The notes under the pieces: generated by a model | What the model saw: the letters and a program-made list of their open reading frames with translations, nothing else | Databases searched by the model: none | Told to the model about the DNA's origin: nothing | Source of the DNA: Lacinutrix sp. | Lineage (GTDB): Bacteria; Bacteroidota; Bacteroidia; Flavobacteriales; Flavobacteriaceae | Assembly (NCBI RefSeq): GCF_029238095.1 | Contig: NZ_JAQWGS010000026.1 | Span: 186,001-250,000 of the forward strand | Direction of reading: 5' to 3' | Length of the DNA stretch: 64,000 nucleotides | Translations under genes and position numbers: made by a program | In this document: positions 1 through 64,000 of the stretch, piece after piece | Layout of the letters: the number at the start of each line of letters is the position of its first letter | How positions within the stretch are numbered: the stretch's first letter is position 1

Positions 1-1229
<1,229 letters not shown>

Positions 1230-1355
1230 CTAATAAATTATCATTTTCATAACAAAAAAATGCACATTATTTAGCACCTTTGTAATATTAAAATTTAAAT
1301 CATTTTTATAAAAAAAATGAGAACTAATAGATACTGAAATTAAATTCAGCATACC

Positions 1356-2417
1356 ATGAAAAGACATAATTTTAGCGCAGGACCATGCGTATTACCAAAA
1401 GAAGTTATCTTAAAAGCATCAGAAGCCTTATTAGACTTCGATAACGGCTTATCATTAATAGAAATATCACACAGAAGCAAACCTTTTGTCGATGTTATGG
1501 AAAAAGGTAGAGCTCTCGCGCTAGAGCTTCTTGGTTTAGAAGGCAAAGGATACAAAGCTTTGTTTTTACAAGGAGGAGCGAGTACTCAGTTTTTAATGGT
1601 CGCGCTTAATTTATTAGAAAAACGTGCAGGATACTTAAATACAGGAACTTGGAGTGATAAAGCAATTAAAGAAGCTAGAATTTACGACGATGTATACGAA
1701 GTAGCTTCTTCAAAGAACGCAAACTTTAATTATATTCCAAAAGGTTACGATGTACCTTCAGATTACGACTATTTTCATTGCACCTCTAACAATACTATTT
1801 TTGGTACACAAATGAAAAGTTTTCCAAAAGTAGATATTCCAATGGTATGTGATATGAGCAGTGATATTTTTTCTCGCACACTCGATTTTTCACAATTCGA
1901 TTTAATTTATGCAGGAGCTCAAAAAAATATGGGTCCAGCAGGAACAACTTTAGTAGTGGTTAAAGAAGATATTTTAGGAAAAGTATCGCGTAAAATTCCT
2001 TCTATGATGGATTATAAAATTCATATAGATAAAGGTAGCATGTTTAATACACCACCTGTTTTTGCAGTATACACCTCTATGTTAACTATGCAATGGTTAA
2101 AAGATTTAGGTGGTATTAAAGCAATAGAAGAAGAAAACGAAAAGAAAGCAGTTTTAATGTATTCTGAAATAGATTTAAATCCACTTTTTAAAGGTTTCGC
2201 TGCAAAAGAAGATCGTTCTAAAATGAATGCAACATTTACCTTAGAAAACGAAAATTTAAAAGAAACTTTTGAGGCTATGATAGCAGAGGCTGGAATTAAC
2301 GGATTAAATGGCCATAGAAGTGTTGGTGGTTACAGAGCTTCAATGTATAATGCCTTATCCTTAGACAGTGTTAAAGTATTAGTAGAAGTCATGAGTGAAT
2401 TAGAAAGTAAAGCTTAA
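1356..2417 (+). CDS. serC: Phosphoserine aminotransferase
   Basis: 353 residues, full length for the family. It begins MKRHNFSAGPCVLP, the FSAGP signature of SerC, and carries the PLP lysine in YAGAQKNMGPAG (Lys190). The C-terminus has GHRSVGGYRAS, the phosphate/substrate-binding segment. It converts 3-phosphohydroxypyruvate and glutamate to O-phosphoserine in the cytoplasm. serA follows 79 bp downstream, so the pair supplies the serine pathway. Its product O-phosphoserine is also a known substrate of cysteate synthases, which may matter for the cysteine-synthase-like gene at 26971-28017 (inference). Confidence 0.96.
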   Translation: MKRHNFSAGPCVLPKEVILKASEALLDFDNGLSLIEISHRSKPFVDVMEKGRALALELLGLEGKGYKALFLQGGASTQFLMVALNLLEKRAGYLNTGTWSDKAIKEARIYDDVYEVASSKNANFNYIPKGYDVPSDYDYFHCTSNNTIFGTQMKSFPKVDIPMVCDMSSDIFSRTLDFSQFDLIYAGAQKNMGPAGTTLVVVKEDILGKVSRKIPSMMDYKIHIDKGSMFNTPPVFAVYTSMLTMQWLKDLGGIKAIEEENEKKAVLMYSEIDLNPLFKGFAAKEDRSKMNATFTLENENLKETFEAMIAEAGINGLNGHRSVGGYRASMYNALSLDSVKVLVEVMSELESKA

Positions 2418-2458
2418 ATAATAAATTAATTTTAAGTTAAAATGCTAACTGTTCCATG

Positions 2459-2492
2459 AACTTTTAACTTTTAACTTTTAACTTTTAACTAC
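2459..2492 (+). repeat. Heptamer tandem repeat AACTTTT x4
   Basis: Four perfect copies of AACTTTT followed by a partial AACTA sit immediately upstream of the serA start codon (2497). A related TTTTAAGTT lies at 2430-2438. Such a short tract can change length by slippage and would alter the leader of serA without touching the reading frame. No function is proven. Confidence 0.8.
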
Positions 2493-2496
2493 AAAA

Positions 2497-3459
2497 ATGA
2501 AAGTATTAGCAAATGATGGTATCTCGCAAAGCGGAATCGAAGACTTAGAAAAAGCAGGTTTTGAAGTATCAACAACAACAGTAGCTCAAGAGCAATTAGC
2601 AAACTACATAAATGACAATAAAATTAGTGTAGTATTAGTACGTAGTGCTACAACAGTAAGAAAAGAAGTTATAGATGCTTGTCCAAACTTAAAAATTATT
2701 GGTCGTGGTGGTGTTGGTATGGATAATATAGATGTAGACTATGCACGAGAAAAAGGCATTCACGTTATTAATACACCTGCAGCCTCTTCACAATCTGTAG
2801 CAGAATTAGTTTTTGCACACCTATTTACAGGAGTACGCTATTTGTACGATTCTAATAGAAACATGCCATTAGATGGTGATACTCAATTTAAAAAACTAAA
2901 GAAAAACTATGCCAAAGGTATTGAGCTTAGAGGCAAAACACTTGGTGTTATAGGTTTTGGTCGTATTGGTCGTGAAGTTGCTAAAATAGCTTTGGGTGTT
3001 GGAATGAAAGTTATTGCAACCGATAAATTTGTTGGAAAAGCAAATATAAAAGTAGATTTTTATAACGGACAATTTATTAATGTGGAAATTGAAACTGAAC
3101 CTATGGAAGAAGTTTTAAAACATTCAGACTTTATAACACTCCATGTTCCTGCCCAAAAAGATTATGTTATTGGTAAAGCAGAATTCGATATCATGAAAAA
3201 TGGTGTAGGATTAGTAAATGCTGCACGTGGTGGTGTTGTTAACGAAGTAGAGTTAGTAAAGGCTTTAGATAGTGGTAAAGTTGCATTTGCAGGTTTAGAC
3301 ACCTTTCAGGATGAGCCAACTCCTGCAGTACAAATATTAATGAATCCAAAAATTTCATTAACACCACATATTGGTGCAGCAACAAACGAAGCTCAAGATC
3401 GTATTGGATTAGAATTAGCATCACAAATTAAAAGTTTACTTCTCACCGATAAAAACTAA
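2497..3459 (+). CDS. serA: D-3-phosphoglycerate dehydrogenase (short form)
   Basis: 320 residues. D-2-hydroxyacid dehydrogenase fold with the NAD-binding motif GFGRIG at 153-158, and the catalytic triad residues Arg244 (NAARGG), Glu273 (DEPTP) and His291 (TPHIGAAT). It lacks the C-terminal ACT regulatory domain of E. coli SerA. Placement directly behind serC identifies 3-phosphoglycerate as the likely substrate; on sequence alone another 2-hydroxyacid is possible. The enzyme would give 3-phosphohydroxypyruvate, the SerC substrate. The leader contains the heptamer repeat. Confidence 0.88.
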
Positions 3460-3494
3460 CATTTTATAGATAAAATTGCAAAATAATTAAAACT

Positions 3495-3526
3495 AAGCCT
3501 TAAAAATATCGTTAAGGCTTTTTTTA
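3495..3526 (+). terminator. Rho-independent terminator after serA
   Basis: AAGCCTTAA (3495-3503) pairs with TTAAGGCTT (3512-3520), followed by a T run to 3526. It closes the serC-serA unit before the DUF937 gene. Confidence 0.85.
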
Positions 3527-3566
3527 TGTAATTTGGATACATTAATAACAATAACAAAATAAAAAG

Positions 3567-4195
3567 ATGTCAGGAATTTTAGATTTATTAGGAAGCGATT
3601 TAGGAAAATCGATTATTAGCGGTGTTGCAGTATCAACAGGAAACGATACAAACAAAACTAGTAGTGTACTTACTATGGCCTTACCAGTTTTAATGAAAGC
3701 AATGCAACGTAATGCTTCTACTCCACAAGGAGCTGAAGGTCTTATGGGTGCAATACAAGGAAAGCACGATGGTAGCATTTTAGATAATCTTGGCGGATTA
3801 TTTGGTGGTGGTGTTATGAGGAAGTAAAAAATGATGGATCAAAAATTTTAGGTCACGTATTAGGTTCAAGACAACAAGGAGTAGAAAAAGTAATTGGTGA
3901 AAAATCTGGTTTAGATGCTGGTTCGGTAGCTAATATTTTAAAAGTTGCTGCTCCAATATTAATGGGTATGATAGGTAAACAAGCACAACAACAAAATGTA
4001 AGTTCTTCTAATGGGATTGGAGATTTATTAGGAGGTTTACTAGGCGGAAACTCTGCTGCAAAAGAGCAAAGTTTCTTAGAATCTATATTAGATGGTGATG
4101 GTAGTATAGTAGATGATGTAGCTGGAATGGTACTTGGTGGTGCAAAGAAAAAAGGAGGACTTGGCGGATTGCTAGGTGGTCTTTTTGGAAAGTAA
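3567..4195 (+). pseudogene. DUF937 family gene, broken by one frameshift
   Basis: The first frame (3567-3827) encodes MSGILDLLGSDLGKSIISG and an alpha-helical, Gly/Leu-rich start typical of DUF937 proteins, ending prematurely at GGGVMRK. From about 3815 another frame continues the same family without a break: EEVKNDGSKILGHVLG, then the helix AAPILMGMIGKQAQQQ and the Gly-rich end GGLGGLLGGLFGK, to 4195. Restoring one base near 3815 (GTT-ATGAG to GTTGATGAG) would rejoin both parts into about 209 residues. One missing base is therefore the simplest lesion. DUF937 (related to YidB) has no settled function. It could be a real pseudogene or a sequence error. Confidence 0.75.
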
Positions 4196-4223
4196 TACTT
4201 TCACCTAAATATAAAGTATTTAT

Positions 4224-4253
4224 AGAGTCGAATTTTTTTCGGCTCTTTTTTTT
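4224..4253 (+). terminator. Terminator after DUF937 gene
   Basis: AGAGTCG (4224-4230) and CGGCTCT (4240-4246) form a stem with one G-T pair, followed by a long T run. Confidence 0.75.
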
Positions 4254-4303
4254 GCTTTTTATCTCAGCTATTTATTTTGTATTTTTATTAAAAAATTGAA
4301 ATC

Positions 4304-4741
4304 ATGAAAAATATACTACTCATCATAACAATTCTTGTTTTTGTGTTCGCCTGCAATACATCAAAAAAGATAGTGCCTGCAAAAAACGAAACTTTAAAAG
4401 TAAAAACAGGAGACACAATTAAAATCTCTGGAGACAATCTTGAATACGATGTTGTTATTATAGAACCTGGTTTTGGTACTTACCTAGCAATTAACGCAAA
4501 GCCTAAAGGCTTTTATAATCAGAATTTTTTAGAGAATAGAAACCTACGCTATGTTCAAGAATGGAACAGGCGCGTATTATCACCTTCACGATACAACTCA
4601 AATTTATACGAGTTTGAAATTAATTATAGACAAGGTATAGATTATGGCTATGATGTAAACTATAAAATGTATAACTACTTTATTTATTTTCAAAATAAAT
4701 ATAACCAAAACCTATTAGGCACAAGAGTTCCTCCAAATTAA
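4304..4741 (+). CDS. Small lipoprotein of unknown function
   Basis: 145 residues. The N-terminus MKNILLIITILVFVFAC is a lipoprotein signal peptide with the acylated Cys17 in a VFAC lipobox. The mature part is polar with many Tyr and Asn residues; no catalytic motif was recognised. It is probably anchored in the outer membrane facing the periplasm or surface. The gene stands alone between a terminator and a new promoter that begins right behind its stop codon. Confidence 0.8.
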   Translation: MKNILLIITILVFVFACNTSKKIVPAKNETLKVKTGDTIKISGDNLEYDVVIIEPGFGTYLAINAKPKGFYNQNFLENRNLRYVQEWNRRVLSPSRYNSNLYEFEINYRQGIDYGYDVNYKMYNYFIYFQNKYNQNLLGTRVPPN

Positions 4742-4743
4742 TC

Positions 4744-4751
4744 TATATTTG
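4744..4751 (+). promoter_or_regulatory. Promoter -7 element for the DUF6787/TonB locus
   Basis: TATATTTG matches TAnnTTTG exactly and lies 19 bp before the ATG at 4771, only two bases after the previous stop codon. Confidence 0.6.
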
Positions 4752-4770
4752 CACCTTTAAAATTTATGCA

Positions 4771-5265
4771 ATGGAGGACTTTAAAAAGCGTTGGGAAATC
4801 ACTAAAAACTGGCAATTATTTTTTCCTTTAGTAGGTTTGCTAGGTCTATTTTACTCATCATATAAAATTGTAAGTGTATTAAAATCAGAGCTTCACGTTG
4901 CATTAAAATTAACAATAAGCATTTTAATTACTTCCATTCTTTTAAAATTAACTTTATTAATTTTTAAAAAACTAGAAAAAAAATGGGTCGTAAAACAACG
5001 TTGGGAAATTATTAGGATTTTTATTGTTTTTGCCATTACTGGTTCATCTTCTTTGTTTATAGGTAGACCGTTTATTAAGTTTATAGGAATTACTAAAGAA
5101 AACTTAAATATCTTTGTCTATTGGTTTTTATATAGTATCATTGGTCTTATTTTCTATCAAATACTTTTAGTGACCTTTGGTTATTTACTTGGACAAGGTA
5201 AATTTTTCTGGGAGTTTGAAAAGAAAATGTTACGTAGATTTGGATTAGGACGATTTATAGATTAA
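4771..5265 (+). CDS. DUF6787-like membrane protein
   Basis: 164 residues with about four hydrophobic segments (roughly 17-35, 42-65, 83-103, 115-140). The C-terminal half, ending GQGKFFWEFEKKMLRRFGLG, resembles what I recall as the DUF6787 family of flavobacteria. KKRWEI near residue 5 and KQRWEI near 75 suggest an internal duplication, or an added N-terminal pair of helices in front of the domain. The next gene starts on the base after the stop codon, so the two are co-translated. Function unknown. Confidence 0.7.
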   Translation: MEDFKKRWEITKNWQLFFPLVGLLGLFYSSYKIVSVLKSELHVALKLTISILITSILLKLTLLIFKKLEKKWVVKQRWEIIRIFIVFAITGSSSLFIGRPFIKFIGITKENLNIFVYWFLYSIIGLIFYQILLVTFGYLLGQGKFFWEFEKKMLRRFGLGRFID

Positions 5266-5595
5266 ATGGAAAACAGAATGTTAAATATTATAATTAAAGG
5301 TATCGCAATGATACTGTTAGTTGCTATAATATTGCCTTCTGCTGTAAAGTTAACACACGCCTTTAAAAATCATAAACATGAAGTCTGTACTAACACATTA
5401 GATACTCATTTTCATGAAGTAGAAATAGATTGTGAATTTTACAAGTTTAAACTAAACAATAATTTTACAGTAGCATTTAATGAGATTATTATTTTTTATA
5501 ATAATAACAATTATAGTACTTTCTATAGCAAATATAGATTTTTAAAAAGTTATAAAAACTTTGGTATTGCACTTAGAGGACCACCAACAACATAA
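5266..5595 (+). CDS. Small His/Cys protein preceding a TonB receptor
   Basis: 109 residues (ATG also at 5278). An N-terminal hydrophobic segment (about 8-28) is followed by HAFKNHKHEVC and THFHEVEIDCEF, a dense set of His, Cys and Glu residues that could bind a metal ion. The protein ends LRGPPTT; short flavobacterial proteins with this kind of ending occur, as I recall, beside TonB receptors. It starts directly behind the DUF6787 gene and lies 123 bp before the receptor. No named family was recognised. A metal-binding or metal-sensing role is inference only. Confidence 0.7.
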   Translation: MENRMLNIIIKGIAMILLVAIILPSAVKLTHAFKNHKHEVCTNTLDTHFHEVEIDCEFYKFKLNNNFTVAFNEIIIFYNNNNYSTFYSKYRFLKSYKNFGIALRGPPTT

Positions 5596-5718
5596 ATCTC
5601 TTCAAACTAAATTGGTTTAACACCTCATTTTCAAATTATTATATATTACATTATTACTTCTAAAATATTTTTATTAGTGGTCAAGTGTTTTATATTTTAC
5701 CTTAATTCTTAACAATAC

Positions 5719-8115
5719 ATGCGTGTATTTATCTTATTATTTTTATTAATTAGTAGTAATTTTATTATTTCACAAAACTGTAATAATACTATAACTGGTA
5801 AAGTTTTAGACCTTCATGATAATACCATTTTGGTTGATGCTAGAATAGTTGTTTTGGAAATCAATAAACAGTTATTAACTAATGAAAGTGGAGGATTTAC
5901 TATTTCAGGGTTGTGTAATCAAACCTACACAATTGAGATAAGTCACGCCTTTTGTTTGCCAAAGACTTACAAGATTGAATTAATAAGTAGCATTGAAAAG
6001 GTTTTTCTTTTAGAACATCATTTAGAAGAATTAAATGAAATTATTTTAGAAGGTAAAACTAATAATGATTCCGAAACCAGTTTAGAAAATAAAATAACTA
6101 AAGAAGAATTAGAAAAAAGCAGTAGTAAATCTCTTGGAGATGTTTTAAATTCTATTTCAGGAATAAGCTCACTAAATACAGGTAATACTATTGTAAAACC
6201 TGTAATAAATGGCTTACACAGTAGTCGAGTAGTTATTTTAAATGATGGAATTAGGCTAGAAGATCAAGATTGGGGAGCTGAACATGCACCAAATTTAGAC
6301 ATTAATGCTATTGATAATATTACAGTTATTAAAGGTGCTAGCGCATTACAATATAGTGGTAATGCCATAGGAGGCATTGTTATTACGGAAACTGCTAAGG
6401 CTCCAGTTAAAGATAGTATCTATGGTAAAACCATAGTTACTGCTGCTTCTAATGGCAGAGGTGGCACGACGACAACTCAATTAACTAAAACTTATAAAAG
6501 TGGTTGGTATGGAAACATACAAGGAACTATAAAACGTTTTGGTGATTTTAATGCGCCAGATTATAATTTAAGTAATACAGGCGTTTATGAACGTAGCTTA
6601 TCTGTTCGAGGAGGAATTAATAGATTTCGATCTGGTCTAGAAGCTTCTTATTCTCTCTACAAAATGGAAACTGGAATTTTAAGAGCTTCACACTTGGGAG
6701 GTGCACAAGATCAAATTAGAGCTATTAATAACCTTGAGCCATTATTTGTTGACGATTTTACTTACAATATAAATTCACCTAAACAAGATGTTGAACATCA
6801 TATATTAAAGTTAAAAGGTTTTAAAAAATTTGAAAAACTAGGAAAATTAGACTTTAAATATAGCTTTCAACAAAATAATAGATTAGAGTTTGATGTAAGA
6901 AGAGGAGATGACAGAGATAAACCGTCTTTGGATTTAAAACTTAACACACATACGCTGCTTTTAGATTTAGATTCTAAACTATCTGAAACAGCAAATCTAA
7001 AATTAGGTCTAACAGGACAATACCAAACTAATTTTGCAGATCCTAGCACAGGAATAAGAAGATTAATACCAGATTACAGCGAATATAATACTGGGCTTTA
7101 TGCTATTTTAGAAAAACAAATCAATAATCAATTCATTTTTGAACTTGGTGCGAGATTAGATTACACTTATTTAGATGCATTAAAGTTTTACAGAACCTCG
7201 TTTTGGGAAGACAGAGGATACGACTCTACTTTTCAAGATATTGTTGTAGAAGAATTTGGAAACCAAATTTTAGTTAACCCTAAATTAAACTTTTATAATC
7301 CTTCGGCAACAGCAGGAATTTCTTATAATTTTAAAGAAGACTTTAAGCTATTGTTTAATTACTCTTTAGCATCTAGAGCACCAAATCCTTCTGAATTGTT
7401 TAGCGAAGGATTGCACCATTCTGCATCAAGAATTGAGTTGGGTGGTTTAGAGTTTAAGTCGGAAACTGCACATAAATTTTCGTTTACTCTTCAACACGAT
7501 AGTGATCGTATTCGTTTTACTATTAATCCTTACATAAATTTAATATCAGATTTTATAGTTATAGAGCCTATAGAGGTACAACAAACTATAAGAGGTAATT
7601 TTCAAGTATGGGAATATAGACAAACGAACGCTAGACTTATGGGTGTTGATATAGATGGTGAAATTAAATTGAATGATTATTTTAAATATAACCATCAGTT
7701 TTCCATAATTAAAGGTAAAGACATAACCAAAAAAGATGCTTTAATTAATATGCCAGCTGCGAGCACAAGAAATGCAATTGCATACACTAATAAAAAATTA
7801 AATAATTTAAATTTAAGACTACAAAGTGAATATGTTTTTAGACAAAATGAATTTCCAGATAATAATTTTGAAGTCTTTGTGCCTGAAACAGAAACACTAG
7901 AAATTGTAGATGTAAGCACACCTCCTGATGCTTATCATTTACTTGGTTTTAACTCAAGTATAGATTATAAACTCAGTAAAAAATCAATACTAACAATTGG
8001 ATTTGGTGTATCCAATATTTTTAATACCAATTACAGAAACTATCTAAATCGTTTAAGATATTATGCCAACGATTTAGGTAGAGATTACTCAATAAATTTA
8101 AAAATAAACTATTAA
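5719..8115 (+). CDS. TonB-dependent outer-membrane receptor
   Basis: 798 residues. Signal peptide 1-18 (ending FIISQ), CarboxypepD_reg-like domain about 22-95, TonB plug about 115-235 with the stretch GLHSSRVVILNDGIR and WGAEHAPNLD, then a beta-barrel to the C-terminus, which ends in the aromatic/hydrophobic strand RDYSINLKINY. It imports a ligand across the outer membrane using TonB energy. The plug segment WGAEHAPNLD resembles that of CirA/ZnuD-like receptors, and the His-rich small protein upstream makes a metal or metal complex a reasonable guess, not a demonstrated substrate. It is followed after 18 bp by a lipoprotein gene. Confidence 0.92.
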   Translation: MRVFILLFLLISSNFIISQNCNNTITGKVLDLHDNTILVDARIVVLEINKQLLTNESGGFTISGLCNQTYTIEISHAFCLPKTYKIELISSIEKVFLLEHHLEELNEIILEGKTNNDSETSLENKITKEELEKSSSKSLGDVLNSISGISSLNTGNTIVKPVINGLHSSRVVILNDGIRLEDQDWGAEHAPNLDINAIDNITVIKGASALQYSGNAIGGIVITETAKAPVKDSIYGKTIVTAASNGRGGTTTTQLTKTYKSGWYGNIQGTIKRFGDFNAPDYNLSNTGVYERSLSVRGGINRFRSGLEASYSLYKMETGILRASHLGGAQDQIRAINNLEPLFVDDFTYNINSPKQDVEHHILKLKGFKKFEKLGKLDFKYSFQQNNRLEFDVRRGDDRDKPSLDLKLNTHTLLLDLDSKLSETANLKLGLTGQYQTNFADPSTGIRRLIPDYSEYNTGLYAILEKQINNQFIFELGARLDYTYLDALKFYRTSFWEDRGYDSTFQDIVVEEFGNQILVNPKLNFYNPSATAGISYNFKEDFKLLFNYSLASRAPNPSELFSEGLHHSASRIELGGLEFKSETAHKFSFTLQHDSDRIRFTINPYINLISDFIVIEPIEVQQTIRGNFQVWEYRQTNARLMGVDIDGEIKLNDYFKYNHQFSIIKGKDITKKDALINMPAASTRNAIAYTNKKLNNLNLRLQSEYVFRQNEFPDNNFEVFVPETETLEIVDVSTPPDAYHLLGFNSSIDYKLSKKSILTIGFGVSNIFNTNYRNYLNRLRYYANDLGRDYSINLKINY

Positions 8116-8133
8116 TAATTAAAAAATAAAACA

Positions 8134-8691
8134 ATGAAAAATTTCAAATTAATAACATTAGCATTAATTACATTACTTTTTACTAACGCTTGTTCAAATG
8201 ATGACGATGCAACACCTCCTCCAGTAAATGAAGAAGAAATAATAACAACAATAACAGTTACATTAACACCTAATGGTGGTGGTACTGCAATTACTCTAAA
8301 AACACAAGATTTAGATGGTGATGGCCCTAATTTACCTGTAACTACTGTATCTGGAGACTTAGCAGCAAACACTACATATAATGGAAGAATAGAACTATTA
8401 AATGAAACTGAAGATCCAGCAGAGGATATTACTGAGGAAGTAGAAGAGGAAAGTAACGAGCATCAATTTTTTTATACTGTTAGTTCTAGTTTAAACCTAA
8501 CTACAGCTTATACAAACTTTGATGATAATGGCAATCCATTAGGCACTGCCTTTACTATTACTTCTGGAGCTGCAAGTACAGGAGTATTAACTTTTACTTT
8601 ACGTCACGAACCAATCAAACCTAACACTAGACTTAGTGATGCAGGAGGAGAAACTGATATAGAAACATCTTTTAATGTAACCATACAATAA
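8134..8691 (+). CDS. Lipoprotein partner of TonB receptor
   Basis: 185 residues. Lipoprotein signal with the lipobox TNAC (Cys20) followed by SNDDDATPPP, an acidic linker of the kind that can mark surface export in Bacteroidetes. The mature part is rich in Thr and beta-strand propensity with an acidic loop around residues 90-110. It lies 18 bp behind the receptor and in front of a strong terminator, so it is part of the same transcript and is probably the surface or periplasmic partner of the receptor. No enzymatic motif was seen. Confidence 0.8.
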   Translation: MKNFKLITLALITLLFTNACSNDDDATPPPVNEEEIITTITVTLTPNGGGTAITLKTQDLDGDGPNLPVTTVSGDLAANTTYNGRIELLNETEDPAEDITEEVEEESNEHQFFYTVSSSLNLTTAYTNFDDNGNPLGTAFTITSGAASTGVLTFTLRHEPIKPNTRLSDAGGETDIETSFNVTIQ

Positions 8692-8710
8692 ATAAATTTA
8701 ACACTTTAAA

Positions 8711-8745
8711 AAAACTCAAGACTGGTTAGTCTTGAGTTTTTTTTT
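8711..8745 (+). terminator. Strong terminator closing the TonB locus
   Basis: AAAACTCAAGACT (8711-8723) and AGTCTTGAGTTTT (8728-8740) form a perfect 13-bp stem with a GGTT loop and T run. Confidence 0.92.
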
Positions 8746-8789
8746 GTTTTTAACTTTATTTTAGTAAGAGATTTACGTATTACTTATTG

Positions 8790-8797
8790 TACATTTG
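8790..8797 (+). promoter_or_regulatory. Promoter -7 element for CDP-alcohol transferase
   Basis: TACATTTG matches TAnnTTTG. Transcription would start near 8802. This excludes the upstream in-frame ATG at 8787 and supports the start at 8856. Confidence 0.6.
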
Positions 8798-8855
8798 TAA
8801 AACCTATAAAATTAGGTTGGTATATTCCACAGTACAGACTTCCCAAGACAATATA

Positions 8856-9620
8856 ATGTCAAAATTACCTAAGGAGCATAAATTTTTAGATCTTTCAGAT
8901 TATGGAAGACCTTTGGCAAGACAAATTGCTAATGCATTAAAAAACACAAACTTTACACCTATTCATGTTACTATAGGTTTTATAATTTCTGGTTTATTAG
9001 CAATCTATTGCATACTCAATGCTTATTATTGGTTGGCTGCGTTTTTTCTTATATTTAAATCTATTTTAGATGCAGCAGATGGCGAATTAGCGAGAGTTAA
9101 ACAAACACCATCTTACACAGGAAGATACCTAGATTCTGTTGCAGATATTATTTTGAATGCGCTTTTTTTTATAACTATTTGGCACATTACCAATACTAAT
9201 ATCTGGATAACACTTTTTGCGTTTTTAGGCTTACAACTTCAAGGCACACTTTATAATTACTACTATGTAATTTTAAGAAATAAATTTGATGGTGATACAA
9301 CAAGTCGTGTCTTTGAAAATAAAACACCAATAGCTTTAGCTGGCGAAAAACAAAAACATGTTAATATCCTTTTTGGCTTATACAAGTTTTTATATGGAGC
9401 TTTCGATAGTATTATTTATAAACTAGACCACAATGCTAGTAAAGGAAAAGTTTTTCCTAATTGGTTAATGACGAGTATTTCTACTTTTGGACTTGGTTTC
9501 CAACTCCTTATCATAGCAATAATGTTGGTAATAGGATTAAAACAATTTATACTACCATTTTTCTTAATCTATACTTTAATGTTGTTTGTATTTATTAGTA
9601 TTAGAAAGGTTTTTTTCTAA
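8856..9620 (+). CDS. CDP-alcohol phosphatidyltransferase family protein
   Basis: 254 residues from the ATG at 8856. The signature D-x2-DG-x2-AR-x8-G-x3-D-x3-D is complete at Asp72 to Asp97 (DAADGELAR ... GRYLDSVAD), the Mg-binding active site that transfers a phospho-alcohol from CDP-alcohol. There are about six membrane helices. The acceptor cannot be told from sequence; phospholipid or phosphoinositol-type lipids are possibilities. It stands alone, convergent with bcp. An in-frame ATG at 8787 would add 23 residues but lies upstream of the predicted transcription start. Confidence 0.9.
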   Translation: MSKLPKEHKFLDLSDYGRPLARQIANALKNTNFTPIHVTIGFIISGLLAIYCILNAYYWLAAFFLIFKSILDAADGELARVKQTPSYTGRYLDSVADIILNALFFITIWHITNTNIWITLFAFLGLQLQGTLYNYYYVILRNKFDGDTTSRVFENKTPIALAGEKQKHVNILFGLYKFLYGAFDSIIYKLDHNASKGKVFPNWLMTSISTFGLGFQLLIIAIMLVIGLKQFILPFFLIYTLMLFVFISIRKVFF

Positions 9621-9671
9621 AAAAACACCCTAAAAAAGAGTGCTTTTGTTAAAAACTTTAAATTTAATGCT

Positions 9672-10127
9672 TTACAATTCTAAAATCTGCGCAGCATGAT
9701 CTTTTGTCTTCACTTTATCTATTACGTGAGCTACTACTCCATTCTCATCAACTAAAAAAGTTTTTCTATGGATGCCATCGTACTCTTTGCCCATAAACTT
9801 TTTTAATCCCCAAACACCAAAAGCATCAATTACTGTTTTATCTTCATCTGCCAACAAATCAAAAGGAAACTTATACTTAGTTTTAAAATTAGTTTGTCTT
9901 TTTTCAGAATCTGCACTAACACCTAATATCTCATATCCTTTGTCTTGTAAAGCCTTATAATTATCTGTAAGATTACATGCCTCTGCTGTACAACCAGGTG
10001 TACTCGCTTTTGGATAAAAGAATACGACTAACTTTTTTCCTTTAAAATCTGATAAGGACACTAGATTTCCATCTTGATTATTAACTGTAAAATCTGGTAC
10101 TTTATCGCCTTGTTTTAATGTGTTCAT
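9672..10127 (-). CDS. bcp: Thioredoxin-dependent thiol peroxidase (Bcp/PrxQ)
   Basis: 151 residues, full length for the family. Peroxidatic Cys46 in STPGCTAEAC, with the second Cys at 51, the five-residue spacing of PrxQ-type peroxiredoxins that form an intramolecular disulfide. It reduces H2O2 and organic hydroperoxides in the cytoplasm with thioredoxin. The gene is divergent from nth; only 45 bp separate the two start codons and the promoters overlap. Confidence 0.95.
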   Translation of the reverse strand: MNTLKQGDKVPDFTVNNQDGNLVSLSDFKGKKLVVFFYPKASTPGCTAEACNLTDNYKALQDKGYEILGVSADSEKRQTNFKTKYKFPFDLLADEDKTVIDAFGVWGLKKFMGKEYDGIHRKTFLVDENGVVAHVIDKVKTKDHAAQILEL

Positions 10128-10132
10128 AGTTG

Positions 10133-10166
10133 TAATTTTGATTTTTATTTTCTTTCATCAAAAATA
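10133..10166. promoter_or_regulatory. Overlapping divergent promoters of bcp and nth
   Basis: TAATTTTG at 10133-10140 (plus, for nth) and TATTTTTG at 10159-10166 (minus, for bcp). The predicted starts (about 10146 and about 10153) give transcripts that cross, so the peroxidase and the DNA repair gene probably compete for polymerase. Confidence 0.55.
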
Positions 10167-10172
10167 CAACTA

Positions 10173-10829
10173 ATGACTAAACAAGAAAAGGTCGATTTTG
10201 TTATAAATACGTTAAATACATTATATCCAGAAATTCCAATTCCGTTAGATCATAAAGATCCTTACACGCTATTAGTAGCTGTATTGCTCTCTGCACAGTG
10301 TACAGATATTCGTGTAAATAAAATTACACCATTACTATTTGCTAAAGCAGATAATCCTTATGATATGATAAAAATGAGCGTTGAAGAGATTAAAGACATT
10401 ATTAGACCTTGCGGCTTATCACCAATGAAAAGTAAAGGCATTTACGGATTGTCTCATATTCTTATTGATAAATACAATGGCGAAGTACCACAAAGTTTTA
10501 AAGCTTTAGAAGCTTTACCAGCTGTTGGACACAAAACTGCAAGTGTAGTGATGTCTCAAGCCTTTGGTGTACCTGCTTTTCCGGTAGATACACACATACA
10601 CAGATTAATGTACAGATGGAATTTAACAAACGGAAAAAATGTTACACAAACAGAAAAAGATGCTAAACGCTTATTCCCAAAAGAAACGTGGAACGATTTA
10701 CATCTTCAAATTATTTGGTATGGTAGAGAATACTCTCCTGCTAGAGGTTGGGATCTAGATAAAGACATTATCACAAAAACTATAGGAAGACGTTCTGTTT
10801 TAAAAGCTTACGGGCAATCTAAAAAATAA
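10173..10829 (+). CDS. nth: Endonuclease III-type DNA glycosylase/AP lyase without Fe-S cluster
   Basis: 218 residues. Helix-hairpin-helix segment LPAVGHKTASVV (115-126) with catalytic Lys121, and the catalytic Asp139 in PVDTHIHR, as in Nth. It removes oxidised pyrimidines and cleaves the AP site. In E. coli Nth the C-terminal loop carries four Cys ligands for a 4Fe-4S cluster; here the corresponding end (about 180-218, EYSPARGWDLDKD) has no cysteine at all. The protein is therefore a cluster-less form. It is divergent from bcp, a fitting oxidative-damage pairing. Confidence 0.92.
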   Translation: MTKQEKVDFVINTLNTLYPEIPIPLDHKDPYTLLVAVLLSAQCTDIRVNKITPLLFAKADNPYDMIKMSVEEIKDIIRPCGLSPMKSKGIYGLSHILIDKYNGEVPQSFKALEALPAVGHKTASVVMSQAFGVPAFPVDTHIHRLMYRWNLTNGKNVTQTEKDAKRLFPKETWNDLHLQIIWYGREYSPARGWDLDKDIITKTIGRRSVLKAYGQSKK

Positions 10830-10881
10830 AAATGAACACAATAACGTTGTAATAATTAATACATTATTAAAAATGTAATGC

Positions 10882-11116
10882 ATGAAAAACTAACTTCAAA
10901 TTTTAGCGATTTTCCTAATTATAACGTTATGTATTCCAATTAAAATTGCTCAAGAAATTGAAAACCAGAAGTTACAACTGCAAGAAAATTTAAAGTAAGC
11001 TAAAAAAAGTAGCCTCGTTTATATTTAATGACCCAAAAGAAGCTGCAGCGTTTTACACTTTTTTAAATGCAATCGAAAAAAAAATCCTGATATATATCAG
11101 GATTTTTTCAGTCTAA
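10882..11116 (+). pseudogene. Decayed gene for a small secreted protein
   Basis: From the ATG at 10882 the frame reads MKN-stop-LQILAIFLIITLCIPIKI, a signal-peptide-like start with a TAA at codon 4, then AQEIENQKLQLQENLK and a second stop. After an extra A in the A run near 11002 the next frame continues as VASFIFNDPKEAAAFYTFLN. Two nonsense codons and one frameshift show a gene under no selection. The original was probably about 70 residues, secreted and partly coiled coil. The family was not recognised. The end overlaps a terminator hairpin. Confidence 0.5.
11079..11108. terminator. Bidirectional terminator
   Basis: The palindrome AAAATCCTGATAT / ATATCAGGATTTT has A and T runs on both sides. 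It can end the remnant on the plus strand and the small gene at 11113-11256 on the minus strand. Confidence 0.8.
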
Positions 11117-11256
11117 TTCAGAAGCGCTTCAAACTTCATTTTTTGGTAATTTATAACACTTAAAGCTTTGGAATAATCAAGAATGAAACTTATCGTTTCA
11201 TCCTTAGGGTTCAATTTTTTAATTTTTTTAGAATTTTCAGAGTAAATTTTCGCCAT
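11113..11256 (-). CDS. Conserved 47-residue protein next to ECF sigma factor
   Basis: The reverse strand encodes 47 residues beginning MAKIYSENSKKIKKLNPKDE and ending MKFEALLN. It is basic at the N-terminus and probably all-helical, with no signal peptide or Cys. It lies 57 bp downstream of the sigma factor gene on the same strand and ends one base before a terminator. I recall similar short proteins at this place in other flavobacteria, so it is probably a true gene. Function unknown; a partner of the sigma factor is a guess. Confidence 0.65.
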   Translation of the reverse strand: MAKIYSENSKKIKKLNPKDETISFILDYSKALSVINYQKMKFEALLN

Positions 11257-11313
11257 GTATTTGTTTGTTTGTTCAAATAGATAACGTAAAATTTATTCTA
11301 ATATTGTGTACTG

Positions 11314-11904
11314 TTAATTTGTTAAAATAATATTGTGTTTTTCTATAACCTTTCTCATGTTTATTAAAGCATATCGCATACGTCCTAAAGCTGTGTTTAT
11401 ACTAACACCAGTACGCTCAGAGATTTCTTTAAAACTCATATCTTGATACATACGCATCATTAAAACTTCTTTTTGGTCATCTGGCAACTCTTCAATTAAA
11501 CGCCTTACATCAGTTTCGACTTGATCTTTAATAAGTGCTTTTTCAGCATTTAAACTGGTATCGCTTAACACAGAAAAAATACTAAACTCACCAGTATTAT
11601 CAAACTTAGGCATACGGTTATTTTTTCTAAAATGATCAATAACCAAATTGTGAGCAATACGCATAACCCAAGGTAAAAACTTACCTTCTTCGTTATACTT
11701 TCCTCTTTTTAGGGTACGAATAACCTTTATAAAAGTATCTTGAAAAACATCTTCGGCAATATCTCTATCATAAACTTTCGAATAGATAAAACTATAAACG
11801 CGCTGTTTATGTCTTTTTATTAAAATTTCTAGAGAAAATTCATCACCTTCAATATAACTACTTACAAGAGTAGCATCAGATATAAGTTCTTTTCGCATAA
11901 TCAT
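11314..11904 (-). CDS. RNA polymerase sigma factor, sigma-70 family (ECF type)
   Basis: 196 residues (194 from the second ATG at 11898, the likelier start). Sigma region 2 spans about 25-95 (RVYSFIYSKVYDRDIAEDVF and LPWVMRIAHNLVIDHFRK), region 4 about 135-185 with a helix-turn-helix in SFKEISERTGVSINTALGRM. No anti-sigma gene is next to it; only the 47-residue gene follows. It is divergent from uvrA. This ECF type is widespread in flavobacteria; its regulon cannot be read from the window. Confidence 0.93.
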   Translation of the reverse strand: MIMRKELISDATLVSSYIEGDEFSLEILIKRHKQRVYSFIYSKVYDRDIAEDVFQDTFIKVIRTLKRGKYNEEGKFLPWVMRIAHNLVIDHFRKNNRMPKFDNTGEFSIFSVLSDTSLNAEKALIKDQVETDVRRLIEELPDDQKEVLMMRMYQDMSFKEISERTGVSINTALGRMRYALINMRKVIEKHNIILTN

Positions 11905-12099
11905 TACTTTTAATTGCAGAAGTTAAGCGTCTACAATGGAGTTAATAAATTTAAAAGTAATATTATGTTATAGGCTTGTGAATTAGTTTATTTATAATGA
12001 GTTAAATATAACAACAATCATTCCGAAAAAACAAAAAAAATTTAAACTTTTAACATTTTATTACACAATAAACTTTTTTATAAGCTCCTTTTTAAGTGT

Positions 12100-12107
12100 T
12101 ATCTTTG
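12100..12107 (+). promoter_or_regulatory. uvrA promoter -7 element
   Basis: TATCTTTG matches TAnnTTTG, 25 bp before the uvrA ATG. Confidence 0.6.
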
Positions 12108-12132
12108 TATTCTTTTTATATTATAAACACTT

Positions 12133-14919
12133 ATGAACACTAAGCTTTCCGAAGTAAACCCAAAACATAATATTATTATAAAAGGTGCAAAATTGCACAA
12201 CTTAAAAAATATTGATGTAGTAATTCCAAGAAATAAATTGGTAGTTATTACAGGTTTATCTGGCTCTGGAAAGTCTAGTTTGGCATTCGATACGTTGTAT
12301 GCCGAAGGCCAAAGACGCTATGTAGAAAGCCTATCTAGTTATGCAAGACAATTTTTAGGTCGATTAAATAAGCCTAAAGTAGATTACATAAAAGGTATTG
12401 CTCCTGCTATTGCTATAGAGCAAAAAGTAAATTCTACAAATCCTCGCTCAACAGTTGGTACTACTACAGAAATATACGATTATTTAAAATTATTATTTGC
12501 CAGAATTGGCAAAACCTATTCTCCTATTTCTGGTCAAGAAGTAAAAAAAGATAGTGTAACAGACGTTTTAAATTATGTAAAATCTTTAGCTAAAGGACAA
12601 AAACTCCTCCTCCTCGCTCCTATTCATCTTGAAGATGGACGAGAAATGAGTGATAAGCTTAAAGCTCTAAATGCACAAGGTTATGCTAGAATAAAAGCCA
12701 ATGGAGATATTATTCGTCTAGATAAAGTTGAAGGTATTACAAAAAAAACGAAAGATCTTTTTTTAGTTGTAGATAGAATTGTTGTAAAAGACGACGAGGA
12801 TTTTTATAACAGATTAGCAGATGCTATACAAACTGCTTTTTTTGAAGGTAAAGGCGAATGTTTTATAGAAAGTTTAGATGATAACCATTTACGACAATTT
12901 TCTAATAAATTCGAGTTAGATGGTATTACTTTTCTAGAACCTAATGTACATTTATTTAGTTTTAATAATCCTTATGGCGCTTGCCCTAAATGTGAAGGTT
13001 ATGGTGATGTTATTGGTATTGACGATGATTTAGTAATCCCAAACACCGCATTATCGGTTTACGAAAATGCTATTTTTCCTTGGAGAGGCGAAAGTATGAG
13101 CTGGTATCGCGATCAATTAGTTAATAACTCTCATAAATTCGATTTCCCAATTCATAAACCGTATTTTCAACTCAAGCAAAAAGATAAAGACTTAATTTGG
13201 AATGGAAACCAATATTTTGAAGGTTTAAACTCCTTTTTTACAGAGCTAGAAAGTAAAGCCTATAAAATTCAAAATAGAGTAATGCTATCGCGTTACAGAG
13301 GTAAAACAAAATGCAAAATTTGTAAAGGTAAACGTTTAAGACCAGAAGCAAATTATGTAAAAATTAATAATGCTACATTAACAGATTTAGTAGAAATGCC
13401 TCTAGATAAACTAGCCACTTTCTTTAAAGAGTTAACATTAAATGATAACGATACAACCATTGCTAAAAGACTTTTAAAAGAAATTGAAAACAGGCTCGCT
13501 TTTCTATCTAATGTAGGATTAGATTACTTAACACTTAACAGAAAATCTAATACGCTTTCTGGTGGAGAAAGTCAGCGTATAAACTTAGCAACATCATTAG
13601 GTAGTAGTCTTGTAGGCTCTATGTATATTCTCGACGAACCAAGTATTGGCTTACATCCAAAGGATACCGAAAAACTTATTTTAGTTTTAAAAGCTTTGCG
13701 CGATTTAGGTAACACAGTTATTGTTGTAGAACATGATGAAGACATCATGAAAGAAGCAGACGAAATTATTGACATTGGTCCAGAAGCAGGAACTTTTGGT
13801 GGCCATGTTGTAGCTACAGGAACTTTTAAAGACATTTTATCTTCTAGTTCTTTAACTGCTCAATATTTAAATGAAACACTTAAAATTGAAGTTCCAAAAA
13901 AACGACGTAATTCAAAATACAATATTGAAATACAAGGCGCTCGCGAAAACAATTTAAAAAATATAGATGTTAGCTTTCCTTTAGGCATGCTAACAGTGGT
14001 AACAGGTGTTTCAGGAAGTGGAAAAAGTACTTTAGTTAAAAAAATAGTATTTCCAGCTCTTCAAAAAAAGCTCACTGGCTTTGGAGATAAACCAGGACAA
14101 TTTTCAGAGTTAAAAGGAAATTATAGTAATGTAAAGCATATTGAGTTTGTAGACCAAAACCCAATAGGTCGTTCGTCTCGCTCCAATCCTGTAACTTACA
14201 TAAAGGCTTACGATGATATTAGAGCGCTTTTTAGTAAGCAAAAACTAAGTACTATTAGAAACTATGCTGCAAAACATTTTAGCTTTAATGTAGATGGTGG
14301 ACGCTGTGAAACCTGTAAAGGTGAAGGAGAAGTAACTATTGAAATGCAATTTATGGCAGATGTACATTTAGAATGTGAAACTTGTAAAGGCAAGCGTTTT
14401 AAAAAGGAAGTACTCGAAGTTACTTTTGCAGATAAGAATATAGACGATATTCTAAATATGACAATTGATGATGCCATTTCCTTTTTTGAAGCCAATCATG
14501 TTACTAAAATTAAAAATAAATTACAACCCTTACAAGATGTAGGTTTAGGTTATGTAACACTTGGACAAAGCTCTTCAACACTTTCAGGTGGTGAGGCACA
14601 GCGTATTAAATTAGCTTCGTTTTTAGGAAAAGGAAATACCAAAGAAACAGCTTTGTTTATTTTTGATGAACCTACAACTGGTTTACACTTTCACGATATT
14701 AAAAAACTTTTAAAATCTTTTAATGCTTTAATAGAAAAAGGCCATTCTATAATTGTGGTTGAACATAATCTAGAACTTATAAAATGTGCAGATTATGTTA
14801 TAGATTTAGGACCAACTGGTGGCGAACATGGTGGACAACTAGTGGCTTCTGGCACTCCTGAGGAGCTTGTAAACATAAAAGCCTCGGTAACTGGAAAATA
14901 TTTAAGAGAAAAACTTTAA
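12133..14919 (+). CDS. uvrA: Excinuclease ABC subunit A
   Basis: 928 residues, the usual length. Two ABC ATPase modules: Walker A GLSGSGKS at 41-48 and GVSGSGKS at 625-632, signatures LSGGESQR and LSGGEAQR. It recognises DNA lesions with UvrB in nucleotide excision repair. The second zinc module has its CxxC pairs at 725/728 and 748/751. The first zinc module is unusual: CPKC (284/287) is present but the preceding CxxC pair found in E. coli is replaced by NKFELDG, so the classical four-Cys site is incomplete; CKIC at 394/397 is a separate pair. I recall this as common in Bacteroidetes. Confidence 0.97.
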   Translation: MNTKLSEVNPKHNIIIKGAKLHNLKNIDVVIPRNKLVVITGLSGSGKSSLAFDTLYAEGQRRYVESLSSYARQFLGRLNKPKVDYIKGIAPAIAIEQKVNSTNPRSTVGTTTEIYDYLKLLFARIGKTYSPISGQEVKKDSVTDVLNYVKSLAKGQKLLLLAPIHLEDGREMSDKLKALNAQGYARIKANGDIIRLDKVEGITKKTKDLFLVVDRIVVKDDEDFYNRLADAIQTAFFEGKGECFIESLDDNHLRQFSNKFELDGITFLEPNVHLFSFNNPYGACPKCEGYGDVIGIDDDLVIPNTALSVYENAIFPWRGESMSWYRDQLVNNSHKFDFPIHKPYFQLKQKDKDLIWNGNQYFEGLNSFFTELESKAYKIQNRVMLSRYRGKTKCKICKGKRLRPEANYVKINNATLTDLVEMPLDKLATFFKELTLNDNDTTIAKRLLKEIENRLAFLSNVGLDYLTLNRKSNTLSGGESQRINLATSLGSSLVGSMYILDEPSIGLHPKDTEKLILVLKALRDLGNTVIVVEHDEDIMKEADEIIDIGPEAGTFGGHVVATGTFKDILSSSSLTAQYLNETLKIEVPKKRRNSKYNIEIQGARENNLKNIDVSFPLGMLTVVTGVSGSGKSTLVKKIVFPALQKKLTGFGDKPGQFSELKGNYSNVKHIEFVDQNPIGRSSRSNPVTYIKAYDDIRALFSKQKLSTIRNYAAKHFSFNVDGGRCETCKGEGEVTIEMQFMADVHLECETCKGKRFKKEVLEVTFADKNIDDILNMTIDDAISFFEANHVTKIKNKLQPLQDVGLGYVTLGQSSSTLSGGEAQRIKLASFLGKGNTKETALFIFDEPTTGLHFHDIKKLLKSFNALIEKGHSIIVVEHNLELIKCADYVIDLGPTGGEHGGQLVASGTPEELVNIKASVTGKYLREKL

Positions 14920-14960
14920 AAAAATTATCGCCAATATTTATTATTTTTTAAAATTCAGTT

Positions 14961-15681
14961 TTAGTAAAACATAAAAGATATCATTCCTAGTGCAATTAAA
15001 GCTATAGGCAAAACCATAGATAGAAATACAAACGTTATTATTCCGCTTTTTATTAAACTCAAAAACCAGCCTTGTTCATAAAAACGTTTTAAAGCAATGT
15101 AGAGATAAATAAATGTAGATAGAATTATTAAAAAATCTATCCAACCTGGAACATCTATTATAAAATCTGCAATTAGTAGTGCATTAAAAACTATAAATAA
15201 AAATGCGAAAAAATAAAATGTAAATACTAAATGATAGGCATAGCGACCTTTTCTCCAATAGAACACTTTTAGTAATAAAGCAAAAATTGGTAATAATACA
15301 AACAATGCAATTGGTGTTGCATCCAACATAGATTTTAAAACCGTTCCTAAATCTTGTTCTTTGTAAAATTTTAAAATTTGGGAATACCAAACCTTTGAAA
15401 ACCAACCAGCATCCGCATTCATTCCCATGGCTTTATACACTTCCTCTATAGGAGCTTGAATTAGCAACAAAGAATCAATTGCTTTTGTATTAAAATCGAA
15501 AGATAAATTCTTATTGTTTTCTGTGTTATTTATAATAGAGTCTAAGCTTTTATTTGCACTTCCTGCAAGCAATTTAGAGTCTTTAAAAGTGTTTTTTCAG
15601 CTCCTGCTTAGCAACAGAGTCCAACTCCATTTGATTAACTTCGTTTACAATTTTAAGGAATTGAATGCTAAAAAGAAAATT
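14961..15681 (-). pseudogene. DUF3667 membrane protein remnant, truncated and frameshifted
   Basis: The largest open part (14961-15572) has four or five membrane helices in the pattern of the C-terminal half of DUF3667 proteins. Reading upstream, NEVNQMELDSVAKQELKKHF precedes it in another frame and rejoins as KDSKLLAGSANKSL if one T is removed from the TTTT near 15591. The open stretch ends at a stop at 15682-15684, ten bases from the DEAD-box gene, and the N-terminal zinc-ribbon and first helices of the family are missing. So the gene has lost its 5' end and also carries a frameshift. Confidence 0.65.
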
Positions 15682-15690
15682 TTAAGAATT

Positions 15691-16305
15691 TTATTTTACT
15701 TTAATAGTTTGCGCACGATACATAAAAGTATCTTCAAAACGTTTTAATCTTGCACTTAATGTTTCAGCAAAAACAAGGTATTGGCATTTATTTATACTCT
15801 CTGGAATACGATTAATAGCAGCAAAGTATAATCCTTTTTCTGCAAATTCTGCATCTTCTAAAATGTATAATTTTAATTGGCTTAAGTCTAAACTATTCAT
15901 TAAATACAACTTGTTTAAGCGTTTTGGTGTTGCTATTAATATATCTTGTCCGTAATAAATTTCTTCACGTTGTTGGTCTAGTGTTTGTTCATCGTAGGCA
16001 GTATATATCCTAATCGTTCTTGGCTTTATAAATTTCTCAAATGCTTCCTTTAGGTTTAGAGCATCGGCTTTTGTTTCTACCAAAATTAAAGCTCTAGGCG
16101 CATCACCTTCAGGTTTACACTTTAATTTCTGCATCACACTAATTATTATAGCTGTGGTTTTTCCTGAGCCTTTACTACCAATACAAAACAAATTAGCTCC
16201 TCCCTTTATAATTGGCAATGCTTTTTTTTGTAATGGTGTTGGTGCTTCAAAATTATTAGTTTCTAAAGCTTCTAAAATTTGTGGATTGAGTTTTTTAAAA
16301 GACAT
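15691..16305 (-). CDS. Single-domain DEAD-box-like protein with degenerate motifs
   Basis: 204 residues covering only the first RecA-like domain. Q-motif-like FEAPTPLQKKALPII (19-33), Walker A GSKGSGKT (43-50) and TPKRL (126-130) are present. Motif II reads ILEDAEF (148-154) instead of LDEAD, and motif III SAT is replaced by FAET (179-182). The second helicase domain is absent. It probably can bind ATP but is unlikely to be a normal helicase. The intact 204-codon frame and clear start argue against recent decay. It may be a regulatory or RNA-binding derivative; what follows it is the DUF3667 remnant. Confidence 0.8.
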   Translation of the reverse strand: MSFKKLNPQILEALETNNFEAPTPLQKKALPIIKGGANLFCIGSKGSGKTTAIIISVMQKLKCKPEGDAPRALILVETKADALNLKEAFEKFIKPRTIRIYTAYDEQTLDQQREEIYYGQDILIATPKRLNKLYLMNSLDLSQLKLYILEDAEFAEKGLYFAAINRIPESINKCQYLVFAETLSARLKRFEDTFMYRAQTIKVK

Positions 16306-16381
16306 ATGAGCTTGCTTACTTTAAGTATAACGCGAAACTACGTGTATTTCTTCGGTTTACAAAACTACATCGTTTTAGTTT

Positions 16382-16397
16382 TGGCATGATGCTTGTA
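16382..16397 (+). promoter_or_regulatory. Sigma-54-like promoter
   Basis: TGGCATGATGCTTGTA matches the sigma-54 consensus TGGCACGRNNNTTGCW at 14 of 16 positions, with the required spacing between GG (-24) and the -12 element, though the -12 GC is GT. It lies 125 bp before the gene at 16522. The leader between contains TTGTTCAATCTT (about 16408-16419) that can pair with AAGATTGACAA (16465-16475). Confidence 0.45.
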
Positions 16398-16521
16398 TTT
16401 ATTTAATTGTTCAATCTTAAAAAACGAATATTATAAAATGAACATGCTAAAATTTTATAGCTAAAAGATTGACAAATAACGAACAGCATGTGACCTTTAT
16501 TAAACAATAAATATAAACACT

Positions 16522-17565
16522 ATGAAACATTTAATCTATTTATTCTCAGCATTACTCTTTACGAGTTTTACTGTTAATGCAGACGACACTAACACCCTAA
16601 ACCATATAGAAACCAATACTGCAAACTCTTACAGAGGTTATGGTAAATCTTTTATTTTTAACGAGCAAGGCATTGAGTTTTCGATTTATGCAGACGGTCA
16701 ATTCGATTTTTACATGCCTAATTATGGACCTAATGTAAATGTATCGATTGGATCTCCAAATGGAAATATTAGTTTTAACTCTGGTTATGATTATGGTGCT
16801 TATGTACAATATGATGAGTTTGGTGCCATAATTCAAATTGAAAACACACCAATTTTTTACGATTATTATGGTAGAATAAGTCAAGCCGGAAATGTAAACA
16901 TTAACTACAATAATAGAGGTTATATTAACAGAGTTGGTGGCTTGTTTGTTCACTACAATAGGTTTAATGTTTTCGATTATTGTACAGGTTATATAAACAT
17001 CTACAACAGAGCCTACGTGTTTAGACCTTGGCACAGATTTTATATTTTACCACCAGTTAACTACTGTGTTGTTTTTAATAGACCTTATAGAAGACATTAC
17101 ACTCCAATTCGTTATAGATACGATAGACCTTATACAAATAACTTTAGACGTACAACTGCTGTTGCTAGCAGAAGAGGAAACACCATTACAAGAAATAGAA
17201 GTTATGCTTCTAGAACAGAAGGAAGAACTCGCGTTGCAACTACAACTAGAACACGTAGCGATGCAACTACTTCTACTCCAAGAACAAGAGGAAACAACGT
17301 TTCAACACCTAGAACGAGAACTAATAGAACTGCTTCTACACCAAGAACAAGAAGTAATACTACTGTTTCTGCACCTAGAACAAGATCAAATACTTCTACT
17401 CCAACAAGGACAAGGACTCAAACAAAAAGAACGATAAAACAAAGTACACCAAAAACAAATAAACGCGTGATAACTAAAAGTAGAACTACTCAATCTAGAG
17501 CATCTAGACCAGTTTCAAACTCTACAAAACGCAAATCTACATCAAACAGATCTAGTCGTAGATAA
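16522..17565 (+). CDS. Secreted protein with Arg/Thr/Ser-rich repetitive tail
   Basis: 347 residues. Signal peptide 1-20 (ending FTVNA). Residues about 30-165 form a Tyr/Asn/Gly-rich beta-type domain (YADGQFDFYMPNYGPNVNVS). From about 195 to the end the chain is low-complexity and very basic, with irregular repeats of TPRTRSN and TRTRT-like units. The mature protein would be strongly cationic in the periplasm or on the surface, where it could bind nucleic acid, LPS or other anionic polymers (inference). The family of the N-terminal domain was not recognised. Other-frame ORFs across the repeats are shadows. Confidence 0.8.
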   Translation: MKHLIYLFSALLFTSFTVNADDTNTLNHIETNTANSYRGYGKSFIFNEQGIEFSIYADGQFDFYMPNYGPNVNVSIGSPNGNISFNSGYDYGAYVQYDEFGAIIQIENTPIFYDYYGRISQAGNVNINYNNRGYINRVGGLFVHYNRFNVFDYCTGYINIYNRAYVFRPWHRFYILPPVNYCVVFNRPYRRHYTPIRYRYDRPYTNNFRRTTAVASRRGNTITRNRSYASRTEGRTRVATTTRTRSDATTSTPRTRGNNVSTPRTRTNRTASTPRTRSNTTVSAPRTRSNTSTPTRTRTQTKRTIKQSTPKTNKRVITKSRTTQSRASRPVSNSTKRKSTSNRSSRR

Positions 17566-17584
17566 ATAAATTAAGTGGTTAATT

Positions 17585-17633
17585 AATAAATCCTGTAACT
17601 TGTCTTTAAAAAGCAAGTACAGGATTTATTTTT
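17585..17633 (+). terminator. Terminator after the repetitive-tail gene
   Basis: AATAAATCCTGTAACTTG (17585-17602) pairs with CAAGTACAGGATTTATT (17614-17630) with one bulge, then Ts. Confidence 0.8.
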
Positions 17634-17674
17634 GGAGGTTAACTTATCTCAGAATCCAAGCCTTTTAAATAACA

Positions 17675-19129
17675 TTATCGTTTTAGATACTTGTTAAGAA
17701 TAGCGTTTACGTCTTTGGAAAAATTAAAACGATACACCACAACACCATAGATAACCACAACAATTATAGATTTTATTGCCATATTTAGTATGGGATGCCA
17801 ATTAAATTCCCAAAAGTAAAAACTAAATGAAAGTATCGTTATTAAAGACAATACATATAAAGTAGATTTAGAAAATGGATGCATTTTAAATTGCTTGTTT
17901 ACATACCAAATTTTTAAACTTCCATATAAAAACAAGGCAATAAATGAAGCAATTGCTGCTCCATTAATATCGTAAATTGGAATTAAAATATAATTAAGCA
18001 TTACATCAACAAAAATGATTAAAACACCAAATAAAAGAATGATTCTATAATAATTAGAATTAAAAATGATTGAATTATTGATACCTAGCAAACTGTCTAT
18101 TAATTTAACAACTGAAATAATAATAACAACAAACAACGCTTGACTATATTCAACTTGCATTAAAGCATATAACTGGTTAATATTTACTACAATTAAAACA
18201 AATAGCAAACCACTTACTATTACTAAATTCAACGAAGATTTTTTATATAATACTGAAAGCGATACATTATCGTGTTCGTTTAAAAATTTTGCTGTTAAAG
18301 GATACGTAATTTGATGCATAGCTCTAGCTGGAACAGCAATTACAATAGCAATATATACAGCAACATTATAATAGGCAATATTTTCTATCTCTATAAGTTT
18401 ACCTAGCATAAATTTGTCTAGATCTAACATAAACATAGCAACAGAACCTGCTATAATTATTAATACACTATACTTTAAAACTGAAAACACCTCAAAATTA
18501 AATTTAAAATCTAATTTGGGAAATCTTAAACTAAAAGCATAAAGCTTCATTATCAGCATTCTTAACACATAAACTATTGCAATTGCAATAATAAATTGTT
18601 CTACATTTAAAAGTTGATAATACAAAGCGAACAGTAGAATCAAAATACAAAAACGATGAAACACTTCTTTCATGATGTTACCAAAAACACTTTTGTAATG
18701 TATTTTACTCCAAGCAAAAAACACCTCAAAATAAGCCATTGCAACAGCTATAATATAAATCAAATATGTATAATCTTTAATAATCGTATTTTCAGTAGAT
18801 AACCAGTTACTGATAGTTTCATAACCAAAAATGCCAATTAAACCTATAGGTATTATAGCTATTAAAGGTAAAAACAACATTAATGTTAAAAAGCTATTTT
18901 GCTGATTTTTAGTTTTATAAGAGGTATAAAACTTAACTAAAGTATTACTTACACCAAACATAAAAAATGGCATCATTACATTGGCTGTAGAGAGCAAGAA
19001 ACCTACTAAACCGTAATACGCGTCTGTTAAAAAATTAGTGTATAGAAAAAGTGTGTTTATTGCACCTATTGCAAAACCAATAAAGGTTGTGATAGTATTT
19101 TGAATAGATTGTTTTATTACAATTCCCAT
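17675..19129 (-). CDS. Polysaccharide flippase (MATE/MOP superfamily, Wzx-like)
   Basis: 484 residues with about 14 membrane helices, the usual number for oligosaccharide flippases that move lipid-linked glycans across the inner membrane. It begins MGIVIKQSIQNTITTFIG, the common amphipathic start of these proteins. It is the last gene of a four-gene minus-strand operon (DUF4834, YfhO, GT4, flippase) with gaps of 20-31 bp, which supports a role in export of a surface glycan or glycolipid. Confidence 0.88.
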   Translation of the reverse strand: MGIVIKQSIQNTITTFIGFAIGAINTLFLYTNFLTDAYYGLVGFLLSTANVMMPFFMFGVSNTLVKFYTSYKTKNQQNSFLTLMLFLPLIAIIPIGLIGIFGYETISNWLSTENTIIKDYTYLIYIIAVAMAYFEVFFAWSKIHYKSVFGNIMKEVFHRFCILILLFALYYQLLNVEQFIIAIAIVYVLRMLIMKLYAFSLRFPKLDFKFNFEVFSVLKYSVLIIIAGSVAMFMLDLDKFMLGKLIEIENIAYYNVAVYIAIVIAVPARAMHQITYPLTAKFLNEHDNVSLSVLYKKSSLNLVIVSGLLFVLIVVNINQLYALMQVEYSQALFVVIIISVVKLIDSLLGINNSIIFNSNYYRIILLFGVLIIFVDVMLNYILIPIYDINGAAIASFIALFLYGSLKIWYVNKQFKMHPFSKSTLYVLSLITILSFSFYFWEFNWHPILNMAIKSIIVVVIYGVVVYRFNFSKDVNAILNKYLKR

Positions 19130-19149
19130 AAATTTAAAACGCCTTGACT

Positions 19150-20436
19150 TTAAAACTCTAAAAGTATTTTAGATAGTTTTTGTGTTAAATGCACTCTACT
19201 ATATTGGCTTACTCCAATAGGTTTGGCCTCTAAATTTCCAAATTTAAAAGCTTGAAAATGACTTAATATTTTTGCTTTTAATGCTGTTTTAGCATTATAA
19301 TAAAAATAATCTCCTGTATTGGTTTGTTTAATAATAGTCTCAACATCTGATCCCGAAGGACCAATAGCAATAATAGGTCTGTTTGAGACCATATATTCAA
19401 ATAGTTTTCCAGGAATTATGGCTTTTGTATCTTGAGAATCTATTTCAATTAACAATAAAACCTGTGCTTTTTTTTGATACTTAACAGACTCATTGTGTGA
19501 TACATAACCAACATTGTTCAAGTATTTAGTTAAATTATACTTTTCAATAGTACTTAAAATTTCTTCACCTACTAATCCTACCAAATTAAGCTTAAAGTAT
19601 TGAGCAAATTCGTCGTTTTCATTTATTAATTCTTGAAGAGATTGCCATAAAATTAAGGGATTACGTTTAGATAAAAATGAACCAATATGAGCTAATGTAA
19701 ATTTAGAATCTAAAGTTTTAGCTTTAACTTGTTCTATATCGTAACCATTAGTAATAACTTCAATAGGCTTTGTTGTTAACTGTTTAAACTCAGTTTTAGT
19801 GACATTACTCGTTACAATAATAGTATCTGCGTTATTTAGAACTTCACTTTCAAGTCTCTTATGTCTTTTTTTAGCAATTTTTGTTAATTTTAATTGTTTG
19901 TGGTAACCAATAGTTGTCCACGGATCACGAAAATCTGCGATCCATCTAATATCTATATTCTTTTTTAATTTAAAGCCAATAAGGTGTAAACTGTGTGGTG
20001 GTCCTGAGGTGATAACAGTATCTATATTATAGTCTGAAATATAGGTTGAAAGATAACGAACAGAAGGTTTTACCCAATTTTTTCTTGCATCTGGTATAAA
20101 GAAATTACCACGAACAAAAAGCATTGCTTTTTGAATAATACTTTGTTTATTTTTATCTGGAAATATACCTTTACTAATCGTTTTTGTGCTTTTAGAAAAT
20201 ACATTTGCAATTTTATAAGGCTCACTAATAGGCTGTTTAAGTATAGTAATACCTTTAGGTATTTCGTCTAATAAACTGTTATCTATTTGAGGATAAACTG
20301 GGTTTGATGGACAATAAACAATAGGTTCTATATTAAATTGAGGTAAATATTTTACAAATTTTAGCCAACGTTGCACGCCTGGTCCTCCTGCTGGTGGCCA
20401 ATAATACAAAACTATTAAGACTTTTTTTTTCTGCAT
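19150..20436 (-). CDS. Glycosyltransferase, GT4-like
   Basis: 428 residues. The N-terminal domain begins KVLIVLYYWPPAGGPGVQR, the loop that binds the sugar-nucleotide phosphate region in GT-B enzymes, and the C-terminal domain has PGKLFEYMVSNRPIIAIGP, the donor-binding E-x7-E-like region of GT4 family members. It transfers a sugar to a lipid or glycan acceptor at the cytoplasmic side of the membrane. The operon context with YfhO and a flippase points to surface glycan assembly. Donor and acceptor unknown. Confidence 0.9.
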   Translation of the reverse strand: MQKKKVLIVLYYWPPAGGPGVQRWLKFVKYLPQFNIEPIVYCPSNPVYPQIDNSLLDEIPKGITILKQPISEPYKIANVFSKSTKTISKGIFPDKNKQSIIQKAMLFVRGNFFIPDARKNWVKPSVRYLSTYISDYNIDTVITSGPPHSLHLIGFKLKKNIDIRWIADFRDPWTTIGYHKQLKLTKIAKKRHKRLESEVLNNADTIIVTSNVTKTEFKQLTTKPIEVITNGYDIEQVKAKTLDSKFTLAHIGSFLSKRNPLILWQSLQELINENDEFAQYFKLNLVGLVGEEILSTIEKYNLTKYLNNVGYVSHNESVKYQKKAQVLLLIEIDSQDTKAIIPGKLFEYMVSNRPIIAIGPSGSDVETIIKQTNTGDYFYYNAKTALKAKILSHFQAFKFGNLEAKPIGVSQYSRVHLTQKLSKILLEF

Positions 20437-20467
20437 GAAAATAATTATATGCTATTAGTAAAAGCTT

Positions 20468-22936
20468 TTATTTTTTCTTTCTAAAATGAAAAAATAAACC
20501 TCCAAAAACAATAAGCATTAATAGAATTGAACTTGTTAAAGTTATAGTTGTACCTGTTTTAACAACTTGTGGCTCAAACTTAAATTCAATATTATGCTTC
20601 CCTTTAGGAATTTCCATACCACGTAAAAGGTAATTTACACGGTTATATGCGATTTTTTCGTTATTAATGTAGGCATTCCAACCGTTTATATAATACATTT
20701 CAGAAAACACAGCATAGCCATCGTTGGTATTGTTAGCTTCGTATTTTATATAATTAGGTTGGTATTCTATAACCTTTATAGTAGCTAAAGAATCTACTAG
20801 AAACTTTTTATTTTGTTCTTTAAGTTCAATAGTATTAATTACTGCTTCTGTTTTAGTTTTTAAATCAAATAGCGCAATAATTTCTTCATCTGCAGTATTA
20901 ACTGCTTTTAGTTTTTTTATAAACCATGCATTTCCGTTAGCATCAGAATTTAAGTAAGGATAAGGTTGGTTAGTGTCGTCTTCACTAATAATATACTTAA
21001 CATTAAGCATATTAAGAATTTCTATGTTGCTTGTAAAATCGTAAAAATCTGAAAGTTCATCAAAACGTTTTGGTTTTGCTGCATGATAACCATTAATTGT
21101 ATTATGAAAATATGGAGCAGAATTACCACCATTAGTCATATCATCTACTTTTTGAGAAATGGCTCTTCCTCCTCCTGAACTTACATCGTAAACTCTAAAA
21201 TGATCTGGATCGTTTAAAATTAATTTATCGGCATTATTAGGTTTAAAGGGTCTTTGTACTTCTTTACTGGTTACAAAATTATCTGAATTTACATAGCGTC
21301 TATCTACACCAACTAAATCAAAAATAATTAATATAGCAAAAGCTATAATTACTTTATTTTTAGAAAGTTTTTGCTTTAAAAACAAGTAGATTGTTCCTGA
21401 GGAAATTAGAACTAGTAACATGGTTCTTAGCGTATCATTTCTAAAAATTGCTTTTCTATCTGCAACAATTGCATCTACAAAATCTTGTCCTCTAACTTCT
21501 GCCCAACTTGCGTCTCTAATACCTTCAAAATCTAAAAGAATTCCTGTATATTTAAAAATCAAGAATAGTGAACATAAACCAGCTGTAATAAGTGTTGTAA
21601 ATTTTAAAGCTTTTAGTTTATTTTCATCTTTTTCATAGTCATTAAATAATCTTACCAATCCAAAAACTCCCAAAACTGGTACACATAGTTCTATAATTAT
21701 TTGTATAGACGTTACTGCTCTAAACTTATTGTACAATGGCACAAAATTGATAAAGAAATCTGTTAATATACTAAGGTTTTTTCCATACGATAGTAATAAA
21801 GCTAAAATTGAAGCTGCTACTATCCACCATTTTAGTCTGCCTTTTACTAAAAACAAGGCGAAAATAAATAAAAACAAAGATACTGCTCCAATATAAGCAG
21901 GAGCTTCTACTATGGGTTGATTTCCCCAATATGTAGGTATAACTTTTGCTGCTTCTGATGCTTGGTAAGGAGGAACATTTCTACTTCTGTAAAATTTATA
22001 AAAAGCAGAATTCTTTCCTAAATCCTCATACATTCCTCCTCCTAAAAACCTAGGAATAAACAAGTTAAATGTCTCTAAGTAACCATAGCTATACTCTGTG
22101 ATTCTTTCTTTAGCTAAACCAGAACTAATTTCTTTTCTTGGTGATCCATCTGGCTTAATGGTTAACTCTGTTTTACTACGCGTACTTTCTTTAGCATATT
22201 CTTGAGTTGCCAATATGTTAGTTGCATTTAAACCAATTGCAAGTATCACAGCAGCTAATAGTATTCCTGTAGACCTAAAAAAGTGTGTTAATAATTTCTT
22301 TTTACAGGCATCTATTAAATATACAGTTCCTAGAACAATAACCAAAATCAACAAATAATATGTCATTTGAAAATGGTTTGCTACAATCTCTAATCCCATT
22401 GCAACTGTGGTTAAAACAAAACCAACAATATATTTTCGCCTAAAGGTTAACACAATACCACTTAAAACTAAAGGCATATAGGCAATAGCATGAGCTTTAC
22501 TATTATGCCCAACACCTAAAATAATTATTAAATAAGTAGAGAACCCAAAAGCTAAAGCACCAATAATAGCTAATTTATATTCTACTTTTAAACTGAGTAA
22601 TAAAATATATAAACTAACAAAATATAAGAACAAATAATCTGCAGGACGTGGTAAAAAGCGTAAACTTAAATCTAAGTTTTTAATATAGGTGTGTGGATAC
22701 CTAGCTCCAAGTTGGTAGGTTGGCATACCTCCAAAAGCACTGTTTGTCCAGTAGGCTTCTTCACCAGTTTTTGCTTTAAAATCCTGTTGTTGCTTAGCCA
22801 TACCTTTGTATTGCAAAATATCGCTTTGTAATATTTGTTTACCTTGTAATACAGGACTAAAGTATGCTAATGAGAGTATTATAAAACCTACGAGCACAAC
22901 TAAATGTGGAAGGATTTTTTTAAAAGTTGATTGCAT
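20468..22936 (-). CDS. YfhO family integral membrane protein
   Basis: 822 residues. A dozen or so membrane helices in the first 560 residues, one helix at the extreme C-terminus, and between them a large soluble domain (about 570-790) with NNEKIAYNRVNYLLRGMEIP. This layout is that of YfhO proteins, GT-C type membrane glycosyltransferases that glycosylate teichoic acids in Gram-positives; in Bacteroidetes the acceptor is not settled. It sits between DUF4834 and a GT4 glycosyltransferase in one operon. Confidence 0.9.
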   Translation of the reverse strand: MQSTFKKILPHLVVLVGFIILSLAYFSPVLQGKQILQSDILQYKGMAKQQQDFKAKTGEEAYWTNSAFGGMPTYQLGARYPHTYIKNLDLSLRFLPRPADYLFLYFVSLYILLLSLKVEYKLAIIGALAFGFSTYLIIILGVGHNSKAHAIAYMPLVLSGIVLTFRRKYIVGFVLTTVAMGLEIVANHFQMTYYLLILVIVLGTVYLIDACKKKLLTHFFRSTGILLAAVILAIGLNATNILATQEYAKESTRSKTELTIKPDGSPRKEISSGLAKERITEYSYGYLETFNLFIPRFLGGGMYEDLGKNSAFYKFYRSRNVPPYQASEAAKVIPTYWGNQPIVEAPAYIGAVSLFLFIFALFLVKGRLKWWIVAASILALLLSYGKNLSILTDFFINFVPLYNKFRAVTSIQIIIELCVPVLGVFGLVRLFNDYEKDENKLKALKFTTLITAGLCSLFLIFKYTGILLDFEGIRDASWAEVRGQDFVDAIVADRKAIFRNDTLRTMLLVLISSGTIYLFLKQKLSKNKVIIAFAILIIFDLVGVDRRYVNSDNFVTSKEVQRPFKPNNADKLILNDPDHFRVYDVSSGGGRAISQKVDDMTNGGNSAPYFHNTINGYHAAKPKRFDELSDFYDFTSNIEILNMLNVKYIISEDDTNQPYPYLNSDANGNAWFIKKLKAVNTADEEIIALFDLKTKTEAVINTIELKEQNKKFLVDSLATIKVIEYQPNYIKYEANNTNDGYAVFSEMYYINGWNAYINNEKIAYNRVNYLLRGMEIPKGKHNIEFKFEPQVVKTGTTITLTSSILLMLIVFGGLFFHFRKKK

Positions 22937-22966
22937 AAATAATGATATGATTCTTAAAACCGAAAA

Positions 22967-23221
22967 TTAATCAATTTCTTCGTAATCTACATATTCACCA
23001 ACCGTTTTGTTTGAAGTTTTATTTTCAGGCATTTTATCTATTGTTATTTCGCCTGCTTTTTTTGGTGGTTGTTGCTTGTTTTGGTTACCAAAATCTCTAA
23101 ACTGGCTACCAAAACGTTCTGCAGCCTTTTTGGTGAAGTATTTAAGGATTAATGGTCCAAAATATCTTGAGATAATTTTTACACCAAGATAAATTAATAA
23201 GATTATTAGTAGAACTCTCAA
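22967..23221 (-). CDS. DUF4834 family small membrane protein
   Basis: 84 residues: one N-terminal membrane helix (1-17), a basic amphipathic part with YFTKKAAERFGSQF, and an acidic end EYVDYEEID, typical for DUF4834. It is the first gene of the YfhO operon, with its own promoter element at 23251-23258. Function unknown. Confidence 0.85.
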   Translation of the reverse strand: MRVLLIILLIYLGVKIISRYFGPLILKYFTKKAAERFGSQFRDFGNQNKQQPPKKAGEITIDKMPENKTSNKTVGEYVDYEEID

Positions 23222-23250
23222 AATAAAATATAAACAGTAATATTAGAAAA

Positions 23251-23258
23251 CAAAAATA
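23251..23258 (-). promoter_or_regulatory. Promoter -7 element of the YfhO operon
   Basis: Read on the minus strand, TATTTTTG matches TAnnTTTG and lies 29 bp before the DUF4834 start. Confidence 0.55.
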
Positions 23259-23312
23259 CAAATCTTGTAGAGTAATTTCAGATTAAAATCCTTAAAAAAA
23301 ATATAAAATCTC

Positions 23313-23320
23313 TATATTTG
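23313..23320 (+). promoter_or_regulatory. Promoter -7 element for outer-membrane protein gene
   Basis: TATATTTG, 18 bp before the ATG at 23339. It overlaps an in-frame ATG at 23318, which is thereby excluded as start. Confidence 0.6.
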
Positions 23321-23338
23321 AACCTAAACCTAAAACTT

Positions 23339-24367
23339 ATGTTCCTAAATAAAACTTATTTAACAATAATCTTATTTATTGCTAGTTTAACAGCACAAGC
23401 TCAATATACAGAAGTTATAAACTCTAATCGTCCTGGTGTTTCAAGATCTGCCTTTTCTGTAGGTACTAATGTTGTACAATTTGAAGCAGGACCATTTACT
23501 GTAAAAGAAGAGCATACACCTTTAAAATATGATGTTTCTGGTTTTGGTGTCGATTTTGCAGCACGTTATGGACTACTGTTACCTCAGTTAGAAATAAATA
23601 TAGAAGGTACTTATCAAAATGATACACAAACAGATTTTAGATCTTTAATACCAACAGAATTTAAGCGTTCAAATTTTAAAAACCTAACCGTAGGCGCAAA
23701 ATATCTTGTTTACGATCCATATAAAAATGCTGAAGAAGAAAAACCAAATATTTATAGTTATCACGCCAACAAGCGTTTTAAATGGAGTAGTTTAATTCCT
23801 GCTGTTGCTGTTTATGTTGGTGCAAATTTTGATACTAAAGACAATCCATACACTGCTCCTGGAGTTGAAGGTTTTAGTCCAAAAGTAATGGTTGCCACAC
23901 AAAATAACTTTTCTAGTGGTTGGGTTTTGGTAATGAATTTCTCTAAAGATAAAATAGGTACAGATTTTTCAGATTTTCAATATATAGTTACAGTTACAAA
24001 AGCCATTAATCAACAATGGGTTCTATTTGGTGAAACACAAGGTATACAAAGCGATTTTTATGCCGATAATCTATTTAGATTTGGTGGTGCTTATCTTTGG
24101 AGTAAAGATTTTCAGCTCGACACGGCTTTAACGTTTAACACAAAAGATACGCCTTCTGTATTTGGTGTAAATTTAGGTGTATCTTATCGTTTAGATTTTC
24201 ATAAAGATCCAGAAATGGATAATGGAACATCTGCAGAAGAAGAAGCCGAACGTAAAGCAAATAAAAAACGTAAAAAGAAAAACAAGAAAAATAAAGATGA
24301 TGATGCACCAGATGGTGATAAAAAGCGCAAAAAAGAAACTCAGAGTATAGATTTTGATGACGAATAA
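23339..24367 (+). CDS. Outer-membrane beta-barrel transporter-like protein with Lys-rich tail
   Basis: 342 residues from the ATG at 23339. Signal peptide MFLNKTYLTIILFIASLTAQAQ. The part to about residue 285 shows alternating beta strands (FEAGPFTVKEE, NLTVGAKYLVYD) like the MetA-pathway/transporter barrel family. The last 55 residues are highly charged (NKKRKKKNKKNKDDDAPDGD), unusual for an outer-membrane protein, whose last strand normally ends the chain. The stop codon overlaps the next start by one base (TAATG), so the two genes are translationally coupled. Confidence 0.8.
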   Translation: MFLNKTYLTIILFIASLTAQAQYTEVINSNRPGVSRSAFSVGTNVVQFEAGPFTVKEEHTPLKYDVSGFGVDFAARYGLLLPQLEINIEGTYQNDTQTDFRSLIPTEFKRSNFKNLTVGAKYLVYDPYKNAEEEKPNIYSYHANKRFKWSSLIPAVAVYVGANFDTKDNPYTAPGVEGFSPKVMVATQNNFSSGWVLVMNFSKDKIGTDFSDFQYIVTVTKAINQQWVLFGETQGIQSDFYADNLFRFGGAYLWSKDFQLDTALTFNTKDTPSVFGVNLGVSYRLDFHKDPEMDNGTSAEEEAERKANKKRKKKNKKNKDDDAPDGDKKRKKETQSIDFDDE

Positions 24368-25497
24368 TGCATATGATTACAATTAAAATTGTTACCTCCA
24401 AAAAGGACTTAAAAACATTTGTTAAGTTTCCGTTTTCTCTATACAAGGACTCAAAATTTTGGGTGCCTCCTATTATTAGTCAAGAAATGGAGACTTTTAA
24501 TAAAGATAAGAATCCTATTTTTAACGATGCTGAAGCCACGTTACTACTTGCTTACAAAGACCAAAAACTTGTTGGACGCGTTGCTGCCATTATTAACTGG
24601 CTTGAAGTAAAAAACCAAAATCTGCTTAAAATGCGTTTTGGTTGGTTTGATTTTATAGATGATTTAGAAGTTTCCAAAGCACTTTTAGACGAAGTAGATA
24701 AGATTGGTAAAGCACATAATCTTGAATATACAGAAGGTCCAGTAGGGTTTTCGAACCTAGACAAGGTTGGCGTAATGACAGAAGGTTTCAACCAGATAAG
24801 TAATATGATAACATGGTATAACCATGCCTATTATATTAAACATTATGAAGCTTTAGGTTTTAAGATAGAAAAATCCTACTCAGAAAGTAAATTTCCTTTT
24901 AAAAACGTTAAACCAGAGTTTTTCTATAAAGCTCAAGAACTCATAAAACGGCGTTACAAATTAACTGCTTTGCAGTTAACAAAAACATCTGAAGTGATGC
25001 CTTATGTAGACAGAATGTTTGATTTGTTTAATGCTTCTTATGCTTCCCTGTCTTCTTTTGTTGAAATTACAGATATTCAAAAAGAATATTTTAAAAAGAA
25101 ATTCATCTCTTTTGTAAATCCTGAGTATATTAAATTTGTAGTCGATGAAAATGATAATATGGTTGCTTTTGCTATTGTAATGCCAAGGTTCGCACATGCT
25201 TTACAGGAAATGAATGGTAGATTGTTTCCCTTTGGTTTTGCAAAATTACTAAAGGCTAAAAAAACTAGTAAAGATGTTGTTTTCTATTTAATAGGTGTAC
25301 ATCCAGATTACCAAAACAAAGGTGTCCACGCTGTTATTTTTAATGAGTATTATGAAACTTTTAAAAAGAAAGGTATTATAGATTGTTATAGAACACCAGA
25401 ATTAGAAGATAACGATGCCATACATAAAATTTGGAAACATTTTTTTCCAGTTGTTATTAAACGAAGAAAAACCTACAGAAAAAACATTAGTTATTAG
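24367..25497 (+). CDS. GNAT-like N-acetyltransferase family protein
   Basis: 376 residues. The protein has an N-terminal region with SLYKDSKFWVPP and LVGRVAAIIN, and a C-terminal GNAT-type fold with the acetyl-CoA loop region FYLIGVHPDYQNKGVHAVIF (about 311-330). Proteins of this length are common in Bacteroidetes and are variously named; substrate unknown. An alternative start is the third codon (ATG at 24373). It is coupled to the outer-membrane protein gene and followed by a terminator. Confidence 0.75.
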   Translation: MHMITIKIVTSKKDLKTFVKFPFSLYKDSKFWVPPIISQEMETFNKDKNPIFNDAEATLLLAYKDQKLVGRVAAIINWLEVKNQNLLKMRFGWFDFIDDLEVSKALLDEVDKIGKAHNLEYTEGPVGFSNLDKVGVMTEGFNQISNMITWYNHAYYIKHYEALGFKIEKSYSESKFPFKNVKPEFFYKAQELIKRRYKLTALQLTKTSEVMPYVDRMFDLFNASYASLSSFVEITDIQKEYFKKKFISFVNPEYIKFVVDENDNMVAFAIVMPRFAHALQEMNGRLFPFGFAKLLKAKKTSKDVVFYLIGVHPDYQNKGVHAVIFNEYYETFKKKGIIDCYRTPELEDNDAIHKIWKHFFPVVIKRRKTYRKNISY

Positions 25498-25514
25498 AAA
25501 TAAGCTAAAATTTA

Positions 25515-25552
25515 AAAAAAAAATCCGATTCAAAATTGAATCGGATTTTTTA
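25515..25552. terminator. Bidirectional terminator
   Basis: AAATCCGATTCAA (25521-25533) pairs with TTGAATCGGATTT (25536-25548) with A and T runs on either side. It serves the convergent genes at 24367 and 25571. Confidence 0.88.
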
Positions 25553-25570
25553 ATTTACAATTATAAAGTT

Positions 25571-26830
25571 TTATTCTCCCATTGCTTTCATTAAAGCAGC
25601 AGACATTCTTTTATAAGTACCATTTTCTAAACGTGTTCTAATGGCATCAAAAGCATCTAATGTTTCAGCAACATCTTGTAAAGTATGTGTTGCTGTTGGA
25701 ATCATACGTAATAATATTAATCCTTTAGGAATTACTGGATAGACTACTATTGAGCAGAAAATACCATAATTTTCTCTTAAATCTCTAACTAGAGCCATAG
25801 CCTCAGGAATACTTCCGTTAAGATATACTGGTGTTACACAACTTGTAGTAGAACCAATATCAAATCCTCTTTCTTTCAATCCAGATTGTAGCGCATTAAC
25901 AATTTTCCATAAGTTTTGCTTTAACTCTGGCATTGTACGTAACATATCTAATCGCTTTAGAGCACCTACTGTTAAAGTCATTTGTAAAGACTTTGCAAAC
26001 ATTTGCGAGCGCAGATTATATTTTAAATAATCCATGATCTCTTTGTCTCCAGCAATAAAGGCACCTGTACTCGCTAAAGATTTTGCAAAAGTTGCAAAAT
26101 AAACATCTATGTCATCTTGAACACCTTGCTCTTCTCCAGCTCCAGCTCCTGTTGCTCCTAAGGTTCCAAAGCCATGAGCATCATCTACTAACAACCTAAA
26201 ATTAAATTTCTGTTTAAGCGCTACTATTTCTTTTAATCGTCCTTGTTCTCCTCGCATGCCAAAAACACCCTCAGAGACTACTAGAATTCCTCCTCCAGTT
26301 GTTTCTGCCATTTTGGTAGCACGTTCTAGATTTTTTTCTAGACTTTCGATATCGTTATGCTTGTAAGTAAAACGTTTTCCCATATGCAAACGCACACCAT
26401 CTATAATACAGGCATGAGAATCTACATCGTAAACTATTATATCGTCTTTAGCTACCAATGCATCTATTGTAGACATGATTCCTTGGTATCCAAAATTTAA
26501 TAAATAAGCGGCTTCCTTACTTACAAATGCTGCTAATTCATTTTGAAGTTTTTCATGTAATGCTGTATGACCAGACATCATTCGTGCTCCCATTGGATAT
26601 GCAGAACCATATTCTGCAGCTGCCTCTGCATCTACTTTACGAACTTCTGGATGATTTGCTAAACCTAAATAATCGTTAATACTCCAAGTAATAACGTCCT
26701 TTCCTTGAAACTTCATACGGTTTGATATTTGTCCTTCTAGTTTTGGAAAAACAAAATAACCTTCTGCCTGCTCAGCCCATTTTCCTAATGGACCTTTATC
26801 CTTGTATATTTTTGCAAATAAATCTTTCAT
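25571..26830 (-). CDS. PLP-dependent acyltransferase, probable cysteate C-fatty acyltransferase (sulfonolipid synthesis)
   Basis: 419 residues. Alpha-oxoamine synthase fold (as in BioF, Kbl, serine palmitoyltransferase): VDSHAC with His139 stacking on PLP, DDAHG (216-220), and Schiff-base Lys250 in ATFAKSLAST. These enzymes condense an amino acid with an acyl-CoA or acyl-ACP and release CO2. The neighbouring cysteine-synthase-like gene points to cysteate as amino acid, giving 3-ketocapnine, the precursor of the sulfonolipids of gliding flavobacteria. Alternatives: serine palmitoyltransferase or glycine C-acetyltransferase. It has its own promoter. Confidence 0.85.
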   Translation of the reverse strand: MKDLFAKIYKDKGPLGKWAEQAEGYFVFPKLEGQISNRMKFQGKDVITWSINDYLGLANHPEVRKVDAEAAAEYGSAYPMGARMMSGHTALHEKLQNELAAFVSKEAAYLLNFGYQGIMSTIDALVAKDDIIVYDVDSHACIIDGVRLHMGKRFTYKHNDIESLEKNLERATKMAETTGGGILVVSEGVFGMRGEQGRLKEIVALKQKFNFRLLVDDAHGFGTLGATGAGAGEEQGVQDDIDVYFATFAKSLASTGAFIAGDKEIMDYLKYNLRSQMFAKSLQMTLTVGALKRLDMLRTMPELKQNLWKIVNALQSGLKERGFDIGSTTSCVTPVYLNGSIPEAMALVRDLRENYGIFCSIVVYPVIPKGLILLRMIPTATHTLQDVAETLDAFDAIRTRLENGTYKRMSAALMKAMGE

Positions 26831-26855
26831 TTGTAATTTGTTAGTTTAGAGAATA

Positions 26856-26863
26856 CAAAATTA
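26856..26863 (-). promoter_or_regulatory. Promoter -7 element for the acyltransferase
   Basis: TAATTTTG on the minus strand, 25 bp before the start at 26830. Confidence 0.55.
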
Positions 26864-26911
26864 AGCAATTCTAAGTTTTTTGTATAACATTTTTTCATTG
26901 TATTATTAACA

Positions 26912-26947
26912 TAAAAAAAGCTAATACTTTTTTATGAGTATTAGCTT
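26912..26947 (-). terminator. Terminator after cysteine-synthase-like gene
   Basis: AAGCTAATACT (26918-26928) and AGTATTAGCTT (26937-26947) form an 11-bp stem; on the minus strand it is followed by a T run. Confidence 0.85.
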
Positions 26948-26970
26948 AAATATTAATTAGCAATATAATC

Positions 26971-28017
26971 TTATTTAATGTATTGAATACTTTGTGCGGC
27001 TTCAGCGTTTTTGCTATCGAAAAAACCTTGTTCGCTCATCCATTTATCGCTATAAATTTTACTCATATAGCGTGAACCATGATCAGGAAAAACAACAACT
27101 ATAGTATCTGAGGCTTTAAATTCACCTTCAGCATCTAGTTGTTTTACTGCTTGCATAGCTGCTCCAGAAGTATAACCTACAAACAAACCTTCGGTTGTTG
27201 CAATCTCTCTAGCAGTGTGTGCGCTTTCTTCGTCTGTAACTTTTACAAACTTATCTATGGCATCAAAATCTGTAGCTGTTGGAATTAAATTTTTTCCTAA
27301 ACCTTCAATACGGTAAGGATAAATTTCTTTATCATCGAACTCTCTCGTTTCATGGTATTTTTTTAGTACCGAACCAAAAGCATCTACTCCAATAACTTTT
27401 ATATTTGGATTTTGTTCTTTTAAATACTTTGAAATACCTGAAATGGTACCTCCAGTTCCACTACATGCTACTAAATGTGTTATATTACCTTCGGTTTGGT
27501 TCCATATTTCTGGTCCTGTAGAAGCGTAATGAGCATCTATATTTAGTTGGTTGAAATATTGGTTAATATATACAGAACCTTTCATTTCGTCATGTAAGCG
27601 CTTAGCTACTTGGTAATATGATCTAGGATCGTCTGCACTTACATTTGCTGGACAAACATAAACCTTGGCTCCCATATTTTTTAGCATATCTATTTTATCT
27701 GCCGAAGATTTAGAGCTCACTGCTAAAATACAATCATAACCCTTAATAACGCTAACCATAGCAAGACTAAAGCCTGTATTACCTGAAGTTGTTTCAATAA
27801 TAGTGTCTCCTGGTTTAAGGATTCCTTGCTTCTCAGCTTGTTCAATAATATATAGTGCAATTCTATCTTTAGAAGAATGTCCTGGATTAAAAGATTCAAC
27901 TTTAGCTAAAAAGTTACCTTTAAAATCCGAAGTCATTTTTTTTAGCTTTATCATTGGTGTATTACCTACTAGGTCTAATACGTTATCAAAAACTTGTCTT
28001 TCATGTGCCATAAACAA
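26971..28017 (-). CDS. Cysteine synthase-like PLP enzyme, probable cysteate synthase
   Basis: 348 residues (346 from the third codon, ATG at 28011). Fold-type II PLP enzyme: Schiff-base Lys50 in [16 protein letters not shown] (76-82) and the phosphate loop SGTGGT (186-191). Ordinary cysteine synthases carry PGGSVKDR; the change to PGHSSKDR suggests a different substrate. Together with the adjacent acyltransferase, the best fit is a cysteate synthase making L-cysteate from O-phosphoserine and sulfite for sulfonolipid synthesis. Plain cysteine or cystathionine synthesis is the alternative. The function is inferred from gene pairing, not proven. Confidence 0.8.
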
Positions 28018-28063
28018 TACTTGTTCTGTTACTTTGTTTAATTAAATGTATCTTAAAACCTCG

Positions 28064-28071
28064 CAAAAATA
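28064..28071 (-). promoter_or_regulatory. Promoter -7 element for cysteine-synthase-like gene
   Basis: TATTTTTG on the minus strand, 46 bp before the start at 28017. Confidence 0.5.
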
Positions 28072-28083
28072 AGCATTTTTTTT

Positions 28084-30153
28084 TTAACTATTAATTCCTT
28101 CTAAATCAAACAAAAAAGCATATTCTAGTGCTACTTCCTTTAAACTCTCAAAACGTCCAGAAGCACCACCATGTCCTGCTTCCATATCGATATGAAATAA
28201 TAATTTATTAGTGTCTGTTTTTAGTTCTCTAAGTTTTGCAACCCATTTTGCTGGCTCGAAATACTGCACTTGAGAATCATGTAAACCGGTTGTAACTAGT
28301 AAGTTTGGGTAGTTTATTGCTTTTACATTATCGTATGGTGAATAGGATTTCATATAATCGTAATATTTTTTTTCGTTTGGGTTTCCCCATTCATCGTATT
28401 CTCCTGTTGTTAAAGGTATAGTATTGTCAAGCATTGTTGTAACAACATCTACAAATGGTACAGCAGCTATAACACCTTTATATAGTTCTGGATTAAGATT
28501 TAATATCACTCCCATTAACAACCCTCCTGCACTTCCTCCCATGGCATATAAATGCTCTGGAGATGTATATTTTTGTGCAATTAAATATTTTGAACAATCT
28601 ATAAAATCACTAAAGGTGTTCATTTTTGTTAATAACTTTCCGTTTTCGTACCATTCTCTACCTAAATATTCTCCACCTCTAATATGGCTAATTGCATATA
28701 CAAAACCTCTATCGAGAAGACTTAAACGTATTGTGGAAAAATAAGGATCTATTGTTGCGCCATAAGATCCATAAGCATATTGCAATAGTGGATTTTTTCC
28801 ATTTAAAGTAATTCCTTTTTTATAGACTATAGAAATGGGCACTTTAATACCATCTCTTGCTGTTGCCCAAACACGTTTAGATTCGTAGTTGTCTTTATTA
28901 AATTTACCACCTAAAACTTCTTGCTCTTTTTTTATAGTTTTTACTTTAGTTATAAAATTATAGTCTATAACAGAGCTTGGTGTTGTTAATGCGTTGTAAC
29001 TATATCTTAATTCGGTACTATTAAAATCTGGATTATTACCTAAGGTTGCAGTATAGGTTTCGTTATCGAATGGTAAATAATAATCTTCATCTCCATTCCA
29101 ACTCATAATTCTAATTTTGTTAAGTCCATTCTCACGTTCATTAATTACAAGATAATTATCAAAAATTTCAATGTCTTCTAATAAAACGTCTTTTCTGTAA
29201 GGCAATACATCTTTCCAGTTTTCTTTTTGTGTATTGTGTTCTGACGTTTTTTGAAGTTTAAAATTTATAGCACCATCTTTGTTTGTAATAATGTAAAAAC
29301 TATTGTTATAATGTGCAATTGAATATTCTAACTCGCGTGTTCTTTCTTGAAATATTTTAAAATGGCTATCAGGAGTCTCTGCGTTTAATATTCTATATTC
29401 TGAAGTTAGAGTACTAGAACAACCAATAACGATATATTTTTTAGATTTTGTTTTGTAAACAAAAGCATTAAACGTGTCGTCTGTTTCATGATATACTAAA
29501 ACATCTGAAGTTGCTTCTGTATTTAATTTATGTTTATAAATTTTGTCTGAACGCAAGGTTACTGCATCTTTCTTAGCGTAAAACAGGGTTTTATTATCAT
29601 TTGCCCAAGTAGAGCTTCCTGTTGTATTTTCTATTTTATCTGAAAAGATTTCTCCTGTTTTCAAATTTTTAATTTGAAGTGTATATTGCCTTCTACTTAC
29701 AGTATCTACTGCAAAACTTGCCATTGTATTGTCTGGACTAATAGAAATACCTCCTAATTTAAAATAGGCGTGACCTTTAGCCATTTCATTACAATCTAAA
29801 ATAATACTTTCGGGAGCTTCTAAAGTTTCTTTTTTTCTGGTGTAAATAGGATAATCTTTACCTTTTTGGAATTTAGTTATATACCAATACCCATTTAATT
29901 TATAGGGAACAGAACTGTCATCTTCTTTAATTCTACCTTTCATTTCCTCAAAAAGGTCTTTTTGAAAAGCTTCGGTGTGTTTTAAAACCGACTTAGTGTA
30001 TGCGTTTTCAGCATTTAAATGCTCAATAACTTCTTTATTTTCTCTATCATTCATCCAGAAATAATTATCTAAACGAACATCGTTATGTTTTTCTATAGAC
30101 TTGGGTGTTTTTTTTGCAATTGGAGGTTTAACTAACACTGATGTTTTAAGCAT
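28084..30153 (-). CDS. S9 family serine peptidase (oligopeptidase B type)
   Basis: 689 residues. N-terminal beta-propeller (about 70-410) and C-terminal alpha/beta-hydrolase domain with nucleophile Ser541 in GGSAGG, a likely Asp in TGLHDSQVQYFEP and His661 in EAGHGG. RDDYFWM-like DVRLDNYFWMNDR near the start is typical for oligopeptidase B/protease II, which cleaves short peptides after basic residues. No signal peptide is apparent, so it should be cytoplasmic. The gene stands alone and is divergent from ybaB. Confidence 0.92.
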   Translation of the reverse strand: MLKTSVLVKPPIAKKTPKSIEKHNDVRLDNYFWMNDRENKEVIEHLNAENAYTKSVLKHTEAFQKDLFEEMKGRIKEDDSSVPYKLNGYWYITKFQKGKDYPIYTRKKETLEAPESIILDCNEMAKGHAYFKLGGISISPDNTMASFAVDTVSRRQYTLQIKNLKTGEIFSDKIENTTGSSTWANDNKTLFYAKKDAVTLRSDKIYKHKLNTEATSDVLVYHETDDTFNAFVYKTKSKKYIVIGCSSTLTSEYRILNAETPDSHFKIFQERTRELEYSIAHYNNSFYIITNKDGAINFKLQKTSEHNTQKENWKDVLPYRKDVLLEDIEIFDNYLVINERENGLNKIRIMSWNGDEDYYLPFDNETYTATLGNNPDFNSTELRYSYNALTTPSSVIDYNFITKVKTIKKEQEVLGGKFNKDNYESKRVWATARDGIKVPISIVYKKGITLNGKNPLLQYAYGSYGATIDPYFSTIRLSLLDRGFVYAISHIRGGEYLGREWYENGKLLTKMNTFSDFIDCSKYLIAQKYTSPEHLYAMGGSAGGLLMGVILNLNPELYKGVIAAVPFVDVVTTMLDNTIPLTTGEYDEWGNPNEKKYYDYMKSYSPYDNVKAINYPNLLVTTGLHDSQVQYFEPAKWVAKLRELKTDTNKLLFHIDMEAGHGGASGRFESLKEVALEYAFLFDLEGINS

Positions 30154-30184
30154 ATTCTATTTTATTATTTTTTAAATAGTGAAA

Positions 30185-30192
30185 CAAAAATA
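30185..30192 (-). promoter_or_regulatory. Promoter -7 element for the S9 peptidase
   Basis: TATTTTTG on the minus strand, 31 bp before the start at 30153. Confidence 0.55.
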
Positions 30193-30261
30193 AAACTAAT
30201 ACTAATAAAAGTATCAGTTTTTTGAATAGATATTATGTTGGTTATTAACCATTCAATTTAA

Positions 30262-30269
30262 TAAATTTG
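30262..30269 (+). promoter_or_regulatory. Promoter -7 element for ybaB
   Basis: TAAATTTG, 27 bp before the ATG at 30297. Confidence 0.6.
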
Positions 30270-30296
30270 TATTTATATTAATATAAAACAAAGATT

Positions 30297-30620
30297 ATGT
30301 TTGGAGATTTATCAGTAATGATGGGTAAACTTAAAGAAACCCAAAAAAAAGTAGAAGAAACAAAATTAAGATTAAATTCTGTTTTGGTTGACGAACAAAG
30401 CAACGACGGTCTTTTAAAAGTTACTTTAACAGCAAATAGAACTTTAAAAGCAATTACTATAAATGATGCGCTTTTACAAGACAAAGAACAATTAGAAGAT
30501 TATTTAATATTAACATTAAATAAAGCAATAGAAAAAGCCACACAAATTAATGATGCAGAATTAGCTGCAGTTGCAAAAGAAGGAATGCCAAGTATTCCTG
30601 GTATGGATATGTTTAAGTAA
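30297..30620 (+). CDS. YbaB/EbfC family nucleoid-associated protein
   Basis: 107 residues, the usual length. It has the N-terminal helix with [16 protein letters not shown], the central strands VKVTL-type [15 protein letters not shown], and the C-terminal helix ending [11 protein letters not shown]. Members form tweezer-like dimers that bind DNA in the nucleoid. recR, the frequent neighbour in other phyla, is not present here. A terminator follows directly. Confidence 0.92.
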
Positions 30621-30639
30621 ATTAGTTGTAAACAATACA

Positions 30640-30678
30640 TAAAAGCCTCTAAAAGTAAAATACTGTTAGAGGCTTTTA
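30640..30678 (+). terminator. Terminator after ybaB
   Basis: TAAAAGCCTCTAA (30640-30652) pairs with TTAGAGGCTTTTA (30666-30678). Confidence 0.8.
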
Positions 30679-30680
30679 TG

Positions 30681-31039
30681 GTTTAAATACTATACTTGTA
30701 TAACGTCAGCAAAAAGTGAACTAGTTATCACTTTAATATAAGAGAGAGGTTTTATTATTTTTACAAACCTTTAAATCTTAAATGATGAAAAACAAGAAAA
30801 GATAAGATTGTTAGTAATACTTTTTTCATTTTTTAATAATTTTAATGGTTATTTATAGATTATTTTAAACTAAATTTTTAGTCCATAATTTAATACTATG
30901 CAAAAATAAATCTAAATGAAAAAAAAGACCTTTAAATGTTAAAATTTCAAGAGCATTTCGACAAAGTGCAAATATATCTGATTAAAAACAAAAATATACT
31001 TTTAAATATTGATAATCATTAAGTTACAAAAAAGTAGTT
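30681..31039. other. Gene-poor 359-bp stretch
   Basis: No convincing gene. On the minus strand 30761-30829 encodes 22 residues, MKKVLLTILSFLVFHHLR and four more, which looks like a bare signal peptide; it may be the front of a lost gene or chance. Poly-A/T tracts fill the remainder. Confidence 0.5.
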
Positions 31040-32080
31040 TTAAAAATTAAAAGTCTGTAAATAACTTAAAAAAGCATCATGCATTCTAGAATTATAGTCT
31101 AAATGCGTTACTATTCTTAATTTTCCTTGTCCCATATCACTTATAAAAATACCTCTATTTTTTAGTTCATTTATAAAAGTAACACCATTAATGTCATCAT
31201 TTAAATTAAAAATAACAATATTGGTTTCAACTGGTTTTACATTTTTTATAAAAGAACAATTTTCTAAAACAGAGCCTATTTCCTTAGCTTTTTTATGGTC
31301 TTCCTTTAATAGTATTAAATTATTATCTAATGCATAAAGTCCTGCTGCAGCTAAAAATCCAACTTGACGCATACCACCTCCAAGAATTTTTCTAATTCTT
31401 ATAGCATTTTTCATTAAATGTTCGTCACCCACTAATACTGAACCAATTGGACAACCTAATCCTTTACTTAAACAAACAGAAATAGTATCGAAAATTTCAC
31501 CATAAGCTTGAGGTTTTTCATCTTTAGCTACTAATGCATTCCAAAGACGTGCACCATCTAAATGAAATCCTAGGTTATTAGTCTCACAAACATTCTTTAT
31601 TTTTTGTAGCTCGTTAAAATCCCAACAAGATCCTCCACCTTTATTTGTAGTGTTTTCTATTTCTACTAAAGTGGTTAATGGACTGTGGTAAAAATCTGGA
31701 GGATTAATAGCTTCTATAACTTGTTCTGCAGTAAACATACCTCTATTGCCATCGATTAATTTACAAGATACACCACTATTAAAAGAGGCTCCTCCACCTT
31801 CGTAGTTGTAGATATGAGCATATTTATCGCAAATAACTTGATCTCCAGGATTAGTATGTAACTTTATTGCGGTTTGGTTAGCCATTGTTCCACTAGGAAA
31901 AAACAAAGCATGAGACTTACCAAATAGCTTGGCTACACGTGCTTCTAAAGCATTAACAGTTTCATCTTCCTTATAGACATCGTCTCCTACTTTAGCACTA
32001 ACAATAGCTTCAAGCATACCTTGAGACGGCTTAGTAAAGGTGTCACTCCTTAAATCAATTTTTATCTGTTCGTCTTTCAT
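31040..32080 (-). CDS. Low-specificity L-threonine aldolase (GntG-type PLP aldolase)
   Basis: 346 residues. Starts with IDLRSDTFTKPS, the RSDT signature of the family, then FFPSGTMANQTA (60-71), DGARLWNA (175-182) and Schiff-base Lys206 in CLSKGLGCPIGS. It splits L-threonine or allo-threonine to glycine and acetaldehyde in the cytoplasm. Full length. The gene is single and divergent from prfB. Confidence 0.93.
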   Translation of the reverse strand: MKDEQIKIDLRSDTFTKPSQGMLEAIVSAKVGDDVYKEDETVNALEARVAKLFGKSHALFFPSGTMANQTAIKLHTNPGDQVICDKYAHIYNYEGGGASFNSGVSCKLIDGNRGMFTAEQVIEAINPPDFYHSPLTTLVEIENTTNKGGGSCWDFNELQKIKNVCETNNLGFHLDGARLWNALVAKDEKPQAYGEIFDTISVCLSKGLGCPIGSVLVGDEHLMKNAIRIRKILGGGMRQVGFLAAAGLYALDNNLILLKEDHKKAKEIGSVLENCSFIKNVKPVETNIVIFNLNDDINGVTFINELKNRGIFISDMGQGKLRIVTHLDYNSRMHDAFLSYLQTFNF

Positions 32081-32218
32081 TTTAAATAATTGTCAGATAG
32101 AATTTGCCATTAACATTTTAATTAGAAATATATTATGTGGCTCATTTCATTTGTATTTATTTTTAGCATAAAACTATAAAATAAATGAGGAATAATTTTC
32201 AAATGCTGCTATTAATTC

Positions 32219-32226
32219 TATTTTTG
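32219..32226 (+). promoter_or_regulatory. prfB promoter -7 element
   Basis: TATTTTTG matches TAnnTTTG, 17 bp before the prfB ATG; the leader would be about 12 nt. Confidence 0.6.
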
Positions 32227-32243
32227 TTTTAAACTTAAATATA

Positions 32244-33354
32244 ATGATAACACAAGATCAAATTAAAGATCTCTCACAACGCCTAACTAAGTTAAGGCAA
32301 TATCTTTGACATAGATGCCAAACTTATAGAAATTAGTAATGAAGAAGAACAAACTTTTTCTCCTGATTTTTGGAACGATTCTAAAGCTGCAGAAATTATA
32401 ATGAAATCACTTCGTGTGAAAAAAAAATGGGTAGAAGACTATAATACTGCATTTACCTATATTGAAGATTTAGAAGTTATTTATGATTTCTTTAAAGAAA
32501 ATGAAGCCACTGCAAAAGATGTTGAAAACCGTTTTGAAAAAGCAGAAACATTAATTGAAGATCTTGAATTTAAAAACATGTTATCTGAAGAAGGTGACAG
32601 CCTGAGTGCTGTGCTTCAAATTACTGCTGGAGCTGGTGGAACAGAGAGCTGTGATTGGGCACAAATGCTTATGCGTATGTATTTAATGTATGCCGAAAAA
32701 AACAACTTTAAAGTAAAAGAACTAAACTTTCAAGAAGGTGATGTTGCTGGAATTAAAACAGTAACCATAGAAATTGAAGGCGATTATGCTTTTGGTTGGC
32801 TTAAAGGTGAAAATGGAGTGCATAGATTAGTACGTATTTCTCCTTTCGATAGTAATGCAAAACGACATACCAGTTTTGCTTCGGTTTATGTTTATCCTTT
32901 GGTTGATGATACTATAGAGATTGAAATCAATCCATCAGATTTAGAAATTACAACAGCAAGATCAAGTGGTGCTGGTGGGCAAAATGTAAATAAAGTTGAA
33001 ACAAAAGTACAACTATTACACAAGCCTTCTGGAATACAAATACAATGTTCTGAAACACGTTCGCAACACGACAATAGATCTAGAGCATTACAGATGCTTA
33101 AATCTCAGCTTTACGAAATTGAATTGCAAAAACAATTAGCTCAACGTGAAGACATTGAAGCAGGAAAAATGAAAATTGAATGGGGAAGCCAAATTAGAAA
33201 TTACGTCATGCATCCATATAAATTAGTAAAAGATGTTAGGTCTGCTCATGAAACTGGAAATGTAGATGCTGTTATGGATGGCGATATTACTCCTTTTCTA
33301 AAAGCCTATTTAATGATGATGGGACAAAAAACAACAGATTCTAATCAATTATAA
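32244..33354 (+). CDS. prfB: Peptide chain release factor 2, with programmed +1 frameshift
   Basis: The ATG at 32244 opens 21 codons ending RQYL, then TGA at 32307-32309. Skipping the T at 32307 continues in the next frame with [15 protein letters not shown] through 33354, giving 369 residues. This is the known autoregulatory RF2 frameshift: CTT-TGA-C is slipped when RF2 is scarce. The product ends peptides at UAA and UGA; GGQ lies in [15 protein letters not shown]. Annotating from the ATG at 32401 would lose the first 52 residues. arsC follows 14 bp downstream. Confidence 0.97.
32295..32310 (+). promoter_or_regulatory. prfB: prfB recoding (+1 frameshift) site
   Basis: AGGCAATATCTTTGAC. The E. 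coli site is AGGGGGTATCTTTGAC, where the G-rich part pairs with the 16S 3' end. Here the slip codon CTT, the UGA stop and the following C are kept, but the stimulatory element is reduced to AAGG at a wider spacing. Confidence 0.9.
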
Positions 33355-33368
33355 AATAATAAAGTTCT

Positions 33369-33713
33369 ATGATTATAATTTACCATAACAACCGTTGCAG
33401 TAAATCGCGTAGTGGTCTAGAAATTCTAAAAAAATCAGGAAAAGATTTTAAGGTGATTAAATATCTAGAAAATGTACCTACAAAATCTGAACTAAAAGCG
33501 TTAATTAAATTATTAGGAATTGAACCTATAGATTTGGTGAGAAAAAACGAAGCTATTTGGAAGTCTAATTACAAAAATAAAGACATATCCAACGACTCCA
33601 TTATAAATGCTATGTTAGAACATCCCAAGTTAATTGAGCGACCTATTGTTGTTAGTGGTAACAATGCAGTTATTGGCAGACCTCCAGAACGGATTTTAGA
33701 CCTAATATCTTAA
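33369..33713 (+). CDS. arsC: ArsC family reductase (glutaredoxin-dependent arsenate reductase type)
   Basis: 114 residues, full length. Catalytic Cys10 in NNRCSKSR and the anion-binding arginines in VRKNEAIW, RPIVV and GRPPERI match glutaredoxin-coupled ArsC. It reduces arsenate to arsenite; related YffB/Spx-like proteins have other roles, but the three arginines support true ArsC. It lies 14 bp behind prfB and before a terminator, so it is transcribed with prfB, not with arsenic genes. Confidence 0.88.
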   Translation: MIIIYHNNRCSKSRSGLEILKKSGKDFKVIKYLENVPTKSELKALIKLLGIEPIDLVRKNEAIWKSNYKNKDISNDSIINAMLEHPKLIERPIVVSGNNAVIGRPPERILDLIS

Positions 33714-33718
33714 ACTTT

Positions 33719-33747
33719 AAGCCTTGTGAATTCACAAGGCTTTTTTT
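33719..33747 (+). terminator. Terminator after arsC
   Basis: AAGCCTTGTGAA and TTCACAAGGCTT form a perfect palindrome (33719-33742) followed by a T run. Confidence 0.9.
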
Positions 33748-33787
33748 ATTTAACAAAGATTTAAGCAAAACACTTTAAACCAAATTC

Positions 33788-33795
33788 TACTTTTG
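33788..33795 (+). promoter_or_regulatory. Promoter -7 element for second TonB-type protein
   Basis: TACTTTTG matches TAnnTTTG, 25 bp before the ATG at 33821. Confidence 0.6.
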
Positions 33796-33820
33796 AAATC
33801 TAAAAAACAAAACTCAAGAC

Positions 33821-36229
33821 ATGCACAAAATAATTATTAGTACCATTCTATCTCTTTTTTTAACAAGCTTAGCTTTAGGACAAGAACAGGTGACTGTTTC
33901 TGGAAAAATTTTAGAAAAAGACACAAATATACCATTAGAATGGGCTACTGTTGTAATTTCTAATCCTACAGATGGTAAAATTGTTTCTGGTGGAAGCGCA
34001 AACGAAAAAGGAGATTTTAACTTTAAGGTTGTTGCTGGTACATACAATGTATCTTTTGAGTTTATGAGCTTTAAAACACAAACACTTAAAGCTAGAGAAA
34101 TAAATAAGTCTACAGATTTTGGAAACATATATCTTATAGAAAGTGCCACAACACTTGAAGAAGTAGAACTTATTGCAGAAAAAACAACTGTTGAAATTAA
34201 GCTCGATAAAAAAATCTATAATGTTGGAAAAGATTTAACTGTAAGAGGTGGAACCGTTAGCGATGTTTTAGACAACGTACCATCTGTTTCCGTTGATGTA
34301 GAAGGTAATGTAGCACTTCGTGGAAACGACAACGTTCGTATTTTAATTAATGGTAAACCTTCTGGATTAGTTGGTTTAAACTCTACAGATGCTTTGCGTC
34401 AACTTCCTGCTGAATCAATTGAGAGAGTTGAAGTCATTACTTCTCCATCAGCAAGATACGATGCCGAAGGAACAGGTGGAATTTTAAATATAATCCTGCG
34501 TCGAAGTAAACTTCAAGGCTTAAATGGAGCCATTACAACTAACGTTGGTTATAATCCTTCAGCTGGAATAAATGGAAATATAAATTATAGAACAGGAGAT
34601 CTCAATATTTTTAATACTTCTGGCTATAGCTATAGAGAATCTCCAGGTAATTCTTCTTCTTTAACACAATACAATTCTACTGGGAATTTTTTAGATGAAT
34701 CGAATACTTACGATAGGCAACGTAAAGGATTAACCACTAATTTTGGTGTTGAATGGTATGTTAACGATTCTGCCTCTTTAACAGGTTCAATACTATACAG
34801 AGATAGTAATGACAAGGATTTAAATACAAACATTCTAAATCAATTTGATCCAAATAGAAATTTATTTTCTACAACTATACGATTAGAACCAGAAACAGAA
34901 GAAGATAAAACCATGCAATATGCGTTAAACTTTCAAAAAAACTTTAAAGAAAGTGGACATGTTTTTAAATTCGATTTTCAATATGAAGACAATCAAGAAA
35001 ACCAGAATGCTTTAATTACTGTTAACGATATTGCTGTTGAGAATGTAGTTACATTAGAAGACCAAAGCCAGATTCTTTTGCAATCAGACTATGTATTACC
35101 AATTGGAGAAAATAGTCAATTTGAAGCTGGCTATAGAGGTAATTTTGACACCACAACAACAGACTTTACTGTTGCGCAACTAAATAACGATACTGGTTTT
35201 TTTCAAACAAATTTAGACTTAACAAACGTGTTAAATTTTAAGCAATACGTCAATGCTTTCTACGCTCAATATGGTAGCAAATTTAATAAGTTTTCATTTT
35301 TATTAGGATTAAGAGTAGAAAACACAAGAATCACTATAGACCAACCGACTTCTGGAGATTTTAACAAGAAAGATTTCACAGGTCTATTTCCAACTATAAA
35401 TTTAAATTACGAATTTAGCGATAAAGAAAGTTTAACCTTAGGTTACGCTAGGCGTTTAAGAAGACCACGAGGTTTCTTTTTAAATCCGTTTCCTTCTCGT
35501 AATAGTGTAACAAACTTTTTTCAAGGAAATCCGGATTTAAACCCAAGTTATTCTGGACAAATAGATTTAGGTTACTTAAAACGTTTTGGGAAATTTACAT
35601 TTAATTCGTCTGCTTATTATTCTCATGCAACAGATGGTTTTAATTTTATTAGCTTCGATACTGGAGACACAGCAAATGTAAATGGTGAAGAATTACCAAT
35701 TATTAAGCGAACTCCTATTAATCATGCAACAGAAGACCGTTACGGTTTTGAGTTTACTTTAACCTATAACCCTTCAAGAAAATGGCGTATAAATGGTAAT
35801 TTTAATTTCTTTCAAAATGAAATAAAAGGAACAACACCTAACGGTTTATCTTTAGACAATACAAATAACAGCTGGTTTGCACGAATAAATAATAAATATA
35901 CCTTACCAGGAAACATAGATTGGCAAACCAATTTAAACTATAATGGTCCAAGTGCAGATGCCCAAAATACAAGAAAAGGCATATTTTCTACAACTATGGT
36001 ATTTAGTAAAGACTTATTTAATGAAAACGCATCTATTGCTTTTAATGTAAACGATTTATTTAACAGTAGAAAAAGAATACAAACCACAACTACTCCAACT
36101 TTTAATGCCGAAAGTGAGTTTCAATGGAGAGAACGTAGTTTTAACTTAGCATTTACTTATAGATTTAACCAGAAAAAGAAAGTTGAAAAACGTGGTGATT
36201 ATGGAGACGATGGTGGTTTTGAAGGATAG
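33821..36229 (+). CDS. Outer-membrane beta-barrel protein of the TonB receptor superfamily
   Basis: 802 residues. Signal peptide 1-20 (ending SLALGQ), CarboxypepD_reg-like domain about 25-105, plug-like domain about 115-230 (VSDVLDNVPSVSVD and GTGGILNIILRR), then an outer-membrane beta-barrel of the OMP_b-brl_3 type, which differs from the canonical TonB barrel. The last 15 residues are charged (KKVEKRGDYGDDGG) rather than ending on an aromatic strand. It stands alone between two terminators. Ligand unknown; such proteins may not import siderophores. Confidence 0.9.
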   Translation: MHKIIISTILSLFLTSLALGQEQVTVSGKILEKDTNIPLEWATVVISNPTDGKIVSGGSANEKGDFNFKVVAGTYNVSFEFMSFKTQTLKAREINKSTDFGNIYLIESATTLEEVELIAEKTTVEIKLDKKIYNVGKDLTVRGGTVSDVLDNVPSVSVDVEGNVALRGNDNVRILINGKPSGLVGLNSTDALRQLPAESIERVEVITSPSARYDAEGTGGILNIILRRSKLQGLNGAITTNVGYNPSAGINGNINYRTGDLNIFNTSGYSYRESPGNSSSLTQYNSTGNFLDESNTYDRQRKGLTTNFGVEWYVNDSASLTGSILYRDSNDKDLNTNILNQFDPNRNLFSTTIRLEPETEEDKTMQYALNFQKNFKESGHVFKFDFQYEDNQENQNALITVNDIAVENVVTLEDQSQILLQSDYVLPIGENSQFEAGYRGNFDTTTTDFTVAQLNNDTGFFQTNLDLTNVLNFKQYVNAFYAQYGSKFNKFSFLLGLRVENTRITIDQPTSGDFNKKDFTGLFPTINLNYEFSDKESLTLGYARRLRRPRGFFLNPFPSRNSVTNFFQGNPDLNPSYSGQIDLGYLKRFGKFTFNSSAYYSHATDGFNFISFDTGDTANVNGEELPIIKRTPINHATEDRYGFEFTLTYNPSRKWRINGNFNFFQNEIKGTTPNGLSLDNTNNSWFARINNKYTLPGNIDWQTNLNYNGPSADAQNTRKGIFSTTMVFSKDLFNENASIAFNVNDLFNSRKRIQTTTTPTFNAESEFQWRERSFNLAFTYRFNQKKKVEKRGDYGDDGGFEG

Positions 36230-36290
36230 ATTTATGTGGCACTGTTCAGTAATCATTTGACAGAGCATAATCTTGCGAAAAACAGTTATA

Positions 36291-36328
36291 AAAAAAAGGG
36301 AAACTTAATATTAAGTTTCCCTTTTTTT
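36291..36328. terminator. Bidirectional terminator
   Basis: AAAAAAAGGGAAACTTAAT (36291-36309) and its exact reverse complement (36310-36328) form a perfect 19-bp stem. It serves the convergent genes at 33821 and 36347. Confidence 0.9.
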
Positions 36329-36346
36329 ATGTAGTAATATAGCTAA

Positions 36347-36520
36347 TTAAGCTTCACGCTTAGCTTTCTTCTCTTCTTTAATTTCTTTAAGACGCTCTAA
36401 TAAACTTCCACCAATCCAATAAGGAACAACAAAAGTGATTAAAAATATCATTAACCAAAAGCCTATGGTTAAAATAGTTAAGAATGCTAAAAAGCCTAAA
36501 TATTGGTCAAATTCGAACAT
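36347..36520 (-). CDS. Small single-pass membrane protein
   Basis: 57 residues: MFEFDQYLGFLAFLTIL leads into one long hydrophobic segment (about 8-36), followed by a highly charged helix LLERLKEIKEEKKAKREA. It has its own TAnnTTTG element (36550-36557) and shares a terminator with the gene opposite, so it is a credible gene. It lies downstream of the broken amt. Function unknown. Confidence 0.7.
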   Translation of the reverse strand: MFEFDQYLGFLAFLTILTIGFWLMIFLITFVVPYWIGGSLLERLKEIKEEKKAKREA

Positions 36521-36549
36521 AATCGATGTGTCTTTTATTAATTATTGCA

Positions 36550-36557
36550 CAAATATA
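36550..36557 (-). promoter_or_regulatory. Promoter -7 element for the small membrane protein
   Basis: TATATTTG on the minus strand, 29 bp before the start at 36520. Confidence 0.55.
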
Positions 36558-36626
36558 AGTTAAACTGTTTTTTTATACAATATAAAGTTTGAAATTATTA
36601 ACAGCATTGTTAACATATTTAAAATA

Positions 36627-37903
36627 CTAGTCTATCTGTTCACCATGTTGACTGAGGTCTAAACCACGAGCTTCTTGGTCTTCACGAACTCTCATTTTTA
36701 AAAGCACATCTACAATTTTAAAAAGTAAATAACTGCCACAAAATGTAAAAACAACAGTAATAAACAATGCTAAAACATGATAATAAAAAGTGTTAGTTTC
36801 ACCATAAATAAGTCCAACTTCATTAGCAAAAACAGCGGTTAAAATCATTCCAACTACACCACCAATTCCATGACTTGGAAAAACATCTAAAGTATCATCA
36901 ACACTAGATTTATTTTTTAAATAAATCATCCAGTTACAAATTATAGCTGCTACAAAACCAATAAGCATAGACTGTCCTATATTAACAAATCCAGCAGCTG
37001 GAGTAATAGCTACTAATCCAACAACAGCACCAATACAGGCACTTACAGCAGACATTTTTCTACCCATATAGCGCTCGTAAAACAACCAAGTAATCATAGC
37101 AGTAGCAGAAGCAATATTAGTATTTGCAAATGCAATAACGGCATCTCCATTTGCGCCTAAAGCAGAACCTGCATTAAAACCAAACCACCCAAACCAAAGT
37201 AATCCAGTTCCTAAAATAACGTACGGTACATTTGCATGCGCTTCTTGTACAACTTTTCTTTTTCCTAAATAAAGTGCTCCAGCAAGTGCTGCAAATCCAG
37301 CAGACATATGTACAACAGTTCCACCAGCAAAATCTAAAACGCCCCAATTTCTAAATAAACCGTCTGGATGCTACGTCATGTGTGCTAAAGGACTATAAAT
37401 AAAAATACTAAACAAAACCATAAATAAAATATAGCTTCTAAAACGAATACGACCAGCAAAACTACCAGTTATTAAGGCTGGCGTAATAATTGCAAATTTT
37501 AAGTTAAATCCATACTCGTCATAAAGGGAGTGGTTGACGAAAATGCTGGATTTGGTTCTAAACCTACGTTTTTAAAATTAAGATAGGTTAACGGATTACC
37601 AATAATGCCACCTATACTATCTCCAAAAGCTAAACTAAAACCAACAAAAACCCAAAGTATACTAATAACACCCAAAGCAACAAAACTTTGAAGCATGGTA
37701 GAAATTATATTTTTTTTGTCAATCATTCCACCATAGAAAAAAGACAATCCTGGTGTCATTAAAAGAACAAATGCACTAGCAACAAGCATCCAAGCGGTAT
37801 CGCCTTTGTCAATCTCTGAAGATAACTCCTGATAATTTGTTGCAGTAAATGCACAAAAACATACGATTAAAAGAAGCAGAATAAAATTAACTTTCCTTCC
37901 CAT
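36627..37903 (-). pseudogene. amt: Ammonium transporter gene, broken by a frameshift and a nonsense codon
   Basis: Start MGRKVNFILLLLIVCFCAF is a signal peptide/first helix, followed by GDTAWMLVASAFVLLMTPG, the Amt signature. The frame fails near 37520 (ends FMTSMDLT), while the next frame runs on as LYDEYGFNLKFAIITPALITG. Further on, HMT-stop-HPDGLFRNWG has TAG at about 37373-37375 where Amt proteins have Trp (TGG). The rest (36627-37372) is intact, including the FNAGSALGA pore segment and HGIGGVVG. Two separate lesions suggest loss of function; a base-calling problem is the alternative. The product would be about 425 residues. Confidence 0.85.
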
Positions 37904-38359
37904 TTTAATTTTTTTTATGATGTTAATAAAATGATTAAAAATTAGGTTGCAAATTAGTTCTTAACCTACTAAAAATCAATGCCTAATTCGTAAAAAAAAG
38001 TGTATTTATTTTAGAATATGATATTTATAATACCAGAAAAATCAAACTATGGTAAAGACCTAATTTTATGTATGTGAAGAATACTATAAATACATTTAAA
38101 AATATAACCTGTTTATTGATTATAGTTCTTTTTTGCGTGCTCAAATAGATTATTATTTAATTTATTTTTCACACCAAACTGAATTTACAGTTATATCTAC
38201 TATTTGCATGTACAAAAACATTCATAAAACTAAGTTAGTTTTTATAAAACCAATACTCAAAATCAAGTATTGTAATTCTATTAAAACTTATCTACATTCA
38301 TTAAAAAATAATCCTCAAAATTTCGTAATTTTGCTAACCTAAAACAAACCTGAAAACAC
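37904..38359. other. 456-bp intergenic region between amt and fumC
   Basis: AT-rich. No credible gene; an ORF at 38133-38342 lacks an ATG start and looks random. The fumC promoter element TAATTTTG is at 38326-38333. No clear element was found for amt. Confidence 0.6.
38326..38333 (+). promoter_or_regulatory. fumC promoter -7 element
   Basis: TAATTTTG, 26 bp before the fumC ATG. Confidence 0.6.
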
Positions 38360-39757
38360 ATGGAATTTAGAATAGAAAAAGACACAATGGGTGATGTTAA
38401 AGTGCCAGCAAATAAACTTTGGGGAGCACAAACAGAACGTTCAAGAAATAACTTTAAAATTGGCGCAGCGGCTTCTATGCCTTTAGAAGTGGTTTACGGT
38501 TTTGCTTACTTAAAAAAAGCTGCGGCTTTTACAAATGCAGAATTAGGCGTTTTAGACGAAGCAAAAAGAGATTTAATTGCTCAAGCTTGCGACGAAATTT
38601 TAGAAGGCAAACACGACGACCAATTTCCATTAGTAATCTGGCAAACAGGTTCCGGAACACAGTCTAATATGAATGTAAATGAGGTCGTAGCCAATAGAGC
38701 TCAGCAATTAGCAGGACGTATTGTTGGTGAAGGCGAAAAAGTAATAGCTCCTAATGACGACGTTAATAAATCGCAATCCTCTAACGATACCTTTCCAACA
38801 GGTATGCATATTGCAGCCTACAAAAAAATTGTAGAAATCACCATTCCTGGTGTTATAAAATTAAGAAACACACTTCACAATAAATCTATAGCTTTTAAAG
38901 ACGTTGTGAAAATTGGTAGAACGCATTTAATGGATGCAACGCCTTTAACTTTAGGTCAGGAATTTTCGGGTTATGTATCGCAATTAGATCATGGTTTAAA
39001 AGCGTTAGAAAATACGTTACCACATTTAGCAGAATTAGCGCTTGGTGGAACAGCTGTTGGTACTGGTTTAAATACACCTAAAGGCTATGATATTTTGGTA
39101 GCCAAATACATTGCAAAATTTACTAATCTGCCATTTGTTACTGCCGAAAATAAGTTTGAAGCTTTAGCTGCACATGATGCTATTGTAGAATCTCATGGCG
39201 CATTAAAACAATTAGCAGTCTCTTTAAATAAAATAGCTAACGATATTAGAATGATGGCTTCTGGACCACGTTCTGGAATTGGAGAAATTATTATTCCTGC
39301 AAACGAACCAGGAAGTTCTATCATGCCAGGAAAAGTAAACCCAACACAATGTGAGGCTTTAACCATGGTTTGTGCACAAGTAATGGGTAACGATGTTGCG
39401 ATTACTGTTGGTGGCACACAAGGCCATTACGAGCTTAATGTATTTAAACCAATGCTAGCTGCAAATATTTTACAATCTGCACAATTAATTGGTGATGCGT
39501 GCACAAGTTTTGAAGAGCACTGTGCAGCTGGAATAGAACCTAATCACGCTATTATTAAAGAATTATTAAACAACTCGTTAATGTTAGTAACGGCTTTAAA
39601 CACCAAAATAGGGTATTATAAAGCTGCCGAAATTGCAAATACAGCGCATAAAAACGGAACCACTTTAAAAACAGAAGCTGTAAACTTAGGTTATGTAACT
39701 GCCGAAGACTATGATGAATGGGTAAAACCAGAAAACATGGTTGGTAGTCTAAACTAA
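38360..39757 (+). CDS. fumC: Class II fumarate hydratase
   Basis: 465 residues, full length. The superfamily signature [11 protein letters not shown] is at about 317-327, with [14 protein letters not shown] (about 97-110) and the catalytic His region [10 protein letters not shown]. It interconverts fumarate and malate in the TCA cycle; class II enzymes need no Fe-S cluster. The gene is monocistronic, with its own promoter and a strong terminator. Confidence 0.97.
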
Positions 39758-39780
39758 TTTAAAATCTACAACATACTTAA

Positions 39781-39815
39781 AAAAACCGATTATTATTATT
39801 CAATAATCGGTTTTT
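39781..39815 (+). terminator. fumC terminator
   Basis: AAAAACCGATTATT (39781-39794) pairs with AATAATCGGTTTTT (39802-39815), 14-bp stem. Confidence 0.9.
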
Positions 39816-39837
39816 ACATTTTCTCTATATTTACACT

Positions 39838-40125
39838 ATGATTAAACATCTCGACAACCCAAAAAACAACATCATTGCAATCATTATTGTAGAAATAATC
39901 ACCTTATCCATAACTTTTTCTGCAGATTTTTCTGATGCTGGACCATTAGCGTCTGTAGTCTTAAAATGGATTCCAGGTATTATTGGTGTTACCACGCTTC
40001 TACTCTATTTTGTGTCGCGTTTGATTATAAAAAAATATAATTGGTGTATAAGCTTACTCGGTATTATCATTATGTTTTTTGTCGCTTTTAATTTATACTC
40101 ATCAGATTTCTCACAAACACTTTAG
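39838..40125 (+). CDS. Small membrane protein upstream of hutI
   Basis: 95 residues with three predicted membrane helices (about 11-29, 38-60, 67-86). No motif recognised. The hutI start codon follows one base after its stop, so the two are in one transcript. Function unknown. Confidence 0.65.
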   Translation: MIKHLDNPKNNIIAIIIVEIITLSITFSADFSDAGPLASVVLKWIPGIIGVTTLLLYFVSRLIIKKYNWCISLLGIIIMFFVAFNLYSSDFSQTL

Positions 40126-40126
40126 T

Positions 40127-41362
40127 ATGACTATTTTAATAAAAAATATAAAAGAATTACTTCAAATTAGAGAACCAAATATTTTAAAGGTTTCTGGTGA
40201 AGCCATGAAAACATTGCCAACGCTTAAAAACGCTTATGTATTTATAGAACACGATATCATTGTAGACTTTGGCAGTATGGAAAACTGCAAGTATAACAAT
40301 ACAGATGAAGTGATTGACGCTCAAGGAAAAATTGTTTTGCCAACCTGGTGCGATTCGCACACACATATTGTATATGCAGGAAATAGAGAGCAAGAATTTG
40401 TAGATAGAATTAACGGCTTGTCTTACGAAGAAATCGCCAACAGAGGTGGTGGCATTTTAAATAGTGTAAAAATACTAGAAAACACTTCCGAAGAAGACCT
40501 ATACCAACAATCTATTGTTCGTGTTAAAAACGTAATGCAATTAGGTACTGGAGCTTTAGAAATAAAATCTGGTTATGGACTGTCTACAGAAGCCGAACTT
40601 AAAATGCTTCGCGTAATACAACGCATAAAAAAAGAATTTCCAATAAAAGTAAAAGCCACTTTTTTAGGAGCTCATGCTTTTCCACTAAAATTCAAAAACA
40701 ATAAAAAAGGTTATTTAGACTTGATTATTAATGAAATGTTACCTAAAATAGCTAAGGAAAACCTAGCAAATTACATAGATGTATTTTGCGAAAAAGGCTA
40801 TTTTTCTTTAGAAGAGACAGAGCAAATTCTTAAAGCAGCAAAACAATACCATTTAACACCAAAAATACACGTGAACCAGTTTAATACTTTTGGAGGTGTT
40901 GCTTTAGCTGTAAAACATAACGCACTAAGTGTAGACCATCTCGAAGAACTCAATCAAGACGATATAAATGCACTAAAAGGCAGCAATACAATGCCAGTGG
41001 CCTTGCCTTCTTGTTCGTATTTTTTAAGTATTCCATACACTCCAGGACGACAAATTATAGATGCAGGTTTACCTCTAGCATTAGCAACAGATTATAATCC
41101 TGGTTCTACACCTTCTGGAAATATGAATTTTGTTGTGAGTACTGCTTGTATTAAAATGAAGTTAACTCCCGAAGAAGCAATTAATGCAGCCACTATAAAT
41201 GGTGCTTATGCTATGGGAATTAGTAACCAATACGGAAGCATTACAAAAGGTAAAAAAGCAAACCTAATTATTACTAAAAAAGTACCTAGCTACAACTATT
41301 TACCATATGCTTTTGGAGATAATAGTATAGATAAAGTGATTATTAATGGTGAAACCATTTAA
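40127..41362 (+). CDS. hutI: Imidazolonepropionase
   Basis: 411 residues from the ATG at 40127, one base after the preceding stop; an in-frame upstream ATG at 40079 would overlap the previous gene by 47 bp. Amidohydrolase fold: metal ligands His78 and His80 in CDSHTHIVYAG, followed by NRINGLSYEEIA-type FVDRINGLSYEEIANRGGG, GAHAFP, and ATDYNPGSTPS. It opens imidazolone-5-propionate to formimino-glutamate, the third step of histidine breakdown. The hutG-like gene lies 1.6 kb downstream; hutH and hutU are not in the window. Confidence 0.94.
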   Translation: MTILIKNIKELLQIREPNILKVSGEAMKTLPTLKNAYVFIEHDIIVDFGSMENCKYNNTDEVIDAQGKIVLPTWCDSHTHIVYAGNREQEFVDRINGLSYEEIANRGGGILNSVKILENTSEEDLYQQSIVRVKNVMQLGTGALEIKSGYGLSTEAELKMLRVIQRIKKEFPIKVKATFLGAHAFPLKFKNNKKGYLDLIINEMLPKIAKENLANYIDVFCEKGYFSLEETEQILKAAKQYHLTPKIHVNQFNTFGGVALAVKHNALSVDHLEELNQDDINALKGSNTMPVALPSCSYFLSIPYTPGRQIIDAGLPLALATDYNPGSTPSGNMNFVVSTACIKMKLTPEEAINAATINGAYAMGISNQYGSITKGKKANLIITKKVPSYNYLPYAFGDNSIDKVIINGETI

Positions 41363-41915
41363 TTTTAATATTGAAAGTACCTTGTCTTTCTCTATGTTAT
41401 GTAAAGCGAATGGCTTGAACAATTTTCTATTACTTTGCAATTATCTTAAAAACGTACCTTACGGAAGAACAGCAGACCGAAGTAAGTATCTTTCTGTTTT
41501 AACAGAAAATAAAGGCACATGCTCTACAAAACATGCCTTTTTAAAACAGGTTGCTATTGAAAATAAGCAGGATACTGTTCAGTTTTTTATTGGTATTTAT
41601 AAAATGAATGAAGCGAACACCAAAGGTGTAGGCAACGTTTTAAAACAATACAATCTAGAGTATATTCCAGAAGCACACACCTACTTAAAAGTAAATGGAG
41701 CTATTTTAGATATTACTAGAACTTTAGTTTCTAAAGAGTCTTTTAATAACAAACTGCTACTGGAAACAGAAATACAACCAAAAGGTATTGGAGACTACAA
41801 AATACAAATACACCAAAACTATCTAAAACAATGGCTTTTAGATGAAAAACTAACTTATACATTAGATGCTATTTGGAACATTAGAGAGTTGTGTATATAT
41901 GCCTTAAGTAAATAA
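41346..41915 (+). CDS. Transglutaminase-like Cys protease-fold protein
   Basis: 189 residues, overlapping the end of hutI by 17 bp (a later ATG is at 41394). The residues GTCSTKHAFLKQ (Cys59), EAHTYLKVNG (His111) and ILDITR (Asp122) appear in the Cys-His-Asp order and spacing of the transglutaminase/papain-like core. I am fairly confident of the fold and not of the function: it could be a peptidase, amidase or inactive relative. Coupling to hutI suggests co-regulation with histidine breakdown, maybe only by position. A terminator follows. Confidence 0.65.
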   Translation: MVKPFNFNIESTLSFSMLCKANGLNNFLLLCNYLKNVPYGRTADRSKYLSVLTENKGTCSTKHAFLKQVAIENKQDTVQFFIGIYKMNEANTKGVGNVLKQYNLEYIPEAHTYLKVNGAILDITRTLVSKESFNNKLLLETEIQPKGIGDYKIQIHQNYLKQWLLDEKLTYTLDAIWNIRELCIYALSK

Positions 41916-41948
41916 AAAAGCCTGAAAATTTAAATTTTCAGGCTTTTT
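41914..41948. terminator. Bidirectional terminator
   Basis: AAAAAGCCTGAAAATTT and AAATTTTCAGGCTTTTT form a perfect palindrome between convergent genes. Confidence 0.9.
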
Positions 41949-41968
41949 AAATATCATGTGTTTTGAAA

Positions 41969-42868
41969 TCATTTCATAGTAAACTGAGAACTCGTCACTA
42001 ATTCTTTACCATTAAAAACATTTACTTTGTAAGTGCCTTTTTCAAAATCAACATCATCATTTTTCTTTGCAAGGTACTCGCAAATTGGTAAACTTTGGTT
42101 TTCGTAATTAAACTTACTAATTAAGCTATAATTTAAAACTTCTTCTCCAAAAGTAATTTGTTCGTTTACTCCTAAAATATTGTTTTTAGGATCTATAACT
42201 TGTACAAATAGTTCTTTGTCTCCAACCTGAACTAGTTTATTTTTAGCTACTGTAAAACAAATTCTAATCTTATCGCTACGTCTTGCGCGTTCTGTAGGTA
42301 TTTGCTTTCCAGAAGAACGCTCAATTACACCAGTAACATTCATGCTATTTGCAGATAATACAGCAGCACCTTCCACTATATCTACTAAAGCTGTATTTTG
42401 TACTAAAAGGGAATCTGTAAACGTAGTACGTTCTGCTAGTTTAAGTTCGTAGTCCACCTTAGTACTATCTAAAGTTGTTGCTAGCAATTGGTTTTCCACT
42501 TTAAGTTTATCGTTTTCAGTTAAAATGAAGTCCATTTCCTTTTGTAATGCTAAATACTTCTTTTTAAATTTCCATAAGCTTTTTACGTTAGTTTCAGATA
42601 CTTTTAAAGAATCTATTAAGCTTTCAATACGCGCTTTAGCTTCAACTAAATTTTGGTTTACTACTTTATTCTCACGCATTGCAACATCGTATTGTACTGC
42701 CATTTGGTTTAATTCATTTAATACTTTAGTCTTTTCATCTACTAAAACTTTTTCGTTTTCTACTTTTTCCTTGTATAGAGAAGTTGAAAATACGCCTAAT
42801 CCAACAAATAAAGCGATTGCAATACCTAAGGCCACTTTTATACTAGTGTTTACTGTTTTACTTTCCAT
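41969..42868 (-). CDS. Membrane-anchored coiled-coil protein
   Basis: 299 residues. One N-terminal membrane helix (about 10-31), then a long coiled coil (about 32-155, e.g. NELNQMAVQYDVAMRENK) and a C-terminal beta-type domain (about 170-299) with RICFTVAKNKLVQVGDKELF. The large part would be periplasmic. I recall similar flavobacterial proteins being mislabelled as ParA-like, but no ATPase motif is present. Function unknown. It is divergent from the hutG-like gene. Confidence 0.75.
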   Translation of the reverse strand: MESKTVNTSIKVALGIAIALFVGLGVFSTSLYKEKVENEKVLVDEKTKVLNELNQMAVQYDVAMRENKVVNQNLVEAKARIESLIDSLKVSETNVKSLWKFKKKYLALQKEMDFILTENDKLKVENQLLATTLDSTKVDYELKLAERTTFTDSLLVQNTALVDIVEGAAVLSANSMNVTGVIERSSGKQIPTERARRSDKIRICFTVAKNKLVQVGDKELFVQVIDPKNNILGVNEQITFGEEVLNYSLISKFNYENQSLPICEYLAKKNDDVDFEKGTYKVNVFNGKELVTSSQFTMK

Positions 42869-42975
42869 AATAGTTTAATTTTAAAGGTTATTTATATTTA
42901 ATTTAAAGGTAACAATACTTATAATCTACTTTTAAAACATTAATTTTAATCTTTTAAAACGCTATCTTAAACGTT

Positions 42976-43998
42976 ATGAATAAATTGGTTTTAATGTCCA
43001 AATCTAAAGTTGATGAACTTGTAAATACACGTTCTGGCGAAACTAAATTTGGAGAGCAAATTATGGTATTACCATCCATTACAAACATATACGACGACTT
43101 AAAACATTTAGACGTCAAGTATGTATTAATTGGTTTACCTGAAGACGTTGGCGTTTTTGCAAATAAGGGAAAACAAGGCACTTGCAAGGCTTGGGATGCT
43201 ACAATTAAAATTTTGTTAAATACACAAAATAACTCTCTTAATCAAGGAGAACAATTGTGTATTCTTGGACATTTGGATTTTTATGAAGCACAAAAACAAC
43301 TTTCTAAATGGGATCAAAACAACGAAAGACATTTAAAAAAGGCAAGAGCTCTTGTTTCAGAAATAGATAAAGAAGTTAGTAATCTTGTGTTTAATATTGT
43401 GAAAGCTGGAAAAATCCCTATTATTATTGGTGGTGGACATAACAACGCTTATGGTAATATAAAAGGAACATCTCTGGCCTTAAAAAATAAAATAAATGTA
43501 GTTAATTTCGATGCGCATACAGATTTTAGAGCACTCGAAGGCAGACACAGTGGTAATGGTTTTAGTTACGCTTTCGCGGAAGGATTTTTGAATCGGTATT
43601 TTATCTTTGGGATACATGAAAATTATACCTCTCAAAACATTTTAAATGAGGCTTTAAATGGAGAAAACACTATAAAGTATAATACTTTTGAAGCTATAGA
43701 AGTTAGAAAAGAATTTAAATTTAAATCTGAAATAAAAAAAGCTTTAAAATACGTTTCAAAAGCTAATTTTGGCATTGAAATAGATTGTGATGCTATTGCA
43801 AATATACCAAGTAGTGCACAAACACCTTCTGGTTTCTCTGTAAATCAAGCGCGAGAGTTTGTTCATTCTTTTGGAAGTCATAAATTGGCTGCCTATCTTC
43901 ATATTTGTGAAGCTGCACCAACCAAGAAAACAGAAGCACAAGTAGGAAAATTAATTGCATATCTTATAACAGATTTTATGAGAGCTAACAGTAATTAA
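42976..43998 (+). CDS. hutG: Ureohydrolase family enzyme, probable formimidoylglutamase
   Basis: 340 residues (an internal ATG at codon 7 is possible). Arginase-fold metal site: GGGHNNAYG (152-160), DAHTDFR (179-185, Asp179/His181/Asp183) and EIDCDAI (Asp270/Asp272). These bind two Mn ions and hydrolyse a guanidino or formimino group. The nearby hutI makes formimino-glutamate hydrolysis the best assignment. Agmatinase or arginase is the alternative. It is followed closely by two small genes (2 bp and 1 bp gaps), giving a three-gene unit. Confidence 0.82.
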   Translation: MNKLVLMSKSKVDELVNTRSGETKFGEQIMVLPSITNIYDDLKHLDVKYVLIGLPEDVGVFANKGKQGTCKAWDATIKILLNTQNNSLNQGEQLCILGHLDFYEAQKQLSKWDQNNERHLKKARALVSEIDKEVSNLVFNIVKAGKIPIIIGGGHNNAYGNIKGTSLALKNKINVVNFDAHTDFRALEGRHSGNGFSYAFAEGFLNRYFIFGIHENYTSQNILNEALNGENTIKYNTFEAIEVRKEFKFKSEIKKALKYVSKANFGIEIDCDAIANIPSSAQTPSGFSVNQAREFVHSFGSHKLAAYLHICEAAPTKKTEAQVGKLIAYLITDFMRANSN

Positions 43999-44000
43999 TT

Positions 44001-44294
44001 ATGAAAGACCGATTGGCATTAGAAAATAACAGGCTTCGTGCAGCAATTGCTGTTTGCATTTATTTTTGTTTTATACTCTTAGTGTTCTATTTTAAATTAG
44101 AATTTCAATTTATAAGAGTAATTGGAGAATTATTAACCATTCCTGCGCTTTTAGCACTTGTTTTTATACCCATTTGGGCTCTTATAGATGGTTTTAGAAA
44201 GAAAAACAAAAAACAATCTACCTATATATTAACTTTATTAGTTTCCTTAATTACAATGGTACTATTATTACTTACTAATTTTTTTTCAAGTTAA
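44001..44294 (+). CDS. Small membrane protein
   Basis: 97 residues with three hydrophobic segments (about 12-31, 37-57, 71-94) and a short cytoplasmic loop DGFRKKNKKQ. It starts 2 bp after the hutG-like gene and ends 1 bp before the acetyltransferase gene. No family recognised. Confidence 0.65.
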   Translation: MKDRLALENNRLRAAIAVCIYFCFILLVFYFKLEFQFIRVIGELLTIPALLALVFIPIWALIDGFRKKNKKQSTYILTLLVSLITMVLLLLTNFFSS

Positions 44295-44295
44295 A

Positions 44296-44763
44296 ATGCA
44301 TTTAGAGATTATTCCGTTTGATAAAAAATACTCGCGTGATTTTTATAACTTAAATATAGAATTGCTTCAAACCTTTTTCTATGTTGAGCCATACGACGAA
44401 GAAGTTTTAAGTTACCCAGAAAAGTATATAATAAATAAAGGTGGTTATATTTTTTTTGCTACACTCGATAATATTATTGTTGGCACTTATGCTTTAATGC
44501 CATTACCAAAACAAGATGCTTTCGAACATACTAAAATGGCTGTATCTCCAGAGTTTCGAGGTCAAAAAATTGGACAAAAGCTTTTAGAACACTGCATTGC
44601 TTTTGCAAGAACAGAACAGTTTAATAGACTACTACTCTATTCTAGCAGAAAACTTGAAAATGCCATCTATTTATATCGAAAGTTTGGCTTTGCAGAAATA
44701 GAAGTTGAAGACAACTGTCCTTATAAACGTTGTGATATTAAGATGGAGTATTTAGGCTTATAA
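44296..44763 (+). CDS. GNAT family N-acetyltransferase
   Basis: 155 residues, a single GNAT domain. The acetyl-CoA pyrophosphate loop is in SPEFRGQKIGQKLLEHC (about 88-104), and the C-terminal YRKFGFAEIE is the usual final strand. Substrate unknown. It ends 6 bp into the opposing broken gene. Confidence 0.88.
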   Translation: MHLEIIPFDKKYSRDFYNLNIELLQTFFYVEPYDEEVLSYPEKYIINKGGYIFFATLDNIIVGTYALMPLPKQDAFEHTKMAVSPEFRGQKIGQKLLEHCIAFARTEQFNRLLLYSSRKLENAIYLYRKFGFAEIEVEDNCPYKRCDIKMEYLGL

Positions 44764-45342
44764 TTCTAAATAATTATCTAAAGCTTCGCAATATTTTAAA
44801 TCAGATTGACACAGAGCTCGTGAAGTTTCAATTAATAAATTGATTACATCTTTGTCTTCTGAGCAAATTTTATGAGCCAAAACCAATTCTGAATAAGCGC
44901 TAAAATAGTTTTTAGAATAAAATCTATTTCTACCAGATTTTAATAAAAATTGAAAAGCTTCATCGTTCTTTTTTAAGTTTATTTCATTAACTAATTCAGA
45001 TTGAGTAGACTCGTATTTATGAAACTTAAAGCCATATATAACTACAGTAGTCGTTAATAAAAGTGTAATCAAAACAGTTAATAAACTTACTAATTTTTAT
45101 TTCTTTTAATTGAAGGTTTTAATTTAAACTCTCTAAAATATAAAGGTAAAGATGAGAAGGTTGGTACTTTTCCTCTTTTAGAAAAAGGCTTTCTTAGTAT
45201 TCTCTTATAGATCCAACTTTGCATGCCAAAACCCATGGGCAAGCTTAGATTTCATGGTATCTATTGCTTTTCCCCAATTAACATCTACTTTTTCGGTTTT
45301 CTCGTTTGAGTTTGTTTCTAATAAGTCAAAATCATCAGACAT
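44758..45342 (-). pseudogene. Membrane protein gene broken by two frameshifts
   Basis: Three consecutive frames make one continuous protein: from the ATG at 45342, MSDDFDLLETNSNEKTEKVD to MKSKLA; then MGFGMQSWIYKRILRKPFSK to KPSIKRNK; then LVSLLTVLITLLLTTTVVIY (a membrane helix) and a helical, TPR-like end to 44758. The shifts fall near 45225 and in the A run near 45098. The restored protein is about 194 residues with a basic cytoplasmic part, one helix and an outer helical part. The last segment has no ATG of its own. Family not recognised. It could be decay or sequencing error. Confidence 0.6.
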
Positions 45343-45591
45343 AGGATATACTTGGTTTTAAAGTTGTACATTTTTTTTTAGAATTTATATTTATTTTGTT
45401 GAAACAAAAAGCAACATAAATTCTAAAGCAATTTCGTTAAAAAATCTAACTTTTGAAATAAAATAGCTTACTTATATGTGTTAACTTATATTTAAATGTT
45501 ACAAAAGTCTATTGTTTTATTTGTTTTGCTTTGAAAATTATAAATAATGAAATAAAGAAATTATCTTTAACCTCTAAAAAAAACACTAAAT

Positions 45592-46365
45592 ATGAAAATA
45601 AAATACGCTTTAGTTATTTTTTTTACTTTGAGCTTATTAGCCTGTAAAAATGATAAAAAAACAGATACAGATAAAAAGAACTCACAGAGTGCTGAGTTAA
45701 AAATTACGCCTATTGAACATGCAACTATGGTTTTAGAATACAACGGTAAAACTATTTATGTAGATCCTACTGGTGGCAAAGAGGCCTTTGAATCTCTGCC
45801 AAAAGCAGACTATATATTAATTACAGACATTCATAGCGACCATTTACATTTAAATACAATAGAAGCTATAGAAACAAGCACTGCTACTATTATTGCGCCA
45901 GAAGCTGTTTATGAGCTATTGCCTAAAAACTTTAGACAACAAACTGAGGCTATGATTAATGGCAGTAAGGTTGATTATGAAGCTTTCTCTATTGAAGCTA
46001 TTCCTATGTATAATTTACGTGAAGAAGCTTTAAAATATCATAGCAAAGGAAGAGGTAATGGTTATGTATTAACCTTTGGAAAAGAGCGTATTTATATATC
46101 TGGTGATACTGAAGATATTCCTGAAATGAGAAAACTTCAAAATATAGACAAAGCCTTTATTTGTATGAACTTACCTTATACTATGACTGTTGAAAGTGCC
46201 GCAGATGCTGTTTTGAATTTTAAACCAATGCAAGTGTATCCTTACCATTATCGTGGTACTGAAGGATACAGTGATGTAGAAAAATTTAAGGCTATTGTTA
46301 ATGAAAAAACCAAAGATATTGAGGTCATTCAATTAGATTGGTATCCTAATGATAGTGAGAAATAA
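45592..46365 (+). CDS. MBL-fold metallohydrolase, lipoprotein
   Basis: 257 residues. Lipobox LLAC with Cys18 makes it a lipoprotein. The beta-lactamase-fold metal motif reads DIHSDHLH (His81, Asp83, His84), lacking one of the usual His (HxHxDH), and a later HYRGTEG and SGDTED supply further ligands. Related to the UlaG/UPF0173 group of MBL hydrolases. Because it is exported, the substrate should be periplasmic or extracellular, but is unknown. Stands alone before a terminator. Confidence 0.82.
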   Translation: MKIKYALVIFFTLSLLACKNDKKTDTDKKNSQSAELKITPIEHATMVLEYNGKTIYVDPTGGKEAFESLPKADYILITDIHSDHLHLNTIEAIETSTATIIAPEAVYELLPKNFRQQTEAMINGSKVDYEAFSIEAIPMYNLREEALKYHSKGRGNGYVLTFGKERIYISGDTEDIPEMRKLQNIDKAFICMNLPYTMTVESAADAVLNFKPMQVYPYHYRGTEGYSDVEKFKAIVNEKTKDIEVIQLDWYPNDSEK

Positions 46366-46382
46366 TAAAATATAATACACAC

Positions 46383-46410
46383 AAAAAGCAGACGATTGTC
46401 TGCTTTTTTT
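46383..46410 (+). terminator. Terminator after MBL lipoprotein gene
   Basis: AAAAAGCAGAC (46383-46393) pairs with GTCTGCTTTTT (46398-46408), GATT loop, T run. Confidence 0.9.
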
Positions 46411-46429
46411 TATGCTTAAAATTGAAATA

Positions 46430-48121
46430 TTATCTAATTAATTTTTTATACTTAATACGTTTTGGCATTAAATCGCCTCCAAGACGTTTCTTTTTATTCT
46501 CTTCGTATTCACTAAATCCTCCTTCGAAGAAATAGACTTGACTATCGCCTTCAAAAGCTAAAATATGTGTACAAATTCTATCTAAAAACCAACGGTCGTG
46601 ACTAATAACTACTGCACAACCAGCAAAGTTTTCAAGACCTTCTTCTAACGCTCTTAAAGTATTGACATCTAAATCATTAGTAGGCTCATCTAAAAGTAAA
46701 ACATTACCTTCTTCTTTAAGTGTCATAGCTAAGTGCAAACGGTTACGTTCACCACCAGATAGTAGTTCTACTTTTTTGTTTTGTTCTCCTCCTGAAAAGT
46801 TAAAACGACTTAGGTAAGCTCTGGAGTTTACTTCCTTTCCTCCCATCATGACTAACTCTTGCTCATCACTAAAGTTTTGCCATATGGTTTTTTTAGGATC
46901 TATGTTAGTATGCTTTTGATCTACGTATGCAATTTTTGCTGTATCACCAACTTTAAACTCACCTTTGTCGGGAGTTTCTTCACCCATTATCATTCTAAAA
47001 ATAGTGGTTTTACCAGCACCATTTGGACCAATAACACCAACTATACCAGCTTGTGGTAGGTTGAAATTTAAATCTTCATACAATAACTTATCATCATAAG
47101 CTTTACTAACTCCAATAGCTTCAATTACATTAGTTCCTAAACGAGGCCCATTAGGAATATAAATCTCGAGTTTTTCGTCCAATTGTTTTTGGTCTTGACT
47201 CATTAATTTATCGTAATTTTTTAAACGCGCTTTCTGCTTAGTTTGTCTTCCTTTTGCTCCTTGTCTAACCCAATCAAGCTCACGTTCTAATGTTTTTTGT
47301 CTTTTGGAAGCCGTTTTGCTTTCTTGAGCTAATCGTTTAGACTTCTGGTCTAACCAAGACGAATAATTTCCTTTCCATGGTATTCCTTCTCCTCTATCTA
47401 ATTCTAAAATCCATCCTGCAACATTATCTAAAAAGTACCTATCGTGCGTTACAGCAATAACAGTTCCTTTATATTGTGCTAAATGATGCTCTAACCAATG
47501 TACAGACTCTGCATCAAGGTGGTTAGTTGGTTCATCTAAAAGTAATACATCTGGCTCTTGCAATAATAAACGACATAATGCAACACGACGTCTTTCTCCT
47601 CCAGATAATACTGCTATTTTTTTGTCACCATCAGGAGTTCTTAAAGCATCCATTGCTATCTCTAGTTTGGTATCTAGTTCCCAAGCATTAGCTGCGTCAA
47701 TTTCATCTTGTAAAACAGCTTGTCTAGCCATTAACTTATCCATTTTATCAGCATCACTATAGACTTCTTCTAGACCAAACATATCGTTAATTTTATTGTA
47801 TTCGTCAAGAATGGCAACGGTTTCTGCTGCTCCTTCTCTAACAATTTCCATAACGGTTTTATCTTCATCTAACTTAGGTTCTTGCTCTAAGTATCCAACC
47901 GAATAATCTTGAGAAAATACAATATCGCCTTGATAGTTTTTATCTACTCCAGCTATTAATTTTAACAACGTAGATTTACCAGAACCGTTAAGTCCAAGAA
48001 TACCAATTTTAGCTCCATAAAAGAAACTTAAATATATGTTTTTTAATACTGGTGTGTTTGCACTAGGAAATGTCTTGGTTACACCAGACATTGAAAATAT
48101 TATCTTTTTATCGTCAGACAT
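46430..48121 (-). CDS. ettA: Energy-dependent translational throttle protein EttA
   Basis: 563 residues, ABC-F protein with two ATPase domains and no membrane part. First Walker A GLNGSGKS (43-50), signature LSGGERRR; second Walker A GPNGAGKT (about 351-358), signature LSGGERNR. Between the domains lies the charged linker that reaches the ribosomal P site. EttA binds the E site and gates the first elongation step according to ATP/ADP ratio. The length and the C-terminal GGDLMPKRIKYKKL are typical for EttA rather than for antibiotic-resistance ABC-F proteins. Confidence 0.94.
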   Translation of the reverse strand: MSDDKKIIFSMSGVTKTFPSANTPVLKNIYLSFFYGAKIGILGLNGSGKSTLLKLIAGVDKNYQGDIVFSQDYSVGYLEQEPKLDEDKTVMEIVREGAAETVAILDEYNKINDMFGLEEVYSDADKMDKLMARQAVLQDEIDAANAWELDTKLEIAMDALRTPDGDKKIAVLSGGERRRVALCRLLLQEPDVLLLDEPTNHLDAESVHWLEHHLAQYKGTVIAVTHDRYFLDNVAGWILELDRGEGIPWKGNYSSWLDQKSKRLAQESKTASKRQKTLERELDWVRQGAKGRQTKQKARLKNYDKLMSQDQKQLDEKLEIYIPNGPRLGTNVIEAIGVSKAYDDKLLYEDLNFNLPQAGIVGVIGPNGAGKTTIFRMIMGEETPDKGEFKVGDTAKIAYVDQKHTNIDPKKTIWQNFSDEQELVMMGGKEVNSRAYLSRFNFSGGEQNKKVELLSGGERNRLHLAMTLKEEGNVLLLDEPTNDLDVNTLRALEEGLENFAGCAVVISHDRWFLDRICTHILAFEGDSQVYFFEGGFSEYEENKKKRLGGDLMPKRIKYKKLIR

Positions 48122-48179
48122 ACTTTTAGTTTATTTAATTATTTATTATGATGGTTAGTTAGCAATTGTAAAACTATTA

Positions 48180-48362
48180 CTAAACCCTTCCTTTTAGAGC
48201 ATTAAAAACCCAAGCAATAGCAAAAAAGCCAAAACCTACTGCTGCAAATCCCCATCCAGCGACATCATCGTATCTAAATGCTCCTAAAGCGATTAAACCC
48301 AAACCTACTATTATCATTATTGTGGTAGCCCAAGCTAGCACTGTATTTTTATTCATTGCCAT
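48180..48362 (-). CDS. Small two-helix membrane protein
   Basis: 60 residues with two hydrophobic helices (about 8-28 and 35-54) separated by GAFRYDDVAGWG. I recall a Flavobacteriaceae family of this size annotated as CAL67264-type membrane protein; the match is from memory. It lies upstream of ettA (58 bp gap) on the same strand. Function unknown. Confidence 0.7.
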   Translation of the reverse strand: MAMNKNTVLAWATTIMIIVGLGLIALGAFRYDDVAGWGFAAVGFGFFAIAWVFNALKGRV

Positions 48363-48404
48363 AATTATTAATTTTTAGGGAAAACAAATATCGTATTTTT
48401 AAAC

Positions 48405-48432
48405 TAAAAAAACATCCAAATTTGGATGCCTT
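48405..48432 (-). terminator. Terminator of the pirin cluster
   Basis: CATCCAAATTTGGATG (48413-48428) is a perfect palindrome; on the minus strand it is followed by a T run. It separates the pirin genes from the small membrane protein gene. Confidence 0.8.
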
Positions 48433-48456
48433 TTCTCTATTAATTAATAATTATAA

Positions 48457-49173
48457 TTAATGCATTGGTACTTCTACTATTATTAATTCTGAATTTATAT
48501 TTGCTTTTATTTCTAAGGCTTCAGTTTCTAAAACACCTATAGCATCTCTTTTATCTAGTGTAGTGTTTGCTACTTCTATTTCACCTTCCACTACAAAAAT
48601 ATAGAATCCGTTTGAAGTTGATTTTACATTAAGACTGATAGTGTTTTCTGCTTCTAAGTTTGATTTGTAAATGTAGGCTTGCTGATTTATTGGAAGCGCA
48701 TTGTCTTCTAACTTATCTAAAGGTGCTACAAGTGTTTGTAATTGATTTTGCTTTCCTTCAGAAGAAAAATTGCGCTGCTCGTAGTTTGGCTTAACACCTA
48801 ATTCTTGAGGCATAATCCAGAGTTGAAGAAAATTCACTTCGTCCGTTTTACTATCATTAAACTCAGAATGAGTTAATCCAGTTCCTGCACTCATGACTTG
48901 AACTTCTCCTACTTCTATAGCTCGCTTGTTTCCCATACTGTCTTTATGAGATAATGCTCCTTTTAATGGGATTGAAATAATTTCCATATTTTGATGTGGA
49001 TGTGTACCAAAACCCATTTTAGGTTGTACAATATCATCGTTTAAAACACGAAGCGCTCCAAAACTCATGCGTTCTGGGTTTTGATAACTTGCAAAACTAA
49101 AAGTGTGATGTGATTTTAACCAACCATGATTTGCGAATCCTCTTGAATCTGATTTATGAATTATTGTTTTCAT
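48457..49173 (-). CDS. Pirin family protein (YhaK-like)
   Basis: 238 residues, two cupin domains. The metal ligands are present in the first domain: His58 and His60 in THPHQNME, His102 and Glu104 in THSEFN. Pirins of this group can act as Fe-dependent quercetin 2,3-dioxygenases or redox sensors. It is the last gene of the oxidoreductase-MarR-pirin cluster, 19 bp behind the split pirin. Confidence 0.9.
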   Translation of the reverse strand: MKTIIHKSDSRGFANHGWLKSHHTFSFASYQNPERMSFGALRVLNDDIVQPKMGFGTHPHQNMEIISIPLKGALSHKDSMGNKRAIEVGEVQVMSAGTGLTHSEFNDSKTDEVNFLQLWIMPQELGVKPNYEQRNFSSEGKQNQLQTLVAPLDKLEDNALPINQQAYIYKSNLEAENTISLNVKSTSNGFYIFVVEGEIEVANTTLDKRDAIGVLETEALEIKANINSELIIVEVPMH

Positions 49174-49192
49174 TATTTGTAGTTTCTTTTAA

Positions 49193-49666
49193 TTAATTTG
49201 AAGGTAGAAATCCCATTTTACCCATTTGGTAATCTCTCATAGCCTCTAAAAGTTCTGTTTGAGAGTTCATAACATATGTACCATAAGTTGCTACTGGTTC
49301 ATTAATAGGTTCTCCTGATAAAAATAACAAAGTACTATTCTCTTCAGCTTTAATAGAAAAGCCTTCTCCATCTTGGTTAAATTCCATAAGTTGATTTTTA
49401 TCTAATTCTAAATTTTCAACTCCATTTACAATTACTTTTCCCTTTAAAAGGTATAGCAATCCATGATGTGTGTTAGAAAACGAAATAGACTGTTCTCCAC
49501 CTATTTTTGCATCTATCATAAAAGCATTTACTGCTATTTGTGTGCCTATTTTTCCGTATTTATTATCTAATTCTCCTGCGATAATTCTAGTTTCAATTTT
49601 TTTATCTTTTGAAGTGATGACATTAAATTCTTCGTATTTAGCATGTTGGTAATTTGCTTCTATCAT
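49193..49666 (-). CDS. Pirin C-terminal cupin domain (second half of split pirin)
   Basis: 157 residues. It begins MIEANYQHAKYEEFNVI, the point where the C-terminal cupin of pirins starts, and has QSISFSNTHHGLLYLLKG and FLSGEPINEPV, the typical C-terminal pirin pattern. Its ATG follows the stop of the N-terminal part by three bases and is in the same frame. Either it is translated by re-initiation and pairs with the first half, or the gene is a fresh nonsense mutant. The metal-binding residues lie in the other half. Confidence 0.8.
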   Translation of the reverse strand: MIEANYQHAKYEEFNVITSKDKKIETRIIAGELDNKYGKIGTQIAVNAFMIDAKIGGEQSISFSNTHHGLLYLLKGKVIVNGVENLELDKNQLMEFNQDGEGFSIKAEENSTLLFLSGEPINEPVATYGTYVMNSQTELLEAMRDYQMGKMGFLPSN

Positions 49667-49669
49667 TTT

Positions 49670-50065
49670 TTAACCAGAAGGTAGGTTTAACCATAATTGA
49701 ATTCCTTCTATTGTTCCACCTTTCTTTACTAAATCTTTAGTAGGACCTTCTGCATGAATAATACCTCTTCCAGCTGTAGTCCATTGAACATCTCCAGCTT
49801 TTACAACACTTTCGTTTCCTAGAGAATCTCTATGCAGTTGCTCGCCTTGCACTAAAAATGTTACAGGCTCAAAACCTCTATGTGGATGTGGACCAAGGTC
49901 GAATGGGTTATTAGTTTCTGATATCTCATATGGACCATAATGATGGAGTAGTACGAATGGATCTATCATTTCTATGTGTTGTGTAGGAAATGGTTGACGC
50001 AATCTTATTGGTCCCATATCTACAAAATGACTTTTCCCTGCTCTTTTTATTGTATTTAATTTCAT
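49670..50065 (-). CDS. Pirin N-terminal cupin domain (first half of split pirin)
   Basis: 131 residues from the ATG at 50065. The full iron site is present: His60 and His62 in GPHPHRGFE, His104 and Glu106 in IIHAEGP. It ends LWLNLPSG followed by TAA, where intact pirins continue with a charged residue into the second domain; AAA ATG then continues in frame. Upstream in-frame extension to 50083 would require a TTG start and is not favoured. A 22-bp palindrome lies 16 bp before the start codon. Confidence 0.8.
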   Translation of the reverse strand: MKLNTIKRAGKSHFVDMGPIRLRQPFPTQHIEMIDPFVLLHHYGPYEISETNNPFDLGPHPHRGFEPVTFLVQGEQLHRDSLGNESVVKAGDVQWTTAGRGIIHAEGPTKDLVKKGGTIEGIQLWLNLPSG

Positions 50066-50081
50066 AATTATTTGTAATAGC

Positions 50082-50103
50082 AATACTTTCCATGGAAAGT
50101 ATT
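50082..50103. promoter_or_regulatory. Perfect 22-bp palindrome, candidate operator
   Basis: AATACTTTCCA followed directly by its exact reverse complement TGGAAAGTATT. It lies in the 54-bp gap between the marR stop (50120) and the pirin start (50065). There is no T run, so it is not a terminator. The size and symmetry fit a dimeric helix-turn-helix regulator such as the MarR protein next door (inference). Confidence 0.65.
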
Positions 50104-50119
50104 TGGTTAAAAAATACGA

Positions 50120-50557
50120 TTAACGCATTTTGTCAAGCAAATTGCTTAATGTTTCAGCTTCTGCTTCATTTAAGTTTTTTAACAGACTTTTATTAAAATC
50201 TACAGGTATAGAATTTAATAAATCTAAACCGTCTTGAGTTATCGTAATATTTACTACGCGTCTATCGTAATCTGAAGGAAAACGTTGTATATAGTTTTTA
50301 GCACACAACTTATCCATTAATCGTGTAGCGTTTGGAGATCTTTCTAGCATTCTATCTTTAATCGTTTGCACATTTAAAGCTTGATTTGCTCCTTGCAATA
50401 TGCGTAAAATATTATACTGTTGAGGAGAAATAGCATAATCTTTAAAAAATTCATTCTGGCAACTTGTTATCCAATTGGCAGTATAAATAATATTGAGCAT
50501 TGCTTTTACTCTATTATTTTCAAATTTTGAATTGATATCTTTTGCTAAATCTCCCAT
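50120..50557 (-). CDS. MarR family transcriptional regulator
   Basis: 145 residues, full length. Winged helix with QQYNILRILQGANQALNVQT, ERSPNATRLMDKLCAKNYIQ (recognition helix) and the wing DYDRRVVNITIT. One Cys in the N-terminal helix (SCQNEF) could serve as redox sensor, as in some MarR proteins (inference). It lies between an NAD(P)H-dependent oxidoreductase and pirin genes, a context typical for quinone or electrophile stress regulation. A candidate operator sits 17 bp behind it. Confidence 0.9.
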   Translation of the reverse strand: MGDLAKDINSKFENNRVKAMLNIIYTANWITSCQNEFFKDYAISPQQYNILRILQGANQALNVQTIKDRMLERSPNATRLMDKLCAKNYIQRFPSDYDRRVVNITITQDGLDLLNSIPVDFNKSLLKNLNEAEAETLSNLLDKMR

Positions 50558-50584
50558 TATATATTTATAAGTTCTGAACTGTTT

Positions 50585-51115
50585 TTATAAACTGTTTTGA
50601 AATGTATTCACTTGTTCTAATAACTGCTCATTTATTTCATTATTAATAATTTTGTCATCTTTAAAATTTTCTCCAAAAGAAGGACATGAAAATTCAGCTA
50701 CAATATTTCCACCCATATATCCAAAACGACCTTTAGCTATTTCTAATGCTGTTGCTCCACCTCTAGCACCAGGAGAAGTAGCCATTAATAACATTGGCTT
50801 ATTACTCCATAATTTTCCATCGATTCTAGACATCCAATCGAAAAGGTTTTTAAAAACAGTTGCATAAGTTCCGTTGTGCTCTGCTAGAGATAATATTAGA
50901 CCATCTGAAGATTTAATATAATCTAAAAATTTATGAGCGTTATCTGGAATACCATGTTCAATTTCATAATCTATTCCATAAATGGGTAATTTAAAATCGT
51001 TTAAATCTAAAACTGTTACATTAACATCTTTTACTAATGTAGAAGCATAAATTGCTAATTGTTTATTTATTGAATTCTTACTGTTAGATCCTGCAAATGT
51101 TATTATGTTTTTCAT
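50585..51115 (-). CDS. NAD(P)H-dependent FMN reductase family protein
   Basis: 176 residues from the ATG at 51115. Flavodoxin-like fold: FMN phosphate loop AGSNSKNSINKQLA near the start and SLAEHNGTYATVFKNLFDW (about 88-106), MATSPGARGG. It reduces FMN, quinones or azo/chromate compounds with NAD(P)H. An in-frame ATG at 51139 overlaps the promoter element at 51137-51144 and is excluded. First gene of the MarR-pirin cluster. Confidence 0.88.
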   Translation of the reverse strand: MKNIITFAGSNSKNSINKQLAIYASTLVKDVNVTVLDLNDFKLPIYGIDYEIEHGIPDNAHKFLDYIKSSDGLILSLAEHNGTYATVFKNLFDWMSRIDGKLWSNKPMLLMATSPGARGGATALEIAKGRFGYMGGNIVAEFSCPSFGENFKDDKIINNEINEQLLEQVNTFQNSL

Positions 51116-51136
51116 ATTCTTTGTTTTTTGATAGTA

Positions 51137-51175
51137 CAAATATACAATAAATATTTAATATATTACTAGGAATAT
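51137..51175 (-). promoter_or_regulatory. Promoter and imperfect palindrome of the oxidoreductase-MarR-pirin cluster
   Basis: TATATTTG (51137-51144, minus strand) matches TAnnTTTG 22 bp before the start. About 16 bp further upstream ATATTACTAGGAATAT (51160-51175) is a palindrome except for one base pair, centred on CTAG, and covers the expected -33 region. It could be a repressor site; its sequence differs from the palindrome at 50082. Confidence 0.5.
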
Positions 51176-51258
51176 AATTCCGTGTTAATGATTTTAACAA
51201 ATTATTCACTTTTTAATCCGTTAATGGTTTTGTAAATTCGTAGGAAATTAAAGAGACT

Positions 51259-52887
51259 ATGGATATTAACTTCAATAAAAACGAAGATTACAATAAATTA
51301 TTATTATCAGATTTACGTAGCAAATTTGCTAAAGTGAAATTAGGAGGTGGACAAAAAAGAATAGATAAACATCATGAAAAAGGAAAGCTTACAGGAAGAG
51401 AACGTATAAATTATCTATTAGACAGCAAACGTAAAAGTATTGAAATTGGTGCTTTTGTAGGTGATGGCATGTACCAAGAACATGGTGGTTGTCCTTCTGG
51501 AGGTGTAGTAATAAAAATGGGTTATGTTAGCGGTAAACAATGTATTGTTGTTGCAAATGATGCTACTGTTAAAGCTGGTGCATGGTTTCCTATTACAGGA
51601 AAAAAGAATTTAAGAGCCCAAGAAATAGCAATTGAAAACAAACTACCAATTATTTATTTGGTTGATAGTGCTGGAGTATACTTACCATTACAAGACGAAA
51701 TATTCCCAGATAAAGAACATTTTGGTCGTATTTTTAGAAATAATGCGATAATGAGTAGTATGGGAATCACGCAAATTGCTGCAGTTATGGGAAGTTGTGT
51801 TGCTGGTGGTGCATATTTACCTATTATGAGTGACGAGGCTTTAATTGTAGACAAAACTGGAAGTATTTTCTTGGCAGGAAGTTACTTAGTAAAAGCTGCA
51901 ATTGGAGAAAGTATAGATAATGAAACGCTTGGTGGTGCAACCACACATTGTGAAATTTCTGGTGTTACAGATTATAAAGCAAAAGACGATAAAGATGCCT
52001 TAGATACTATTAAGCGACTAATAGACAAGATTGGTGATTATGATAAAGCTGGTTTTAATCGTGTAGAAGCAAAAAAACCTAAGGATAATCCTGAAGATAT
52101 TTATGGCATTTTACCAAAATCAAGAGCAGACCAATATAATATGTTAGATATTATCTCACGATTAGTGGATGATGGTGAATATGACGAATATAAAGCTGGT
52201 TATGGACAAACTATTATTACTGCTTACGCTAGAATAGATGGTTGGGCAGTTGGTATTGTTGCTAACCAACGTAAACTCGTAAAAACCAAAAAAGGCGAAA
52301 TGCAGTTTGGTGGTGTTATTTACAATGATAGTGCAGATAAAGCCACACGTTTTATTGCAAACTGTAACCAGAAAAAAATACCATTAGTATTCTTACAAGA
52401 TGTTACTGGTTTTATGGTTGGCAGTAAAAGTGAGCATGGTGGCATTATTAAAGATGGAGCAAAAATGGTAAATGCAGTGAGTAATAGTGTTGTGCCAAAA
52501 TTTACTATAATTATTGGTAACAGTTATGGCGCAGGAAACTACGCTATGTGTGGTAAAGCCTACGATCCAAGATTAATAGTGGCTTGGCCAAGTGCTGAAC
52601 TTGCTGTAATGAGTGGCAACAGTGCTGCTAAAGTATTATTACAAATTGAAAAAGCCTCATTACTTAAAAAAGGTGAAGTAATTACTCCAGAAAAAGAAGA
52701 AGAATTATTTTCTAAAATAAAAGACAGATACGATAACCAAGTGTCACCATATTATGCAGCATCTCGATTATGGACAGATGCCATAATAGATCCACTAGAT
52801 ACAAGGACTTGGATATCTATGGGAATTGAAGCTGCAAACCACGCTCCTATTGAGAAACCTTTTAATATGGGTGTTTTACAGGTTTAA
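51259..52887 (+). CDS. Acyl-CoA carboxylase, beta (carboxyltransferase) subunit
   Basis: 542 residues, full length. Two crotonase-fold halves: the N-terminal acyl-CoA site with SAGVYLPLQDEIFPDK and MGSCVAGGAYLP, the C-terminal carboxybiotin site with DVTGFMVGSKSEHGGIIKDGAK and NSYGAGNYAMCGKAYDP. The sequence fits methylcrotonoyl-CoA carboxylase (leucine breakdown) somewhat better than propionyl-CoA carboxylase, because of the YLPLQDEIFPDKEHFGRIF region; the biotin-carrying alpha subunit is not adjacent. It uses carboxybiotin to carboxylate an acyl-CoA. Confidence 0.88.
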   Translation: MDINFNKNEDYNKLLLSDLRSKFAKVKLGGGQKRIDKHHEKGKLTGRERINYLLDSKRKSIEIGAFVGDGMYQEHGGCPSGGVVIKMGYVSGKQCIVVANDATVKAGAWFPITGKKNLRAQEIAIENKLPIIYLVDSAGVYLPLQDEIFPDKEHFGRIFRNNAIMSSMGITQIAAVMGSCVAGGAYLPIMSDEALIVDKTGSIFLAGSYLVKAAIGESIDNETLGGATTHCEISGVTDYKAKDDKDALDTIKRLIDKIGDYDKAGFNRVEAKKPKDNPEDIYGILPKSRADQYNMLDIISRLVDDGEYDEYKAGYGQTIITAYARIDGWAVGIVANQRKLVKTKKGEMQFGGVIYNDSADKATRFIANCNQKKIPLVFLQDVTGFMVGSKSEHGGIIKDGAKMVNAVSNSVVPKFTIIIGNSYGAGNYAMCGKAYDPRLIVAWPSAELAVMSGNSAAKVLLQIEKASLLKKGEVITPEKEEELFSKIKDRYDNQVSPYYAASRLWTDAIIDPLDTRTWISMGIEAANHAPIEKPFNMGVLQV

Positions 52888-52888
52888 T

Positions 52889-53482
52889 ATGAAAAATATA
52901 GTATTCACTTTTTTTTGCTTTTTATCGCTTCATTTGTATTCTCAAAATGAAGATATTATTACTTTGAATAAATCCTATGAAATTTCAAGTACAGATAAAA
53001 CTTTAACTGTAATGTTTCCTAAAAAAGAAACTATAGCGATTCATACTACAGTAGTTAAAATAGATTCGTCCCAATTACATTCTTTAAAAGACTTTTCAAT
53101 TTTAGATAATACTTCTTTTATAAAAAACTACAAAAAACATGTTTTTAAAAGCTCTAAAATCAGAAAAATTAATCAGTTTGCTGCTCCAATAGTTATTTAT
53201 ATAGATAAAAAATTACCTAAAAAAGTAATTTCAGATTTTACAGATTTTATTAACGATATCCCTAAAATAAAAAATCTAGAATTCTCTATTACAAATGATA
53301 TTGATAATGCCAATTATTTTATTGAAGTATTAAATACCGAAGTTAGTGCATTTACCAATAAACATAAAGAAGACTTAGACGAGGACGCTATTAAGAACTA
53401 TACTTTTAGTAGAATGACTTACAAAATGTATAATAATAGTAACAATAAATTTATTTCTTGCCACTATAAAATTAGCCCTTGA
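52889..53482 (+). CDS. Secreted protein of unknown function
   Basis: 197 residues from the ATG at 52889, one base after the carboxylase stop. Signal peptide MKNIVFTFFCFLSLHLYSQ. Mature part is Lys-, Asp- and Ile-rich with a few aromatic residues and no recognised motif. It is co-transcribed with the carboxylase by position, though no functional link is clear. Confidence 0.7.
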   Translation: MKNIVFTFFCFLSLHLYSQNEDIITLNKSYEISSTDKTLTVMFPKKETIAIHTTVVKIDSSQLHSLKDFSILDNTSFIKNYKKHVFKSSKIRKINQFAAPIVIYIDKKLPKKVISDFTDFINDIPKIKNLEFSITNDIDNANYFIEVLNTEVSAFTNKHKEDLDEDAIKNYTFSRMTYKMYNNSNNKFISCHYKISP

Positions 53483-53642
53483 AAAGCTATGCATAAAACA
53501 ATGACTATTTGTAGTACTTTTTTCATAATATTTATTTTTTTGGTTTATTTAAACTACGCAGTAGTTTTTATAAATTAAATCTATAATGAGTAAACACGCC
53601 TTTTCAATACGTGTATGCTACCTTTTATTGAGTGAACGTACT

Positions 53643-54704
53643 TTATTTCTTTTTAATCTTTTTTAAAGTTTCTATTCTTTTTATTTTTCCTGAATCTGTC
53701 GCTACAAATTCATCTACATAATATACGACTTTTGGTTTATAATATGAACTTAAATCATTTAAAGCTGAAGCATTTAAACTGTTTTCTTTTCCTTCTATAA
53801 CTAATACTACACGCTCTCCTAAAGTATTATCCTTTTCTGAAGCAATAAAAAAGCGATTATTGATTTTATGATATAATACGTTTTCAATTTGCTCTGGAAA
53901 CACTTTTAAACCACCAGAATTTATAATATTATCGAATCTACCTAACCATTCAAATTCGTTTTTTGAATGCACTTTAACAATATCGTTTGTTATGATCTTT
54001 TCATCGCAAATATTTGGTGCTTCAACTACTAAGCAATTTCTATTATCTTGGGAAATATTGATATTTGGTAATACTTTAAAATTTAAGTTATTATCTGGAT
54101 TGTTTAAATGTTTAACTGCAATATGTGAAACTGTTTCTGTCATACCATAAGTCTCAAAAATAGCAGTTTTTAATGTCTGTAAATTAGATTGCAATACAGA
54201 AGACACCTTGGCTCCACCAACAATAAGCGTTTTTATATTGTTTAATTTATTTATGTTTTTTTCAAGCTGCATTGGTACCATCGCAGTAAACTGATACTGT
54301 TTATTGATATCGATTTCTAAATTAGATTTTGGCTCGATGCTATCTAATTCCAGTCCTAAAACTATGGCACGAACTAACATCATTTTTCCAGCTATATAAT
54401 GCGCAGGAAGACACAAAAGTGCTCTTTGTTTTGGTTTTAAATTAAAATATACTCCTGTAGCAATGGCACTATTTACCATAGCTTGCTTTTGCATTGTAAT
54501 GGTTTTTGGAACACCAGTTGAACCTGAAGTGTTAAGTGTTATTGTTTTTGACTGATCTAGCCATTGTATTAAAAAAGAACCAATGTCGCAATTATAAGAT
54601 GCTTTAGTTTTAACTAAATCTAGCGCTAAATTTTGTAAGTTTTTAAAGTTATAATGTACACCATTATATTTAAAACACTCATGAACGCAATTAAAACTAA
54701 GCAT
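53643..54704 (-). CDS. menE: o-Succinylbenzoate-CoA ligase
   Basis: 353 residues, shorter than the roughly 450 of E. coli MenE but typical for Bacteroidetes. AMP-binding motif TLNTSGSTGVPKTI (about 57-70), GMTETVSHIA, the hinge GRFDNIINSGGLKVFPEQIE and the catalytic Lys near the end in DSGKIKR. It activates o-succinylbenzoate with ATP and CoA in menaquinone synthesis. The start codon of the CPBP gene's stop is 3 bp away, so menC-CPBP-menE form one operon. Confidence 0.9.
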   Translation of the reverse strand: MLSFNCVHECFKYNGVHYNFKNLQNLALDLVKTKASYNCDIGSFLIQWLDQSKTITLNTSGSTGVPKTITMQKQAMVNSAIATGVYFNLKPKQRALLCLPAHYIAGKMMLVRAIVLGLELDSIEPKSNLEIDINKQYQFTAMVPMQLEKNINKLNNIKTLIVGGAKVSSVLQSNLQTLKTAIFETYGMTETVSHIAVKHLNNPDNNLNFKVLPNINISQDNRNCLVVEAPNICDEKIITNDIVKVHSKNEFEWLGRFDNIINSGGLKVFPEQIENVLYHKINNRFFIASEKDNTLGERVVLVIEGKENSLNASALNDLSSYYKPKVVYYVDEFVATDSGKIKRIETLKKIKKK

Positions 54705-54707
54705 GTA

Positions 54708-55664
54708 TTAATCTAATATTTTATAATTATCTTTTGATGGTTCTATAACAGTTCCGAAGAGCTTATCTTTCCAATTCGACCATTTATAAACACGACTAAA
54801 AATGAAAAGAATTATGGGAAATATGATAAATACAGGTAAAACAATATCCATAATACCAGATTCTGGCTCAGAAACATCCTTAAAAACAGAATGTGTTTGT
54901 AGAGCTGTCCAGTTTGCTGTAACTAATAGTGCTGTAAATAAGTTATTTGCTGCATGAAAACCTAAAGCCAGTTCCATTCCTTCATCCATTAAAGTAATAA
55001 CACCTAAAAACAAACCTGTTCCTATGTAATAAACCATAATGATGTAACCCAATTTATCAACCTCAGGATTAGAAATATGCAGTAATCCAAAAATGAGTGA
55101 AGTTATAACTAACGGTATCCATTTGCTATTAGTAACAACACCAATACCTTGCATTAAATAGCCTCTAAATAAATACTCTTCACAACTGGTTTGAATTGGT
55201 AATAAGAGTATAGCTATTGCTGCTAGTACTAAAAACCTATTCAATTCAAAATTATCTATATAACTTTCTGGAGCTAAATAATAATCTAAAAGCACCATTC
55301 CAGAAGATATAATTCCCCAAAAGAAAAAAGCAAAGAAAATACGTTTCCAATCTATTTTTTTTCTTGATGTTGTTAAGCTTGTAATCGTTTGTTTGTGCAA
55401 TAATTTTACAATTCCAAATAGAAAAATTAAACCACCTACAAATGGAAGTAACAAAAACACAAGGTTAGTATTAGAATCGAATAAAGACATTAAATAATTA
55501 ACGTCATCAAGTCTTAATAAATCTACTTCTGCATTTAATCTCTTAATAAAAACAGCCACAATATGTGGCAAAGAAAAAACAAAAACACCAACAACAACTA
55601 CCATTATGCCTACGGCGTATCTCCACCAATCGTGTAAACTATTAAATGCTTGAGCTATATACAT
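54708..55664 (-). CDS. CPBP family intramembrane protein (Abi-type metalloprotease)
   Basis: 318 residues with about eight membrane helices. The CPBP/Rce1 motif EE-x3-R is present in CEEYLFRGYLMQG (about 160-173), followed by HISN and a later HAANNLFTA, the usual His and Asn ligands. It lies between menC (5 bp) and menE (3 bp). A role in menaquinone synthesis is not known; Rce1 relatives cleave prenylated proteins, so a link with prenyl lipids is only a thought. Confidence 0.88.
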   Translation of the reverse strand: MYIAQAFNSLHDWWRYAVGIMVVVVGVFVFSLPHIVAVFIKRLNAEVDLLRLDDVNYLMSLFDSNTNLVFLLLPFVGGLIFLFGIVKLLHKQTITSLTTSRKKIDWKRIFFAFFFWGIISSGMVLLDYYLAPESYIDNFELNRFLVLAAIAILLLPIQTSCEEYLFRGYLMQGIGVVTNSKWIPLVITSLIFGLLHISNPEVDKLGYIIMVYYIGTGLFLGVITLMDEGMELALGFHAANNLFTALLVTANWTALQTHSVFKDVSEPESGIMDIVLPVFIIFPIILFIFSRVYKWSNWKDKLFGTVIEPSKDNYKILD

Positions 55665-55669
55665 GTTTC

Positions 55670-56710
55670 TTATAAATTAAAGTTCCAGTTTATATTATTT
55701 TTGTATTGCAATGTACCATTTTTTACTTGTAATGGTGATGAAAAATTATTGGTAAACAAACCTCCTGTACCCAAACCTTGAGGCATTGTAGTCTGCTTTA
55801 AATACGTGTATTGCGCGATTGCATTAAGACCAACATTACTTTCTAAAGCACTTGTAATCCACCAACCTATTTTTTGTTTTTCGGCTAGAGTAATCCACTC
55901 ATTTGTTCCATTAAACCCACCTATAAAGCTAGGTTTTAAAATAATGTATTGTGGTTGTATAGCTTGTAATAACTCTTGCTTTTTATCTATTGTAAAAACA
56001 CCTATTAATTCTTCGTCTAAAGCAATTGGTAACGGTGTGTCTTCACATAACCTTGCCATAGCTTCCCATTGATTTTGTTTTATAGGTTGCTCTATAGAAT
56101 GTAATTTAAAATCGCTTAATTTTTTTAGTTTTTCTAAAGCTGTTTCTGGACTAAACGCACCATTCGCATCAACACGTAATTCTATATCACTTGCGCTAAA
56201 CTGCTTTCGAATACCTTTTAATAAACCTAATTCTGTATTAAAATCTATAGCTCCAATTTTAAGTTTTATACACTTAAAACCTGCTTCAATTTTATCTTGA
56301 ATTTGTTGTTTCATAAAGGCTTCGGTTCCCATCCAAATTAAACCATTAATTGCTATTGAATCTTGGTTTTTAGTAAATTTAGAAGGAAACAATTCAAACT
56401 TATTTTCTGCATTAAAAGATTTAAAAGCCATTTCTAAACCTATTTGTATGCTTGGAAACTCTATGTTTTTAGCTAAAAGAAAAACTAATCCTTTGTCAAT
56501 ATTATCGCAGGTATATTTAAGTTGCGCCTTATAATCTGGTCTATCGTCTATTGATAAACCTCTAAGAATACCGCATTCTCCAACTCCACTTTTACCTTCA
56601 GAACTTATGATGATAAACCAAGTCTCTTTTGTTTTTAAAACACCACGTGAAGTTCCACTAGGTTGTTTAAAATTAAGTACGTATTTATGGTAGGTTGCTC
56701 TCATTTTCAT
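55670..56710 (-). CDS. menC: o-Succinylbenzoate synthase
   Basis: 346 residues (344 from the third codon). Enolase superfamily: catalytic Lys pair in KCIKLKIG (KxK), metal ligands Asp in LRVDANGAF, Glu in SIEQPI and ALDEEL, second catalytic Lys in IILKPSFIGG. It dehydrates SHCHC to o-succinylbenzoate in menaquinone synthesis. First gene of the menC-CPBP-menE operon. The promoter element is only five bases before the ATG, so the transcript is probably leaderless. Confidence 0.92.
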   Translation of the reverse strand: MKMRATYHKYVLNFKQPSGTSRGVLKTKETWFIIISSEGKSGVGECGILRGLSIDDRPDYKAQLKYTCDNIDKGLVFLLAKNIEFPSIQIGLEMAFKSFNAENKFELFPSKFTKNQDSIAINGLIWMGTEAFMKQQIQDKIEAGFKCIKLKIGAIDFNTELGLLKGIRKQFSASDIELRVDANGAFSPETALEKLKKLSDFKLHSIEQPIKQNQWEAMARLCEDTPLPIALDEELIGVFTIDKKQELLQAIQPQYIILKPSFIGGFNGTNEWITLAEKQKIGWWITSALESNVGLNAIAQYTYLKQTTMPQGLGTGGLFTNNFSSPLQVKNGTLQYKNNINWNFNL

Positions 56711-56715
56711 GACTT

Positions 56716-56723
56716 CAAAAATA
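56716..56723 (-). promoter_or_regulatory. menC promoter -7 element, directly at the start codon
   Basis: TATTTTTG on the minus strand, followed by AAGTC and the ATG at 56710. Transcription would begin at or within a few bases of the start codon. Confidence 0.5.
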
Positions 56724-56732
56724 CGCAGAAAT

Positions 56733-56775
56733 ATAAAAAGTTGATGCTTTTATTACTAAAAACATCAACTTTTAA
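56733..56775 (-). terminator. Terminator after carbonic anhydrase
   Basis: AAAAGTTGATG (56736-56746) pairs with CATCAACTTTT (56763-56773); T run on the minus strand. Confidence 0.75.
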
Positions 56776-56801
56776 ATAATAGAGACTAATCCACTTTTTA
56801 T

Positions 56802-57547
56802 TTATAAGAAATTAACGCGACCTGTTGCCATATCGTAAACTGCTGCTACAATTTTTATAGTTCCATTATCGTCAAGCTCTTTTAGTTTTGGTGATTGCAA
56901 TTTAATATCCTCAACTGTTTTTAAGGCGTTATTATTAATCACATTATTCGTGAATGCTTCATTTTTAGAAGATACTTCTCCTATTCGCTCTGTCATATCA
57001 ACTGATGGTCTTATTTCTGATAATAAATCGCCCAAGGCTATCATATTCATTGATTTTGCATCTGTATTATCGATGGCGTGTTTTACTGCTCCACATTGTG
57101 TATGACCCATAACAATTACTAATTTAGATCCTGCTACTGCTGTTGCAAATTCCATAGAGCCTACTATGTCTCTATTTTCTATATTTCCTGCAACACGAGC
57201 AACAAAAATATCTCCAATACCTAAATCGAAAACATCTTCTACTGGTACTCTACTGTCTACACATGATAATACTATTGCTTTTGGATATTGCCCAATAGCA
57301 GCAATTCTACGTTGTTTAGAATGATCACGCTGTGTAAGATTATTACTCACAAAATTCTCGTTTCCTTTTTTTAATCGACCAATAATTTCATCTGGTGTCA
57401 TGCTTGCCTGTTCTTCTGCTGTTAAAATACTTTTAATTGCAGTTTGCTTAATTTCTACTTCTTCTTCTACAGTATTAATCGCTTCCTTTTTTTGTTCCAG
57501 CCGAAAAACACTACTGCTAAACCTAAAAACTTTAAACTCTTTTTCAT
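56802..57547 (-). CDS. Beta-class carbonic anhydrase, frameshifted in the lipoprotein signal
   Basis: The enzyme part (56802-57401, 199 residues from MTPDEIIGRL) has the zinc ligands in SCVDSRV (Cys and Asp/Arg pair) and GHTQCGAV (His, Cys), so catalysis should be intact. Upstream, MKKSLKFLGLAVVFFGW starts at 57547 as a lipoprotein signal, but after GGCTG the frame is lost; the next frame reads EQKKEAINTVEEEVEIKQTA into the enzyme. Inserting one C after TG gives VVFFGC-EQ, a normal lipobox. The base lost is thus in the acylated Cys codon. Without it only an internally started cytoplasmic form could be made. Confidence 0.8.
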
Positions 57548-57582
57548 ATTAATTGTTATTAAATTTGTTGATATTAAATTGA

Positions 57583-58179
57583 TTAAAAATTATGATGCAT
57601 ACTTAATTGTAATTGTCCTTTTCCCCAATTAGTTGTCTTTTGATTCATCCAACCCAATTGAAAACGTACAGATGGTTTTAACACATATCCCAAACCTAAA
57701 TAGGTTCTGTTTCTATCGAAAAGTTCTACTGTTCTATTGTTTCCAATATTTTGTTGTCCATTAATAAATAACTCGTTGTAAAATGCAGCATATAATGCTT
57801 TTTCTTCAAGTACTTTTTTATTTAATGGCACATTAATAAATAAGTTATAACGATAACGTGTTCTAAAATCTTGATTTTCTACAAAGCGTTGCTCATATCT
57901 AAAGCGATGAGTCAAAAACACGCGATTTAGAATTTTTTGTGGAAGTAATGCTTCTTGATATAATCTATTTTCTCCTGAATTTTCATCGCTATCTCCAGGA
58001 GTTCCAGTTGTAATGTTTGCATAACCTAAGGTAAACTTTACGTTAGACTCTTTTGGAGAATAGGTTAAACCAGTTCTTAATAGTAATTGTTCTAGATCTC
58101 CAGCAATATTCCAATTACGGTATTGTATATCTCCTTGAATACCAAACTCACTGTTTTTAAAATCATGGTTAAAAAAATA
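57583..58179 (-). pseudogene. DUF2490 outer-membrane protein, 5'-truncated
   Basis: The open frame from a stop at 58180-58182 encodes FNHDFKNSEFGIQGDIQYRN and then beta strands to QLQLSMHHNF at 57583, about 198 residues. This is the body of a DUF2490 beta-barrel protein, whose typical start (signal peptide and a first strand) is missing; the only internal ATG is at 57921. It follows the carbonic anhydrase start by 36 bp on the same strand. The 5' end appears to have been deleted together with part of the adjacent region. Confidence 0.7.
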
Positions 58180-58182
58180 CTA

Positions 58183-58528
58183 ATATACAGCGTATTAATG
58201 CAATTAGAAAAGTGAATAAAAAGAGGCTATAAGCGCGTTTGGATTTTAAACAATAAAATATTTAGGGAATATTGTACTTCTTTTAATGAATAGTATACAG
58301 TAACTGTTTTAGAATTTACAGTAAACATTGGAAATAAACCATTTTCAATTTTGGTTATTAAACAATATATACAATTTCATCATCTTTAGGTCCACCTAGA
58401 TTGTTTAGTGGCTTTGTACTAAAATTTTCTTTAGATAGAATCGCTTCTATTAATTCTTTATTTGGTAAAACTGAGTTAACATTACTATTGTTACAGAAAT
58501 TATAATAGTTTCTTTATTTTGGCACTCC
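58183..58528. other. Scar region with a C-terminal gene fragment
   Basis: No whole gene. On the minus strand 58358-58513 is an open fragment of 51 codons without ATG at its front, containing NSVLPNKELIEAILSKENFS and ending DDEIVYIV; it looks like the last part of a lost coding sequence. The rest (58183-58357) has stops in all frames. Together with the truncated DUF2490 gene this suggests a deletion. Confidence 0.5.
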
Positions 58529-59206
58529 TTACAACTCTATACTTTCGCCAATTTCTAATAACATGAGGTCTTTATCTTTATTAAAAAACAAGCGTTTTGC
58601 CATTTCATGGTCTATTTCTATATAACCAAAGGTATCAAAATGATAGCCTAAAACTTTATCGCACTGCACAAAATCGCTTGCAATAATTGCGTCTTGAATT
58701 CCCATGGTAAAATTATCTCCAATTGGTAAAATGGCTAAATCTAAATTAGTTTGTAATGGTATAAGCTTCATATCAAACGTTAACGCAGTATCTCCAGCGA
58801 TGTAGATGTTCTTTTTCTCGCCTTCTAACACAAATCCACCTGGTTGTCCTCCATATTTTCCGTCTGGAAAAGAAGAAGTGTGGATTGCATTTACATATTT
58901 AAGGCTTCCAAATTCAAAATCCCAAGTTCCTCCATGATTCATTGGATGACCTTCTAAACCTAAATTTTGAAAGTGTGTTACTATTTCAAAATTAGAGATA
59001 ATTACAGCATCTGTTCTTTTTGCAATAGCTTCAACATCTAAAATATGATCTTGATGTGCATGTGTAAGCAAAATATAATCTGCTTTTAAAGTTTCAATAT
59101 CAATATGAGAAGCTTTTGGATTTCCTGTAATAAAGGGATCGACCAAAATATGTATATCTTCAATCTGAATACCCAAGCAAGCATGACCATAAAATGTAAT
59201 TTTCAT
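58529..59206 (-). CDS. UPF0173-type metal-dependent hydrolase (MBL fold)
   Basis: 225 residues. MBL metal motif THAHQDH (His49, His51, Asp53, His54), further ligands in HTSSF, GDTALT and GYHFDTFG. No signal peptide, so cytoplasmic. UPF0173 members have no settled substrate. It follows menA by 12 bp in the menB-menA-MBL operon, a frequent arrangement in flavobacteria from memory. Confidence 0.9.
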   Translation of the reverse strand: MKITFYGHACLGIQIEDIHILVDPFITGNPKASHIDIETLKADYILLTHAHQDHILDVEAIAKRTDAVIISNFEIVTHFQNLGLEGHPMNHGGTWDFEFGSLKYVNAIHTSSFPDGKYGGQPGGFVLEGEKKNIYIAGDTALTFDMKLIPLQTNLDLAILPIGDNFTMGIQDAIIASDFVQCDKVLGYHFDTFGYIEIDHEMAKRLFFNKDKDLMLLEIGESIEL

Positions 59207-59218
59207 ATCAAAATAAGT

Positions 59219-60157
59219 TTAATTAAATATAGCAAATAATATGGCAAACAAAAAGGTACTTAGTGCTACCTTTTTTAATTCGCTATCTAATTCTTTATGA
59301 ATAATATTTTTAGCAACAGTAACTATATTGAGCAGTAACGGAATAAATGCTAGTAAAAACATGTATTGAATTGGTGAATTATAATGAAGCTGAACGTAGG
59401 TGACTGCACAAATTAAGGCCAAAATAATTAAAGTATAATGGTATAATTTTGCTTTTTGACTTCCCATTTTTACAACCAAAGTATTTTTATTGGTTTTTGC
59501 ATCTTCAATTCTATCACGCATATTGTTTAAGTTTAAAACAGCAATGCTTAGCAAGCCTATTGTTGTTGCTGGCAAAAACAATTCCCAATTAATGGATTTA
59601 GTGTAAAGAAAATAACTTCCTACAACACTTAACCATCCAAAAAACAAGAAAACAAACACATCGCCAAAACCAGAATAGCCATAGGCATTTTTACCAACAG
59701 TATATTTTATGGCTGCAACAATTGATGCTATTCCTAGAACAAAAAATAATATAGAATAGCCAAAATTATCTTTGCCAAAAGCTTGATAGATTAGAGCAAT
59801 AGCAACTATTAATGTTAATATTGCTGTAATTATCATAGCCTGTTTCATTTGTTTTGGCGATATAATTCCTGAAGCAACTAACCGTTGCTCTCCTACTCTA
59901 TTATTGTCTGTGCCTTTTATACCATCACCATAATCGTTTGCAAAGTTTGAAAGGATTTGGAAACCGATTGTGGTTAGAATGGCAAGAATAAATATTGATA
60001 AGTTTAATTCTGGATTTAAAAATTGAACTAAAAGCCCATCTGGTGGTAAATCTATTGTGCTGAAATCAGCCAATCCACAACCCACAATTATTCCAGAAAC
60101 GGAAAGTGGTAAGGTACGTAATCGTGCTGCTTGAATAAATGCTTTTAGTTTAGACAT
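59219..60157 (-). CDS. menA: 1,4-Dihydroxy-2-naphthoate polyprenyltransferase
   Basis: 312 residues with about eight or nine membrane helices. The UbiA-type first Asp-rich motif NFANDYGDGIKGTDN (N-x3-D) and second motif NNMRDRIEDAKTNK bind the prenyl diphosphate through Mg. It joins the polyprenyl chain to dihydroxynaphthoate at the inner membrane. Its start codon directly abuts the menB stop codon, showing co-translation. Confidence 0.93.
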   Translation of the reverse strand: MSKLKAFIQAARLRTLPLSVSGIIVGCGLADFSTIDLPPDGLLVQFLNPELNLSIFILAILTTIGFQILSNFANDYGDGIKGTDNNRVGEQRLVASGIISPKQMKQAMIITAILTLIVAIALIYQAFGKDNFGYSILFFVLGIASIVAAIKYTVGKNAYGYSGFGDVFVFLFFGWLSVVGSYFLYTKSINWELFLPATTIGLLSIAVLNLNNMRDRIEDAKTNKNTLVVKMGSQKAKLYHYTLIILALICAVTYVQLHYNSPIQYMFLLAFIPLLLNIVTVAKNIIHKELDSELKKVALSTFLFAILFAIFN

Positions 60158-60997
60158 TTATGGAATCCATTGTTTTGGGAAGTTAGGTTTACGCTTTTCT
60201 AAAAAGGCATCACGACCTTCTTTGGCTTCATCTGTCATGTAAGCCAAACGTGTTGCTTCTCCTGCAAATACTTGTTGTCCTACCATACCATCGTCTGTTA
60301 AATTCATAGCAAATTTTAGCATCTTAATAGACGTTGGTGATTTTTCTAATATCTCTTGAGCCCATTTATATGCTGTATCTTCTAATTCATCGTGAGGAAT
60401 TACAGCATTTACCATTCCCATTTCAAAAGCGTCTTGAGCAGAGTAATTTCTTCCTAAAAAAAAGATTTCGCGTGCTTTTTTCTGCCCAACCATTTTAGCT
60501 AAATAAGCAGAGCCATAGCCTCCATCAAAACTAGTAACATCTGCATCTGTTTGTTTAAAAATAGCATGTTCTTTACTGGCTAAAGTAAGATCGCAAACCA
60601 CATGTAAGCTGTGTCCTCCTCCCACTGCCCAACCAGGAACTACTGCAATTACTACTTTTGGCATAAACCTAATTAATCGTTGTACTTCTAAGATGTTTAG
60701 TCTGTGATAACCATCGTCACCAACATAACCTTGATGACCTCTAGCCTTTTGGTCTCCTCCAGAACAAAAAGAATATACACCATCTTTGGTCGATGGACCT
60801 TCGGCAGACAATAAAACTACACCTATACTCGTGTCTTCTCCTGCATCATAAAAAGCTTCGTATAATTCTTTTGTAGTTTTTGGTCTAAACGCATTTCTTA
60901 CGTTTGGTCTATTAAAGGCTATTCTTGCAACACCATTACACTTTTTATAAGTTATATCTTCAAATTCTTTAGCGACTTTCCAATCTGGTTTGCTCAT
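60158..60997 (-). CDS. menB: 1,4-Dihydroxy-2-naphthoyl-CoA synthase
   Basis: 279 residues from the ATG at 60997. Crotonase fold with the MenB pieces SFCSGGDQKARG (about 87-98), GDDGYHRLNILEVQRLIR, PGWAVGGGHSLHVVCDL and the C-terminal GRDAFLEKRKPNF. It closes the ring of o-succinylbenzoyl-CoA. An in-frame ATG at 61015 overlaps the promoter element at 61013-61020 and is excluded. First gene of menB-menA-MBL. Confidence 0.96.
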   Translation of the reverse strand: MSKPDWKVAKEFEDITYKKCNGVARIAFNRPNVRNAFRPKTTKELYEAFYDAGEDTSIGVVLLSAEGPSTKDGVYSFCSGGDQKARGHQGYVGDDGYHRLNILEVQRLIRFMPKVVIAVVPGWAVGGGHSLHVVCDLTLASKEHAIFKQTDADVTSFDGGYGSAYLAKMVGQKKAREIFFLGRNYSAQDAFEMGMVNAVIPHDELEDTAYKWAQEILEKSPTSIKMLKFAMNLTDDGMVGQQVFAGEATRLAYMTDEAKEGRDAFLEKRKPNFPKQWIP

Positions 60998-61012
60998 TTT
61001 TCTTATTTTAGT

Positions 61013-61020
61013 CAAAAATA
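61013..61020 (-). promoter_or_regulatory. menB promoter -7 element
   Basis: TATTTTTG on the minus strand, 15 bp before the start at 60997; leader of about 10 nt. Confidence 0.55.
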
Positions 61021-61049
61021 AATCATTTTAAATAAATAGCAGTCTTCCT

Positions 61050-62165
61050 ATGAAAAATATTAGCGCATTATATATTTTACTTTTTGTATCCTTTTTTGGT
61101 TTTTCACAATCTTACGAGTTTAAAACTGTTGTAGATTTAGATGCTACAGATGTTATTAGCCAAGGTAGTACTGGAACTTGTTGGAGTTTTTCGGCCTCTT
61201 CGTTCTTAGAAAGTGAAATCATTAGGCTTACTGGCAAGCAAATTGATTTATCTGAAATGTATACTGTAAGGCAAACATACACAGACAAAGCCTGGAATTA
61301 CGTAATGAGACAAGGAAAAGCACAATTTAGCCAAGGCGGATTAGCACACGATGTAATTAATAGTATTTCTAAAAATGGTATTGTACCGAATATTGTATTT
61401 TCTGGATTGAAAGAGAACGAAAAAAAACACAACCACTCTAAATTAGCAGATTCTTTAAAAACTATTGTTACCACCTATCTAAAAAATGAAAAAGCTTATA
61501 AAACTAATTGGAAAACAGATGTTGAAGCTGTTCTAGATTATTATTTAGGAAAAAAAATAACGACTTTTAATTATGAAGGTGTAGACTACACGCCACAGTC
61601 TTTTTTAGAAATGTCAAAAATTAATCCTAAGAATTATGTTACTATTACATCGTTTACTCATCAACCTTATTACACTAATTTTATTTTAAACATTCCAGAT
61701 AATTTTTCTAACGGAAGTTTTTATAACGTACCGTTAACTGATTTAATGTCAACAATAAATTATGCTCTAAATAAAGGCTACACCATTGAATTAGATTGTG
61801 ATGTAAGTGAAAAAACATTCTCCTCTAAACATGGTGTAGCTGTCATTCCAGAAGCTAAAGATAGTAGTGATGCACTTGTAAATATTATGCCAGAAATGGA
61901 TGTTACACCTGAATATAGACAACAAGAATTCGAAAACTTTAATACAACAGACGATCATTTAATGCATATAACTGGCATTATTAAAGATCAAAATGGAAAC
62001 ACTTATTATAAAGTAAAGAATTCTTGGGGAACTAAAAATGTAGGAAATGATGGTTTTATAAATATGAGCGAAGCTTATATGAAACTTAAAACTATTTCTA
62101 TAATGGTGCATAAAGATGCTATACCAGAGGCTATAAAATCTAAAATTAATTTAAATTTAAACTAA
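61050..62165 (+). CDS. C1 family peptidase (aminopeptidase C/bleomycin hydrolase type), secreted
   Basis: 371 residues. Signal peptide 1-19 (ending FFGFSQ). Papain-like catalytic set: oxyanion Gln38 and nucleophile Cys44 in SQGSTGTCWSFSASS, His in DDHLMHITGI (about 303) and Asn in KVKNSWGT (about 325). Aminopeptidase C is normally cytoplasmic and hexameric; the signal peptide places this one in the periplasm or outside, as is usual in Bacteroidetes. It overlaps the opposing CvfB gene by 9 bp at their 3' ends. Confidence 0.92.
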   Translation: MKNISALYILLFVSFFGFSQSYEFKTVVDLDATDVISQGSTGTCWSFSASSFLESEIIRLTGKQIDLSEMYTVRQTYTDKAWNYVMRQGKAQFSQGGLAHDVINSISKNGIVPNIVFSGLKENEKKHNHSKLADSLKTIVTTYLKNEKAYKTNWKTDVEAVLDYYLGKKITTFNYEGVDYTPQSFLEMSKINPKNYVTITSFTHQPYYTNFILNIPDNFSNGSFYNVPLTDLMSTINYALNKGYTIELDCDVSEKTFSSKHGVAVIPEAKDSSDALVNIMPEMDVTPEYRQQEFENFNTTDDHLMHITGIIKDQNGNTYYKVKNSWGTKNVGNDGFINMSEAYMKLKTISIMVHKDAIPEAIKSKINLNLN

Positions 62166-62987
62166 ACGAATACCATCTTTCTCAATAGTAATTTGTTTTT
62201 GCTTATAAAGCGTACCTATTGCCTTTTTAAAATTCTTTTTACTCATCTCTAAAGCTTCTTTTATGGCTTCTGGAGAAGATTTATCGTGAAGTGGTAAATA
62301 ACCAGAATTATCGCCTAATGTATCTAGAATTTTCTTTGCATTAGGTTCTATATTTCTGTAGCCTATTTGACCTAGAGCGATATCTAACTTGTTTCCTGGT
62401 CTAATTTTTTTAACAATACCTTTTAAACGATCTCCAATACTTAACTCTTGAAAAATATTATCCTTATAAATTAAGCCCATATGCTGCTTATTTATAATCA
62501 CATTCATTCCAAAATCACTAGGATGAGAGACTATTAGATTTACCTCTTCAAACTCTTCAACAGTGAGTTCTGTATTATCTAAAAAACGATTTGTTTTACT
62601 AGAAGCTACGAGTCTTTCAGATTTTTCGTCTAAATAACAATGTACCAAGTACCATCCTCCTTTTTTCATTGGGAAAGCTTGCTCTTTAAATGGACAGAAC
62701 AATTCTTTAACCATTCCCCAATCAAGAAAAGCACCATAATCGTTTACTGCATTACATCTTAAAACTGCAAAATCACCTTTGGTAATGTGTGGCTCATCTG
62801 TTACAGCAACTAATCGCTCATCGTTATCTAAGTAAATAAATACTTCTACATCATCTCCAACTTTAAAAACATCTTCTACATAACGGTTAGGCAATAAAAC
62901 TTCATTACCTTCTGTATCGCCCAGAAACATACCTGGTTCTGTATCTCTAAGTATTTCTAATGTATTAAATTCTCCAATATGTATCAT
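62157..62987 (-). CDS. cvfB: CvfB family S1-like RNA-binding protein
   Basis: 276 residues. Repeated S1/OB-type domains: LRCNAVNDYGAFLDWGMVKEL is the S1 motif with its GAFLDWG turn, repeats flank it (about 1-65, 68-130, 140-205), and the C-terminal winged helix includes KKNFKKAIGTLYKQKQI. CvfB/YitL proteins bind RNA and affect virulence-type genes in Gram-positives; the role here is unknown. The promoter element lies four bases before the ATG, so the mRNA is probably leaderless. Confidence 0.88.
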   Translation of the reverse strand: MIHIGEFNTLEILRDTEPGMFLGDTEGNEVLLPNRYVEDVFKVGDDVEVFIYLDNDERLVAVTDEPHITKGDFAVLRCNAVNDYGAFLDWGMVKELFCPFKEQAFPMKKGGWYLVHCYLDEKSERLVASSKTNRFLDNTELTVEEFEEVNLIVSHPSDFGMNVIINKQHMGLIYKDNIFQELSIGDRLKGIVKKIRPGNKLDIALGQIGYRNIEPNAKKILDTLGDNSGYLPLHDKSSPEAIKEALEMSKKNFKKAIGTLYKQKQITIEKDGIRLV

Positions 62988-62991
62988 GGTA

Positions 62992-62999
62992 CAAAAATA
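62992..62999 (-). promoter_or_regulatory. cvfB promoter -7 element, directly at the start codon
   Basis: TATTTTTG on the minus strand, then TACC and ATG at 62987. Confidence 0.55.
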
Positions 63000-63074
63000 C
63001 TAATATTAAATTTTAAATATGCTTTTTTTAATTTAGAAAACTGCTTTATAAAACTAAATTAATGTTTAAATAAA

Positions 63075-63102
63075 AAGCGCTATAACCTAAGTTATAACGC
63101 TT
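63075..63102 (-). terminator. Terminator after DUF2853 gene
   Basis: AAGCG-C-TATAAC (63075-63086) and GTTATA-A-CGCTT (63091-63102) form a stem with one mismatch; T run on the minus strand. Confidence 0.7.
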
Positions 63103-63124
63103 GATAAAATTTATTGAACAAGGC

Positions 63125-63466
63125 CTATTTATAAACAGACTCTTTTTTAAAATGCTTAGCAAGTAAGTAATATACTACTGCTCTATATTTGTTTTTGTTT
63201 GAACGACCGTATGTTTCCATTACAGAGTCTATTGCTTTATCTAAATCTGCACTATCTTTTAAACCCAATTTCTTAATTAAGAAATTATTTTTTACAGTAT
63301 CTAACTCACTTTGATCTGAACCAGAAACAGTTGCAGCATCTTTATTATAGATAGATGGTCCACAACCAATAGTTACTTTTGTTAAAAAATCCATATCTGG
63401 ATTAGTACCACACTTGTCTTTTAAATCTGAAGCATATTTTACGATTAGGTCATCTCTTTTACTCAT
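63125..63466 (-). CDS. DUF2853 family protein
   Basis: 113 residues, the family's usual size. All-helical: DDLIVKYASDLKDKCG, FLTKVTIGCGPSIYNKDAA and NKYRAVVYYLLAKHFKK are typical of DUF2853. No signal peptide. Function unknown. It lies between menD and cvfB on the same strand. Confidence 0.9.
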   Translation of the reverse strand: MSKRDDLIVKYASDLKDKCGTNPDMDFLTKVTIGCGPSIYNKDAATVSGSDQSELDTVKNNFLIKKLGLKDSADLDKAIDSVMETYGRSNKNKYRAVVYYLLAKHFKKESVYK

Positions 63467-63584
63467 AATTGTAGTTTTAGTTTTTTTAATACTCTCTAAA
63501 TATACAATTTTTTTGAATGAATAAAATTACTGTATTTAAAAATTAAAGTTTCAATTTCGATAAACGGAAAAATCTATCGTTTAA

Positions 63585-64000
63585 TCACTTAATCTTGGCA
63601 AAATAGTTTAAAAGAATCTCATCATTTTTATCTCCAGGAGTAAAAACTTCTAATAATTTAGGCTGTTTTCCTACAGTATAAAAATTATCTAAATGTACAG
63701 ATAACTCCTTTTCATTTGTAGCTGTAGCGTATTCAAATCCAAACATTTGACATAAGTGTTTTGCTGTTAAATTGTGTTTAGTTTCAAAAAAAGTATCAAA
63801 GTTAGACGTGTTTTTATGTCCAGGTAAAATTCTAAAAATACCTCCACCTCCATTATTTATAACAATAATCCTAAAATTGTTAGGTGTGTAATTATTCCAA
63901 AGTGCATTACTATCGTATAGAAAACTTAAATCTCCAGTAATATAAGTGGTTTGCAATGGAGAGGCTAGTGCTGCACCAATTGCTGTACTTGTACTACCAT
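63585..64000 (-). CDS. menD: MenD, C-terminal part (runs off window)
   Basis: The frame is open to the window edge: GSTSTAIGAALASP, then TYITGDLSFLYDSNALW (TPP/Mg-binding GDLSF...N), VINNGGGGIFRILPG and the end at 63585. This is the C-terminal TPP domain of SEPHCHC synthase, which joins isochorismate and 2-oxoglutarate, the first committed menaquinone step. About 138 residues are inside. The internal ATG at 63956 is not the start. Confidence 0.93.
   Translation of the reverse strand, partial: GSTSTAIGAALASPLQTTYITGDLSFLYDSNALWNNYTPNNFRIIVINNGGGGIFRILPGHKNTSNFDTFFETKHNLTAKHLCQMFGFEYATATNEKELSVHLDNFYTVGKQPKLLEVFTPGDKNDEILLNYFAKIK

Follow-up and report, generated by a model that had tools for sequence, protein, structure and literature searches.

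A putative capnine N-acyltransferase gene facing the capA-capB pair of a Flavobacteriaceae sulfonolipid locus

Sulfonolipids are unusual lipids in the membranes of gliding bacteria. They have been tied to gliding, to choanoflagellate development and to host inflammation (PMC10191378, PMC11211663). The available portions of three reports describe three of the four steps of their synthesis, those of CapA, CapB and CapC/KCR, and the capABC set as presented there does not include the GNAT protein considered here (PMC12927429, PMC10191378, PMC11211663). No capnine N-acyltransferase was named among the matches listed in our literature search, key subscription papers lying outside its scope. For ceramides, the accessible part of one report lists yghO of E. 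coli BL21 with CC_1154 of Caulobacter, a ceramide N-acyltransferase (CerS/bCerS) gene (PMC9386255). The window analysed here, a stretch of 64,000 nucleotides, carries a capA-capB pair that is already known from other organisms, together with a tandem-GNAT gene that faces it. We read the window as a Flavobacteriaceae sulfonolipid locus in which the facing gene would encode the fourth enzyme, the N-acyltransferase, and give this reading a probability of about 0.6.

The capA-capB pair

By profile, by closest structures and by a diagnostic lysine, the window encodes the same two enzymes as CapA/CapB of Capnocytophaga ochracea, and the cysteate-fatty acyltransferases of Flavobacterium johnsoniae (Fjoh_2419) and Chryseobacterium gleum. 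The capA gene (26,971 to 28,017, minus strand) encodes 348 aa when counted from a TTG, although translation may start at the ATG at 28,011 rather than at the TTG at 28,017. Its product scores 648.8 bits against the NCBIfam equivalog model NF053679, 'cysteate synthase CapA' (cut-off 600), and falls under the cut-off of each NCBIfam cysteine synthase and cystathionine beta-synthase model. In a PDB search the top match was 9k2p, an entry with a generic name, at 509 bits, and the second a cystathionine beta-synthase at 277. The PLP-binding Lys50 lies in PGHSSKDR, which starts at residue 45 and fits PGxSxKDR; all 11 CapA relatives that adjoin capB keep PG[H/L/Q]S[S/T/A]KDR. Close homology to characterised enzymes thus supports CapA as a cysteate synthase using O-phosphoserine and sulfite.

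The capB gene (25,571 to 26,830, minus strand) encodes an alpha-oxoamine synthase of 419 aa, with DDAHG beginning at residue 216 and Lys250 as the PLP lysine. Its best PDB match was 28eh, 'Cysteate-C-fatty acyltransferase' (716 bits), followed by 7u7h at 568 bits; the best serine palmitoyltransferase (SPT) reached 241. The PDB name of 7u7h is generic, and we take the entry to be SulA of Alistipes. According to the accessible part of its description, Alistipes finegoldii SulA is alike in fold and PLP lysine, and its Lys281 corresponds to Lys280 of the window protein (PMC9304779). This position is a lysine in 73 of 73 CapB relatives and an alanine in 21 of 21 SPT-like sequences. The window CapB also scores 295.8 bits against the SPT model NF047600, under the cut-off of 640; since most SPT-linked synthases of the phylum miss this cut-off as well, the Lys/Ala residue is the sharper test. 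CapB is supported as a cysteate-fatty acyltransferase by its close homology to characterised enzymes.

Viewed by fold, the pair could also be read as a plain cysteine synthase next to Kbl or SPT, because the Pfam assignments, PALP for CapA and Aminotran_1_2 for CapB, are identical. However, none of the cysK, cysM, cystathionine beta-synthase, kbl and SPT models reaches its cut-off with these proteins, and judged by score and by the diagnostic residue they group with neither true cysteine synthase nor Kbl nor SPT. The profile and PDB scores, together with the presence of Lys280, effectively rule this identity out. The first-pass annotation had given both ORFs the correct coordinates and strand and had listed Lys250, DDAHG and PGHSSKDR, all of which recur in our translations; its interpretation as cysteate synthase and cysteate acyltransferase is upheld by the NF053679 score, the PDB matches and the SulA-type lysine of CapB. 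From sequence, it is near certain that the pair is real and encodes the first sulfonolipid enzymes.

The arrangement of the pair varies between organisms. Same-orientation adjacency of capA and capB was seen in 11 of the 73 CapB neighbourhoods examined. Unlike the window, none of the nine genomes of a genus inferred to be Flavobacterium (g2) has capA closer to capB than about 9 kb, and in Alistipes, as far as the available text of one report goes, cysteate comes from a different, archaeal-type synthase (PMC10191378).

A terminator had been proposed between the two genes, and a terminator-like hairpin is present there (26,918 to 26,947, minus strand), one of three such sites called by the terminator scan, including one within capB, with 1.2 expected in shuffled sequence. 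The proposal that each gene has its own promoter fared less well. A TAnnTTTG box, which we take to be the Bacteroidota consensus, lies 5' of each gene, at 26,856 to 26,863 (minus strand; 33 bases from the capB ATG) and at 28,064 to 28,071 (minus strand; capA), whereas sigma-70-type sites showed no excess over shuffled sequence (7 vs 11.3). As the boxes are pattern matches and the sigma-70-type scan is at shuffle level, separate promoters for capA and capB are plausible at most. O-phosphoserine could be supplied by the unlinked serC (phosphoserine transaminase; 1,356 to 2,417, plus strand), which lies about 23 kb off, as had been noted, beside a phosphoglycerate-dehydrogenase-like gene; it scores 448.8 bits against NF003764 (cut-off 253) and 425.1 against TIGR01364 serC_1, slightly below the cut-off of 443.6.

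A tandem-GNAT gene converging on capB

The earlier statement that no ketoreductase adjoins the pair stands, the far-side neighbour being a prolyl oligopeptidase gene. Its companion statement, that no N-acyltransferase does, is probably wrong, because a tandem-GNAT homologue of bacterial ceramide synthase faces capB across a gap of 73 bp. The ORF (24,367 to 25,497, plus strand) encodes 376 aa, and its conserved start is probably the ATG at 24,373. It is homologous end to end with YghO of E. coli BL21 (25% identity over 378 aa, E 1e-34), with equal length and motifs in common. In BL21(DE3), the neighbours of yghO are an epimerase gene, an ACP gene and spt. Its predicted structure has a tandem-GNAT fold (pLDDT 89.3), and the top Foldseek matches of this model, which is of the window protein only, are tandem GNATs (E 3e-13). 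NCBIfam gave no family match for the window protein and Pfam none for YghO. Like CerS/bCerS, the family is linked to a long-chain-base synthase gene; unlike CerS/bCerS, the window member sits beside a synthase that uses cysteate rather than serine, and capnine would be its substrate.

Homology, linkage and phyletic pattern together suggest that this ORF encodes the capnine N-acyltransferase of the fourth step. In the pathway that we propose, CapA would replace the phosphate of O-phosphoserine by sulfite to give L-cysteate, and the PLP enzyme CapB would convert cysteate and a fatty acyl thioester to 3-ketocapnine and CO2, with Lys280 placed to neutralise the sulfonate. A short-chain reductase encoded elsewhere in the genome would reduce 3-ketocapnine, the GNAT would place a second acyl chain on the amino group, either of capnine or, should the order put forward for Caulobacter hold here too, of 3-ketocapnine, and the end product would be an outer-membrane N-acyl sulfonolipid.

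In the window's own family, which gave no SPT-level match, the GNAT adjoins capB in 12 of 18 relatives and is convergent in all 12. Among the best 80 of at least 467 database relatives, capB lies within 5 kb of the GNAT in 62 loci, convergent in every one; these include an F. johnsoniae locus (strain CI04, L308), arranged as in the window but with about 0.7 kb between the GNAT and a capB that is presumably Fjoh_2419, and the two sets overlap, two genomes (G021, G142) apparently being in both. Genus g2 keeps capB and the GNAT together in seven of nine genomes though capA is gone from the vicinity in all nine; unlike in the window, a small gene lies between them in six of these seven. Short-range linkage was not found across the phylum: of the 73 CapB neighbourhoods, which reached about 9 kb to either side unless the contig ended sooner, 13 held a GNAT match at phmmer E≤1e-5, and 12 of these 13 were in the window's family, a count that divergent members may escape because the window GNAT was the single query.

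The same loci also give grounds for a different reading, which we consider possible but doubtful: the pair would be as described, while the GNAT would be a neutral neighbour that acylates something else, and an unrelated enzyme would N-acylate capnine. Directly 5' of the GNAT gene and co-oriented with it lies a PF13557 (Phenol_MetA_deg) gene (23,318 to 24,367, plus strand), with which it forms a probable operon and whose product, presumably an outer-membrane barrel, might be its partner. Among the best 80 of at least 467 relatives, 76 loci have this gene ahead of the GNAT in matching orientation, a tighter link than the 62 for capB, and it still adjoins the GNAT in five relatives that have capB elsewhere. 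Moreover, the GNAT is convergent with capB, not co-directional, with a terminator-like hairpin between them (25,518 to 25,551; 15 pairs and a T run, called on the minus strand), which is near-symmetrical and so could serve both genes. Against a neutral neighbour speak the homology with the CerS ortholog YghO and the retention of capB with the GNAT in genus g2.

Distribution of the GNAT family

A single GNAT-family member is encoded in the window genome, which is 89% complete and gave no NF047600 match at E≤1e-112, its two weaker matches (best 1.4e-106) scoring no higher than alpha-oxoamine synthases of other kinds; there is thus no SPT-level match for a neutral GNAT to serve. In a class sample of 119 genomes, with the GNAT called at E≤1e-40, the family was present in 70 of 99 genomes with CapB but not SPT, in 1 of 9 with neither and in 11 of 11 with SPT. 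Of the genomes without CapB or SPT, three more had weak or partial matches, which were scored absent, as were those of two CapB genomes; 12 GNAT-negative genomes were derived by difference rather than listed directly, and the SPT threshold (E≤1e-112) admits one genome (G255, 379.7 bits) that may not belong with the SPT group. The difference between the first two groups (Fisher p 0.0007; by family, 38 of 49 vs 1 of 7) is uncorrected for phylogeny and only indicative, since the genomes are related. The rarity of convincing members in genomes with neither gene argues against a neutral GNAT.

Other parts of the distribution favour it. A convincing member is missing from 29 of the 99 genomes with CapB but not SPT, some of them incomplete, which rules out a family universal in CapB genomes, and in the phylum sample four CapB genomes had no GNAT match, one of them (G053) of the window's own family. 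Such cells would need another enzyme if they acylate capnine. Also in the phylum sample, G067 (1.8e-41), G079 (2.1e-29) and G097 (1.3e-12) have GNAT matches despite neither CapB nor an SPT-level match, while four other genomes of this kind (G001, G006, G011, G016) have none.

The family adjoins SPT in 59 of 106 phylum genomes, among the matches listed for both genes. In a tree of 70 chosen rows, the window's clade was separate from 20 of 21 SPT-linked members, 20 SPT-adjacent GNATs having been selected for that adjacency. Members of the window's subclade also occur in genomes with SPT but without CapB (families f15, f25, f33, f39 and f18), another point for a neutral neighbour, and in a second tree, of 74 chosen rows, the best member of each of three SPT-only genomes sided with it. 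As 19 of 20 loci fetched for tree building came from CapB genomes, a clade of 19 from such genomes is partly a product of selection. A window subclade strictly specific to capnine is ruled out by its occurrence without CapB and by these three members. In genus g48 (family f22), all eight sampled genomes have CapB, but the sole GNAT-family member is SPT-adjacent.

A wider proposal is somewhat more likely than not: sulfonolipids would be finished by a tandem GNAT of the ceramide-synthase family, and ceramides and sulfonolipids would share one module of alpha-oxoamine synthase, short-chain reductase and tandem GNAT, differing mainly in the amino acid of step one. The capnine N-acyltransferase reading, if true, gives a simple account of one acyltransferase family common to many producers of both lipids. 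F. johnsoniae offers a single-gene candidate adjoining capB (Fjoh_2419, already deleted and studied), which makes the last step directly testable.

Reductase candidates and the order of the last steps

Acylation of 3-ketocapnine before its reduction, rather than of capnine, would follow the Caulobacter order, in which the available text of one report argues that ceramide N-acylation comes first, bCerS being cytoplasmic and CerR periplasmic (PMC11087976). We consider this order unlikely here. According to the accessible portion of their description (PMC11211663), identified 3-ketocapnine reductases work in E. coli on analogs of free 3-ketocapnine, and the best reductase candidates among 17 PF00106 matches in the window genome, L145 and L146, are classical SDRs, different in type from the epimerase-type SDR found near SPT in four genomes. 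When four of the 17 proteins were checked, a curated CapC model was not among the best 25 NCBIfam matches of each. The top NCBIfam match of L146 is KdsR, at 257 bits (cut-off 400), and L145 most resembles an SDR that adjoins the GNAT in three other genomes.

The capA and capB pair

The two adjacent, same-strand ORFs carry the residues ascribed to them by the first-pass annotation, which had proposed a capnine-synthesis pair: the product of 26971-28017 (minus strand, 348 aa) contains PGHSSKDR with Lys50, and that of 25571-26830 (minus strand, 419 aa) contains the PLP lysine Lys250 and DDAHG from residue 216. The first protein reached 648.8 bits with the NCBIfam equivalog 'cysteate synthase CapA', whose cut-off is 600, and fell below the cut-offs of the NCBIfam cystathionine beta-synthase, cysK and cysM profiles; its top PDB match was 9k2p (509 bits), followed by a cystathionine beta-synthase (277 bits). 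For the second, the top PDB match was 28eh, 'Cysteate-C-fatty acyltransferase' (716 bits, full length), with 7u7h at 568 bits and serine palmitoyltransferase (SPT) far lower at 241 bits. The available text of PMC9304779 gives Lys281 of SulA, the Alistipes finegoldii CapB counterpart, as the single clear active-site difference from SPT, which has Ala. The window protein is like SulA, with Lys280 at that position, which is Lys in 73/73 CapB relatives whereas it is Ala in 21/21 SPT-like sequences. Together, the profile scores, PDB matches and Lys280 bear out the proposed reading: judged from sequence, the pair is almost certainly capA and capB, whose chemistry is already in print (PMC10191378, PMC12927429, in the portions available).

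A terminator-like hairpin lies between the genes (26918-26947, minus strand) and another beyond capB (25518-25551). The first of these fits the claimed intergenic terminator. The companion claim, that each gene has its own promoter, is plausible: pattern matching placed one TAnnTTTG box, which we take to be the Bacteroidota -7 consensus, upstream of each gene, and a scan for sigma-70-type promoters returned sites no commoner than in shuffled sequence. The serC gene was located at 1356-2417, beside a PGDH-like gene and, as had been said, 23 kb from the pair. A PLP-dependent aldolase at 31040-32080, which passes the score threshold set for NF041359 in NCBIfam (GntG family), is probably an ordinary threonine aldolase-type enzyme.

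A tandem GNAT gene facing capB

The statement that no N-acyltransferase lies beside the pair is probably wrong: a 376-residue tandem GNAT homologous to YghO (24367-25497, plus strand; conserved start probably 24373) converges on capB, with 73 bases separating the two gene ends. Pfam finds a weak GNAT domain, and an end-to-end alignment with E. coli BL21 YghO (378 aa, E 1e-34) shows full-length homology at 25% identity. In the available part of PMC9386255, yghO and Caulobacter CC_1154 are listed as the acyl-CoA N-acyltransferase gene needed for ceramide synthesis. An AlphaFold2 model built from an alignment of 31 sequences (pLDDT 89.3, pTM 0.86) had as top Foldseek matches the tandem GNATs 2wpw and 7q3a (E 3e-13 to 6e-13, 8-10% identity); the predicted structure shows a tandem-GNAT fold, and as to substrate the protein is a candidate. 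We regard it as a good, testable candidate for the so far unassigned N-acyltransferase of sulfonolipid synthesis, with a probability of about 0.6. No paper found named such an enzyme, among the matches listed and in the text available.

Linkage to capB was examined in two overlapping samples. In 73 CapB neighbourhoods from other genomes, covering about 9 kb per side where the contig allowed, capA was adjacent in 11 and GNAT present in 13. Twelve of these 13 come from the window's own family, of which 18 relatives were covered. All 12 are convergent: the gap is 52-99 bp in six, and in the other six it measures 669-770 bp and holds a single small gene. In five of the remaining six relatives GNAT is far off or on another contig; the sixth (G053) has CapB and no GNAT match. 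A database search with the GNAT alignment supplied 80 loci (the best 80 of 467), and in 62 of them capB lies within 5 kb of GNAT, always convergent. The distance is up to 150 bp in 32 of these, up to 1 kb in 23 more and larger in 7. Of the other loci, 13 lack capB in 2 kb or more of sequence on that side, and 5 have less than 2 kb there. The 62 include Flavobacterium johnsoniae CI04 (L308); a deletion of capB (Fjoh_2419) has been made in this species, whose sulfonolipids depend on that gene (PMC12045153, in the text available).

The convergent orientation itself speaks against the N-acyltransferase reading, as does a tighter linkage elsewhere: a PF13557 gene is directly upstream of GNAT on the same strand in 76/80 of the same best 80 of 467 loci, and GNAT is kept with it in five relatives having capB elsewhere. 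In the window, 17675-24367 forms a conserved block that accompanies GNAT and consists of the PF13557 gene, a short ORF, a YfhO-like membrane protein, a glycosyltransferase and a flippase-like gene, for which a role in the envelope or lipid export is a guess.

Distribution with CapB and SPT

In 119 sampled genomes of the class, with E<=1e-40 as the threshold for a convincing member, GNAT was found in 11/11 SPT-positive genomes, in 70/99 with CapB and without SPT, and in 1/9 with neither (weak partial matches in 3 more); counted by family, the last two figures are 38/49 versus 1/7. Such a pattern fits an enzyme serving whichever long-chain base the cell makes. Since 29 genomes with CapB and without SPT have no convincing GNAT member, it is not the sole solution, and these genomes weigh against the N-acyltransferase reading, as does genus g48, in which 8/8 sampled genomes with CapB have only an SPT-adjacent copy. 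Phylum genomes with neither CapB nor SPT were mixed: G067, G079 and G097 have a GNAT match, and G001, G006, G011 and G016 have none. The former three may have lost SPT through incomplete assembly. The mixed picture does not alter our estimate for the candidate enzyme.

Across the phylum, 189/198 genomes match the window GNAT at E<=0.001. Among the matches listed, SPT and GNAT lie within 2.5 kb in 59 of the 106 genomes with both, so a link between the GNAT family and long-chain-base synthases is frequent; 38 of the other 47 are from one family (f16). All 20 retrieved SPT-adjacent GNATs, selected for adjacency, are directly downstream of SPT on the same strand. The text available of PMC11334938, citing an earlier study, has spt, bcerS and cerR not close together in sphingolipid-producing Bacteroidota; among the matches listed, the 47 non-adjacent genomes agree with this and the 59 adjacent ones contradict it. 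A single GNAT family member is present in the window genome (89% complete), which has no match to the SPT model NF047600 at E<=1e-112. Its two NF047600 matches, the better at 1.4e-106, are comparable to those of other alpha-oxoamine synthases, including window CapB (4e-88). The 18 further genomes sampled from its family resemble it, with best values from 1.7e-105 to 3.4e-88, whereas the full-length SPT sequences used had at least 445 bits (E about 1e-133 or better).

A first GNAT tree (70 chosen sequences, rooted for drawing only) placed CapB-adjacent GNATs in one large clade and 20/21 SPT-adjacent ones in another, with YghO. The CapB-side clade also includes second copies belonging to genomes that have SPT and lack CapB. 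A second tree (74 chosen sequences) gave a third clade of 19, every one from a CapB genome, the added loci being nearly all chosen from such genomes; here the best GNAT members of three SPT-only genomes fell on the window's side. This mixed membership means that the clades follow pathway only loosely.

Possible partner genes

In three f22 genomes carrying both CapB and SPT (loci L125, L180, L199), a window-clade GNAT stands in a tight run with ACP, a family-2 glycosyltransferase, ketoacyl synthase and a FabA-like dehydratase. This suggests an acyl-ACP donor, and the run may serve specifically to provide the acyl chains of an N-acylated lipid. At L125 (14497-19646) it also includes an SDR, with FabL as top NCBIfam match (below cut-off), and its near end is 4 kb from capB. 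In 3/44 loci examined (L236:634-2659, L237:1449-3488, L241:542-2641), all from CapB genomes, GNAT and a classical short-chain reductase gene point away from each other across 46-72 bp, an arrangement that may pair the last two steps. This reductase, a lead for 3-ketocapnine reductase from sequence comparison, is most like L145, which with L146 is the window genome's best candidate.

Four genomes of the class (L213, L214, L216, L217) have SPT, GNAT and an epimerase-type SDR together, reminiscent of the spt cluster of E. coli BL21(DE3), where yghO adjoins spt and the genes of a fatty acyl-AMP ligase, an epimerase and an ACP (L122:4283-9886). BL21(DE3) is the expression host in PMC11211663 (text available in part), and its cluster could cause background when sulfonolipid synthesis is assayed by heterologous expression.
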